Shown here piece by piece: positions 1-50,727 of a stretch of 50,727 bases of DNA; position 1 is the first letter of the stretch; each line of letters opens with the position of its first letter. Made by a program: the position numbers and the translations under genes. A model generated the notes under the pieces. That model worked only from the letters and a program-made list of their open reading frames with translations. It did no database searches and was not told the DNA's origin. Source of the DNA: Desulfobacteraceae bacterium (GTDB taxonomy: Bacteria; Desulfobacterota; Desulfobacteria; Desulfobacterales; SG8-13); assembly GCA_029287875.1 (NCBI GenBank), contig JARFQH010000280.1, positions 1-50,727 of the forward strand, given 5' to 3'.

Positions 1-919
1 AAGCGCTCTGGTTTCGAAGTGTGCGGGGACGAAAAGCGCTTACCGTGCGATCCTGGCTGAGGAAAATACCCGTCAGTATCAGGAGAGCCGCCAGATACTG
101 AGTCGGTGTGAACTGCTCGCCCAAGATCAGCCAACCCAGAAGAACCGAGAAAACCGGGATCAGGTTCACAAATGCGGACGCCTGGCTGACCGGGATGCGG
201 CTGACGCCGAAATTGTAAAGCCCGTAGGCCCCAAAACTGATAAACGCCCCGAGATATATGATGGCCAACGTGCCTCCGAGATCGAACTGCAACGGCAATC
301 GGGTCGACGGCAGAAACAGAATCGGCAGGTAAAAAATGCTGCCGACGAAGGCCTGAAAAGCGGTCAGAAGTAAGGGACTGTAACGGGCAGTGAGTCTTTT
401 GAGTGTAATGATGTAACCGACGGCACACACCATGGCGACAAACTCGAGAAAATTGCCCAGAGGAGGATTGGGTGCCGACGGTGATGCTGCGCCGCTCAAG
501 CTCAGCCAGACGGCACCGCTGATGGCCAGTGCAAAGCCGAGCAACGTCTTGAGGGCAATGGTTTCTTTCAGAAATACTCGCGCGGCCACGGCAACCATCA
601 GTGGTAATAGGGCTGAGATCATACCGGCTTGGGAGGCGGCGGTGTTCTCTATCGCCTTGGCTTCAAACAGAAAATAGAGACAGGGTTCGCAAAAAGCCAT
701 GAAAAGAATCTGTTTCCAGTCTCCCCGGTGAAAGGTGACGGCCCGCCATCGGTGAATGAAGAATAGAAAACAGACGCTGGCCACCAGCATGCGGCCGAAT
801 ATCACCACCATCGGGTGATAACTGCGAAAAGCGAGTTTCAAGACGATAAACGAACTGGCCCACAGCATCATCGCCGCGACAAGTCCGGCAACTGGAAGCC
901 AGTTTGACCGAGTTTGCAT
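1..919 (-). CDS. EamA/DMT-family transporter (3' end truncated by window edge)
   Basis: Manual translation from ATG at 919: MQTRSNWLPVAGLVAAMMLWASSFIVLKLAFRSYHPMVVIFGRM..., multi-TM EamA-like repeats (e.g. QASAFVNLIPVFSVLLGWLILGE). Open to the left edge, so missing from the ORF track. Confidence 0.85.
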   Translation of the reverse strand, partial: MQTRSNWLPVAGLVAAMMLWASSFIVLKLAFRSYHPMVVIFGRMLVASVCFLFFIHRWRAVTFHRGDWKQILFMAFCEPCLYFLFEAKAIENTAASQAGMISALLPLMVAVAARVFLKETIALKTLLGFALAISGAVWLSLSGAASPSAPNPPLGNFLEFVAMVCAVGYIITLKRLTARYSPLLLTAFQAFVGSIFYLPILFLPSTRLPLQFDLGGTLAIIYLGAFISFGAYGLYNFGVSRIPVSQASAFVNLIPVFSVLLGWLILGEQFTPTQYLAALLILTGIFLSQDRTVSAFRPRTLRNQSA

Positions 920-1256
920 CACGGGGCACCTTCACTGCCGCATTTGAAAATTCTCCGATAGATCCTTGAGGGCAAGGCGAGGCCCCTGTCGATCGAGGGA
1001 GAAAGATTCGTCCTCTACCACGATTCACGGTAAAATAAAACCTCCGTTCGAAGGCGAAAACAAAAACGAAACCGATTGGCCTTTCGTTCTACCGCACGCA
1101 TGTGGTGCTTGACGCCTCCTCATCCGACGGCTAATATGACACCGGTTACACTCTTTATTGTCGTAAAAATAAGCGGCGTTCGCATCGATACGGTCGTGAT
1201 CATTGCGGACGGTCGACTGGAATGGATTTCACATAATCGAAAGGAAGGCCCAATCA

Positions 1257-1748
1257 ATGGCTCAGCAATACTCTTCTTTATCAACCAGAGAATTTTCCGA
1301 ACTGACCGGCATTGCCGTCTCAACCGTCAATCGTCTGTTGCGGGAAGGGAAGATCAAGGGGGTGAAAACCGCCGGAAAGTGGAAAATTGACAAGACTGAA
1401 ATGACGGCCAAGGCGATTCAAGCCATCCTGAAACCGCCAGGTAAGGGGGGGGCGGCACCCGGTAAAATCGACCGGATGGCTGCCAAGAAGGAAAAGGTGA
1501 AGGGGCCGGGGGTTCCCACAGGCGGTATTTCAGCCGCCGCAGGCACAAAAGCAACCTCTGGAACCTCGGCCGACGGCGCCCAGACATATTCCGTGACCGA
1601 ATTTAGTGGTTTAACTTACCTGACCGAATACGGTGTGCTCGAATTCCTGAAAAAAGGACGTTTGCAAGGGATCAGGGATGAAAAAGGACAGTGGCGACTG
1701 GGAGCCGACAATCTCCGGAACCCCGGTATGCGTCACCTACTCCGTTGA
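1257..1748 (+). CDS. Small protein with two helix-turn-helix (excisionase/MerR-like) modules
   Basis: MAQQYSSLSTREFSELTGIAVSTVNRLLREGKIKGVKTAGKWKIDK... and a second related module AQTYSVTEFSGLTYLTEYGVLEFLKKGRLQGIRDEKGQWRLG; start set at ATG 1257 inside the 1203 ORF. Confidence 0.7.
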   Translation: MAQQYSSLSTREFSELTGIAVSTVNRLLREGKIKGVKTAGKWKIDKTEMTAKAIQAILKPPGKGGAAPGKIDRMAAKKEKVKGPGVPTGGISAAAGTKATSGTSADGAQTYSVTEFSGLTYLTEYGVLEFLKKGRLQGIRDEKGQWRLGADNLRNPGMRHLLR

Positions 1749-1763
1749 CATACTCCCGGCCGA

Positions 1764-2966
1764 TCATCTCTTTTGTGCCTTCGAAAAAGGCAGCGCGGCA
1801 TTCAAGTTCTCGACGACCTGCTGCTCCTGGCGGTTGATCTCGTCGATGTGCTCTTGCAGGATCTGAGCCAGGCTCGGGTCGTAGAACCGGTGCAGGCTGT
1901 GGTTGGCCACCGCTTCGAAACCACGTCGAACTTTGTGGGGCGAACCGGCGCCCGGATCGAAAAGACCGACCCCGTGACGGATCGCCCACTCGATCGGGCT
2001 GTAATAGCAGGCATTGAAATGCAGGTGATTTATTTTTCTAGCACACCCCCAGTAACGTCCGTACAATCGATCATTTTTGGTCAACAAGAAAGAAAGGCCC
2101 ACGGGGAGTTCGTTTTCCGGCCCGTCAAAAGCCGCCATCAGCAACAACCGGTGGCGGAAACGATGATGCAGGCCTTCAAAAAAAGCCTTTGTAAGGTATT
2201 TGCAACCCCATGGACCGTACTGATCATTGGTACGACTGTAATAGGTGTACATCAATGGAAATAATTGGCGGGGAATCTCCGCGCCGGTCAACGGCTTGAT
2301 GCAAATTCCGGCGCGTTCCGTGCTCCTGCGCTCACGGCGGATGTTACGGCGCTGGTTGGTGTTGAATATCGCCAGGTAATCCTCGAAAGAGTGAAAGCCT
2401 CTGTTATTCCAAGCATAACTTTGATGCTGCCAGGCGATAAACCCCAGCGACTCCATTTGTGCCTTCCATTCCGGATCGACGAAGAGAAAACTGCAGCCGA
2501 CGATTTTGTTGGTGTAACAAAAGGAATCGATGGCGTTGACCATCAACCGCGTCACCTGAGCGGCATCCGAGCTGGGATCGATCAGGAAACGGTAACCGAC
2601 CACCGGTGAGAAGGGACTCATCCCGACCAGCTTGGGATAGTAGCGAATTCCGAGACGCTGCGCCAAGTGAGCCCAGGCATGATCAAACACGAATTCACCG
2701 TCGCTGTGACCCTTGGCGTACAACGGGGCGGCACCGACGAGGCGATCTCCCGACCAGACCGTCAGATGCAACGGCTGCCAGCCCGTTTCCGCCCGCGCAC
2801 TGCCCGAATCTTCAAGCAGATGCAGCCATTCCCACTCCAGCAGCGGGGTTTTCAACGGCAGCGCGAGCGTATTCCATGCCGACCGATCAATGTCGGACAT
2901 ACGCGATTTCCAGACAATCGAGTAGGTCGGGCCGGGTTCGGCTTTGGTCGCTTTTCGAGACAACAT
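1764..2966 (-). CDS. GNAT-like / FemAB-like peptidogalycan biosynthesis family protein (COG3146-type)
   Basis: 400 aa; MSDIDRSAWNTLALPLKTPLLEWEWLHLLEDSGSARAETGWQPLHLTVW... and HLHFNACYYSPIEWAIRHGVGLFDPGAGSPHKVRRGFE typical of this family. Confidence 0.75.
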   Translation of the reverse strand: MLSRKATKAEPGPTYSIVWKSRMSDIDRSAWNTLALPLKTPLLEWEWLHLLEDSGSARAETGWQPLHLTVWSGDRLVGAAPLYAKGHSDGEFVFDHAWAHLAQRLGIRYYPKLVGMSPFSPVVGYRFLIDPSSDAAQVTRLMVNAIDSFCYTNKIVGCSFLFVDPEWKAQMESLGFIAWQHQSYAWNNRGFHSFEDYLAIFNTNQRRNIRRERRSTERAGICIKPLTGAEIPRQLFPLMYTYYSRTNDQYGPWGCKYLTKAFFEGLHHRFRHRLLLMAAFDGPENELPVGLSFLLTKNDRLYGRYWGCARKINHLHFNACYYSPIEWAIRHGVGLFDPGAGSPHKVRRGFEAVANHSLHRFYDPSLAQILQEHIDEINRQEQQVVENLNAALPFSKAQKR

Positions 2967-3210
2967 GGTTCACCAACGGTCTTGCAGTTCAGTGCCGACT
3001 TTGGCCGCAAGCATCCGGTTTAATCGAAGAGGAAACTGTTAAGTTTAATAGAGACAAGGTAGGTATCTCCGAATTTCTGTCAAGCAAAAGGATGGGACGG
3101 CCAGCTGGAATGGGCAATGGGAGGCGCCGCGGCGAAGTAAGCAAAGAATCGCGCCGTCGCCGATAGCCGCTAAACGGCGTAGGGAAGAGGCTCAGAGAGG
3201 AGCGGCATCC

Positions 3211-3807
3211 TTAAAATCTTTCGATGATCTTTCCCTTGTCGATGAAGGCGGCGATGTCGTCGCGGGCATTCAGCAAAACCGTCATCGCCCGGGCAAGCTC
3301 ATCGAAAACCGGGTCTTCCTCTCCCAGCCACTCCCGCGCCTCTTTCATTATCTGCTCACCGCTTTCAAGGAATCCATTGATGCGGCTCAGCAGAGCCTTG
3401 CGCTTTTGGTGCTTTTCTTTTTCTTTTGTGATGACCGGCATCAGGCGCTGGATCGAATATTCGACCAACGCGTCGCGCGGGGTCTGAAAGTTTACCGAGG
3501 CCAGCTCCAGGCTGTTGAGTGTCCGGCGGCTGAGAACAAATGTTTTTTGAACGCGACTGGGTTCGTCGAACTTCGTTGTCTGGACTTCGCGCGCAATGAC
3601 TTCCAGCGCCTTGATATCGTCCACCAGATGATCGAAAAGGGACTTCTGTTTGATACCCAGGTGAATCGATACGGCACTCATGGTTTCAATGGCCTTGGCC
3701 GTCAGTTTGAAAGTGGCCCGCACCGACTGCCGCCCCCGCAGGTCCCGTGAAGACGGTTGTGGCAACATGTCGTCGCGGAGCTGGTTTTTATGGTTTTCAT
3801 CTTTCAT
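3211..3807 (-). CDS. Hypothetical protein with two ribbon-helix-helix-like modules
   Basis: Start at MKDENHK with upstream GGGGAG. Two RHH-like segments: RATFKLTAKAIETMSAVSIHLGIKQKSLFDHLVDDI and KTFVLSRRTLNSLELASVNFQTPRDALVEYSIQRL. Confidence 0.6.
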   Translation of the reverse strand: MKDENHKNQLRDDMLPQPSSRDLRGRQSVRATFKLTAKAIETMSAVSIHLGIKQKSLFDHLVDDIKALEVIAREVQTTKFDEPSRVQKTFVLSRRTLNSLELASVNFQTPRDALVEYSIQRLMPVITKEKEKHQKRKALLSRINGFLESGEQIMKEAREWLGEEDPVFDELARAMTVLLNARDDIAAFIDKGKIIERF

Positions 3808-3848
3808 TTCCAAATCTCCCCTGGTCCGATGATGACGACAAATGGCCA

Positions 3849-3879
3849 ATTACTTGATTAATTTCAAAGTTTAAGTAAT
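3849..3879. promoter_or_regulatory. Inverted repeat ATTACTT-N17-AAGTAAT upstream of the RHH-like gene (candidate operator)
   Basis: Perfect 7-bp arms, 42 bp upstream of the ATG at 3807. Confidence 0.35.
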
Positions 3880-3964
3880 AGAATATTAATTACAATTATT
3901 TGATTGTCACCATAACAAATGTATTTAGCAGAGTGTCCGGCAAATTGACAGAAAATTCAATCCG

Positions 3965-3993
3965 AAAAGGGCGGCGATGGTCAACCGCCGCCC
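3965..3993 (-). terminator. Intrinsic terminator of dnaK
   Basis: On the minus strand GGGCGGCG-gttgaccat-CGCCGCCC followed by TTTTC, just after the dnaK stop. Confidence 0.7.
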
Positions 3994-3999
3994 CTATCA

Positions 4000-5919
4000 T
4001 CAGTTGACTTCCTCGTATTCGGCTTCCACGACCTCCTCGTCTCGGCTTGAGGCCGATGGATTGGCTCGCGAACGGCTTCCTTCCGGTGCGCGGTCTTGGC
4101 CGGCTCCAGCAGCCGTTGGTTGCTGATAAACCCCCTCTACAAGGCGCTGAGAAGCGTGGCGCAATTCTTCGGTCAGCCGTTTGATGTCACCCGTATCCGC
4201 GCCGTCGATGGCCCGTTTCAGGTTGGCGATAGCCTCTTCGACCCGTGACCGATCTTCCGCACCGGTCTTGCCACCCAACTCCACGAGTGACTTTTCGGTA
4301 GAGTGGATCAAGGCGTCGGCGGTATTGCGGGCCTCCACCCGATCACGCTTGAGCTGGTCTTCTTCAGTGTGCAGTTCGGCCTCTTTGACCAGCCGGTCGA
4401 TGTCTTCACGGCTGAGACCGGAAGAATGGGTGATCTTGATCGACTGCGCCTTGCCGGTGGCCTTGTTGGTGGCCGAAACCTCAACGATGCCGTTGGCGTC
4501 GATGTCGAAGGCGACCTCGATTTGCGGTACACCCCTGGCCGCGGGTGCAATCCCCGTCAACTCGAAGCGACCCAGCGTTTTGTTGTCGATCGCCATTTCA
4601 CGCTCGCCTTGCAGTACATGGATCGAGACCGCCGGTTGATTGTCCTCGGCCGTGGTGAAGATTTCGCTCTTTCGGGCCGGTATCGTGGTGTTCCTCTCGA
4701 TCAACTTGGTCATGACCCCACCCAAAGTTTCGATTCCAAGAGACAAAGGCGTGACATCCAGCAGAAGAACGTCTTTTACGTCACCTTTCAACACGGCGCC
4801 TTGAATGGCGGCCCCCAAAGCGACAACTTCATCCGGATTGACGCCTTTGTCGGGCATTTTACCGAAAATCTTCTGCACGCGCTCCTGCACCGCCGGCATG
4901 CGGGTCATACCGCCCACCAGGACCACCTCGTCGATGTCGGTGGCCGCCAAGCCGGCATCCTTGAGCGCCATGCGGCAGGGACCCTCCAACTTGTCGAGCA
5001 GGTCCGAGACCAGGTTTTCGAGTTTCGTGCGGGTGATCTTCAGGTTCAGGTGTTTGGGACCGTTGGCATCGGCCGTGATGAACGGCAAATTGACGTCGGT
5101 TTCGAATGTGCTCGATAGCTCCATCTTGGCCTTTTCGGCGGCCTCTTTGAGACGTTGCAGAGCCATTTTATCTCTTCTCAGGTCGATACCCTGATCCTTT
5201 TTAAATTCGTCGGCAAGGTAATCGATCAAGTGCAAATCGAAATCCTCACCGCCGAGATGGGTGTCGCCATTGGTCGCCTTGACCTCGAACACACCGTCCC
5301 CTATTTCGAGGATGGAAATGTCGAACGTTCCGCCACCCAGATCGAACACCGCGATTTTTTGGTCCTTTTTCTTGTCCAAACCATAGGCCAGAGAAGCCGC
5401 CGTTGGTTCGTTGATGATTCTCAGGACGTTGAGACCGGCGATTTTACCGGCATCCTTTGTCGCCTGGCGTTGGCTGTCGCTGAAATAGGCCGGAACCGTT
5501 ATGACGGCGTCGGTGACCGGTTCTCCCAAAAATTCCTCGGCCGCCTTTTTCATACCGGCCAAAATAAATGATGAAATCTCAGCCGGGCTGTAAGCTTTAC
5601 CCTTGAGATTGATTTGAACATCACCGTTTGCGGCCTTTTCAATCTTGTACGGCAGATTTTTAATGTCGTTCTGGACTTCCGTTGTATCGTATCGTCTGCC
5701 CATCAACCGCTTGACGCCGAAAACCGTATTTTCTGGATTGGTGATGGCTTGACGCTTGGCGATCTGACCCGCCAAGCGCTCACCGCCGTCGGTAATCGCC
5801 ACTATAGACGGCGTGGTTCGTCCGCCTTCGGGATTTGTTATAACCTTTGCTTCGGTTCCCTCCATTATGGCCACGCAAGAGTTGGTGGTACCGAGATCGA
5901 TTCCTATTATTTTATTCAT
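4000..5919 (-). CDS. dnaK: Molecular chaperone DnaK (Hsp70)
   Basis: [21 protein letters not shown]..., 639 aa, Hsp70 signatures [42 protein letters not shown] upstream of ATG 5919. Confidence 0.98.
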
Positions 5920-5948
5920 TGAATAGTCCTCCTTGTACGGATAGAATC

Positions 5949-6056
5949 CTATAGGCTTTGAGATAAAGGTTTTGGACTGCGTTATCGGTCGTCGGCGTAT
6001 TACAATACAGCCTTCTCCCTCTGGCCTTGCCCAAACCTTTATCTTAAAGCCTATAG
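5949..6056. repeat. 108-bp imperfect palindromic element (MITE/REP-like) in the dnaK leader
   Basis: CTATAGGCTTTGAGATAAAGGTTTTGG / CCAAACCTTTATCTTAAAGCCTATAG arms, centred exactly on GTATT-AC-AATAC (centre about 6002.5). Confidence 0.75.
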
Positions 6057-6108
6057 TAAGTCTTTGGTTGATCAAACAGGTCGAATTCACAAAGATGCTT
6101 TGTTGACA

Positions 6109-6136
6109 AATATAAATTTATTTTTCATTTTGTCAA
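6109..6136 (-). promoter_or_regulatory. Sigma-70-like promoter for dnaK
   Basis: Minus strand TTGACA-N16-TATATT upstream of the palindrome; a TGTCAA copy downstream of the -10 makes the box part of an inverted repeat. Confidence 0.55.
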
Positions 6137-6308
6137 TAAAGAATAACATTATTTTTTTATATTATTTGTATAAGTAATAAAAGGGCCGAATATTTTTCCA
6201 GCCAGGTGGAAACCATTTGAGACAGGCATGAGCTTGTTTTCATGGGCTCCGTGGTTAACATGTTTTTAGAAATGGAATTGATATTCCGATTTCAGGGAAA
6301 GGGGAACA

Positions 6309-8165
6309 ATGCGAACGGTTTTAAAGTCCATCGGTCGGATAATAAACACTTTCTGGAAAGGAGTGACCGTCCTTCGGGGGGTATTCCTGAACCTGCTTTT
6401 TATTGCCCTTGTCGTTCTGGCGGTCGGTTTACTTTTATCGGGCACTGAAGATCTTTTTCCATCAGGGTCCGCACTGGTATTGGCGCCGGCTGGGAAAATC
6501 GTCGAACAATCTACCGAAACGCTGCTGGTCGATCGTTTCTACGGCACAACAACGGGGGCCGAGACGGTTCTCAGAGACCTTATCGATGGTGTCGACGCCG
6601 CCAGGAATGACCCAAAAATCAAAATCCTTGTGCTCGACCTCGAGAAACTGGAGGGGGCTGGAATCAGTCAACTGCAGGAGATCGGTGAGGCTTTGAAGCG
6701 GTTTAAAGCCGAGGGAAAAACCATTGTTGCCTTCGGTGACAGTTACGATCAGCGACAATATTATCTGGCCGCGCATGCCGATCGGCTATACCTGCATCCT
6801 ATGGGACAGGTTTGGTTGAGCGGGTTGGGGATTTACCGCCACTATTTCAAGAGTGCTTTGGACAAACTCCAGGTCGAATTTCATGTTTTCAGAGTTGGTA
6901 TCTACAAATCGGCCCTGGAACCCTTTATGCGAAACGACATGTCCGCGGATGACAGGGAATCCAACCAGGCCTGGCTGACCGTGCTGTGGGAGGCTTACAC
7001 GAGCGATGTGGCCGCCCTGCGCAGGCTGCCGGCTGAGCGAATCGACGACTACATCAACAACCTGGATGTCAACCTTGCCGAAGAAGGTGGTGACGCCGCC
7101 CGGCTGGCATTGAAGTCCGGTCTGGTAGATGAACTGAAAACCCGGGATGAGGTCAGGGATGAACTCATCCGCTTGGTTGGAGAGGATGAAAACGGGGAGA
7201 GCTATAAAAAGGTCGCGTTCGAGACTTACATTTCGAGCATGCTCCCAAAACTTCGGCGCCCTGGCACGGAAAGCAGTCGGGTCGGTCTGATTGTGGCCGA
7301 GGGCATCATTATGGACGGAAAGCAGCCTGCCGGCCGGATCGGCGCTGAATCGACGGCAGAACTGATCCGCCAGGCACGTGAGGACGAGAAAGTCAAAGCC
7401 GTGGTGCTGCGGATAGACAGCGGCGGCGGCAGTGCCGTGGCCTCTGAGATTATTCGACGCGAGCTCGAATTGACGCGCAAGACCGGTAAACCGGTCGTCG
7501 TCTCCATGAGTTCAATCGCCGCATCGGGTGCCTACTGGATTTCGGTGGCAGCCGACGAAATATGGGCCTTACCCACGACCATCACCGGTTCTATCGGAAT
7601 TTTTGCCGCCCTGCCCACATTTGATAAAACGTTGAAGGCTATCGGGATCAGCGCGGACGGTGTCGGAACAACCCGCCTGTCCGGTGCTTTCGATCTCAGC
7701 CGTCCGCTCAATCCGCTCCTCGCCGATGCACTGCAGCTGCAGATTGAAAGGGGGTATCAGCGGTTCATCGAACGGGTGAGCCGGGGGCGCAACATGGCCC
7801 CGGAGGCAGTGGAAAAAATAGCCCAGGGCCGCGTTTGGGCCGCTCAAACCGCAAAGGGCCTGGGTCTGATCGACAAATTCGGAGGACTTGAGCCGGCTGT
7901 CGTAAGTGCAGCGAAACTGGCCAAGCTTGATAAATACGACCTTGTGGTCATTGAACAACCCCTGACGGCCAGGGAGCGCCTGGTCAAAAGGCTGAGCCGG
8001 CTGATCGGCATCCTTATATCCGGCGCCAGGAGTCTCCGGGCGGAAAAGGTCCTTCACACTTTCGGGTTTGCCCTGAATGATCGTGAAATCGAAGCCGTCC
8101 TTCAGATCGGGGATCCCGGCCGCGCGTATGCGCTCTGTCTTGAGTGCTTGGCTCTCGGCGACTGA
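6309..8165 (+). CDS. sppA: Signal peptide peptidase SppA, long (67K) type
   Basis: 618 aa; N-terminal TM, AVVLRIDSGGGSAVASEIIRRELE, VVSMSSIAASGAYWISVAADEIWA, TITGSIGIFAALPTF. Confidence 0.93.
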   Translation: MRTVLKSIGRIINTFWKGVTVLRGVFLNLLFIALVVLAVGLLLSGTEDLFPSGSALVLAPAGKIVEQSTETLLVDRFYGTTTGAETVLRDLIDGVDAARNDPKIKILVLDLEKLEGAGISQLQEIGEALKRFKAEGKTIVAFGDSYDQRQYYLAAHADRLYLHPMGQVWLSGLGIYRHYFKSALDKLQVEFHVFRVGIYKSALEPFMRNDMSADDRESNQAWLTVLWEAYTSDVAALRRLPAERIDDYINNLDVNLAEEGGDAARLALKSGLVDELKTRDEVRDELIRLVGEDENGESYKKVAFETYISSMLPKLRRPGTESSRVGLIVAEGIIMDGKQPAGRIGAESTAELIRQAREDEKVKAVVLRIDSGGGSAVASEIIRRELELTRKTGKPVVVSMSSIAASGAYWISVAADEIWALPTTITGSIGIFAALPTFDKTLKAIGISADGVGTTRLSGAFDLSRPLNPLLADALQLQIERGYQRFIERVSRGRNMAPEAVEKIAQGRVWAAQTAKGLGLIDKFGGLEPAVVSAAKLAKLDKYDLVVIEQPLTARERLVKRLSRLIGILISGARSLRAEKVLHTFGFALNDREIEAVLQIGDPGRAYALCLECLALGD

Positions 8166-8323
8166 CCGTTCACAATACGAAGGAAAAATCCGATGGTGAG
8201 ATTCGATTCGACTCGGAAGTCGATGTCTCAGAGGTTCCGGAGGTTCATGACAAGACCGAGGCTTATTGCATCAACTGCGCCTGGCACGGTCGTTTCGACA
8301 TGCTGAAAAAACCGAAGCCTTAA
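8144..8323 (+). CDS. Putative 59-aa protein with CxxC motif (not in ORF track)
   Basis: GTG start overlapping the sppA end; translation MLGSRRLTVHNTKEKSDGEIRFDSEVDVSEVPEVHDKTEAYCINCAWHGRFDMLKKPKP. Confidence 0.4.
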   Translation: MLGSRRLTVHNTKEKSDGEIRFDSEVDVSEVPEVHDKTEAYCINCAWHGRFDMLKKPKP

Positions 8324-8382
8324 AAACGGCATATCACTGACGCTACGATGTCACCTCACCAAGTTGAAGTACCGGTTGTAAA

Positions 8383-11300
8383 CTAACGCAGCTCGATTTC
8401 GCGGTACGGTAGATCGAGTTGTGCGGCCAGTCGATCGAGATTTTCTTCCAGGGTCTGCACGCCGTTTTGGTTCCGGCCTACCGGAATCGTCTTATCCGCG
8501 ACCACAAACACTTGGATGCGCCCTGGGTCCAGATAGCGTCGCGCCAGGTCCTCGAGTTCAGAGGTACTGGCTCCAATGTAGGCGTCCTGAATTCGATCTA
8601 GCGTGTCCAGCGGTTCCCCGCGCATCCGGTAGCGGGCATACGTCGTAACCAGATCATGAGGCGTGTCGACGTTAAACACAAAACTGTTGAGTGATTCGAG
8701 GCGCTTGCGTTCCAGTTCGTCCTGTGGAATTCCCCGTCGAAGCTCCCGCATGATATCCACGGTCTCGGCGATCGCCATACCGGTTTTGTCACCCTTGCAT
8801 CCGATGTATCCGATCAATATCCCGGCATTCCACTTGTAGGTCTGGAAAAACCCTGCCGAATAGACCAAGCCCAGGTCATCCCTCAACCGGGTGTACATCA
8901 ACGAGTCGCTTCCTCCAAAAATGTCCGTCAACAGCCGCAGTTTCCAGAACGCAGGGTCCGATCTCTTGGGGCCACTCAGGTTCAGCACCACCTGTGACTG
9001 AACCTGACCCGCTTTGGGTACGAGGGCGAGAACGGGAGGGGTCGCTGATGGGTCCGCCAAGCGCCGTTCGGGTGCCCGGTCGGTGGGCAAACTCTTCATC
9101 AATCGTCCGACGCCTGCAACCGCGGCCTCCTTGGAGATGTCCCCGGAAACAGCCACCACCATGTTAGATGGGACAAAGTAGGTGCGCAGGAAACGCTTCA
9201 AATCTTCCCGCTCGATCGTCGGGATCGTTTGAAGCCCCTTAAGGGGATCACGGCCATAGGGGTGCCCGTTGAAATGCCAAATCGCCCCTTCACGCATGGC
9301 CACCGCCTGGGCGTTCTCACCCTGGCGTTTCAGTCCGATTAACGTCTGTTCCTTTACAACGTCCACCACATCGGACCGGAATGCCGGTTGAGTCAGGATT
9401 TCCTTCAGCAGGTCCAGCCCATTCTCCCATTCATCCTTGAGAACCGACAGCCGGATGGTAGTGTCTTCCTCGCCCACCGATACCGACACTTCGATGGCAT
9501 TATCATCCAGCACTTGGGCCAGCGCTTCCGGCGCACGCCGCGCGGTGCCGCCATTGACGAGGCTGCCGTTGATGAGGTCCGCCAACCCGGTTTTGGAGGG
9601 GTCAATGTCGACATCGCCGGCTTTCACCAGCAGGGTCAGGTCGATCATCGGGAGCTCGGTATCCCGCATGAAAAACAGGGTGGTGCCGCCGACCGTGGCG
9701 GACTCTGCTTGGGAATAGGCTACTTTAACGGGTTTACGCTCGAAAGAGAGCGGATGCCGCCAGCCCTCAGGAGTGGTGTAGATCGATTGATTGGAGAGAT
9801 TCACCGGAGGCGTGGTGCGAGCGGCAGCTTTGCCACCCACGGACCTAATTTCGTTATACTCTGACGGCGGTTTGTCCGGTTCACCACCGGGGATAACGTA
9901 GACACTGGTCTGGTTTTCGTTACGAATAGTGGACCGTGCCACGCGCTGTACATCCTCCGGCGTTACCGCGGCGATGTTGTCGAGGTAAGTGTTTAGATAT
10001 CGCCACCCGGTTTGAACTTCAAGGGTGGCCAACGTTGAGGCCAAGCTTTCATTGCTTCGCATCCGTTCAATAAAATCCCGCTGGTTGAGTTTTTTGATGC
10101 GCTCGAGCTCCCGGTCGGTGACGGGCTGGTTCTTTAGAACCTCGACCTCTGCCAGCAGCAGGTTTTCGAGGTTGCGGCAGGCGTCAAGGTAGGCCCGGCC
10201 TCTTTCCTCTTCCGTCTGGTTGTCGCTTTTGAGATTCTGCGGTTCGTTGGGCGATCCACCGAGAATCACCATTCCCCCATAGCGGTTGTCCGGGTTGGCG
10301 GCCCAAGCCTCGACCGCCAGACCCTTGTTGATCAGGTTTTGCGTGATGCGGGCACTGCGCCCCTGGCTGAGCAGCATGGTCATCACATCCAGCGCGTAGA
10401 AGTCCTTGGTGCCCATCAGGGCCCCATGGAAACCGATCCGCACCAGTGGGGTCCGGGCCCCCTTGAGATGCCGCACGCTGAGGCGCGGGCCTTCCTGGGG
10501 TGGTTCTTCCGTAACGGTTTCGGGACTGCGGGTGCCGTTCGGATATCTTTCGAAATATATTTTGGCGAGTCGGCGGGCTTTTTCAACAGTCAGGTCGCCG
10601 ACCAGGACGCAGACGGCATTGGTCGGATTGTAGTACCGGCGGTGAAACGCCATGGCGTCTGTGGTATTGAAGTTTTCCATATCCGATCGCCATCCGATGG
10701 TCGGATTGCGATAAGGGTGGGCGGTGTAAGCGGTGGCATCCAGATCGAGCCATGCGGCACCGGCCGGATTGTTGACATAGCGGAAGGCCCACTCTCGCTG
10801 GACCACCTCTTTTTCGACATAGAATTCGCGCCAGGAAGGCTCGAAGATCTGTTCACTGATGATCGAGAACCACTGCTCGAGCATGTCAGACGGCACCGAT
10901 GCGACATACTGGGTCTGGTCTTGACTGGTAAAGGCATTGATGCCTACGGCACCGTTTTTTCCCAGTTGGGAAGAAAAGGCCTGCGGCACGAAAATACTTT
11001 GGACCTCACTGCGCAGGGTGTCCATCTCGGCCAGCTTTTTTTGGATGAGCTCCCGATCGGGGTGGCGGGATTCTTCCTCCCGCAGAACCACCTGGTAGGC
11101 GGCTTCGATTTCTTTCTGGAGTTCCTGATCCTTGGCACGGTCCAATGTTCCGAAATTCTTTGTGCCTTTGAACATCATGTGTTCCAAAAGGTGGGCAATG
11201 CCGGTTTTGCCTGTCTCTTCGAGCGCCGAACCGGCCCGTATGGCCAACCGGACCGCTACCTGGGGCATTGCCGGGCGGTTGACTACCAAAAAGAGCATGC

Positions 11301-11421
11301 CGTTGTTCAGCGTAAATTCTTCGACATCAATGTTTGTCTCAAGGTTTGCTTGGGCGCGCGCGCCGAGAACGCTTGCCGTCAACAGCAGTATTGATAAAGT
11401 GATTCGCAGCAGTTGTCGCAT
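8383..11421 (-). CDS. M16 family (insulinase/pitrilysin-like) zinc protease, secreted
   Basis: Signal peptide MRQLLRITLSILLLTASVLGARA, HxxEH motif in HLLEHMMFKGT, two M16 halves. Confidence 0.93.
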   Translation of the reverse strand: MRQLLRITLSILLLTASVLGARAQANLETNIDVEEFTLNNGMLFLVVNRPAMPQVAVRLAIRAGSALEETGKTGIAHLLEHMMFKGTKNFGTLDRAKDQELQKEIEAAYQVVLREEESRHPDRELIQKKLAEMDTLRSEVQSIFVPQAFSSQLGKNGAVGINAFTSQDQTQYVASVPSDMLEQWFSIISEQIFEPSWREFYVEKEVVQREWAFRYVNNPAGAAWLDLDATAYTAHPYRNPTIGWRSDMENFNTTDAMAFHRRYYNPTNAVCVLVGDLTVEKARRLAKIYFERYPNGTRSPETVTEEPPQEGPRLSVRHLKGARTPLVRIGFHGALMGTKDFYALDVMTMLLSQGRSARITQNLINKGLAVEAWAANPDNRYGGMVILGGSPNEPQNLKSDNQTEEERGRAYLDACRNLENLLLAEVEVLKNQPVTDRELERIKKLNQRDFIERMRSNESLASTLATLEVQTGWRYLNTYLDNIAAVTPEDVQRVARSTIRNENQTSVYVIPGGEPDKPPSEYNEIRSVGGKAAARTTPPVNLSNQSIYTTPEGWRHPLSFERKPVKVAYSQAESATVGGTTLFFMRDTELPMIDLTLLVKAGDVDIDPSKTGLADLINGSLVNGGTARRAPEALAQVLDDNAIEVSVSVGEEDTTIRLSVLKDEWENGLDLLKEILTQPAFRSDVVDVVKEQTLIGLKRQGENAQAVAMREGAIWHFNGHPYGRDPLKGLQTIPTIEREDLKRFLRTYFVPSNMVVAVSGDISKEAAVAGVGRLMKSLPTDRAPERRLADPSATPPVLALVPKAGQVQSQVVLNLSGPKRSDPAFWKLRLLTDIFGGSDSLMYTRLRDDLGLVYSAGFFQTYKWNAGILIGYIGCKGDKTGMAIAETVDIMRELRRGIPQDELERKRLESLNSFVFNVDTPHDLVTTYARYRMRGEPLDTLDRIQDAYIGASTSELEDLARRYLDPGRIQVFVVADKTIPVGRNQNGVQTLEENLDRLAAQLDLPYREIELR

Positions 11422-11542
11422 GCAATAATCCTCCAACGAAATAATTCAGCTTACCGTCAAATGACGGTCCAGTATGGATTGAGTTTTGTGCCCTTGGCTG
11501 ACGATCTGATTTTTACTTTTTACGTTACTAAGATAGGAAACG

Positions 11543-12577
11543 TCAGGCACTTTGTAAACCGGGGTCGAGCCCGGAGATACCTTTGTCGCATAGATGCTCT
11601 GCCAGTTCGTTTGCCGTGAGCGTCGTTCCGAAACATCTCACATCTGCGCCAGACAACCGGGTTCGAATGGCATCCAGGTGGTAGGGGGTGCCCATCAGCC
11701 GCCTTTCCAATTGTGCCGCATGGCCGATGGTATTGATATTTTTTCCAAAACGGATGTCGACGATGCGGCCGCTTGCCACCGCGATCATCGTTTCCAGATA
11801 ACCGGCAGGCGTCCGACTGCTGCGGCGAATGCGAAAAGCCGGGGCCCTGCCGAAGTTCCATTCCCAGGACCGGTACTTTTCCCTGGAAAGGCGGCAAACC
11901 GAATTCCATACTTGGTCAGGAAGAGGGATTTTTTGCAGGCCCCCTTCCCGCTCGGCGATGCACTCGACCAGCTGTTGCTGAATCACATCCATGCCGGAGC
12001 CGGGAGGCAGATGATCTGAAATGTTGGTGACATCACTCGAAACCGATTGGCGTGCCCGTGAAATGACGTGCCCTTTGTTCACTTGCAGAGCCCGGCGCAG
12101 CCAGACGAGGTCGCTTTTCAACAGCAGGGTGCCGTGCAGGATGATCCGCTTGGTGTTTGAAAATTGCGCATTGCCCGATATTTTTTTACCGGCGACAAAC
12201 AGGTCGTTTTTGTGATTGAATTCGGCAGCCACGCCCAATTTTAACAGCGCCGAGCGGACCGGTTCGAGGATATGGCTGATGTCTTTCAGGCTTCGCCGGT
12301 CATGGTGCCGGATGAAACTGAAGTTCAGGTTTCCATCGTCGTGATAGACCGCTCCTCCGCCCGATATGCGACGCAGCACGTACAGACCGTGTCGGGCCAC
12401 AAAGGGCAGATTAACTTCTTCAAGGATGTTCTGGTGGCGGCCGACGATAACGGCCGGCTGGTTTACGTACATCATAAAATATGTTCGGTCCGGGTCGAGG
12501 TGGCGCAGGGCGCACTCTTCTATGGCCAGGTTGACGTGAGGATCGGACGTATTGTTGTTGTCAATCTGAAAAATCAT
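11543..12577 (-). CDS. lplA: Lipoate--protein ligase family protein
   Basis: MIFQIDNNNTSDPHVNLAIEECAL..., VGRHQNILEEVNLPF, VLRRISGGGAVYHDDGNLNFSF, KISGNAQF. Confidence 0.9.
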   Translation of the reverse strand: MIFQIDNNNTSDPHVNLAIEECALRHLDPDRTYFMMYVNQPAVIVGRHQNILEEVNLPFVARHGLYVLRRISGGGAVYHDDGNLNFSFIRHHDRRSLKDISHILEPVRSALLKLGVAAEFNHKNDLFVAGKKISGNAQFSNTKRIILHGTLLLKSDLVWLRRALQVNKGHVISRARQSVSSDVTNISDHLPPGSGMDVIQQQLVECIAEREGGLQKIPLPDQVWNSVCRLSREKYRSWEWNFGRAPAFRIRRSSRTPAGYLETMIAVASGRIVDIRFGKNINTIGHAAQLERRLMGTPYHLDAIRTRLSGADVRCFGTTLTANELAEHLCDKGISGLDPGLQSA

Positions 12578-12625
12578 CACGCGCAATCATCTGTTAAAAG
12601 ATTGTGAAAGTCAAAAGATCCGTTT

Positions 12626-13480
12626 ATGATGTATCTGATCGGCAATCCGACTCATGACACCCTCTCGATAAACAAGAAGACCGTTCAGGCCTTGGGAGGC
12701 ACCGTCTGGTATGCGGCGCTGTTTCTGGCAGGCTTAGGCCGCCGGGTGGCGGTTGTCGGCATAGGCGACGATAAAATAAAACGCCGGCTAGCCCGAGGCG
12801 GTGTGGATGTCCGGCATTTTTCCGATGCCGGGCCGGTGCCGGTGTTCGAGAACACTTACTCGGCCGGTATTCGAAAACAGAGAGCTTGGCCCGGCGGTGA
12901 CATTCAGCTTGCCGATGTTCCTCAAGCCGCATTCGATGCGACGGGTTTGCTGGTAGGCCCGGTTTTGCAGGAAGTCGATCCGGCCATCATGCGCACGCCC
13001 CGCTCAGGGTGCCTGATGCTGGACGCCCAGGGATTTCTCCGGCAGCTCTCCACTGCCGGAGACGTCATTCTTCGGATGACGCCCGAAGCCGAAACGGCGC
13101 TCAGGCATTGTGATATCCTGAAAGTCGACGCAAGGGAGGCGGCCGTCATCACGTCCACCGGTGACGGCGAAACCGCCGGGCGCGTTCTTCATCGGATGGG
13201 ACCGAAAATGGTCATCATCACCAGAGGCGCAGACGGCGCCCTTTTTTATGACGGGGCCCGCTTTACGCAGATCACCGCTCCGGTGGTAGACGTGGTCGAT
13301 CCGACCGGCGCCGGCGATGTTTTTTCGGCGGCTTTCCTGGTTCAATATATCGCATCCGGCAATCTTATCGCAGCGGGTCGGTTTGCCGTGACAGCCGCTG
13401 CCCTCTCGACCCGGGGTTTCGGTGCATCCGCCCTGCCTTCGGAAGCTGAAATTTCTTCACTGATGAAACGGCACTTTTAA
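12626..13480 (+). CDS. PfkB-family carbohydrate kinase
   Basis: C-terminal VVDVVDPTGAGDVFSAAFL signature and LGGTVWYAALFLAGLGRRVAVVG. Confidence 0.85.
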   Translation: MMYLIGNPTHDTLSINKKTVQALGGTVWYAALFLAGLGRRVAVVGIGDDKIKRRLARGGVDVRHFSDAGPVPVFENTYSAGIRKQRAWPGGDIQLADVPQAAFDATGLLVGPVLQEVDPAIMRTPRSGCLMLDAQGFLRQLSTAGDVILRMTPEAETALRHCDILKVDAREAAVITSTGDGETAGRVLHRMGPKMVIITRGADGALFYDGARFTQITAPVVDVVDPTGAGDVFSAAFLVQYIASGNLIAAGRFAVTAAALSTRGFGASALPSEAEISSLMKRHF

Positions 13481-13620
13481 ACTCCGGACCGTTACAGTTC
13501 CAAGCGGCACAGGCACACCCGACAAGACACGTGTTTTACCGTCCGGCAAAGTGTGCTATGGCTTCTCCGTCGGTCATCAGCATTGAACCCGTAATTCGGG
13601 CAAACCGAGAGGGGTTGGAA

Positions 13621-13755
13621 ATGGCGATGAAACGCTGGCGGTGTATCATTTGCGGCTATATCCACGACGGGAATGAGCCGCCGCTGATATGTCCAGTGTG
13701 CGGTGCACCCAGAGAACTGTTTGAAGAAATCACGATTTCAGAGGAGCAACCATGA
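13621..13755 (+). CDS. Rubredoxin-like small protein
   Basis: [37 protein letters not shown]; CxxCGY...CPxCG. Confidence 0.88.
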
Positions 13756-14984
13756 TCAGGATCAACGAAAATTATCTGAAGCTCAAAGCATCCTATCTCT
13801 TTTCAGATATTGCCAAGCGGGTGGCCGCGTTCCAGCAAACCCATCCGGAACGAGAAATCATCAAACTCGGCATCGGCGACGTCACGCGGGCATTGCCGTC
13901 GGCCTGTATTGAAGCCCTTCACCGGGCGGTGGATGAGATGGCCGATGACGACACCTTCCACGGGTACGGCCCCGAACAGGGGTATTCGTTCCTGCGCGAG
14001 AAAATCGCCCGCCATGATTATCAGGACCGAGGTGCGGACGTCGCTGCGGATGAGATTTTTGTCAGCGACGGGGCAAAATGCGACACTGGAAACATCCAGG
14101 AAATTTTTTCAACCGACATTAAAATCGCCATTCCCGATCCGGTCTACCCGGTCTATCTCGACACCAACGTGATGGCCGGACGCACCGGCGACTACAGCGG
14201 CGGCCGCTACGACGGCATCGTTTATCTGGAGGGAAACCGCGCAAACGGGTTCGTACCGGATCTGCCGACCGAACCGGTTGATCTGATATACCTCTGTTTT
14301 CCGAACAATCCCACGGGGGCCACGATCGATAAGCCCCGACTCAAGCAGTGGGTCGAATTCGCCAGAGCTCACAAGGCGTTGATTCTCTACGATGCCGCTT
14401 ATGAATCATTTATTCGCGACGATGCCATTCCGCGGTCGATTTACGAAGTAGAGGGGGCCCGGGAGGTGGCGATCGAGTTCAGGAGCTTTTCCAAAACCGC
14501 CGGTTTCACCGGCACACGCTGCGCCTTTACCGTGGTGCCCAAGTCCTGCCAGGCGTACACGAACACGGGCGCAGAGCATGAGGTCCATGCCCTGTGGAAC
14601 CGACGGCACACCACCAAGTTCAACAGCGTGTCCTACCCGGTCCAAAGAGCCGCCGCGGCGATATACGGCGAAGAGGGTCGCCGTCAGGCCAAAGAGATGA
14701 CCGATTATTATTTAAGCAACGCTGCGGTCATCCGCCGGGAGATAACGGCGCTCGGCTATGACTGCATCGGTGGAGAGAATTCTCCTTACATCTGGGTAGA
14801 CGGACGGACGGATTCATGGAAATTTTTCGATCTGCTGCTGGAAAAGGCCGGCGTCGTGTGCACGCCCGGGGCCGGTTTCGGAAAATGCGGCGAGGGCTTT
14901 ATCCGTATCAGCGCTTTCAACTCCGCTCAAAACGTCGAGAAGGCCATGCAGCGCATTTCTGAAGCGCTAAGAGAAGCCACATAA
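13752..14984 (+). CDS. dapL: LL-diaminopimelate aminotransferase
   Basis: [24 protein letters not shown]..., [45 protein letters not shown]. Confidence 0.95.
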
Positions 14985-15020
14985 TTTATGCCGATCTCAG
15001 CCTTTGCATCCACGACACGG

Positions 15021-15050
15021 GTGCCCACGGCCACGCCATGGGCATTTATT
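15021..15050. terminator. Terminator-like hairpin downstream of dapL
   Basis: GTGCCCACGG-CCACG-CCATGGGCAT followed by TTTATT (stem includes two potential G-U pairs). Confidence 0.5.
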
Positions 15051-15381
15051 CAACAGGTTGCACAAGATCCAGATCGTCGTTGCCCTTGTTGCTTGATAGA
15101 TCACGATCTTCAAGGTTGCACCCGTTCTGAAGACAGAATTTTAAATATTTTTTTTCGGCTTCCTGGAAATCTTCTTCAGAGTAATGCTCCAGGTTTTCTG
15201 GGATGCGAAACTCCTTTTTAAGGTTCTGAATCAACAACTTTATGCCGGTTGTTCTGTCTGGCGTATCAGCCATTATGACCCTCTGATCATAAAAAGAGGT
15301 GAATGATAGGTTCTGCTCAAGAGGTAAATCCGTCAACAACTGCATTAGCTCTGCCTTACAGGCAGGTCTTTCACCTATCAC
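15046..15381 (-). CDS. Hypothetical protein (orphan)
   Basis: GTG start overlapping the upstream stop (GTGA); ...MADTPDRTTGIKLLIQNLKKEFRIPENLEHYSEEDFQEAEKKYLKFCLQNGC... Confidence 0.5.
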   Translation of the reverse strand: MIGERPACKAELMQLLTDLPLEQNLSFTSFYDQRVIMADTPDRTTGIKLLIQNLKKEFRIPENLEHYSEEDFQEAEKKYLKFCLQNGCNLEDRDLSSNKGNDDLDLVQPVE

Positions 15382-15683
15382 CCCTGGTAAATTTGATCGG
15401 CGATGTCGGTCAGTGTGAAGTCGATCCCGCCGGTTTTGAGCAGGCAAAACATTTTCCGCATGTATTCGGCGTTTTCAATAACGACCTCAACCGCCGGAGA
15501 AGATTTGGATAGAAAGTAACGGTGCTCTTCGAGAAGCCGGACGGATTCCTGGAATTTATCGACCAGCAGCGCCAACACCGAATAGTCGGACATGTAGCAG
15601 ATGGGCAAACATGCGCCGCTCAGATGAGGTAAGTCAACGGCAGCGAGATCCACTTCTTTCGGTAAGATCTGTAATTTTCCCAT
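15378..15683 (-). CDS. Hypothetical protein
   Basis: MGKLQILPKEVDLAAVDLPHLSGACLPICYMSDYSVLALLVDKFQESVRLLEEHRYFLSK...; GGAGAGAAT-type SD. Confidence 0.65.
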   Translation of the reverse strand: MGKLQILPKEVDLAAVDLPHLSGACLPICYMSDYSVLALLVDKFQESVRLLEEHRYFLSKSSPAVEVVIENAEYMRKMFCLLKTGGIDFTLTDIADQIYQG

Positions 15684-15754
15684 ATTCTCTCCTTTGGGCA
15701 TTTATTCAAAATTGGTTCCGTTCTAAAAAATTTAATTCGCTTTCTATATAGCTC

Positions 15755-16359
15755 TCATCGTAAAAGAAGTCGCCTGAGGGCCATAAATCCGATCAAAGCA
15801 ACGGCGGCTATGGCGGCTCCGGCTATGAAAGTGGCTGGTGCTGCGAAGCCTTCCCACAACCGGCCGGCGATAATACAGGCGAGAAGGCTGGCCACCCGCT
15901 GGCCAGGCTGAAAATGCCGAAAGCCGTTCCTCGCAGATCCTGGCGGGCGTTATCGGCTATCATGGCTGAAAGCAACCCCTGGGTCAAGCCCATGTGCAGA
16001 CCCCATAGGGCCGTGCCTGCGGCCACCGCCCAGCCGCCGTTTGCGACGGCGAATATCAGATCGGAGGCGATTAGGACAACCAAACCGACGGCCATCATAC
16101 CCGTACGGCCGATCCGGTCGGACAAACGCTCCACCGGGTATGCCGTCAAAGAGGTGACGACATTCATGAGGACCATCAAAGCAGGAACCATGAACATGCT
16201 GACGAAACCAAGGGCCCAGATCGTTTGGGGAATACTCTTCAATCGCCATTTTTCACCGGAAGCATCCGGTTGTCTTTCGGGTTTCATACGCTTGAAACTG
16301 ACGGTTTTGAGGGGAAAGTCATTCTGTTTTGAAAGTGCCCATTGTAAAGGTGCGTTCAA
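15755..16359 (-). pseudogene. Remnant of an MFS transporter (N-terminal truncation plus frameshift)
   Basis: SLTAYPVERLSDRIGRTGMMAVGLVVLIASDLIFAVANGGWAVAAGTALWGLHMGLTQGLLSAMIADNARQDLRGTAFGIFSLASG, then an apparent -1 frameshift; the other frame continues VASLLACIIAGRLWEGFAAPATFIAGAAIAAVALIGFMALRRLLLR*. Confidence 0.8.
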
Positions 16360-16476
16360 GACGCCGATCTTTACATCCGTATCGCCTACATGTTAAAGGG
16401 GGTGCTCTTCAATTAGCGGGGTTGCAGCTTCCAAACCGATAAAAGGCAACAACTCAAGACTTGTGGGGAGGCCCTT

Positions 16477-16959
16477 ATGGAGTCGTCCGAGTTTTTAGTG
16501 TCGGTGCAGAGTCGTTACTTTGAAGATTACGTGGCCGGCACAATCCATGAGTTCGGGACGATCACGGTCGAGGAAGATGAGATCGTCGCCTTCGGTCGGC
16601 GATTCGATCCCCAAGTTTTTCATACCGACCCCGAGGCCGCAAAATCAACAATTTACACCGGGCTTATCGCATCCGGTTGGCACACCGCTGCTCTGATGAT
16701 GCGGCTGTTCGTGGACAACTACCTGTCTCACGTGGCCAGCCTCGGCTCGCCGGGCGTGGACGAACTGCGCTGGATCCTGCCTGTGCGGCCCGGTGATAAA
16801 CTTTCTTTGCGGGTGACCATCACGCAAACGAACCGCTCACGTTCAAAACCGGACCGCGGTATTGTCCATTCGTTCATCGAAGTGCTGAACCAGGACCGCA
16901 TCGTCGCCATGAGCATGAAGGCCGTGAACTTTTTGCTCTGTCGCCCCTCTTTCCCCTGA
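16477..16959 (+). CDS. MaoC-like dehydratase domain protein
   Basis: RYFEDYVAGTIHEFGTITVEEDEIVAFGRRFDPQVFHTDPEAAKSTIYTGLIASGWHTAALMMRL. Confidence 0.9.
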   Translation: MESSEFLVSVQSRYFEDYVAGTIHEFGTITVEEDEIVAFGRRFDPQVFHTDPEAAKSTIYTGLIASGWHTAALMMRLFVDNYLSHVASLGSPGVDELRWILPVRPGDKLSLRVTITQTNRSRSKPDRGIVHSFIEVLNQDRIVAMSMKAVNFLLCRPSFP

Positions 16960-16989
16960 GCCGGCAAAGACCCCCGATCTCGGCAGCGG

Positions 16990-17616
16990 TCATGATGATT
17001 GCCTGACCAACGCCGTAAACATACCGGCCCCAATCAGAGCACTGCCGCCGCAGCGGTTGAACCATTTGTGTGCACCCTTTTTTTGAAGGACATCGCGCAA
17101 CCGTCCGGCGAACAAGCCATACATTGACGCATTCAATGCCGCAAGAATCAGGAATGTGGCCCCCAGGACGATGAGCTGGAAAGTTATCGGCGCACGGTGG
17201 TCGACGAACTGGGGCAGAAAGGCGACGAAAAAGACGATGCTCTTCGGATTCAAGGCGGTCACCACATAGGCACTCGTGAAGAACCGGCGACTCGATACCA
17301 CTGCCGACAATGATGGTAAATCTTGCTGCTTTGGATCGCTGCGCCAGAGTTTGATGCCGAGGTAAATCAGATAAACGGCGCCGATCCATTTGAGTATGGT
17401 AAACAGAGCAGCCGATGCAGCCAACACGGCACCAAGGCCCAGAAGAGAGAGAGCCATGGCCGTGAAGTCGCCGAGTGTCACCCCGGCGGCAAGCGGCAGC
17501 ACGGCGCGACGGCCGTGGCCGGCAGATTGGCTGATCACCAGAATGATTGTCGGCCCGGGTATCACCAGAACGATCATTGCCGCGATCACAAAGGCGCCGT
17601 AGGTTTCCAGATTCAT
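16990..17616 (-). CDS. LysE/RhtB family translocator
   Basis: VLVIPGPTIILVISQSAGHGRRAVLPLAAGVTLGDFTAMALSLLGLGAVLAAS...; NPKSIVFFVAFLPQFVD. Confidence 0.92.
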   Translation of the reverse strand: MNLETYGAFVIAAMIVLVIPGPTIILVISQSAGHGRRAVLPLAAGVTLGDFTAMALSLLGLGAVLAASAALFTILKWIGAVYLIYLGIKLWRSDPKQQDLPSLSAVVSSRRFFTSAYVVTALNPKSIVFFVAFLPQFVDHRAPITFQLIVLGATFLILAALNASMYGLFAGRLRDVLQKKGAHKWFNRCGGSALIGAGMFTALVRQSS

Positions 17617-17632
17617 GAAAAAGCTCCGTATA

Positions 17633-17659
17633 TGGAATTATTTCTTGCCGTGGCCCTTA
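17633..17659. repeat. Solo copy of the terminal 27 bp of the 29882-30046 palindromic element
   Basis: TGGAATTATTTCTTGCCGTGGCCCTTA versus reverse complement of 29883-29909 TGGAATTGTTTCTTACCGTGACCCTTA: 24/27 identical. Confidence 0.65.
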
Positions 17660-17878
17660 CATCGGGAACAACCGGATGGCGAACACCGCGGCCAGAAACC
17701 CGAAGGCAGCGGCGATGAGAATGAGGCGGGCGGTGCGGTTATTGACGAGGTTCTTTTTTTTATGACGTTTGAAGGCGGTGTAAAGCAGCTGTTTTTCGTC
17801 TGACGTGACCGCGGACTTGATGGGAAGCTTATCGGCCTTATTTTGATTTTCGTTTATGCGGTCTTTGATGAATGCCAT
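17657..17878 (-). CDS. Small hypothetical protein with C-terminal TM
   Basis: 73 aa, MAFIKDRINENQNKADKLPIKSAVTSDEKQLLYTAFKRHKKKNLVNNRTARLILIAAAFGFLAAVFAIRLFPM. Confidence 0.5.
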   Translation of the reverse strand: MAFIKDRINENQNKADKLPIKSAVTSDEKQLLYTAFKRHKKKNLVNNRTARLILIAAAFGFLAAVFAIRLFPM

Positions 17879-18051
17879 GGCTGGAACCTGAAATGAGAAC
17901 CGGTGATACGCACCTGTTCCCCATTTAAGCGATCTGTGTCAAAACTGGGCTCATCATATCAAAAGTGACATAAAAGTCAATGATTTCAAAACTTACCCAT
18001 TGCGTTTATTGGTAATTTCGGTGTATAGATGAATCTCTTAGCCCACGTTTT

Positions 18052-18083
18052 CTGTTCGTTGCATTTGATCGGTATACGAACAG
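18052..18083. promoter_or_regulatory. Inverted repeat CTGTTCGT-N16-ACGAACAG upstream of histidine kinase gene
   Basis: Perfect 8-bp arms, about 80 bp upstream of the start codon. Confidence 0.3.
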
Positions 18084-18161
18084 GATATCCAGTATGCAAA
18101 ACGAAGCTGTCCCCAATGTCCTCTTGAACGTCTCAACTTGTATGGCATCGAAAGTGTACCG

Positions 18162-20384
18162 ATGACGGTCAAGTCCATCGTATCTGCGTTTATACATAAA
18201 CTTTATCCACTTAATTCTTCCCGTGAAGACGGCCTGGTTTACTGGCGCGAATGTATTCTGCACGCGCTCCTCGGCGTCGCCCTGGTGCTGGGATTGGTCG
18301 CGTTGGTGCCGGCGCTCGCCCTGGCCATCAAAGAAGAGCTCTGGGGCCTGCTTGTTTTCGACATTTGCATGTATCTGAGCATCGTCGTTCTGGTGCTCTT
18401 CAGGAACTGGTCCTATGAACTGCGGGCAGCGGGCATATTGATTGTGGCCCTTGCGATCGGAATCTGGGTGACGGTCAGCGTCGGGCCGCTGAGCGGCGGG
18501 CCGGCATGGCTGTTCACGGTTGCCGTATTCAGCGGTTTGCTGCTGGGCCTGAAGGCCGCCCTGATTACCGTCGTTTTGAACGGCTTTTCACTCGCCGCGA
18601 TTGGATGGTTGGCGTTTAACGGCCATCTGGCTGACGGACAGCCGTTTTTCAGCTCTGTAGAGCGTGCGGTCGCAGCGGGGGCAAACTTTCTGGCCTTGAA
18701 TGCCGGCGCGGCGATAACGGTATCGGTACTGGTTCACGGTCTTCAGGCGACGGCCGAGAAAGAAAAGGCCTCCAAAGAGATCATCAGAAAGGAGCAGGCC
18801 CGGCTGATCCAAGCCAGAGAGGATCTCAAGAATGAAGTCGATGTGCGCAAACAGGCGGAGGAGGCCCTGCGGGTCGAGCGGGATACGCTGGGCAGAATTA
18901 CCCGCAGCGTCGGTGCCGGCCTTGCAGTCATATCGCGGGATTACCGCGTTGTGTGGGCCAATGAAATTTTGAAAAAAATGTTCGGTGCCATCGAAGGTCA
19001 GCCCTGCCAGAAAGCTTTCAATAAAACCGACGAGGACTGCCCCGGGTGCGGCGCGCGCGAGGTTTTTGACAACAGAAAAGAAGAATCGCTTCATGAACAG
19101 ACCGGTCGGGACCTTCAAGGCAATGTCGTTTATTCCCAGATTATCGCCACACCCATCCGGGATGCGAAGGGAAACGTCACCGCAGCCCTGGAGCTGGTTA
19201 TCCCGATTACCGAGCGCAAGCGCGCCGAAGAAGAACGGCGCAGGCTCGAAGGACAATTGGAACAGGCCCGTAAAATGGAAGCAATCGCGACGCTAGCCGG
19301 CGGTATCGCTCATCAATTCAACAACCTTTTGTCGGCCGTGTCGGGCAATATCGAGCTGATGAAACTGGATGACCGTGACCGGCAAAAGTACGACAGATAT
19401 TTTACGCCAATTGAAAATTCGATCCAGCGAATGGCGAAGTTGACGGGGCAACTGCTGGCATACGCGAGAGGCGGTAAATACCGCGTCAGCCATATGTCGA
19501 TGATCGAATTCGTGCGGGAAACCCTGCCTCTGGTCGAGCATACCCTTAAACCTACCATAACGGTCGAAACCGATCTGCCCGAAAAAGTGTCCCTCGTGAC
19601 CATAGACGTCACACAGATGCAGACGGTCCTGTCCGGGATCCTGTCGAATGCTTCGGAGGCGATAGAAAAGGCCGGGCACGTGTTAATTTCAATCCGGGAC
19701 GAACACATCACGGCTAAACAATCCAAAGAGACACCGGGCCTGGTCCCCGGCGATTATGTTGTATTATCGGTCACGGATGACGGAAAGGGGATGGATGAAA
19801 ATACACGCCAACGGATATTCGAGCCGTTTTTCAGCACCAAGTTCCAGGGGCGGGGGCTCGAAATGGCTTCGGTGTACGGCATCATAAAAAATCATGATGG
19901 TTGGATTTCCGTAGACTCGAAACCGCTCCGGGGGACGACGGTAAAGATTTTCCTTCCAGCTATCAAAGGCGAGGCACCCGCGATAAAACCGGTGAGGGCA
20001 CTGAATATGGAGAATTCTGGTACGATTCTGGTTATCGAAGATGAAGAAATGGTCCTGGATGTGACCAGCTCGATGCTGAAAAATCTCGGCTATCGTGTCC
20101 TGGCGGCACGCAGCGGAGAAGAAGCCCTGCGCATCGCCGACAGCCATGATGGTCGGATCGACCTGGCGCTGCTCGACATCATTCTGCCTGACATGGGGGG
20201 CAAAGATATTTACCCGCGCTTGTTGGCTTCACGACCGAATCTGAGGGTTATCGTTTGCAGTGGTTACACCCTCAACGGACCGGCCCAGGAAATACTCAAG
20301 CAGGGCGCACAAGGCTTTATTCAAAAACCATATACGATGGCGGCGCTCTCTGAAAAACTGTCGGCGACAATCAATTTGAAGTAA
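18162..20384 (+). CDS. PAS-domain hybrid sensor histidine kinase with C-terminal receiver
   Basis: N-terminal multi-TM region; PAS with CPGC; H-box AGGIAHQFNNLL; N-box ILSNASEAIEKA; VTDDGKGM; receiver TILVIEDEEMVLDV...LALLDIILPDMGGKD...QKPY. Confidence 0.93.
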   Translation: MTVKSIVSAFIHKLYPLNSSREDGLVYWRECILHALLGVALVLGLVALVPALALAIKEELWGLLVFDICMYLSIVVLVLFRNWSYELRAAGILIVALAIGIWVTVSVGPLSGGPAWLFTVAVFSGLLLGLKAALITVVLNGFSLAAIGWLAFNGHLADGQPFFSSVERAVAAGANFLALNAGAAITVSVLVHGLQATAEKEKASKEIIRKEQARLIQAREDLKNEVDVRKQAEEALRVERDTLGRITRSVGAGLAVISRDYRVVWANEILKKMFGAIEGQPCQKAFNKTDEDCPGCGAREVFDNRKEESLHEQTGRDLQGNVVYSQIIATPIRDAKGNVTAALELVIPITERKRAEEERRRLEGQLEQARKMEAIATLAGGIAHQFNNLLSAVSGNIELMKLDDRDRQKYDRYFTPIENSIQRMAKLTGQLLAYARGGKYRVSHMSMIEFVRETLPLVEHTLKPTITVETDLPEKVSLVTIDVTQMQTVLSGILSNASEAIEKAGHVLISIRDEHITAKQSKETPGLVPGDYVVLSVTDDGKGMDENTRQRIFEPFFSTKFQGRGLEMASVYGIIKNHDGWISVDSKPLRGTTVKIFLPAIKGEAPAIKPVRALNMENSGTILVIEDEEMVLDVTSSMLKNLGYRVLAARSGEEALRIADSHDGRIDLALLDIILPDMGGKDIYPRLLASRPNLRVIVCSGYTLNGPAQEILKQGAQGFIQKPYTMAALSEKLSATINLK

Positions 20385-20388
20385 CCAG

Positions 20389-21549
20389 TCACGCTGCTTC
20401 GTTCAACCCCCTGAGAACTTTCAGATAATCACCTCTTTCCATGGGTCTCGGGTTGCCTCGATTGCTGCCGTTGGCGGCACTGTCGCTGGCCAGTTTTTCG
20501 AAATCACCTTCCTTGACGCCCAGTTGTCTGAACTCGGGCAGGTGGATGTCAGCGGCCAATTTTTTTACTTCGGCCACCGCTTGCCGGGCCCGGCTCTCGA
20601 CGCTGCCATCACCCAAACCCATTGCCAGGGCAATGCGGGCGTATCGATCGACACAGTAGTCCAGATTGTATTCCATTACTGCCGGAAGCGTCACCGCGTT
20701 GCATACGCCGTGCGGCAAATCGTATTGACCGCCGAGAGCCTCGGCGATACAATGAACCGCTGCCACGTCTGAATGGCTGAAGGCTATGGCGGCTAACAGA
20801 CTTCCCAACAACATGCCCGAACGGGCTTCGATGTTTTGGCCGTCGGAAACTGCCGCTCGCAGATGCGTGGAGATGAGTTCGACGGCATATAGGGCGACGG
20901 CATCCGATAGAGGTTCCGCTGCTTTGGCACTAAAGGCTTCGATGGCATGGGTCAATGCATCCATCCCCGTTGCGGCCGTTAATGCCGCCGGCATGGACAG
21001 CGTCATTTCAGGATCCACTAATGCAACCCGGGGGGCGATTTTCGGATCCTTGATGCTGAATTTAAAATGCTCTCTGCTGTCCGTGACAACGGCGCTGAAG
21101 GTTACCTCACTGCCGCTGCCGGCTGTGGTCGGGATCGCTATCAACGGCAGGACCTCGCCCGGAATTTTTCCATATCCTTCGAAGTCTCGCACCTGACCGC
21201 CGTTGGCTGCGACGACATTGATGGCCTTGGCGCAGTCGATAGGGCTGCCGCCACCGATGGCCACCAGGCAGTCCGGCTTATCGAATGCCGCTTTTTTAGC
21301 GCCCTCTTCGACATTGTAATCTTTGGGATTCGCTTCAACACGGGCAAAGATGTCGTAGGCGATGCGTTTTGAGGCCAGATGAGTTGTGAATCGAGACAAA
21401 ACACCCGAAGAGGCGAGCCGGACATCGGTGATCAGCATGACTCGCCGCGCATTGATAAGGGCCAGCTCGTCAGCGAGTTTTTCAACCGCTCCGCTACCGT
21501 ATTCGATCCGGGTGGGCAGGGCGAAACTAAAGGGTGACAACAGGTTCAT
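20389..21549 (-). CDS. Iron-containing alcohol dehydrogenase
   Basis: FALPTRIEYGSGAVEKLADEL, VAIGGGSPIDCAKAI, IPTTAGSGSEVT, DALTHAIEAFSAKAAEPLSDA. Confidence 0.94.
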   Translation of the reverse strand: MNLLSPFSFALPTRIEYGSGAVEKLADELALINARRVMLITDVRLASSGVLSRFTTHLASKRIAYDIFARVEANPKDYNVEEGAKKAAFDKPDCLVAIGGGSPIDCAKAINVVAANGGQVRDFEGYGKIPGEVLPLIAIPTTAGSGSEVTFSAVVTDSREHFKFSIKDPKIAPRVALVDPEMTLSMPAALTAATGMDALTHAIEAFSAKAAEPLSDAVALYAVELISTHLRAAVSDGQNIEARSGMLLGSLLAAIAFSHSDVAAVHCIAEALGGQYDLPHGVCNAVTLPAVMEYNLDYCVDRYARIALAMGLGDGSVESRARQAVAEVKKLAADIHLPEFRQLGVKEGDFEKLASDSAANGSNRGNPRPMERGDYLKVLRGLNEAA

Positions 21550-21566
21550 GGGAAAATCCTTTCCAA

Positions 21567-21764
21567 TTATCTGTAACTTTTTGTGGGGCTCTCCTTGCTT
21601 CCGTCCAGAGCCCGCCGGAGACGATCGCGCTCGACTTTGGCCTTGCGAAGCTCATCCGTCAGCGCTTCCTGTCTCTCCAGTAGGGCGTCATCGATCTGTT
21701 TTTCAAGTTCTGAAACTTCCCGGATGAGGCGATAGAGGTCTCTTGCAATCAATCGGATCGACAT
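21567..21764 (-). CDS. Small coiled-coil-like hypothetical protein
   Basis: 65 aa MSIRLIARDLYRLIREVSELEKQIDDALLERQEALTDELRKAKVERDRLRRALDGSKESPTKSYR. Confidence 0.55.
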   Translation of the reverse strand: MSIRLIARDLYRLIREVSELEKQIDDALLERQEALTDELRKAKVERDRLRRALDGSKESPTKSYR

Positions 21765-21885
21765 AAGCTTGACTCTCTATAAAAATGTAAAAACAGACGG
21801 CGGACAAGGCGGGCCAACATAACCGTCACGGACGGTTTCCGTCAATTTTTATTTGACATCCCGGGGGTTCTGTGATTATTTAATG

Positions 21886-21919
21886 CAATGTTCAAGGCAG
21901 CGCCGACAATGTTCAAAGG
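21886..21919. promoter_or_regulatory. Direct repeats CAATGTTCAA spaced 21 bp
   Basis: CAATGTTCAAGG at 21886 and CAATGTTCAAAGG at 21907, downstream of a TTGACA box at 21853. Confidence 0.3.
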
Positions 21920-22043
21920 GTTGGGGCTGCCTTTAAATTTCGTGCAATTGAAAACCAGAGCCACTTTCTTTCCAGGTCTACCCTAAGAATATAGCGGGTC
22001 TGCATTAGCGTCAAAACCATTCGCGAACGCCCCATACCCATTC

Positions 22044-22107
22044 AAGCGGTACAAAAACAACCTGGCAGTTTTACAGACAGCGGGCCGGAAAAGGTACCGC
22101 TTTTTTT
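22044..22107 (+). terminator. Terminator/attenuator-like hairpin immediately upstream of the 22119 gene
   Basis: AAGCGGTAC ... GTACCGCTT (perfect 9-bp stem, 41-nt loop), ending in TTTTTTT; the SD GGAGGT starts at the next base. Confidence 0.5.
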
Positions 22108-22118
22108 GGAGGTGAACA

Positions 22119-22379
22119 ATGATGTACTTCGAAGCCATTTTCCAACCGAATAACCTGACCCACTACAATTCCGATGATGTTCAGAAAATCGTTGGAAAAA
22201 AGATTGCCGTTCAGGACGGCTGGATTCTCGAAGAAGGCCCGCACAAAGGCCAACAGGGGTACTATCTACCGAACTCAACTGTCGGTCTGATACCAGCCAG
22301 TGACCTCAAAGAGATCCGAGTCATTCCCTACGCTCAGTGGAAAGACATCTTCAACCGAACCAAGCAGGAATCCGTTTAA
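22119..22379 (+). CDS. Hypothetical protein, 86 aa
   Basis: MMYFEAIFQPNNLTHYNSDDVQKIVGKKIAVQDGWILEEGPHKGQQGYYLPNSTVGLIPASDLKEIRVIPYAQWKDIF; SD GGAGGTG. Confidence 0.75.
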   Translation: MMYFEAIFQPNNLTHYNSDDVQKIVGKKIAVQDGWILEEGPHKGQQGYYLPNSTVGLIPASDLKEIRVIPYAQWKDIFNRTKQESV

Positions 22380-22588
22380 CCCCGAATCGGCAAGGCCGCA
22401 GACACCCGTTTACGTGGCCGAATACCAACCGCGGCCGGGTTCATAGGTACCATAAAACGAGCGATGGACCCCCTCGTCCTCACCCAGTGGTGATCCACCC
22501 CACGTCAAAAATGCGCATCCGCTTTCAGCTGTATATCATCTCTATTAAAAAAAAACCGTAAAAACTGTTGCAATTAGTAAAATGATGT

Positions 22589-22604
22589 GTTTATTTATAT
22601 AAAC
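22589..22604. promoter_or_regulatory. Operator-like palindrome GTTTAT-TTAT-ATAAAC upstream of S24 repressor
   Basis: Perfect 6-bp arms; related AT-rich sites recur at 23341-23377 downstream of the gene. Confidence 0.45.
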
Positions 22605-22665
22605 GATACGGTATGCCGCTTTTGCCGCCTTTTGAATAATCAATCGATTTTTGTGGAGGAAACGG

Positions 22666-23319
22666 GTGACGCTGTCCTACTTCGATTCCTTTTTAAAACG
22701 TGTTTTCGCGACCACCGGGTTGGAAACTCAAACCGAGTTGGCTTCTGTGCTTCGGATCAACCGCTCGGCCATTACCCAGGCGCGCAAGAAAGATTCGATC
22801 CCGGCCAATTGGGTTCTTCAGCTCTATCGTATTTATGGTTTCAATCCGGACTGGCTCGAGAGAGGCACGGGCGAGACCTTCCTTAAAGCAGACCGAGAAA
22901 AGGAAATAAAGTTTAAACACGTCCCCAAGGTCAAAGCGCGTCTTAGCGCGGGTGGCGGTTCTTTCGAGATTGGCGCTGAAATTCAGGGCTATTACGCCTT
23001 TCAAACCGAGTGGTTGCGAACCAAGGGCAACACGGATCGGATGGTTCTTATGGACATCTTCGGCAACAGCATGGAGCCCGAATTGAAGGACGGCGACAGT
23101 GTCCTCATCGACGAATCACAAAAGGATATCCTGTCCGGGGCCGTTTTTGCCGTGGGTGTCGACGACACCATTTTGGTCAAACGCGTCGAAAAACACCCCA
23201 ACACGCTGGTTCTGCTCAGCGACAACAGGGACTATGCGCCGATTTATCTCAAAGGCAGCGAGTGCGAGAGTGTGCGTGTCATCGGCAAGGTGATCTGGGC
23301 GGCGCGGGAGTTTCGATAG
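22666..23319 (+). CDS. Phage CI-like HTH / S24 (LexA-like) peptidase-domain repressor
   Basis: GTG start after GGAGG; N-terminal CI-type HTH TQTELASVLRINRSAITQARKKDSIPANWVLQLYRIYGFNPDWLERGTG; S24 Ser in GNSMEPELKDGDSVLID and Lys in TILVKRVEK; Ala-Gly in RLSAGGGS. Confidence 0.9.
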   Translation: MTLSYFDSFLKRVFATTGLETQTELASVLRINRSAITQARKKDSIPANWVLQLYRIYGFNPDWLERGTGETFLKADREKEIKFKHVPKVKARLSAGGGSFEIGAEIQGYYAFQTEWLRTKGNTDRMVLMDIFGNSMEPELKDGDSVLIDESQKDILSGAVFAVGVDDTILVKRVEKHPNTLVLLSDNRDYAPIYLKGSECESVRVIGKVIWAAREFR

Positions 23320-23340
23320 CCCATTTTTTTTGACCTGTTT

Positions 23341-23377
23341 GTTTATATAAATTAACAAATTATAAAGTTAAATAAAC
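23341..23377. promoter_or_regulatory. Operator-like AT-rich palindromic region upstream of micro-ORF
   Basis: GTTTATATAAATTAAC and GTTAAATAAAC, resembling the 22589 site. Confidence 0.4.
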
Positions 23378-23393
23378 AGAAGGGGGGATAAAG

Positions 23394-23558
23394 ATGCAAC
23401 AACGGTTTTGTACTTGCGGATTTCCGGTCTGGGTTCAGTATCTGCTGTCCGAAAAAAATTGCGGCACGCTTTTCTGGTCGACCGTCTACCGCACCGGACG
23501 GGTGCTCACGCTTTGTCCGAGCTGCGGACGCGCGCTGCATATCGACGATTTGAGCTGA
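23394..23558 (+). CDS. 54-aa zinc-ribbon-like protein (not in ORF track in this frame)
   Basis: AGGGGGG SD; MQQRFCTCGFPVWVQYLLSEKNCGTLFWSTVYRTGRVLTLCPSCGRALHIDDLS. Confidence 0.65.
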   Translation: MQQRFCTCGFPVWVQYLLSEKNCGTLFWSTVYRTGRVLTLCPSCGRALHIDDLS

Positions 23559-23635
23559 AGTGTATTTTGTCGCCGGTCGGCGCTGCGAACCGCCGCCGGG
23601 ATGAATTTCGGCTTTCTTTCAGCAGGAGGTCCAAC

Positions 23636-23806
23636 ATGGTAAAGCTTTCAATCTACCCGAGTTACGACGATCATTTTGAATATGACGGTGGCACCGCCAT
23701 ACGGCAGACCCGCAAGAAAGCCGATGAAACCGTGTGGCAGAACTGGCTGCTCTTTGATACCATCGAGGCCGCTTTGGAATACTTCAACGACTGTTGTGAT
23801 GCCTGA
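23636..23806 (+). CDS. 56-aa hypothetical protein
   Basis: AGGAGG SD; MVKLSIYPSYDDHFEYDGGTAIRQTRKKADETVWQNWLLFDTIEAALEYFNDCCDA. Confidence 0.65.
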   Translation: MVKLSIYPSYDDHFEYDGGTAIRQTRKKADETVWQNWLLFDTIEAALEYFNDCCDA

Positions 23807-23891
23807 TGGTGTAATACAATTCCGAGGGATGTCAATTCAGCCATTGCTCAGTCAGCGGTTTTCGGTTACCCGGCGTACTCATTAGGATTTC

Positions 23892-24001
23892 TGTAAGCGT
23901 TCACAGGGCACCGCATCTGCTTTGATGTCGGGCACTTGAAGTACAAAAGTACGTCTGCGCGCCCGACGCCTTGCATCTGCGGCACCCTGTAAACGCTTAC
24001 A
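23892..24001. repeat. 110-bp imperfect palindromic element (REP/MITE-like)
   Basis: TGTAAGCGTTCACAGGG...CGGGC / GCCCG...CCCTGTAAACGCTTACA centred on GTACAAAAGTAC. Confidence 0.8.
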
Positions 24002-24082
24002 ATCAGGTGGTTTGAAGCGCATCGGACTTTGCAACCCTGCGAACGGTTACGGATTTCTATTTTCGGCAAAAATTTCCGTTGC

Positions 24083-24991
24083 TCAGTCCGGCCGGTAGGG
24101 TTGGGCGCCTGCGGTGGTGCGGTGAAATTCCCGTTCGATGCCGCTAACGGCGATCATACGCCCCGAATCGAGATATGTCCTGTAGATGGGATCTTGCAAG
24201 TCGAGGGGCCGGGAGGCCAGGCTCTTTTCGATTTCGGCAAGGGCTTCGACCGATTTGTCGCACACCGGATATCCTTTCTCATCGATATAAATGCGCGATC
24301 CAAAGGAAACCGGCGAAATGTTGTTGATGTCCACAAGCTTTATGTCACCAGCGTCGGTTAGAATCAGGTTGCCGTCACCGGCAAGATCCGGAATATAACC
24401 GGTCTCACGAATCATTCGTTTGATATGGTCGGTAAACGTCTCGGCGCTGCGGCGGATGCGGGCCACCAGTGCATCGCGTTCGAGCGTCGGAGCGGCTTGG
24501 CTGCCAAGGCGCGGCCGTAGGAGGTTGTCTGCCAGTCGGTCGGCGTTGAGGTATCCCCAGGGTTCAATATTCAGCCCTTCGACATATTCCTGCAGTCCGC
24601 AGAGCAGGATGTCGTGGTGGGCCTCCCAGAGATAGCTGACAAGAAATTCATTGGAACGGGCGTAGCCCTCAGGTCCCAAGTAAGTGGCGACGATAATGAC
24701 CCGTTGCAGTTCGGCATGGGCTTCTCGGCGGGACGGGAAGCGGGTCCGGAATATTCTCAGCATTTTCAACGGTTTGGCCCGCGGAAACCACTTGATACCG
24801 TCCGAAACGACACCGCTTTTTTCTCGTGCGACATCCTCCGGATCAAGGACTTCCATGATGTGCGACCGGAGTCCCTGTCGGTAGTGGCGTCTGTAAACAA
24901 AACGGCCCGGATGGCGGATGAAGTTCAAGCGCAGAACATCTTCTGCGCTCAATGATGGCTTTTCTCTGACGTCCTGAGTCATCGGTGCCAT
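24083..24991 (-). CDS. Hypothetical protein with kinase-like catalytic-loop motif
   Basis: 302 aa; YIPDLAGDGNLILTDAGDIKLVDINNISPV resembles an atypical kinase N...D signature. Confidence 0.6.
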   Translation of the reverse strand: MAPMTQDVREKPSLSAEDVLRLNFIRHPGRFVYRRHYRQGLRSHIMEVLDPEDVAREKSGVVSDGIKWFPRAKPLKMLRIFRTRFPSRREAHAELQRVIIVATYLGPEGYARSNEFLVSYLWEAHHDILLCGLQEYVEGLNIEPWGYLNADRLADNLLRPRLGSQAAPTLERDALVARIRRSAETFTDHIKRMIRETGYIPDLAGDGNLILTDAGDIKLVDINNISPVSFGSRIYIDEKGYPVCDKSVEALAEIEKSLASRPLDLQDPIYRTYLDSGRMIAVSGIEREFHRTTAGAQPYRPD

Positions 24992-25254
24992 GGATGGGGA
25001 TTAAACGATTAGGTCATCGTGCAAAATAAAACGGTTGCGGGGATAATAGAACACAGGTGGGCTCTTTGGCAAGCGGAGGTCAACCGAAGCAGCATTTATG
25101 GGTGAAAATAAGAATCCGTGTTAAAGGTTCAGTAGAAACAACACTGCCGGCCTCGTCCGGCCACCGGATGTGACATGGCGGCCGGTGTCAAGCACGGTGG
25201 TCAAGAAAAAATAAAGGGACACGATCATTTCGAAAGGAAGTTCGAATCTCCGTT

Positions 25255-25638
25255 TCAGTCGTTCATCCGCCTGTCCCAATCATATTCCGGTGCGGTGACG
25301 ATATGTTCCATATGCTGGATTCGGCGTTCCAGACGCTCAAAACGATGTTTCAAACGCTTGAGGGCCCGGTGCCGGTTGCCGGTGTAGCTGTCGTAGAACT
25401 CCTGTTCGTCTTCGCTGCGAAGAGGAATGACCGGCTCGGGTTTCATCAGCAGGGCTGCCAGAAGGTAGAGCCCGGTAACCGGCCAGAATCCGGTCAAAAT
25501 AAGTAGTCCCACTGCAATGGCCCGGGTCCAGGCAACAGAGAAATCAAAAAACTCGGCAAGGCCTCGGCAAACCCCCAACAAGACGCCATGGCGCGAACGG
25601 TAAAGTCCGTTTGAAAACAATTTTTCAATCGGTCTCAT
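25255..25638 (-). CDS. pspC: PspC-domain protein
   Basis: MRPIEKLFSNGLYRSRHGVLLGVCRGLAEFFDFSVAWTRAIAVGLLILTGFWPVTGLYLLAALLMKPEP. Confidence 0.93.
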   Translation of the reverse strand: MRPIEKLFSNGLYRSRHGVLLGVCRGLAEFFDFSVAWTRAIAVGLLILTGFWPVTGLYLLAALLMKPEPVIPLRSEDEQEFYDSYTGNRHRALKRLKHRFERLERRIQHMEHIVTAPEYDWDRRMND

Positions 25639-25882
25639 GATCGGTTCTCCCTTTTCTCCTATCGAACAGAATGGTCTCCAGCGCATCCACGCGCTCTTCC
25701 ATCCGGGTCAGTTTTTGGTAAATTTCTTGTATCATTCCGGCATCATCGGCTTCGTTTTGGCGGTCTTTACGGGAAACCCCTCCTTTGATGAGCCGTATAC
25801 CCATCAGGATCGTTGCCCCAATTACGGTCAGTGACACGACAATACCGCCGAAAACGATCGCGGTGATGAAAGCACCCTGCAT
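25625..25882 (-). CDS. pspB: PspB-like phage shock protein
   Basis: MQGAFITAIVFGGIVVSLTVIGATILMGIRLIKGG... then EIYQKLTRMEERVDALETIL. Confidence 0.8.
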   Translation of the reverse strand: MQGAFITAIVFGGIVVSLTVIGATILMGIRLIKGGVSRKDRQNEADDAGMIQEIYQKLTRMEERVDALETILFDRRKGRTDHETD

Positions 25883-25963
25883 GCCTGACGGTCCTCCGAA
25901 AAAATTTATTTGTGCGTTGCCGGTCCGTAGTTATCTGCCGGCGTGAAAATCATTAATATGCGG

Positions 25964-26632
25964 CTACACATTTTGGCTGGCTGTCGGTGTCTTCAGGGCC
26001 TGCAGCTCGGCCTCAATCTCCTCATCCGCACTCAGTTTGTCAAGCTCTTCCTCGAGATCGCCTTTACGACCGATATTCACCAGGTCGGCTTCTGACTCCA
26101 TGCGGTCGATCCGGCTTTCGAGCTCTTCGAATTTGACCATCACCTCAGTGCTGTCCGCTCGTCGGATTTCCTGTTGGGCCCGTATTTTTCGGCGGGCATG
26201 GACGTGACGCTGGATCAATACCCGTTGCTTGTCGCGCGCGGATTTGAGTTTTTCTTCCAACTGGCGAATGTCTTCGTGATACTGAACGACCAAGTGATCG
26301 AGTTCGTCGCGCTCTTGCTGCAGATTCTCTTGCCGCCGGGTATAACGGCGCTTTTCGATGAGGGCTTCGCGGGCAAGATCGTCCCGGCCTTTGCGGACGG
26401 CCAACGTGGCCTTGTCTTCCCAGTGCCCGGCCCGGTCGACAATCTCCTCCAGTTGGCGCTGAACCTTCTTGCTTTCAGCCATGACCCCCGCACAGGCGGC
26501 TTTTAGCTCGACAAGCGTGTCTTCCATTTCCCGTATCATGAGTTTGATCAGTTTTTCCGGATCCTCGGCCCGATCGAGCATGGCGTTGATGTTGGAGCTG
26601 ATGATGTCACGGAAGCGTGTAAAGATGCCCAT
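25964..26632 (-). CDS. pspA: Phage shock protein A
   Basis: MGIFTRFRDIISSNINAMLDRAEDPEKLIKLMIREMEDTLVELK... Confidence 0.97.
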   Translation of the reverse strand: MGIFTRFRDIISSNINAMLDRAEDPEKLIKLMIREMEDTLVELKAACAGVMAESKKVQRQLEEIVDRAGHWEDKATLAVRKGRDDLAREALIEKRRYTRRQENLQQERDELDHLVVQYHEDIRQLEEKLKSARDKQRVLIQRHVHARRKIRAQQEIRRADSTEVMVKFEELESRIDRMESEADLVNIGRKGDLEEELDKLSADEEIEAELQALKTPTASQNV

Positions 26633-26666
26633 GGTGTACCTCCTGAATGGTTTTTAAACCATTCTT

Positions 26667-26682
26667 AGCAGATTGCGTGCCA
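26667..26682 (-). promoter_or_regulatory. Sigma-54 (RpoN) promoter of pspA
   Basis: Minus strand TGGCACGCAATCTGCT versus consensus TGGCACGN4TTGCW (one mismatch), about 35 bp upstream of ATG. Confidence 0.88.
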
Positions 26683-26944
26683 AAAAAACGATACGGGCGG
26701 CGAGTTGATTTCCCAACCGGGATATCTTTTCTTTCGCTTTTAACGGAAATTGCCTTGTGTTAAATTTAATCATTTATTTCTATTATTTATACTTTATATT
26801 TGCCTTTCAAACCTCTTGTTGAACCGGATTTTCAAGGGGGATATCTTGTCGATTGATTGATATTTTTTTAAATTGACATAATTATTAATTTGCAAATTTA
26901 ACTTAATTATATACATAATTGACCTATATTTAGTTAAATTTACC

Positions 26945-27991
26945 ATGACAAATATATCCAACACTTCGGCAAGCCGTGTCAGTGGTCTGAGTGACGGTAT
27001 GCGCGAGGCCCTGGGACAGTCCGAGGTCTTCCTGGCATTCCAGGAACGCCTTTCCCATGTCGCTGCGGTGAACCGGCCGGTCCTTTTGATCGGTGAGCGC
27101 GGTACCGGCAAGGAATTGGCGGCCTCTCGCCTGCACTACCTTTCGCGCCGCTGGCAGGGTCCACTCATTGCCCTGAATTGTGCTGCCCTTTCGGCGGCGC
27201 TGATCGAATCCGAGCTGTTCGGCTATGAGAAAGGGGCCTTTACGGGTGCCGCCCAGCGTCGGAGCGGACGCTTCGAAGCGGCCGACGGCGGCACGCTTTT
27301 CCTGGACGAAGTCGGAAACATTCCCCTGGAGGTGCAGGAGAAGATCCTGCGCGTGGTTGAATACGGCACATTCGAGAGAGTGGGCAGCACCGAGCTCATC
27401 GAAGCGGATGCCCGCATCATTGCCGCCACCAATGCGAATTTGCCGAATCTCGTTCGCACCGGCCGTTTCAAGCAGGATTTACTTGACAGGCTTTCTTTTG
27501 AAGTGCTGTTTTTGCCGCCGCTAAGAGACCGACGCGAAGATATTCTCCTTCTGGCCAATCATTTCGCGGCACGCATGTCTTTTGAATTGGGGCGGGAAGG
27601 TATCGTGCGTTTCAGCAGCAAGGCCGCCCGGGCTCTCGAAGAGTATTTTTGGCCGGGCAACATCCGCGAACTGAAAAACGTCGTCGAACGCGCTGTCTAC
27701 CGTTCGAACGCCTCTGTTGTGACCACAATAACTTTCGATCCCTTTGATAATCCATTCGAAACCCGGTCTGCCGATCCCTCACCGGCAGCTACACCAGACC
27801 AAGTTGCCGATGCCGTTCGGGCGCCAAAGCCAAAACCTTTCAAAAAGGCGATAATTGAATACGAGCGGCAACTCATAAAAGAGGCCTTGCAGGCAGCGCA
27901 GTTCAATCAAAAAAAAGCCGCCACAATGATGGGGTTGACCTATCATCAATTCCGCGGACTGTACCGGCGGCATCGTGCGCATCTTTCATAG
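26945..27991 (+). CDS. pspF: PspF-like sigma-54-dependent transcriptional activator
   Basis: [62 protein letters not shown]-terminal Fis-type HTH; divergent from pspA. Confidence 0.95.
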
Positions 27992-28246
27992 GTTCATGGG
28001 CATTTCGGTGCCAGGAGAAAAGAAAGTTTGAGGAAATCCCCTGGCAGGCCTCAAGATTATTTTTTACCGTCGGCGTTTCCATGATGGAGCCATTGCGAAC
28101 GTAACGAGGTTTTTTTGCGGGGCGAACGGATTGCACTGCGTCGTGAGAATGGGGCGGCGGCTGCTATCCGGCCGGCAAATGATCTGCCAGCGAAAGTCGG
28201 TATTTCGGTCGACTGCCGAATATCGACACGGGTAGAAAAAAGGTGA

Positions 28247-28552
28247 TTAGAAAATGTTGTTGACCAACGACTCTTTGAGCATGTTGGCGGCAATCTTGTC
28301 GGCCCGTATGTCGTATGTGCCGTTTTCGATCTGCTGCTTCAACACGGCGACTTTGTCTTCACGGATGTCGGGCAGGTCCGGTAGAGCTTTTTGGGCTTTT
28401 TGCAGGTCCCGAGCGCTCTGGGAGAGTTCGACACTGTCCTCGCCGATATTGGCCTGCCCCTTCTCACCCTCGGTTTCGGCCGCCTGAGTATTTTGTTGAA
28501 CCTGGCTGACATACGGGGTTATTTGAATCGGATTCTTTTCCGTGATTTCCAT
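28247..28552 (-). CDS. flgM: Anti-sigma-28 factor FlgM family
   Basis: EDSVELSQSARDLQKAQKALPDLPDIREDKVAVLKQQIENGTYDIRADKIAANMLKESL. Confidence 0.92.
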   Translation of the reverse strand: MEITEKNPIQITPYVSQVQQNTQAAETEGEKGQANIGEDSVELSQSARDLQKAQKALPDLPDIREDKVAVLKQQIENGTYDIRADKIAANMLKESLVNNIF

Positions 28553-28723
28553 TTCAGAACTCCTTTTTATCCGATCGGGTCGACCATCGGATCCGGTTGC
28601 CTAAAAATTAACTCCTCCGGGGTCGCACTGCGAGATTCACGACCGCCTGCATTTGTTATCGGTCGATTCCCCCAGGGCTTTAGCGAATTTTTTAACAGAG
28701 GTTATTTTTTTTACGAAGACGGA

Positions 28724-29686
28724 TCAGTCTCGGCCGTCTTTTGTCTCCAGTCCACGGGAACCGAAGATCGGAACGTCTATCTTCAGGGCCGTGTGTCGTG
28801 CCTTGACGGTGTGGACCCGGTTGTCTTCCGTGATTTCGAAGGCTTCCAGATATTTTCGGGTCTCGAGTTCGCGCAGACCGCTCAGTACTTGGGTCCGAAG
28901 CCGGCCGGGTGCTTGCTGCGTGTCGAGATTGACTGAACGCGCCAGGCGGTGGAGATCGATCGAGAGCGTCTTTTCGTATTGGCCTTGGAAAAAACGGTAA
29001 AAGGCCTTGCTGACATCGCCTTTAAGTCCTGACCGAAAGCGCAGGTCGATGTTGGTCACAAAGCTCTCGGCGTACATTTCGATAAAATAGGGATTCACCG
29101 CAATCCGAACGATACCGCTCTCGCGGTCCAGGTCTCCGAAGCTGAGGATCGAACCGGTCATCTCCTTCAAGCAGCGCCGTTTTTTGCCACTGCCGCTTGT
29201 CAGCTCCAAGTCGATACGGGTTCCTGCCAGACGCTGAATGCTTCTCCAAATCGCCGTGAAGTTGGCCGCGGTGGGGGTAACGCCGGCGATACCACTCAGT
29301 TCAACCAGTGTTGATTCGAACGCCTCATTCTGGTAACGGCTCATCAGGCTCAGGAGACAGAAGAGCACGGTCTCGTCGAAGATTACCAGCAATTCGCCCA
29401 CCACCCGCATCCGTCCCCAGGCATTCACATCGCCTGAATCGAGCCGGACAAGCGGCCAGTCTTTCGATTTCGCTCGGTTCTTGAAGTGAAAGGGGGAGAC
29501 CCGGGTCAACATCGTCGGCATGAAACTGAAAAACCGTTGAACCGGCGGTTGGCGACTGAGGTGCCTGTCGACAAACAGGGCGGCCTCCCGGATCATTCGA
29601 CGGCCAATGAGCTGTTTGTCCACAAAAGAGAGAGTGCCGGTTGTTTTGTCAACCGGAGATAAAGGAGGATCCGGTGGCGTTTTCAT
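28724..29686 (-). CDS. TrfA/RepA-like winged-helix replication initiator-type protein
   Basis: Layout resembles IncP TrfA: RVVGELLVIFDETVLFCLLSLMSR..., IWRSIQRLAGTRIDLEL..., SKAFYRFFQGQYEKTLSIDLHRLARSV..., LRELETRKYLEAFEITEDNRVHTVKA. Confidence 0.65.
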   Translation of the reverse strand: MKTPPDPPLSPVDKTTGTLSFVDKQLIGRRMIREAALFVDRHLSRQPPVQRFFSFMPTMLTRVSPFHFKNRAKSKDWPLVRLDSGDVNAWGRMRVVGELLVIFDETVLFCLLSLMSRYQNEAFESTLVELSGIAGVTPTAANFTAIWRSIQRLAGTRIDLELTSGSGKKRRCLKEMTGSILSFGDLDRESGIVRIAVNPYFIEMYAESFVTNIDLRFRSGLKGDVSKAFYRFFQGQYEKTLSIDLHRLARSVNLDTQQAPGRLRTQVLSGLRELETRKYLEAFEITEDNRVHTVKARHTALKIDVPIFGSRGLETKDGRD

Positions 29687-29841
29687 CGCGGGCCCCGTAC
29701 CATTTTGTTGATCATTTTAAGCATCATAGAAGAAAATCGGTAGTGTGTCAAACTCGCGCCGTGTCCGCAAAATTTTTGATGAATGAATTATAAACTCCAA
29801 AATCCCAGGTTCTACCCAATCCTTCTTGTTGTTTGATTCAA

Positions 29842-29856
29842 TCCCGCAAGGCGGGA
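29842..29856. repeat. Short hairpin TCCCGC-AAG-GCGGGA
   Basis: Perfect 6-bp stem, 3-nt loop, adjacent to the 29882-30046 palindrome. Confidence 0.4.
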
Positions 29857-29881
29857 CTAATGCGCTCAAACAGTTGATCAC

Positions 29882-30046
29882 TTAAGGGTCACGGTAAGAA
29901 ACAATTCCACACGATTGCGCCGGATTATGGTTTGTCTACAAGGCACATCCACCTGCGCATATCGAGATACGTGTGGGTGGATGTAACGCAGTAGACGGAC
30001 CATAAGACAAGCAAGAGGTGGAATTATTTTTTGCCGGGGCCCTAAA
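29882..30046. repeat. 165-bp imperfect palindromic element (MITE/REP-like)
   Basis: Left TTAAGGGTCACGGTAAGAAACAATTCCAC...TTATGG-TTTGTCTAC...CACATCCACC and reverse-complement right arm TTAGGGCCCCGGCAAAAAATAATTCCAC...TTATGGTCCGTCTAC...TACATCCACCC; centre TATCGAGATA. Confidence 0.85.
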
Positions 30047-30330
30047 ACCCGGTCACCCGGCTCCATGCACAGGTTCACTGAGAAAGGCTTCGGCTCTGCA
30101 GCCGTCGTCACCTGGATTTTTTTCCATGCCGTATTAGATTACAATACTAAGGTAGGTGCCTGCGCCCGGATAAATTTTATCGAGTTGCAGCTGCTTTTCT
30201 CAATCACTCATCCGGACTCCGGCGCGTCATTTTTATGCACCATGCCGGCCCATAGGGCCGTGAGCGTTTAACACCTGTATGGTATCTCGGCCAGTTGACC
30301 ATTAATAACTCTGACAGAAGGGAGTCTGCC

Positions 30331-31311
30331 ATGTCAAAAGCGATTGTTATCAATCAAACCGGTGGCCCTGAGGTGCTGCGGTGGGTCGATTATGACCCCG
30401 GACAGCCGGGCCCCGGTGAAGTTCGACTTCGCCATGAAGCAGTTGGGTTGAATTTCATCGATGTCTATCACCGCACCGGTCTTTATCCACTGCCTTCCCT
30501 GCCGGCCGTACCGGGCATGGAGGGCAGCGGTACGGTTGAGGCCGTGGGTGACGGCGTTACCGAAGTGGCTGAAGGTGACCGTGTGGCTTACGCCGGCCTG
30601 CCGCCAGGGGCTTATGCCCAGGTGCGCCGGATTCCGGCCGACCGATTGGTTAAACTCCCGGAGAGCATCATGACACGCCAAGCGGCCGCCATGATGCTGC
30701 AGGGGATGACAGCCCGCTATCTGCTGCGCGGTTGCTTTGACGTCAAAGCCGGAGATACCATTCTGATCCATGCGGCTGCAGGTGGCGTGGGATCAATCGT
30801 CTGCCAGTGGGCCAAGCACCTCGGCGCCACCGTGATCGGCACGGTCGGGTCGGAAGAGAAAGCGGCCAACGCCACCGAAAACGGTTGCGATTATCCGATT
30901 CTCTATACGAAAGAGGAGTTTGTCGCGCGCGTCAAGGAAATAACGGAAGGCAGGGGCGTCGACGTGGTCTATGACTCCGTGGGTCAGGCAACCTTCATGA
31001 AGTCGTTGGATTGCCTGCGGCCCTTGGGAACGATGGTAAGCTTCGGGCAGTCCTCCGGACCGGTCGCGCCGCTCGAGCTCGGCCTCTTGTCGGCCAAAGG
31101 GTCTTTGTTTCTGACCCGGCCGACATTGATGACCTACACCGCGAAACGGGAAGATCTCCTAGTCCATGCACGTGATCTCTTCGAGGTCGTCGAGAAGGGG
31201 GTTGTCAAGGTGGAGATTCGACAAACCTTTCCGTTGTCCGATGCGGCCCGTGCGCACCGTGACCTGGAAGGCCGTCGGACAACCGGATCGTCAATCTTGC
31301 TGCCGGAATAA
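30331..31311 (+). CDS. Quinone oxidoreductase (zinc-independent MDR family)
   Basis: MSKAIVINQTGGPEVLRWVDYDPGQPGPGEVRLRHEAVGLNFIDVYHRTGLY...; ILIHAAAGGVGSIVCQWAKHLGATVIGTV. Confidence 0.95.
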   Translation: MSKAIVINQTGGPEVLRWVDYDPGQPGPGEVRLRHEAVGLNFIDVYHRTGLYPLPSLPAVPGMEGSGTVEAVGDGVTEVAEGDRVAYAGLPPGAYAQVRRIPADRLVKLPESIMTRQAAAMMLQGMTARYLLRGCFDVKAGDTILIHAAAGGVGSIVCQWAKHLGATVIGTVGSEEKAANATENGCDYPILYTKEEFVARVKEITEGRGVDVVYDSVGQATFMKSLDCLRPLGTMVSFGQSSGPVAPLELGLLSAKGSLFLTRPTLMTYTAKREDLLVHARDLFEVVEKGVVKVEIRQTFPLSDAARAHRDLEGRRTTGSSILLPE

Positions 31312-31461
31312 ATGGGCCTCGTTCGCCGCGGGCAGACGAGGCCGGCACCGCGGCGGCGGTTGGAAACGAAAACACCCGTCGAGACGGCAGGTGCAGCCCG
31401 ACGACAACATCGGTTACCCCGGACGCAAGCTAATTTTTTCGTTCCGATTTTTTATACAGTT

Positions 31462-32517
31462 TTATTTGCGAACTACCGGCGGTTGCGAAACCTCCGCAGT
31501 GCCGGTCGCATCCATGGCAAAAAGAGAGTTGAGTGTCTGCAGCATGTGCAACGGATTGACGTTGACGCCATTGACCTTGACACCCCAATGCAGATGCGGC
31601 CCGCTGACACGCCCAGTGGCGCCGGCAAGCCCGATTACCTGGCCCTTTTCGACCAACCGGCCCGGGGTGACGTCGATGCGGCTCAGATGAGCGTAGGTGG
31701 TGAACAGCCCGCTGCCGTGGTCGAGAATAACAATGTTGCCCGAATAAAAAAGGTTTTTCGCCAGACCCACGATGCCGGTATTGGCAGCGTAAATCGGGGT
31801 TCCGGTTGCGGCCCTGAAGTCGACCCCGCCGTGGTAACTCTTCAACTTGCCGTTCAACAGACGTCGGGTTCCATATGGACTCGTCACCAATCCATTCAGG
31901 GGACGCCGAAACGGTTCGTCCCAGAGTCGCTGCGGACGGCTGGCGGCATAAACGGTTCTGACTTCTTCGCTTTCCCGCTTGATCCGTTCCACGTCCTTCG
32001 GCGCCGGGGTTACGCGGCTGGGGGTGACCTGCAATTTTTCCGATTTGAAGCGGCGACTCAAAATTTTCAGTGGTACCGTGAGCTCGTGGTTTCCTTTGCC
32101 GTCACGCCATCCCAGGCCAATGATTTCTGTTCCGGGATTGCTGTGATAAGGAATGGCAATGAACCCGATCAAAACGTCACGGTCTTTGCGCGGATGCTCA
32201 AAAAGCGGGATGAGAGTGTCGTGAAACCGGAGCTGGATGTCGCTTACCGGCTGCCGGATGGCGATTTCCATCACCGCAACATCACCCACGGCGGCGGCTT
32301 CAGGGATCAGCCGGAGAGCGAGAGCGAGGCCGTCTTCGGTGCCGACAGTTGCGGCGAAGACGGGTAATTTGCCCCAAACGACGATGGCCAAAAAACCGGC
32401 CAAAACAGGTGGAACAATTTTTCGTACCACCGCCCATAATCGATAAAATTTTAAATTTTGCAAAGCGGATAGATAAATCTTGTTCACAAAGAAGAGTCCA
32501 CTTTTTTTCCGGTTCAT
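31462..32517 (-). CDS. M23 family metallopeptidase
   Basis: SYHGGVDFRAATGTPIYAANTGIVGLAKNLFYSGNIVILDHGSGLFTTYAHLS...GPHLHWGVKVNG. Confidence 0.95.
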   Translation of the reverse strand: MNRKKSGLFFVNKIYLSALQNLKFYRLWAVVRKIVPPVLAGFLAIVVWGKLPVFAATVGTEDGLALALRLIPEAAAVGDVAVMEIAIRQPVSDIQLRFHDTLIPLFEHPRKDRDVLIGFIAIPYHSNPGTEIIGLGWRDGKGNHELTVPLKILSRRFKSEKLQVTPSRVTPAPKDVERIKRESEEVRTVYAASRPQRLWDEPFRRPLNGLVTSPYGTRRLLNGKLKSYHGGVDFRAATGTPIYAANTGIVGLAKNLFYSGNIVILDHGSGLFTTYAHLSRIDVTPGRLVEKGQVIGLAGATGRVSGPHLHWGVKVNGVNVNPLHMLQTLNSLFAMDATGTAEVSQPPVVRK

Positions 32518-33458
32518 GCTTTCGGTTCCTTGTTAAAAGGCGTGGTTTCCAAGGCGGATCGGTCGGTTGCGGTCGTCTTTAACCGCAGCCGGTTACCGGC
32601 TGTCGTCAAAACAATGCCGCAAAGAATCAATACGATGCCCGGAAGATGATACGCTTGCAACCGTTCACTCAGAAATATGAAGGCCAACGTGATGCTGAAA
32701 ACCGGCATGAGGTGGACGAATATGCCGGCTTTATTGGCCCCGACTGCAGCCACGGCCTTGTTCCAGAAAATGTACGCCAGGACCGACGCGAACAGGGCGA
32801 TATAGAGTACCGCACCAACCGTTCCCTTGTCGACCATAAAGCCGGCGCCACGGGTGATTTCCCAAAAATAAAACGGGCTCAAGAACAACAATCCGGCTGC
32901 GATGATAAATCCTAAAAAACCGATCGGATCCAGATGCGGGGGGCGTTTGCGAAGCAAAACCGAGTAAACGGCCCAACTGAGGGCTGCCGCCAGGGTCCAG
33001 AGGTCGCCCCGGGAAAACCGGATGCTGAACAGCAGCGCCGGCTCGCCGCGGGTGATGATCCAGATCAATCCCGCAAATGACAGCAGTCCACCGAGGCATT
33101 GCAAGACGGATATTTTTTCCCTGAATCCGACCCACGACACGAAAACGATAAAAACCGGTGTGAGTGAATTGATCAAGACGGTGTTGATGACGGTGTTGGA
33201 CTGCAGGGCCAGGTAAATGAAGGTGTTGAAATTTGTGACCGAAAGAATCGCAAGCAAAAACAATAGCTTACAGTGCCGCCGGATCAAGGCCCTTTGCCGC
33301 ATCATCGGCCGCAGGGCGAAAGGAAGCAGCAGTGCCAGGGCGACGGCCCAACGCCAAAATGCCAATGAAACCGGCGGGACAAGACCGTGTATCCCCCTTC
33401 CAATGACAAAGTTTCCCGACCAGAACAACACGGTCAATGTCAGCAGTACATAAGGCAT
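32514..33458 (-). CDS. EamA/DMT-family transporter
   Basis: MPYVLLTLTVLFWSGNFVIGRGIHGLVPPVSLAFWRWAVALALLLPF...; stop overlaps the M23 start. Confidence 0.93.
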   Translation of the reverse strand: MPYVLLTLTVLFWSGNFVIGRGIHGLVPPVSLAFWRWAVALALLLPFALRPMMRQRALIRRHCKLLFLLAILSVTNFNTFIYLALQSNTVINTVLINSLTPVFIVFVSWVGFREKISVLQCLGGLLSFAGLIWIITRGEPALLFSIRFSRGDLWTLAAALSWAVYSVLLRKRPPHLDPIGFLGFIIAAGLLFLSPFYFWEITRGAGFMVDKGTVGAVLYIALFASVLAYIFWNKAVAAVGANKAGIFVHLMPVFSITLAFIFLSERLQAYHLPGIVLILCGIVLTTAGNRLRLKTTATDRSALETTPFNKEPKA

Positions 33459-33576
33459 GATGGCACTATTGATCTTATAATAGACATGGTTTACCCATTG
33501 TAAAACCGCTATTATTTCGGTTGCGTTGCGGACCAACCGCTTTTTCAGACCGCCCGTTTAGGAAAACAGAAAAAAA

Positions 33577-35109
33577 GTGCGGAAAACCAACGGACACGCT
33601 CAACCGTTCATCACACTGGACCGGGTTACGATTCGGGTCAGGGATAGACGCCTTTTCTCGGGAGCCAGTTGGGAAATCGCCACCGGCCAACACTGGGCGG
33701 TCATTGGACCCAACGGTGCCGGCAAGACATCCCTGGTCAGGGCCCTCGCCGGGCAGGTGCCGGTCGTCGATGGTAACATCAAATACCATGACCCTGGTCT
33801 GGTGCCGCCCGTCGTCGGTTATCTTTCGTTTGAATCCCACCAAAATCTGATCGCTCGAGAGGAGACCCGGGATGATTCCCGTTTTTTCAGCGGCGATTTC
33901 GACAGCTTTCTTTCCGTTCGGCATCTACTTCTGTCGGTAGTGCCGGCATCGGGTTTTCAGACACCGGCGCTCGATCGGGTCGGTGAGCGGCTGGAAATCG
34001 CCGGATTGCTCGACAGGCCCGTGCGCCGGCTTTCCACCGGTGAAATACGCCGGGTGCTCATGGCTCGCGAAATCCTCAAATCACCCCGCCTTCTCATCCT
34101 GGATGAACCTTTCGAAGGGTTGGATACACAGGGGCGCCGGCGAATAAAGGCCCTTATCAGGGCAACGATCGAAGGGCAGATCCCGGTTATTCTGGTCACC
34201 CATCGCCTGGCCGAGATTCCTTCCGCCGTGAGCCACATCCTGGCAGTCAAGAACGGTCGCATCGTGTATCAGGGGAGGCGCCCGGCGACTCTGAACCGAC
34301 AAGACCTGGAGCGCCTCTACGCACCCGGAAAACGGCGTGAGATTGCATTGCCGGTTCGCCCGCAGCCCAGGGTCTGCGGCCACAGGGCGGCCGGGCGGGT
34401 GCTGATCGACATGCAACAGGTGACGGTGCGTTACGGCAATGTGACGGTACTCGACAACCTGAACTGGACCGTAAGGACGGGTGAAAATTGGGCCATCGTC
34501 GGTCCGAACGGTTCGGGCAAAACGACTTTGCTGAGCCTGGTGGCCGGCGACAACCTCCAGGCTTACGCCAATTCAATCGAATTGTTTGGACGCCGTCGGG
34601 GTTCCGGTGAAACCATCTGGGACATCAAACAGCAGCTTGGCCTGGTCTCATCCGAGTTTCAAATTCGTTACCGCAAACCGCTTCGTGCCTTTGAGGTCGT
34701 TGTGTCGGGATTTTTCGATTCGGTTGGCCTTTACCGTCAGGCTTCGTGCCGTCAGTGTCGAATCGCTTTTGCATGGATGAAACAGCTGGGATGTGCCGAC
34801 AGGGCCAAACGGTTTTTTCAAAACCTATCGCAGGGAGAGCAGCGGTTGGTTTTGCTCGCGCGGGCCATGGTCAAATCGCCGCTGATGTTGATTCTGGATG
34901 AGCCGTGTCAGGGCCTGGACCGATTCGCCAGAAGTCGCCTCCTCGATCTTCTCGACCGGATGGGGCGTGAATCGGAGACGTGTCTGCTCTATGTGACCCA
35001 CTACCCAGCCGAGATTCCGGCGTGCACCACCCACGTTCTGCGCTTCGAGATGTCGACAACCGGGGGGTATCGGGCTCGTCAGGTAACCCTTAACAGCAAG
35101 CGGGTGTGA
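33577..35109 (+). CDS. Tandem ABC ATPase (ModF-like)
   Basis: Two Walker A motifs (GPNGAGKTS, GPNGSGKTT), signatures LSTGEIRRVLMA and LSQGEQRLVLLA, Walker B LLILDEPFEGLD and LMLILDEPCQGLD. Confidence 0.9.
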   Translation: MRKTNGHAQPFITLDRVTIRVRDRRLFSGASWEIATGQHWAVIGPNGAGKTSLVRALAGQVPVVDGNIKYHDPGLVPPVVGYLSFESHQNLIAREETRDDSRFFSGDFDSFLSVRHLLLSVVPASGFQTPALDRVGERLEIAGLLDRPVRRLSTGEIRRVLMAREILKSPRLLILDEPFEGLDTQGRRRIKALIRATIEGQIPVILVTHRLAEIPSAVSHILAVKNGRIVYQGRRPATLNRQDLERLYAPGKRREIALPVRPQPRVCGHRAAGRVLIDMQQVTVRYGNVTVLDNLNWTVRTGENWAIVGPNGSGKTTLLSLVAGDNLQAYANSIELFGRRRGSGETIWDIKQQLGLVSSEFQIRYRKPLRAFEVVVSGFFDSVGLYRQASCRQCRIAFAWMKQLGCADRAKRFFQNLSQGEQRLVLLARAMVKSPLMLILDEPCQGLDRFARSRLLDLLDRMGRESETCLLYVTHYPAEIPACTTHVLRFEMSTTGGYRARQVTLNSKRV

Positions 35110-35723
35110 TTCTTGGCCGGATCCTCGTCGATCATGCCGTTTTCCTCGATATCGGCCACAAAAGCCTTGACCAGGTCCGGACACAGCTCGTGGTTTGCCA
35201 TCCGGCGCAGGATGACAAACGCTTCGGCACAGGTCTTTCTTTTCTGATAGGGACGATCTGTGGTAATGGCGTCGAAACAATCGACGACGCTGATAATTCT
35301 GGCGCCCAGCGGAATATCATCGGACTTCAGGCCGAACGGATACCCCGACCCGTCCATCCGTTCGTGGTGGTAATGAATATAATCGAGCACGGGCAAAAGG
35401 CTATCGATTCCCTTCAGCAGGGATACCCCGATGTCGGGATGCCGACGGACTTCCGCCAACAACTCCCCTGCCAACTGGTCGGTTTGGTTGCTGAAGATGC
35501 GGTCGCTGAGGCCGATTTTGCCGATATCGTGCAGCAAACCGCCAATGCCGATGTTTCTGATTTCTTCCGAGGGCAGTCCCAACCGGTGTGCGAGCCGCAT
35601 GGCATAGAGCGCTACCCGCCGGGCATGTCCCTCGGTATATTGATCTTTTGTTTTGAGTGCGGAATTGATGGCACTTAATTTTTGAAAATCGGAAGCCAAC
35701 GCTTCCGGACAGGTGCTTTCCAT
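35079..35723 (-). CDS. HD-GYP domain protein
   Basis: GHARRVALYAMRLAHRLGL, LLHDIGKIGL, HHERMDGSGYPFGLKSDDIPLGARIISVVDCFDAIT. Confidence 0.93.
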   Translation of the reverse strand: MESTCPEALASDFQKLSAINSALKTKDQYTEGHARRVALYAMRLAHRLGLPSEEIRNIGIGGLLHDIGKIGLSDRIFSNQTDQLAGELLAEVRRHPDIGVSLLKGIDSLLPVLDYIHYHHERMDGSGYPFGLKSDDIPLGARIISVVDCFDAITTDRPYQKRKTCAEAFVILRRMANHELCPDLVKAFVADIEENGMIDEDPAKNHTRLLLRVT

Positions 35724-35891
35724 TTATTGTCGTTTATCCGTTTTATTATAGAGTTCAGTTGCCTGGCAGACGCTTGACAGTCTGGTTTTTCATTCCAGGC
35801 GCTTCAATTGTCACAAATCCATTTCTTCACGGTAAAGCCGTGCAGACGGCGGTGTAAATCAGTGGGTGTATAGAAAATGGCATACCGGATG

Positions 35892-38800
35892 TCAACTCAA
35901 AAAATTCATATATTTTTTCAGGAAATGAGCGGTGTGCGAAATTCGTGTTTGGTGCAGGATTTCGGCCGGCGATCCGGTCACCACCACCCGGCCACCGGCA
36001 TCGCCGCCCTCCGGACCCAAATCGATCACGTAGTCGGCCGATTTGATCACCTCCGGATTGTGTTCGATCACCGCCACCGTGTTTCCGCTGTCTACAAGGG
36101 CCTGCAGGACATCCATAAGCCGCCGGATGTCGGCCAGGTGCAGGCCCGTCGTGGGCTCGTCAAGGATAAAAAAAGTGTGACCGCGAGCCGGTTTTGCCAG
36201 CTGTCGCGCCAGCTTCATGCGTTGGGCCTCACCGCCGGAGAGGGTGGGACTGGGCTGGCCCAGCTCCAAATAGCCGAGGCCGATGTCGCATACAAACTGC
36301 AGCGCCTGCCGAATCACGGGTACGGCCGAGAAAAATTGAAGGGCTTCGGCAAAGGTCAGAGCGAACACTTCTGCAATTGACTTGCCCTTGAACCGCACCT
36401 CGAGGGTTTCACGGTTGAAACGGCTGCCGCCGCAGATGTCGCACGGCACATAGACATCGGGCAGAAAACTCATGGCGACCTTGGGATGGCCTTGACCCTT
36501 GCAGGCCTCACAGCGCCCGCCGGCGACGTTGAAGGAAAACCGGCCGGCCTTGTAGCCGCGGGCGCGCGCTTCGGGTGTTCCGGCGAAGAGCCTGCGGATG
36601 TCGTCTAGAAAACCAACATAGGAAGCCGGCACCGAACGCGGCGTACGGCCGATGGGGCTGTGGTCGACTTCCAGCACCCGGCTCAAGTCCTTCCAACCGA
36701 TAATGTCGCGGCAGCCGCCGGCCGGTAGATGTTGCTTTCCGAGACGATTGCGCAGTCCCTTGTACAGTGTTTCCTTCAAGAGTGAAGACTTTCCTGAGCC
36801 GGATACACCGGTTACACAGGTCAGTGTGCCGAGAGGAAAGCGGACGTCGATCTGTTTGAGATTGCGGGCCGACGCGGCTTGCACCACCACGGCCGGCAAC
36901 TCGCGGTAGGGGCGCAGCCGGGCGGAAATCTTTCGCGGGTGCCCGTCGAGGCAGGCGCCGGTGACCGATGACGATGCATTTTTCACGTCATCGAGGCCGC
37001 CGATGACCACCAGGCGGCCGCCTTCCCGCCCGGCACCGGGACCCAGGTCGATGATGGTGTCGGCGGCACGGATGGTCTCCTCGTCGTGCTCCACCACCAG
37101 GATGGAATTGCCACGGTCCCTCAGGGTTTTCAATGCGTCGATCAGAACCTGATTGTCGCGGGGATGCAACCCGATCGTCGGCTCATCGAGGACATAAGTG
37201 ACGCCGGTGAGGTTCGATCCGAGTTGGGTGGCCAGACGAACCCGCTGGGCCTCACCGCCGGACAGGGTTTCTCCGCTGCGTCCCAGGGAGAGGTAGGAAA
37301 GACCGAGTCGGTTGAGGAGATCGAGCCGGATCCTCAGTTCCTGGAGGATCGGATCGGCGATGGGCTTCTGCGGCGCGTCGAAGGTCAGTTCAGCGAGGGC
37401 GCTGGCCAAGCGATCCGCCGGTTCCCGCACCAGGTCCCAGATCGTTTTTCCGCCGACCGTTACCGCCAGAGCCGCCGGATTCAGACGGCTGCCGCCGCAG
37501 GCGCCGCAGACCTCGGCCTCTGTTTCAGGGTCATCGGTTTCGTTTACATCGACGACGCCCAACCCGCTGCACTTCGGGCAGGCTCCCTGGCGGCTGTTGA
37601 ATGAAAACAGCCGGGGATCGAGTTTCACGACGCCGATGCCGCAGGACGGACAGGTGCCGTGGACGCTGAAAATTTCTTCACTGCCTGCCGGATCCCACAC
37701 CATCAGGCTGCCGGAGCCCTCCTCCAAGGCCCGGACGATAAGCCCATCAACCGGCGTCCGCCGATCCGCCAGGGTCCCGACCACCAGGTCAATGGTGTGT
37801 TCGTGGTAGCGACTGAGGCTCATTTTCGGCTGCAGATCTTGCAGCGCGCCATCGATACGGGCGCGCGCATATCCTTTTTTCAGCGCCTGGGCGATTACTT
37901 CCTTATGAAACCCCTTTCGCCCTGAGACTTTGGGAGCCAGTACCAAGAGGGAGCGGCCGCGGTAACGACGGCGGACTTCGGCCGTGATATCTTCGGCCGA
38001 TCGGGCCGTCAATTGACGGCCACAACCCGGGCAATGCTGCGTGCCGAGTTTGCTGAACAGCAGCCGCAGGAAATGATAGACTTCTGTCAGGGTGGCGACC
38101 GTTGAACGGCGGCTGGCGTAGCTGACGCGCTGCTCGATGGCAACGGTGGGAGAAAGCCCGGAAACCAGATCGACATCGGGTCGCTCCAACACCTTTACGT
38201 ATTGGCGAACATAAGGCGCGAGGCTTTCGAGGTAGCGCCGCTGACCCTCGGCAAACAGGATGTCGAAAGCCAGAGTCGATTTGCCGGATCCGGACACCCC
38301 GGTCAGAACCACGAGCTGATTGTGCGGAATCAAGAGGTCGAGGTCTTTGAGATTGTGTTCGCGGGCACCCTTAAGAGAGATGACGCCTGCGTCGCTCTGG
38401 GGCACAAAATCGGCTGCCGGTTCACCGATCCGCGGGACGTGAGGGTCTGCTTTGAGGCGTCCGCGGCCTGCCAGATAGTGCTGCAGGTATCGTCCGGTGT
38501 GGGAGCCGCTATGTGCCGCAACCTTTTCGGGCGGTCCGGCCGCCACGACCCGGCCGCCGCCGTTCCCTCCTTCCGGGCCTAAGTCGACGACCCAGTCTGC
38601 GGTTTTGATCACATCCATGTTGTGTTCGATCACCAGGACGGTGTTGCCTTCGTTCACCAGACGCTGGAGGGCCTGAAGCAGGGTGGCGATGTCTTCGAAG
38701 TGCAGACCCGTGGTCGGTTCGTCGAAGATAAACAGCCGCCCGGTTCCGGCATCGTGTTTGAGGTACCGGGAGAGCTTGAGGCGCTGGGCTTCGCCGCCCG

Positions 38801-41228
38801 AAAAAGTGTTGATCGGCTGCCCGAGACGGATGTATCCCAACCCGACATCGGCCAGTGGTTGGAGGGCTTCACGGATGGCGACATGGCGCTTCGACGGCCG
38901 ATCGAAAAACTGCAGGGCCGCGTCGACTGTCATGGCAAGAAAGTCATCGATGCTGCGGTCGCGATAGGTGACGGCCAGGATTTCGGGTTTGAACCGCCGG
39001 CCGTTGCATTGCGGGCATGAGATGAAAACGTCCGATAGAAATTGCATCTCCACCTTTTCGTACCCGTCTCCTTTACAGGCCTCACAGCGTCCGCCTTCGA
39101 CGTTGAACGAAAAGTGGCGCGGTTCGAATCCCTTTTCGCGCGCGGCAGGCGTAGCGGCCAACAGATGGCGGATCGGATCGAGGGCTTTAGTGTAGGTCAA
39201 TGCATTTGCCCGTGGCGTCCGCCCGATAGGGCGCTGATCCACCAGGATGATCTCGGTGAGGTTTTCCAATCCGGAGATCGACCGATGGCTGCCGGGCCGG
39301 GCCTCGGCCGCCCCCAGAAAGCGGCTGGCGGCGCGGTAGAGAATTTCCTCGGCCAGGGTCGATTTGCCGGATCCGGATACTCCCGTCAGGCAAACGAAAA
39401 GGTCGAGAGGGATGCGAACATCGATCGATTTCAGATTGTTGGCCGCGGCGCCCTTGACGGTGATCCACCGGCCGCGTTGAGGCCGGCGGCGGTCTTGCGG
39501 CAGGGGGATGCGCCGCAGCCCTTTCAGATACTGTCCGGTCAGCGAACCGTCGACCCCGGCGGTGGGGCCGGAGTACATGACCCGGCCGCCCTGTTCACCG
39601 GCGCCGGGCCCGAGGTCAATCAAGTAGTCGCTTTCGCGGATAATCTCCGGATCGTGCTCGACCACGACAATCGTGTTGGACCGGTCCCGCAGGTCTTTGA
39701 GGATGCGCGCCAGGCGGTGTGTGTCGCTGGGATGCAGGCCGATACTCGGTTCGTCCAGGATATAGAGGGTATTGACCAGGGCGGCACCAAGGGACGAGGC
39801 CAAAGCGACCCGCTGCACCTCGCCGCCGGAGAGGGTCCGGGACTGGCGGTCGAGGGTCAGGTAGGCCAGTCCAACGTCTTGGAGGTATTTCAAGCGGTTG
39901 TTGACTTCTTGCAGGATCATCTGACCGGCTTCATCACCCTCGGGCAGCTCAAGGTCATTGAAAAAGGCGGCCGCTGCGGTCACATCCATCGCATAGATTT
40001 GGGCAATGGTGCAGTCGGCTAAGCGGTAGAGGAGAGTTTCGGCCTTGAAGCGCGTGCCCTTGCAATCCTGGCAAGCGTCGTAGCTCCGATAGCGCGACAG
40101 AAACACGCGCACGGGCATTTTATAGGTTTTAGTCTCCAGCCACTTAAAAAAACCTCTGATGCCGTAGTAGTCTTCGGTTCCTTCGATGACGAACCGTTTT
40201 TGGGATTCGTTCAGGCGCTGGAAGGGAATGTCGCTCGGAATCTTGCGTTCGCGACAGAAGTCGATCAGCTCATCGTATTCGTGACGCGGGTTCGAGGGGT
40301 TGCCCCAGGGTTTCACGGCCCCTTCGGCGATAGAGAGACCCGGTTCGGGTATGACCAGGTCCAGGTCGATGTCGATGGTGCGGCCGAAGCCGCGGCAGGT
40401 CTCACACGCACCGATGGGGCTATTGAAGGAAAACAGGTTGGGCTGGGGCGACGTGTAGTGTGTTCCGCAGTAGGCGCATTCCAGCCTGCTGCTGACGGTC
40501 AGGTGCTTTTGGCGATTGATCCAGATATCCACCTGTCCGCCACCGAACCGGAACCCCAATTCGGCCGAGTCGATAACGCGATTGCGGTCATCGGGCCGCA
40601 GCAGAATACGGTCGACCAGAACGGGCAGGGCTTCCGCGTCATCCTTCGACTGCCACTCAGTCGTCTCTCGAATTTCATTGCCGTCGAACCAACGGTCGAA
40701 GCCGATCCGTGCCAGTTCGGCCCGGATGTGCTTGGCCGACACCGCTTCTGTTGGATAAGGAAACGTCAGAATCACCTCCGCACCGGCCGGTTGCGCCCGC
40801 ACAAGCTGCCACACGTTTTCCGGTGTTTCCGCGAGTACCGGCCGACCGCACTCTTTGCAGTGCAGTTGCCCGAGACGGGCAAAGAGAAGCTTCACGTAAT
40901 CGGTGATTTCCGTCATGGTGCCCACGGTCGAGCGGGAGGTGCGCACCGGGTCTTTGCGGTCAATGGCAATCGCCGGCGGGATCCCCTCGATCTTGTCCAC
41001 CTGCGGCCGGTCCATACGGTCCATGAACTGTCGGGCGTAAGGCGAAAACGTCTCGACATATCGCCGTTGGCCTTCGGCGTAAAGGGTATCGAACGCCAGG
41101 GAGGATTTGCCTGAGCCGCTGACACCGGTGACGACGGTGATCCGGTTGAGAGGGATCTGAAGATCGAGGTTCTTCAGGTTGTTCTGACGAGCCCCGCGGA
41201 TGTTGATGATATGTTTTTGGTGCATCAT
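35892..41228 (-). CDS. uvrA: Double-length excinuclease UvrA (two UvrA units, about 1778 aa)
   Basis: Starts [57 protein letters not shown]; a second full UvrA unit begins [50 protein letters not shown]; four Walker A motifs and repeated CxxC zinc modules. Confidence 0.95.
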
Positions 41229-41311
41229 TAAATGATAAGCATTCGGCGTGTGGAATAAAGATCCCGTCTTCGATACGATGCGGGGAAAGGGCAGAGGTGG
41301 AGCGTCTGCCC

Positions 41312-41347
41312 GATGCAGCGGAAAAGCGGGCAGACGCCGATAATGAC
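41312..41347. repeat. Perfect 11-bp stem hairpin between uvrA and gcdA
   Basis: GCGTCTGCCCG-N14-CGGGCAGACGC; no U-tract. Confidence 0.45.
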
Positions 41348-41358
41348 GTGGGAAAAGT

Positions 41359-43092
41359 CTATTTTTTGATGCTGCGCGGGAGCAGCATCTGGTGCTGAGG
41401 GCAGATCGACCGCGGGTTCTGGTAGGCGGCACCGGCAAAGGCGATCAAATACCGGCGGATTTCGGTCATGGCGGCGACCTGGTCCACGAATCCCTTGCGG
41501 GCACAGTAGACAGGGCGTGAATTGTCGTAGTATTCCCGGACCATTTTGTTCATGTTCTCGATAACCTGGTCCAAGGGGCGACCGGCGTCTTTTTCTTTCA
41601 CCAGCCGCCGCGAGAAACTGGCGGCGGCGGCAGTTTCGCCGTGCATGACGTAGATTTCGGTAGTGGCGACCCCGAGGGTGAAGGCGTTGTGGCGGTTGGC
41701 CGTGGACCCGCCCATGACGTAGTGCGCGGCCGCGGTCCCCTTGCGTAGGACCACCAGCATCATCGGCACGTCGGTCTGCTGAATCGAGTAGATCAGGGAC
41801 TGTCCCAGCCCGAGCAGTTCAGCCTTTTCGGCCAAATCGCCGACGTCGATGCCGGAGGTGTCCTGAATCCATATAATCGGAACCCGGTCGCGCCCGCAAA
41901 GGGTCACGAACTCATTCATCTTGATCAGCCCCTGACGGTAGAGTTTGCCGCCGATGCCCGGATAGGGCGCATACTCCGGATAGTCCTCCCCCAGATATCC
42001 CTGGCGGTTGCCGATGAACCCCACCAGAAAGCCGTCCACCTTGCACAGACCGGTGTAGACTTCAGGGCCGTAATCCGGGCGGTATTCCATGTGTTCGCTG
42101 CCGTCCACCAGGCGAGACAGAACCTCGTCGAAATCGTACATCTGTTTCTGGTTGAAGGGCACCAGGCTGTAGAGGTCCTCGCCCGCAAAACGGGGGGGCT
42201 TGGGATCGGCCACCCGGAAAAATTTCGGGTTATAGGCCGGCATATCCCCCATGTAGTCCTTGATGCCGTCGAGCACCTGAGTCTCATCGTCGTAAACGTA
42301 TCGGAAAAAACCGGTTTCATCGTAGTGGATCCTGGTCGAGCCGGGCGGCTCTTCCTTGTACTGCTTGGCGGCCTTGATCAGCTGTTCGGCGCCTTCCAGA
42401 TCGAAGGAGCCCTTAGGAGACATTCCGCTCAGGATGCCGCCGCCCCCGACGGCGATATTGCTGTCTTTGTGGGCAAACAGGATGGTGGGGCTGATGCCCT
42501 GGTAGCCGCCGCCGGCCGGGTTGGTCCCGTAAATGGCGGCCAGGATCGGAATCCCCATCTGCTCCAGTTCGGCGTGGCGAAAGAAGGTGGTACCGCCGCC
42601 GCGCCGGTTGGCATAGAATTTTTCCTGCTCGGTGAGCTTGACACCGCTGCAGTTGACCAGCCAGACCAGCGGCAGATTCAGGCGCTTGGACAGATCGGTG
42701 ACCCGCAGGATGTTTTCATACTGACCGGGCACCCAGGCACCGGCAAAGACTTTGTTGTCGAAACCGATGATCACGGCCCATTTGCCGGAGATCTTCCCCA
42801 GGCCGTCGATGACGTTGCTGGTGCCTTCGGCGTTGTCTGCGGGATTGTAAAGCGTATGCAGCGGACACCAGGTCCCGGGGTCCACGAGATAGCGGAGGCG
42901 CTGCCAGATGGTCATCTGGCCCCGGGCGTTGATTTTTTCTTCCGGCAACCCGACATTTTTGACTTTTTCGACCTCTTTGCGGATTTCTTCCTCGACGTCC
43001 TTGATTTTCTTGACGTTTTCCTGGTTGCTTTTGATCTGTCCCGGACTCAGATCGGTGCCGAAGTCCTTCATTTTTTCGAAGTAAGGTCTCAT
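41359..43092 (-). CDS. gcdA: Glutaconyl-CoA decarboxylase alpha subunit (carboxyltransferase)
   Basis: 577 aa; [112 protein letters not shown]. Confidence 0.93.
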
Positions 43093-43122
43093 GATGTCTC
43101 GCTCCCGGTTTCGTCAGCGGTT

Positions 43123-43551
43123 TTATCCGTTCTGCTCGATCGGCCACAGCCCTTTTTCTTTCAGGACCGACCGTAGCGTCTTCAGGGCGGTGTTGACCGT
43201 GGGGATACCCGCGTAGGTGAAGGTCTGGAAGATCGCTTCCGCGATGTCCTCCACAGGGCACCCCACATTCAGAGCGGCCTGGATGTGGAGCCGGAGCTCT
43301 TCCGGGCGGTCGAGGACCGTCAGGACGGCGATGGTGATCAACTGCCGCGTCTGATGGGGGACCATTTCGCGAGCGTACAGTCTCCCCGTGATAAACAGCG
43401 ACAGTTCCCGGCCCAGTTCCTTATCAAAGGCCTGCCAGAGCTCAAAGGGTTTTTCTTCCGTAACGCCCTTGAAGTAAAGCGCGGCGGTGTTTTTTGTTTT
43501 TTCGATCAATTCCTTATCCAATGGCCGCAGTCTCCTTTTTACCGGTTCCAT
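43123..43551 (-). CDS. Carboxymuconolactone decarboxylase family protein
   Basis: LSLFITGRLYAREMVPHQTRQLITIAVLTVLDRPEELRLHIQAALNVGCPVEDIAEAIFQTFTYAGIPTVNTALKTL. Confidence 0.9.
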   Translation of the reverse strand: MEPVKRRLRPLDKELIEKTKNTAALYFKGVTEEKPFELWQAFDKELGRELSLFITGRLYAREMVPHQTRQLITIAVLTVLDRPEELRLHIQAALNVGCPVEDIAEAIFQTFTYAGIPTVNTALKTLRSVLKEKGLWPIEQNG

Positions 43552-43573
43552 CTCGGTCGCTGAAAGGCGACCC

Positions 43574-44743
43574 TCAGCGGTTCGCCTTGCGGATGCCCAG
43601 TTGGTCCAGAGCGATGATCCATTTGCAGATGTTGGCCGATCCCTCGACCATCGTGTAAGTGGGGGTATCGCGGTAGAACCGGGCGACCGGATATTCAGTT
43701 GAATATCCGTAGGCCCCGAAAATCCGCATGGCGTAGTTGGCGCACTTTGTGACCACTTCGCCGGCAAAATACTTGGCCTGGGCCACGTCCAGGCCGTTGT
43801 TGAGACGGCCCTGATCCTTGGCCCATGCGGCCTTGTAGACCAAGAGACGGGCGGCTTCTATTTCAGCCGACATCTGGGCAATCATGTCCTGGTTCATCTG
43901 AAACTCGCCGATGGGTTTGCCGAACTGTTTGCGCTCGCGGCAATATTTTACAGACGCGTCGAGGCAGGCCTGAGCCACGCCGACCGCCCCCGCCGCGGCC
44001 GATAATCGGGTCTGGTTCAGAGAGCTGAAGACAATTTTAGCCCCGTCTCCGGGTTGCCCGAGGATGTTTTCCTTGGGGACGCGGGTGTTGGTCAGAAAGA
44101 TTTCGCCGGACGGTGAACTGTGCGACCCCATTTTTTCGAGGGCGGTGGTTCTGACGCCATTGAAATTCTTCAACTCGACCACGAAAGCCGACAATCCTTT
44201 GGAGCCCTTTTCGCGATCCGTGTAGGCATAGTAAAGGATCACATCGGCGATGTTGGCATTGGAAATCCAGGTCTTTGAACCGTTCAACAGCCAGTGGTCG
44301 CCCTTGTCTTCGGCCGTGGACTGCATCGACATCACATCTGATCCGGCGTCCGGCTCGGTGATGCCGAATCCGCCGATGTATTCGGCATTGACCAGTTTGG
44401 ATATATATTTCTGTTTGACAGCGTCGGCGCCGTAACGATAAATAGTGTAGGCACATCCAAGGGTCTGCATGTTGACTTGAACCCTCAGGGAGCTGGACGC
44501 CCGCGCAATTTCTTCGGTGACGATCATGGCCGCCAGCCAACCGGCGTCCATTCCTTCCCCATCATACTCTTCCGGAATGACCGTGCCGAAAAAGCCGAGT
44601 TCGGCTATCGGTCTGATGGCCTCTTTGTAGGGGAAATAATGCTTGGCATCCCACTCGTCGGCATAGGGAGCGATTTTTTTATCGGCGAACTCACGGATCG
44701 CTTTTCTCAGCATTTCAAGTTCTTTGGTCAACGCAAAATGCAT
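43574..44743 (-). CDS. Acyl-CoA dehydrogenase, glutaryl-CoA dehydrogenase (non-decarboxylating type) candidate
   Basis: 389 aa; GFGITEPDAGSDVMSMQSTAEDKGDHWLLNGSKTWISNA; RFYRDTPTYTMVEGSANICKWIIALDQLGI; adjacent to gcdA. Confidence 0.88.
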   Translation of the reverse strand: MHFALTKELEMLRKAIREFADKKIAPYADEWDAKHYFPYKEAIRPIAELGFFGTVIPEEYDGEGMDAGWLAAMIVTEEIARASSSLRVQVNMQTLGCAYTIYRYGADAVKQKYISKLVNAEYIGGFGITEPDAGSDVMSMQSTAEDKGDHWLLNGSKTWISNANIADVILYYAYTDREKGSKGLSAFVVELKNFNGVRTTALEKMGSHSSPSGEIFLTNTRVPKENILGQPGDGAKIVFSSLNQTRLSAAAGAVGVAQACLDASVKYCRERKQFGKPIGEFQMNQDMIAQMSAEIEAARLLVYKAAWAKDQGRLNNGLDVAQAKYFAGEVVTKCANYAMRIFGAYGYSTEYPVARFYRDTPTYTMVEGSANICKWIIALDQLGIRKANR

Positions 44744-44883
44744 CTAATGTCCTCCTCTACAATTGGGTCGGCACGATTATTAAAAGCCGCGCTGTAGTGT
44801 CTCGTCACACATATATTATCTTGTCCATTGTCGACCGCTGCTCGATATTTCAAGCCTGGGTATCAGCACCGCAGAGCGCTCAA

Positions 44884-44902
44884 ATAGCTACCATATAGCT
44901 AT
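44884..44902. promoter_or_regulatory. Palindrome ATAGCTA-CCATA-TAGCTAT in divergent intergenic region
   Basis: Perfect 7-bp arms between the acyl-CoA dehydrogenase gene (minus) and the CoA-transferase genes (plus). Confidence 0.5.
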
Positions 44903-45021
44903 ACCGCAACCGCAATGTCAAGCGCTTTTAAACCGATGCCCGTTGAGGCTTCGGGTGTTCGGGTCGCCTTTTCTTAAGCGGGGGCCATCCTTCGTCGGTC
45001 CGGCCGAGAAAACAAAACCGC

Positions 45022-45050
45022 TTGACAATCCGGTCAAACTGGATTGAGAT
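45022..45050 (+). promoter_or_regulatory. Promoter-like TTGACA-N17-TGAGAT with palindrome AATCCGGT-CAA-ACTGGATT in the spacer
   Basis: Arms 45027-45034 and 45038-45045, 7/8 complementary. Confidence 0.45.
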
Positions 45051-45137
45051 CTTTTACCGGGAAATTTTTTGCAGTCGCGGGAGTGAATCTGGACATCCCT
45101 TACACTACGGTGGCGTTTTTATATCAAGGACCGTCAG

Positions 45138-46115
45138 ATGCACAGCGATCAAAACAAGGTCATGGATCTGAGCACGGCCATCCGGCGCTTTGTCAATGTC
45201 GGCGCGCACATTTCGATCGGCGGTTTTACCCTCAACCGCAACCCGATGGCGGCGGTGTATGAAATCATCCGTCAACGCATCACGGGGCTCCATGTCTATG
45301 CACACTCCAACGGTCAGGGCGTGGATGAACTGGTCGGCGCCGGCTGCGTATCCCGGCTGGAGATCGCCTATGCCGGCAGCGGTCGCTTTGCACCGACCTG
45401 CATTCGGTTCCGGAAAGCCGTTGAAAACCGATCGCTTACTGTGGAGGACTACTCCAACTACCAGATGACGCTGCGGTTCATGGCCGGTTCCATGGGGGTT
45501 CCCTTCCTGCCGACGCGCTCGGGACTCGGCACCAGCATCATCGACAAATGGGGGTTTCCGGCCGAACTGAGAAGAACCGATCCCAAGATTCCGAATCAAA
45601 AACTGGTCGTTATGGACAACCCGCTCGACGGCTGGGGTGATGCCGCCCGGGTCGTTCTGGTACCGGCCATCAACCCGGACGTGACCATCCTGCACGCTCA
45701 GAAGGCCGATGCTCAGGGCACGGTCCGCATCGAAGGACTTACATTCGCCGATGTCGAGCAGGCCAAAGCCGCGCGACGTTTAATCGTGACCTGCGAAGAG
45801 CTGGTTGCGGTCGATGTTTTGAGGGCGGCACCCGATCAGAACCAAATCCCTTTTTTTTGTGTCGATGCGGTCGTGCCGGTTCCCTGGGGCGCGTTTCCCA
45901 CCGCCTGCTACCGGTATTACGATTACGACCCCGTCTATTTCAACCAATACCGTCAAGCGGCAATGGACGACGAGCGGTATCGGACGTATTTGGAGATGTT
46001 TGTGTACGGCGTTCCGGATCACCAAACACTGATCGAGAAGGTCGGCCCTCGGCGGCTCGATGCCATCAAGGCCGACCCGCGGACCGGTTATGCGATCAAT
46101 CTTGATCGCCGTTAA
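45138..46115 (+). CDS. gctA: Glutaconate CoA-transferase subunit A-like
   Basis: 325 aa; FVNVGAHISIGGFTLNRNPMAAVYEIIRQ, GRFAPTCIRFRKAVENRSLTVEDYSNYQMTLRFMAGSMGVPFLPTRSGLGTSI. Confidence 0.85.
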   Translation: MHSDQNKVMDLSTAIRRFVNVGAHISIGGFTLNRNPMAAVYEIIRQRITGLHVYAHSNGQGVDELVGAGCVSRLEIAYAGSGRFAPTCIRFRKAVENRSLTVEDYSNYQMTLRFMAGSMGVPFLPTRSGLGTSIIDKWGFPAELRRTDPKIPNQKLVVMDNPLDGWGDAARVVLVPAINPDVTILHAQKADAQGTVRIEGLTFADVEQAKAARRLIVTCEELVAVDVLRAAPDQNQIPFFCVDAVVPVPWGAFPTACYRYYDYDPVYFNQYRQAAMDDERYRTYLEMFVYGVPDHQTLIEKVGPRRLDAIKADPRTGYAINLDRR

Positions 46116-46144
46116 GCGTTGGAGTGACGGGAGTTATTCGAGCT

Positions 46145-46912
46145 ATGGCAGAGTATACCCTGCGCGAAATGATGGCGATAGCCGCGGCGCGACAGATTCG
46201 TGACAAAGACATCGTTTTTTGCGGCACCGGGATTTCGATGCTGGCCGCCATGGCGGCCAAACACATCAGCGCCCCAGACAGCGTGATTTTTTTCGAGACC
46301 GGCGCCATCGATTCACTGCTGGCGGAGGTTCCCATGGCGGTGGCCGACCCACGCGTCATGCACTGGACGTCGGTCAACGGCAGCCTGGCGGACGCCTTTG
46401 CCTTTATGCAGAATCCGACCACCGGCCGGCAGGTCGTCGGCATCATGGGGGCCGCTCAGATCGACCGCTACGGCAATTTGAATTCAACGGTCATCGGCGA
46501 CTATTTTCGTCCCCGGGTTCGATTTTCCGGCAGCGGCGGCGCCTGTGACGTGGCCTCCTTTGTCGGCCGCACCATCATTTTCATGCATCACGAAAAGCGC
46601 AAGTTCGTCAATCGCCTGGATTACCTGACCAGTCCGGGCTGGCTCCAGGGGGCCGGTATGAGGGAACAGGCCGGGCTTGCGGCGGGTGGTCCGGCGGTGG
46701 TGATCACTAACATGGCGGTAATGGCCTTCGACGACACCACGCGGGAGATGTATCTGATGGCGGTATTTCCCGGCATTTCGCCGGCGCAGGTGCTCGATCA
46801 CATGGAATTTGAGGTGGACATTTCGCGGGCGCAGACTTTTCCACCGCCTTCAGCCGCAGAGTTGGCCATTCTGAGGGAAAAATGCGACCCTCAGCGGCTG
46901 ATACTCGGATAA
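46145..46912 (+). CDS. gctB: Glutaconate CoA-transferase subunit B-like
   Basis: MAEYTLREMMAIAAARQIRDKDIVFCGTGISMLAAMAAK...VIFFETGAIDS...GIMGAAQIDRYGNLNSTVIGDY. Confidence 0.85.
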   Translation: MAEYTLREMMAIAAARQIRDKDIVFCGTGISMLAAMAAKHISAPDSVIFFETGAIDSLLAEVPMAVADPRVMHWTSVNGSLADAFAFMQNPTTGRQVVGIMGAAQIDRYGNLNSTVIGDYFRPRVRFSGSGGACDVASFVGRTIIFMHHEKRKFVNRLDYLTSPGWLQGAGMREQAGLAAGGPAVVITNMAVMAFDDTTREMYLMAVFPGISPAQVLDHMEFEVDISRAQTFPPPSAAELAILREKCDPQRLILG

Positions 46913-46940
46913 ATACGGCGCGAGCTTGCTCGTGCCCACC

Positions 46941-49001
46941 TTATTTTCGTGCTGATTCACTGAAGACATTTTTTCGGAACTTCTGCAGCGCGATCGCCGT
47001 CATAAAAGCAAGGCCGCCCAGCAGGTCCCCCCATGCCTGCGGCCAGAAAAGTCCGGCCGCACCTAAGGTGAACAGTCCGGTTTCCAGCCAGGTGGCCCGG
47101 CGGATAAAATAACGCTCCAGGGCCGAGGCGAACGCCACCAGGCCCAGGGTGGTGGTCACCATGGCGAAGGCCACCTCCCAGTGCAGCAGTTCATAATTCT
47201 CTCCCATACCGAGCAGCGGTCGGTAGGCCATGATGAGGGGGATGATGTAGAGTCCTTTGGCGAGCTTCCAGGACGTAAAAGCGGTCCGCATCGGATTGGC
47301 CCCCGCGATCCCGGCGCCGGCGAAACTGGCCAGGCTCACCGGTGGCGTCACATTGGCATCCTGCGAGTACCAGAAGACGATCATGTGGGTGACCAGCAGC
47401 GGGACACCCATGTCGAGCAGGGCCGGGCCGGCCAGGGTCGCCAACACGATGTAGCTGGCGGTCACCGGCAGGCCCATTCCGAGCACCAGTGAAGCCGCCC
47501 CGATCAACAAAATTGCCAGGGCTTCGATGCCGAAGCTCAGGTCGAGCACCAGGCTGGAAAATTTCAGACCCATGCCCGTAAGGGTAACCATGCCGACGAT
47601 AATGCCGGCCGCCCCACACGCCACCGACACCATGACGGCATTACGCGCGCCCTTCTCGAGTGCCCCGAGCGTTTGCTTGAGTTCCCGGAGTCCGAATTGC
47701 GCCAGGCTCAGGCGATCGGGGTCATCGGAAGGATACCGACGGCCGCTGGTCGCCCAGCGGATGCTGTTGGCCGCCAGACTTGCGGCCACAGTACTGAGCA
47801 CCGCCACGAAACCGGCCATCATGGGTGAGTAGTTGGCCCTCAGCACGTAGATCAGGATCAAAACCGGGATGATGAAGTGCAACCCTTCCCTGATCACTTT
47901 CATGGCCCGCGGCAGGTTTTCCCTGGGTTGGCCCTCGAGACCATATTTTTTGGCCTCGTAGTGAACGAAGAGGAGCACCGTGACGTAGTACATAATGGCC
48001 GGCACCAGGGCCACCTTTACAATGGTCAAATAACTGGTTTCGGTAAACTCGGCCATCAGAAAGGCACCGGCCCCCATGATGGGCGGCATCAACTGGCCGC
48101 CGGTGGAGGCGGCCGCTTCGATGGCCCCGGCCACATGCGGCCGGTAGCCGACTTTTTTCATCATGGGGATGGTGAAGGAGCCGGTGGCGACCACATTGCC
48201 AACGGCCGAGCCTGAAACAGACCCCATGAAACCCGAAGCCACCACGGCAGTTTTGGCCGGTCCACCCGAAAAACGGCCGGTGATGGAATAGGCCAGTTCG
48301 ATAAAAAAATTTCCGCCCCCCGTAGACTCCAGAAACGCCCCGAACAGGACGAAAACGAAGACGAACGTGGCGGCCACCCCGATGGGAAGCCCGAAGATGC
48401 CTTCGGTCGTGAGCCACAGCGTGGTAGCGATGCGCTCGATGCTGTACCCCTTGTGGATGATCAACTCGGGCATGTAGGGCCCGAAGTGGGCATAGAGGAT
48501 GGCCGCCAGGCAGATACCGGTCATTACGAGGCCGATCACCCGCCGGCAGGCTTCCAGCACCAGAAGGGTCCCGATGATACTGATCGCCAGGTCGCTTTGA
48601 AGCCAGTCGCCCTGACGCTCGAAGATATCGGTGAGATTGTAGCAGATGTAAAACGTGCAGGTAACCGATGCCAGGACAAGGATCCAGTCCATCAGGACCC
48701 AGACCGTCAGCTTGTCCTTGCGGGCGCCTTTGAACGGCGCCTTGAGCAGAAAAGTCAGGCTCAGGATGGCTCCCAGGTGGATCGAGCGCTGAACCAGGGC
48801 GGTCAGGGCGGTAATGCCGGCCGTGTAGAGCTGGAAAAGACTCAAGCTGACGGCCAGAACCGCTACCAGGCGGGCGGTCCATTGAACCAGGTTTCGATGG
48901 CGATCGGGCGGGGCGGCGACGGCCGAAACCGATCGGTCCCGATCTTCCCGGTTTCCTGGCAGATGTGTTTCCGACATCGATGTCTCCTGGTCTTGCTTCA
49001 C
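46941..49001 (-). CDS. TRAP transporter fused permease (4TM/12TM)
   Basis: 686 aa; VATGSFTIPMMKKVGYRPHVAGAIEAAASTGGQLMPPIMGAGAFLMAEF; VLGMGLPVTASYIVLATLAGPALLDMGVPLLVTHMIVFWYS. Confidence 0.95.
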   Translation of the reverse strand: MKQDQETSMSETHLPGNREDRDRSVSAVAAPPDRHRNLVQWTARLVAVLAVSLSLFQLYTAGITALTALVQRSIHLGAILSLTFLLKAPFKGARKDKLTVWVLMDWILVLASVTCTFYICYNLTDIFERQGDWLQSDLAISIIGTLLVLEACRRVIGLVMTGICLAAILYAHFGPYMPELIIHKGYSIERIATTLWLTTEGIFGLPIGVAATFVFVFVLFGAFLESTGGGNFFIELAYSITGRFSGGPAKTAVVASGFMGSVSGSAVGNVVATGSFTIPMMKKVGYRPHVAGAIEAAASTGGQLMPPIMGAGAFLMAEFTETSYLTIVKVALVPAIMYYVTVLLFVHYEAKKYGLEGQPRENLPRAMKVIREGLHFIIPVLILIYVLRANYSPMMAGFVAVLSTVAASLAANSIRWATSGRRYPSDDPDRLSLAQFGLRELKQTLGALEKGARNAVMVSVACGAAGIIVGMVTLTGMGLKFSSLVLDLSFGIEALAILLIGAASLVLGMGLPVTASYIVLATLAGPALLDMGVPLLVTHMIVFWYSQDANVTPPVSLASFAGAGIAGANPMRTAFTSWKLAKGLYIIPLIMAYRPLLGMGENYELLHWEVAFAMVTTTLGLVAFASALERYFIRRATWLETGLFTLGAAGLFWPQAWGDLLGGLAFMTAIALQKFRKNVFSESARK

Positions 49002-49531
49002 CTGGGAGTGGCGGGATGGGGGCAGAATCTGCGCCAGATTCGGTGGAGTCGGCTCACCGGTCGCGCCGAGAATTGAACGGCGCTGTGGGGTGCCACGGAA
49101 GAGAGATTCGTGCGGGTATGCCGCCAGATGACGGTGTGGTCCACCCCGGGGCTGCCGATTCGCAGGATGAAATTGCCGGTCGACAGGTGCATGTTTTCGA
49201 TGGCTTCATAGGGACCGCGCTGCACCATCCGCCCTACTCCCGGCATGCGGCCCATGCCGGCCCCGAATTTCAGATAGCGTTCTTCCTCGATGTAGATTCG
49301 GCCTGCACGATCCAGGCTGTGCTCCTCCCAGATGGGAGCGTTTTCCACCGAGTGATAGTAATGTAAGGTAAACCGCTCGCCAACCTCCAGCGGCAGCACC
49401 AACAGCGCCGGTCCCCCCTTAACCGGGACCACCCGCAGTTCCAGGCCGCCGGATGTCAAACCGGCGGCAACCAGGAACAATAAGACCACGCCGGAAACTG
49501 CGAAAAGTATCCACCGCACCGGCCTGGCCAT
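48998..49531 (-). CDS. DUF1850 domain protein
   Basis: LEVGERFTLHYYHSVENAPIWEEHSLDRAGRIYIEEERYLKFGAGMG; located between TAXI and TRAP permease genes. Confidence 0.8.
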   Translation of the reverse strand: MARPVRWILFAVSGVVLLFLVAAGLTSGGLELRVVPVKGGPALLVLPLEVGERFTLHYYHSVENAPIWEEHSLDRAGRIYIEEERYLKFGAGMGRMPGVGRMVQRGPYEAIENMHLSTGNFILRIGSPGVDHTVIWRHTRTNLSSVAPHSAVQFSARPVSRLHRIWRRFCPHPATPR

Positions 49532-49541
49532 TGCTCCGCCT

Positions 49542-50507
49542 TCAGGGCATCAGTTTGGCCGGTACCGCAATCCCTTTTTCCTTGAGGTACTTGACAGTGC
49601 CCGGATGGAGGGGGATCGGCGAATACTTGACGGCATTTTCAGGTGTGGTGTAGGCCGCCGAGGGGTGGATCTTGCGCAGGTAGTCGTTGTGTTCATACAG
49701 CGCTGCGACCAACTTGTAGACCATATCTTCCGTTAGGGATTTCTGACAGATCATCACGTTCCAAACACCGATGGTGGGAACCGGCTTGGCGACCCCCCGG
49801 TAGACACCGCCGGCCAGGTCGACCGATGCATAGGTGTCGTTGGAGGTGAGGACCTTCTGGGTTTGCTCCGGCGTGATCGGGATGATGACAATGTCATGGG
49901 TGGTGGCCAGATCCAGGATGGAACTGGTACCGGGACCTACCGACCAGAAACCGACGTCGATGGTGCCGTCCCGCAGCGCATTGGCGGTTTCCGTGAAGGA
50001 CAGCCGGCTGTCCTTGAAAGAGTCGAGCGGGATGCCCACCGCTTTCATTACCGCTTCGGCCATGAAATTGGTGCCGCTGCCCGGGCTGCCGCTGCTGATG
50101 CGCTTGCCCTTGACCTGCTCGATATTGGTGATGCCGCTGTTTTTCAAGGTGACCACCTGCAGCAGGTTGGGGTACATGATGGCCATGGAAAGGATGTCGT
50201 GCTTTTTGCCTTTGAATTTGCCTTCTCCTTGGAAACCGGCCAAGGCGACATCGCCCATGACTTCGCCGAAAACAGTCTCGCCCTTGTCGGCCAGTTTGAC
50301 GTTTTCCACACTGGCACCAGTCACTTCGGCCACGGCCTGGATGCCCGGCACGTACTTGGACCAGATCTCGGCCACTCCGCCGCCGTAAGGATAGTAGATG
50401 CCGCCGGTCCCACCGGTGCCGATACCGATGAAAGTCGTTTTTGCTGCGACCGGCCCGGACAGGGCCAAAATTATGCAAAGGATCAGGAATAGACCGATTC
50501 GTTTCAT
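49542..50507 (-). CDS. TAXI-family TRAP transporter substrate-binding protein
   Basis: Signal peptide then TTFIGIGTGGTGGIYYPYGGGVAEIWSKYVPGIQAVAEVTGASVENVKLADKGE. Confidence 0.95.
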   Translation of the reverse strand: MKRIGLFLILCIILALSGPVAAKTTFIGIGTGGTGGIYYPYGGGVAEIWSKYVPGIQAVAEVTGASVENVKLADKGETVFGEVMGDVALAGFQGEGKFKGKKHDILSMAIMYPNLLQVVTLKNSGITNIEQVKGKRISSGSPGSGTNFMAEAVMKAVGIPLDSFKDSRLSFTETANALRDGTIDVGFWSVGPGTSSILDLATTHDIVIIPITPEQTQKVLTSNDTYASVDLAGGVYRGVAKPVPTIGVWNVMICQKSLTEDMVYKLVAALYEHNDYLRKIHPSAAYTTPENAVKYSPIPLHPGTVKYLKEKGIAVPAKLMP

Positions 50508-50537
50508 GTGCTCATCCTCCATTTATCTGTTCGGCTG

Positions 50538-50727
50538 CTATTGTGATGCGGTTTTGATGATCAGGGTCATAGCTTTGGGGCTTTCGGGCATATCCACCAC
50601 CGGATAGTCGAAAGACATGGATTGACCCGGCTCGACGAGGCCTTTCTTAGTGGTGCGAGGAATGAGACCGCCCACGGCTTTGCCATTGTCCATGAACATG
50701 TTGACCCGGTAGCGCTGGGGTTTGTTG
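50538..50727 (-). CDS. C-terminal fragment of an unidentified protein (open at right edge)
   Basis: Manual translation ...NKPQRYRVNMFMDNGKAVGGLIPRTTKKGLVEPGQSMSFDYPVVDMPESPKAMTLIIKTASQ*. Confidence 0.6.
   Translation of the reverse strand, partial: NKPQRYRVNMFMDNGKAVGGLIPRTTKKGLVEPGQSMSFDYPVVDMPESPKAMTLIIKTASQ

Follow-up and report, generated by a model that had tools for sequence, protein, structure and literature searches.

A candidate leaky terminator in the leader of a small orphan gene of Desulfobacteraceae and its possible link to cold-shock proteins

How can a gene be expressed when a hairpin resembling a transcription terminator stands immediately before its ribosome-binding site? 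The question is raised by a gene for an 86-aa protein (22119–22379, plus strand, ATG at 22119) in a stretch of 50,727 nucleotides from a Desulfobacteraceae bacterium, which we call the window. By alignment with relatives, the second ATG, at 22122, may be the actual start. A first-pass annotation had proposed a structured leader, riboswitch or attenuator, in an intergenic region of about 350 nt. The region measures 354 nt (21765–22118) and is divergent, with a 65-aa ORF on the minus strand on one side and the 86-aa gene on the plus strand on the other. The reading that we favour overall, on balance and with real reservations, is a leaky leader terminator: expression of the gene would hinge on read-through, which antitermination by cold-shock (Csp) proteins may increase.

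The surroundings of the leader can be described briefly. The 65-aa ORF (21567–21764, minus strand) is coiled-coil-like, lies between an Fe-ADH gene and the leader, and has sub-threshold Pfam matches only. The downstream neighbour (22651–23319, plus strand) encodes a CI/LexA-like repressor that combines an S24 peptidase domain with a phage CI-type HTH. The 86-aa gene itself appears to stand alone, since no downstream partner is consistent among its loci.

A candidate promoter, assigned by sequence and consensus match, spans 21853–21882 (plus strand). Its −35 box TTGACA (21853–21858) had been pointed out together with a weak −10, and both −10 candidates are indeed weak: GATTAT at 21874–21879 (spacing 15) or TATTTA at 21877–21882 (spacing 18). 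Four homologues (L009, L010, L011 and L020) likewise carry an exact TTGACA upstream. From these boxes, the window leader transcript would start at about 21888. A direct repeat AATGTTCAA (CAATGTTCAA) occurs just past this predicted start, at 21887–21895 and 21908–21916, the copies being 21 bp apart, or two helical turns; it is a possible operator, but a repeat of this kind would not be very surprising by chance.

Both stems reported in the first-pass annotation are present in the leader and beat shuffled sequences. Hairpin 1 (21894–21933, plus strand) consists of an 8-bp closing stem AAGGCAGC/GCTGCCTT (21894–21901/21926–21933) and a 5-bp inner stem, with a folding energy of −24.1 kcal/mol (z −4.9) that none of 200 shuffles equalled. 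No proper T-run follows it, and its core GCAGCGCC/..GCTGC is common to the leader terminators of relatives. Hairpin 2 (22044–22107, plus strand) is formed by the 9-bp stem AAGCGGTAC/GTACCGCTT (22044–22052/22094–22102) with a run of 7 T (22101–22107), and the Shine-Dalgarno sequence GGAGGT (22108–22113, plus strand) lies immediately 3' of that run, as had been stated. Its energy is −20.2 kcal/mol (z −3.5; 1 of 200 shuffles as good) and its pair probabilities are 0.81–0.99. Hairpin 2 shows the anatomy of an intrinsic terminator, a stem-loop containing G+C with a U-run immediately behind it, but has an atypically long loop of 41 nt, because of which a simple terminator scan missed it. We infer from this anatomy that hairpin 2 terminates transcription in vivo.

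Could such a hairpin be there by chance, with no regulatory meaning? Dinucleotide shuffles of the region yield a stem of at least 8 Watson-Crick pairs followed by a T-run in 2.1% of cases, and a bare 9-bp stem in 10%. Because shuffling alone produces stem and T-run in 2%, homologues were needed. Taken alone, hairpin 2 is only moderately unlikely to have arisen by chance; the fact that it recurs in the same place in eight families makes the case convincing and leaves chance with very little probability.

These homologues define a family confined to the order of the window. As the first-pass annotation had noted, the gene is an unknown one, and the 86-aa protein has no match in Pfam, NCBIfam or PDB. 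Homologues are found in 41 of 390 genomes of the order (E ≤ 0.01; a few marginal), and matches in a class-labelled search are restricted to the same order. A sample of the phylum contains no relative besides the window's own genome, and the phage, plasmid and viral collections contain none. The sole match among genome contigs (L002, Thiorhodococcus) was rejected as spurious, being antisense to a [NiFe] hydrogenase gene. An AlphaFold2 model (pLDDT 87.7) presents five strands and a C-terminal helix, a predicted SH3-like barrel, and a fold search with the protein returned only weak matches of SH3/DUF903 type. A KOW/NusG-like reading of its GPxKG motif is unsupported by profile or fold searches.

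We used a single detector (a stem of at least 6 pairs and a T-run, at most 40 nt from the start) on homologues and control genes. A hairpin with a T-run abutting the Shine-Dalgarno sequence is present in the window and 21 other homologues, 22 in all, from eight families and with differing hairpin sequences. At 277 control genes from five genomes the detector produced 6 loose hits, none of them as compact a hairpin, which supports the earlier view of a conditional-expression arrangement. The stem core GC[AG]G..CTGC occurs in 8 of 8 leaders that are not csp-linked, versus 13 of 173 ordinary terminators of these genomes. Compensatory changes among homologous leaders, whose absence would have spoken against the proposal of the first-pass annotation, are found: the fifth pair of the cross-family stem is G-C, G-U, A-U or C-G depending on the family, so that pairing is maintained by two-sided changes.

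The position of the hairpin also bears on what it can do. The upstream neighbour is divergent at the window and at L005, L006, L007, L010 and L025, and since it points away, the hairpin is not the terminator of an upstream gene at those loci. The gap between T-run and Shine-Dalgarno sequence is too small for a promoter; therefore, polymerase must cross the hairpin to reach the gene. On the other hand, the hairpin is missing in 16 of 38 homologues, including all those of family f36 except for the poor match L042, and the gene can thus live without it.

The f36 homologues fit an alternative in which hairpin and U-run act not on termination but on translation or mRNA stability, as a U-rich enhancer of ribosome binding and a protective 5' hairpin. 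Consistent with it, a T-run without hairpin is kept in L004, L033, L034, L039 and L040. Likewise, L014 and L015 (family f56) keep a GCGGCG/CGCCGC hairpin 30–50 nt before the start codon, ahead of the Shine-Dalgarno sequence and without T-run, which is consistent with a function outside termination. However, T-runs alone are common near starts (31 of 217 control genes), and the combination of hairpin and T-run is that of the canonical terminator. We consider this alternative unlikely, although it deserves to be kept in mind.

Is the terminator then controlled by a ligand? A riboswitch of an undescribed class, with hairpin 1 and the middle leader as the aptamer controlling hairpin 2, would suit the long leader (about 220 nt), the stable first hairpin and the terminator abutting the Shine-Dalgarno sequence. 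Against it, the 108 nt between the hairpins (21936–22043, plus strand) show no special structure relative to shuffles (z −0.55), and stepwise folding of the window leader reveals no antiterminator strand competing for AAGCGGTAC. Relatives have only about 15–35 nt from predicted start to terminator, and searching three genomes of the window's own family with the leader DNA gave no match. The first-pass annotation had recognised no known riboswitch class, and in an Rfam scan, likewise, neither the window nor 20 homologous loci reached a gathering score; Rfam 15 at a relaxed threshold gave one chance-level match only. A structured aptamer with a mutually exclusive antiterminator, which defines terminator-type riboswitches, is not found in the window leader. 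A riboswitch is thus quite improbable, and of the original proposal the terminator-type control stands while the ligand riboswitch does not.

The same short leaders of relatives weigh against a leader-peptide attenuator, in which a 32-aa ORF present in the leader (21888–21986) would couple translation to termination. Moreover, this ORF starts at the predicted transcript start with no Shine-Dalgarno sequence and lacks any run of a regulatory codon. About 58 nt separate the end of the ORF from the terminator stem, and the relatives' leaders are too short for any ORF. In our estimate such an attenuator has a very low probability.

Between the promoter and the 3' terminator, a 220-nt transcript with a stable hairpin at its 5' end is also defined; it could be a small RNA that ends at the terminator and is functional in itself, the downstream gene being expressed by occasional read-through. 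In E. coli, 3' ends inside 5' UTRs are reported to be common (PMC7815308), which is compatible with such an RNA. Yet the leader sequence is unconserved among homologues while the position of the terminator relative to the Shine-Dalgarno sequence is conserved, and no Rfam sRNA matches. A functional small RNA therefore has a low probability. For the leaky terminator, our preferred reading, the genomic neighbourhood in relatives suggests how read-through might be set.

At 11 loci, in families f22, f66 and f30, the gene lies about 85 nt past the end of a csp gene, and at L030 and L033 (the latter a second copy in G171) a different csp paralogue lies 149–346 nt upstream. The terminator at the csp-adjacent loci is of the AAGGGCATTCC type, the ordinary csp terminator of the order, which is also present without the gene and also follows csp genes in the window's own genome. 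This argues against the translation or stability alternative for these copies; because the ordinary csp terminator occurs without the gene too, it is no proof of dedicated control there. Covariation among the csp-adjacent terminators alone does not exceed that of shuffles. The window has no csp nearby.

The csp terminators before the gene are predicted to be weaker than ordinary ones. By the scoring formula used here, their median is 0.7, versus 23.75 after other csp genes (Mann-Whitney p = 0.0004, uncorrected for relatedness, with lineages that are not independent). The weaker scores are mostly due to a T-run that, beyond its first two T, is broken up or shifted. In the window, by contrast, the T-run follows the stem at once and the loop is long.

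The csp genes of the order have a leader of their own. Their 5' UTR is a conserved structured RNA of about 123 nt across the order, found at L118:1501-1623 (+), L113:1374-1497 (+), L111:1693-1816 (−), L114:1374-1497 (+) and about 30 further loci. Our covariance models of it, R1 and R2, comprise a 5' hairpin GGCCCGTC/GGCGGGCC followed by GTTTCGTTCTGAAGG. Model R2, built from eight leaders, matches 162 of 194 genomes of the order with 1–7 copies each. A csp gene starts exactly at the end of the RNA in 28 of 30 fetched loci; the two exceptions are L141, a short contig piece with no csp found, and L137, with csp on the other strand. Eight pairs show two-sided changes versus 2.4 expected, a count reached by 0 of 500 shuffles, although fitting the alignment to the structure biases it. 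No match to this RNA was found in Rfam, and we consider it a candidate new class of cold-shock leader RNA.

In genus g96 the csp coding sequence is broken (L013) or deleted (L016 and L024), while the csp promoter, 5' UTR hairpin, terminator, Shine-Dalgarno sequence and gene are retained. The 5' UTRs of these three loci score 63–67 bits with model R1, whose input included the same three leaders. We rejected the identification of hairpin 1 or the window leader with the csp 5' UTR hairpin, as the scores with R1 and R2 are 4.5 and 1.6 bits. Loss of csp as in g96 is a plausible route to the layout of the window, whose own leader has no detectable csp-leader remnant.

Taken as a mechanism, the preferred reading would work as follows. 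Hairpin 2 would be an intrinsic terminator between the gene's own promoter and its Shine-Dalgarno sequence, and only polymerases that read through it would express the 86-aa gene, as in a leaky, attenuator-type leader. Cold-shock-family proteins would melt or prevent terminator hairpins and so increase read-through, and the pre-gene terminators of csp-linked lineages would be weaker than ordinary csp ones as if tuned for it. The Csp proteins are put forward because in several lineages the gene adjoins a csp with its terminator, or the retained promoter and 5' UTR where csp has been deleted. That expression of the gene is limited by the terminator is probable on the leader's sequence; that read-through is under Csp, cold or slow-growth control, which draws on genomic association and analogy, is a tentative suggestion that may well be wrong.

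The analogy comes from E. coli, where CspA, CspC and CspE raise read-through at metY-rpsO, and CspD raises it at the SgrS terminator and upregulates the leader-controlled operons tnaC and thiMD (PMC9765468). These systems share with our locus an intrinsic terminator upstream of a gene, with read-through set by Csp in E. coli (metY-rpsO with CspA/C/E; sRNA, tnaC and thiMD with CspD; PMC9765468). Here the gene is repeatedly csp-linked and a Csp action would be the counterpart; in contrast to E. coli, the terminator abuts the Shine-Dalgarno sequence of one small orphan gene and often lies just behind csp. With transcription attenuators and terminator-type riboswitch leaders, the locus shares the order of promoter, leader, intrinsic terminator, Shine-Dalgarno sequence and gene, but it contains no aptamer and no functional-looking leader peptide. 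As in cspA-type thermosensors, the transcript begins with a csp 5' UTR hairpin in some relatives, whereas the window leader is not recognised by the csp leader models of the order.

A further-reaching version is more speculative still and, in our estimate, rather doubtful: an order-specific module in which Csp lets polymerase past a weak terminator, at first csp's own (autogenous) and later a stand-alone gate, ahead of a small SH3-like protein. The loci with intact, broken and deleted csp form a natural series ahead of the same terminator and gene, which is open to direct reporter testing. If the proposal is true, an ordinary gene-end terminator can turn into a stand-alone expression gate, and this control would offer a starting point for a protein family that so far carries no annotation.
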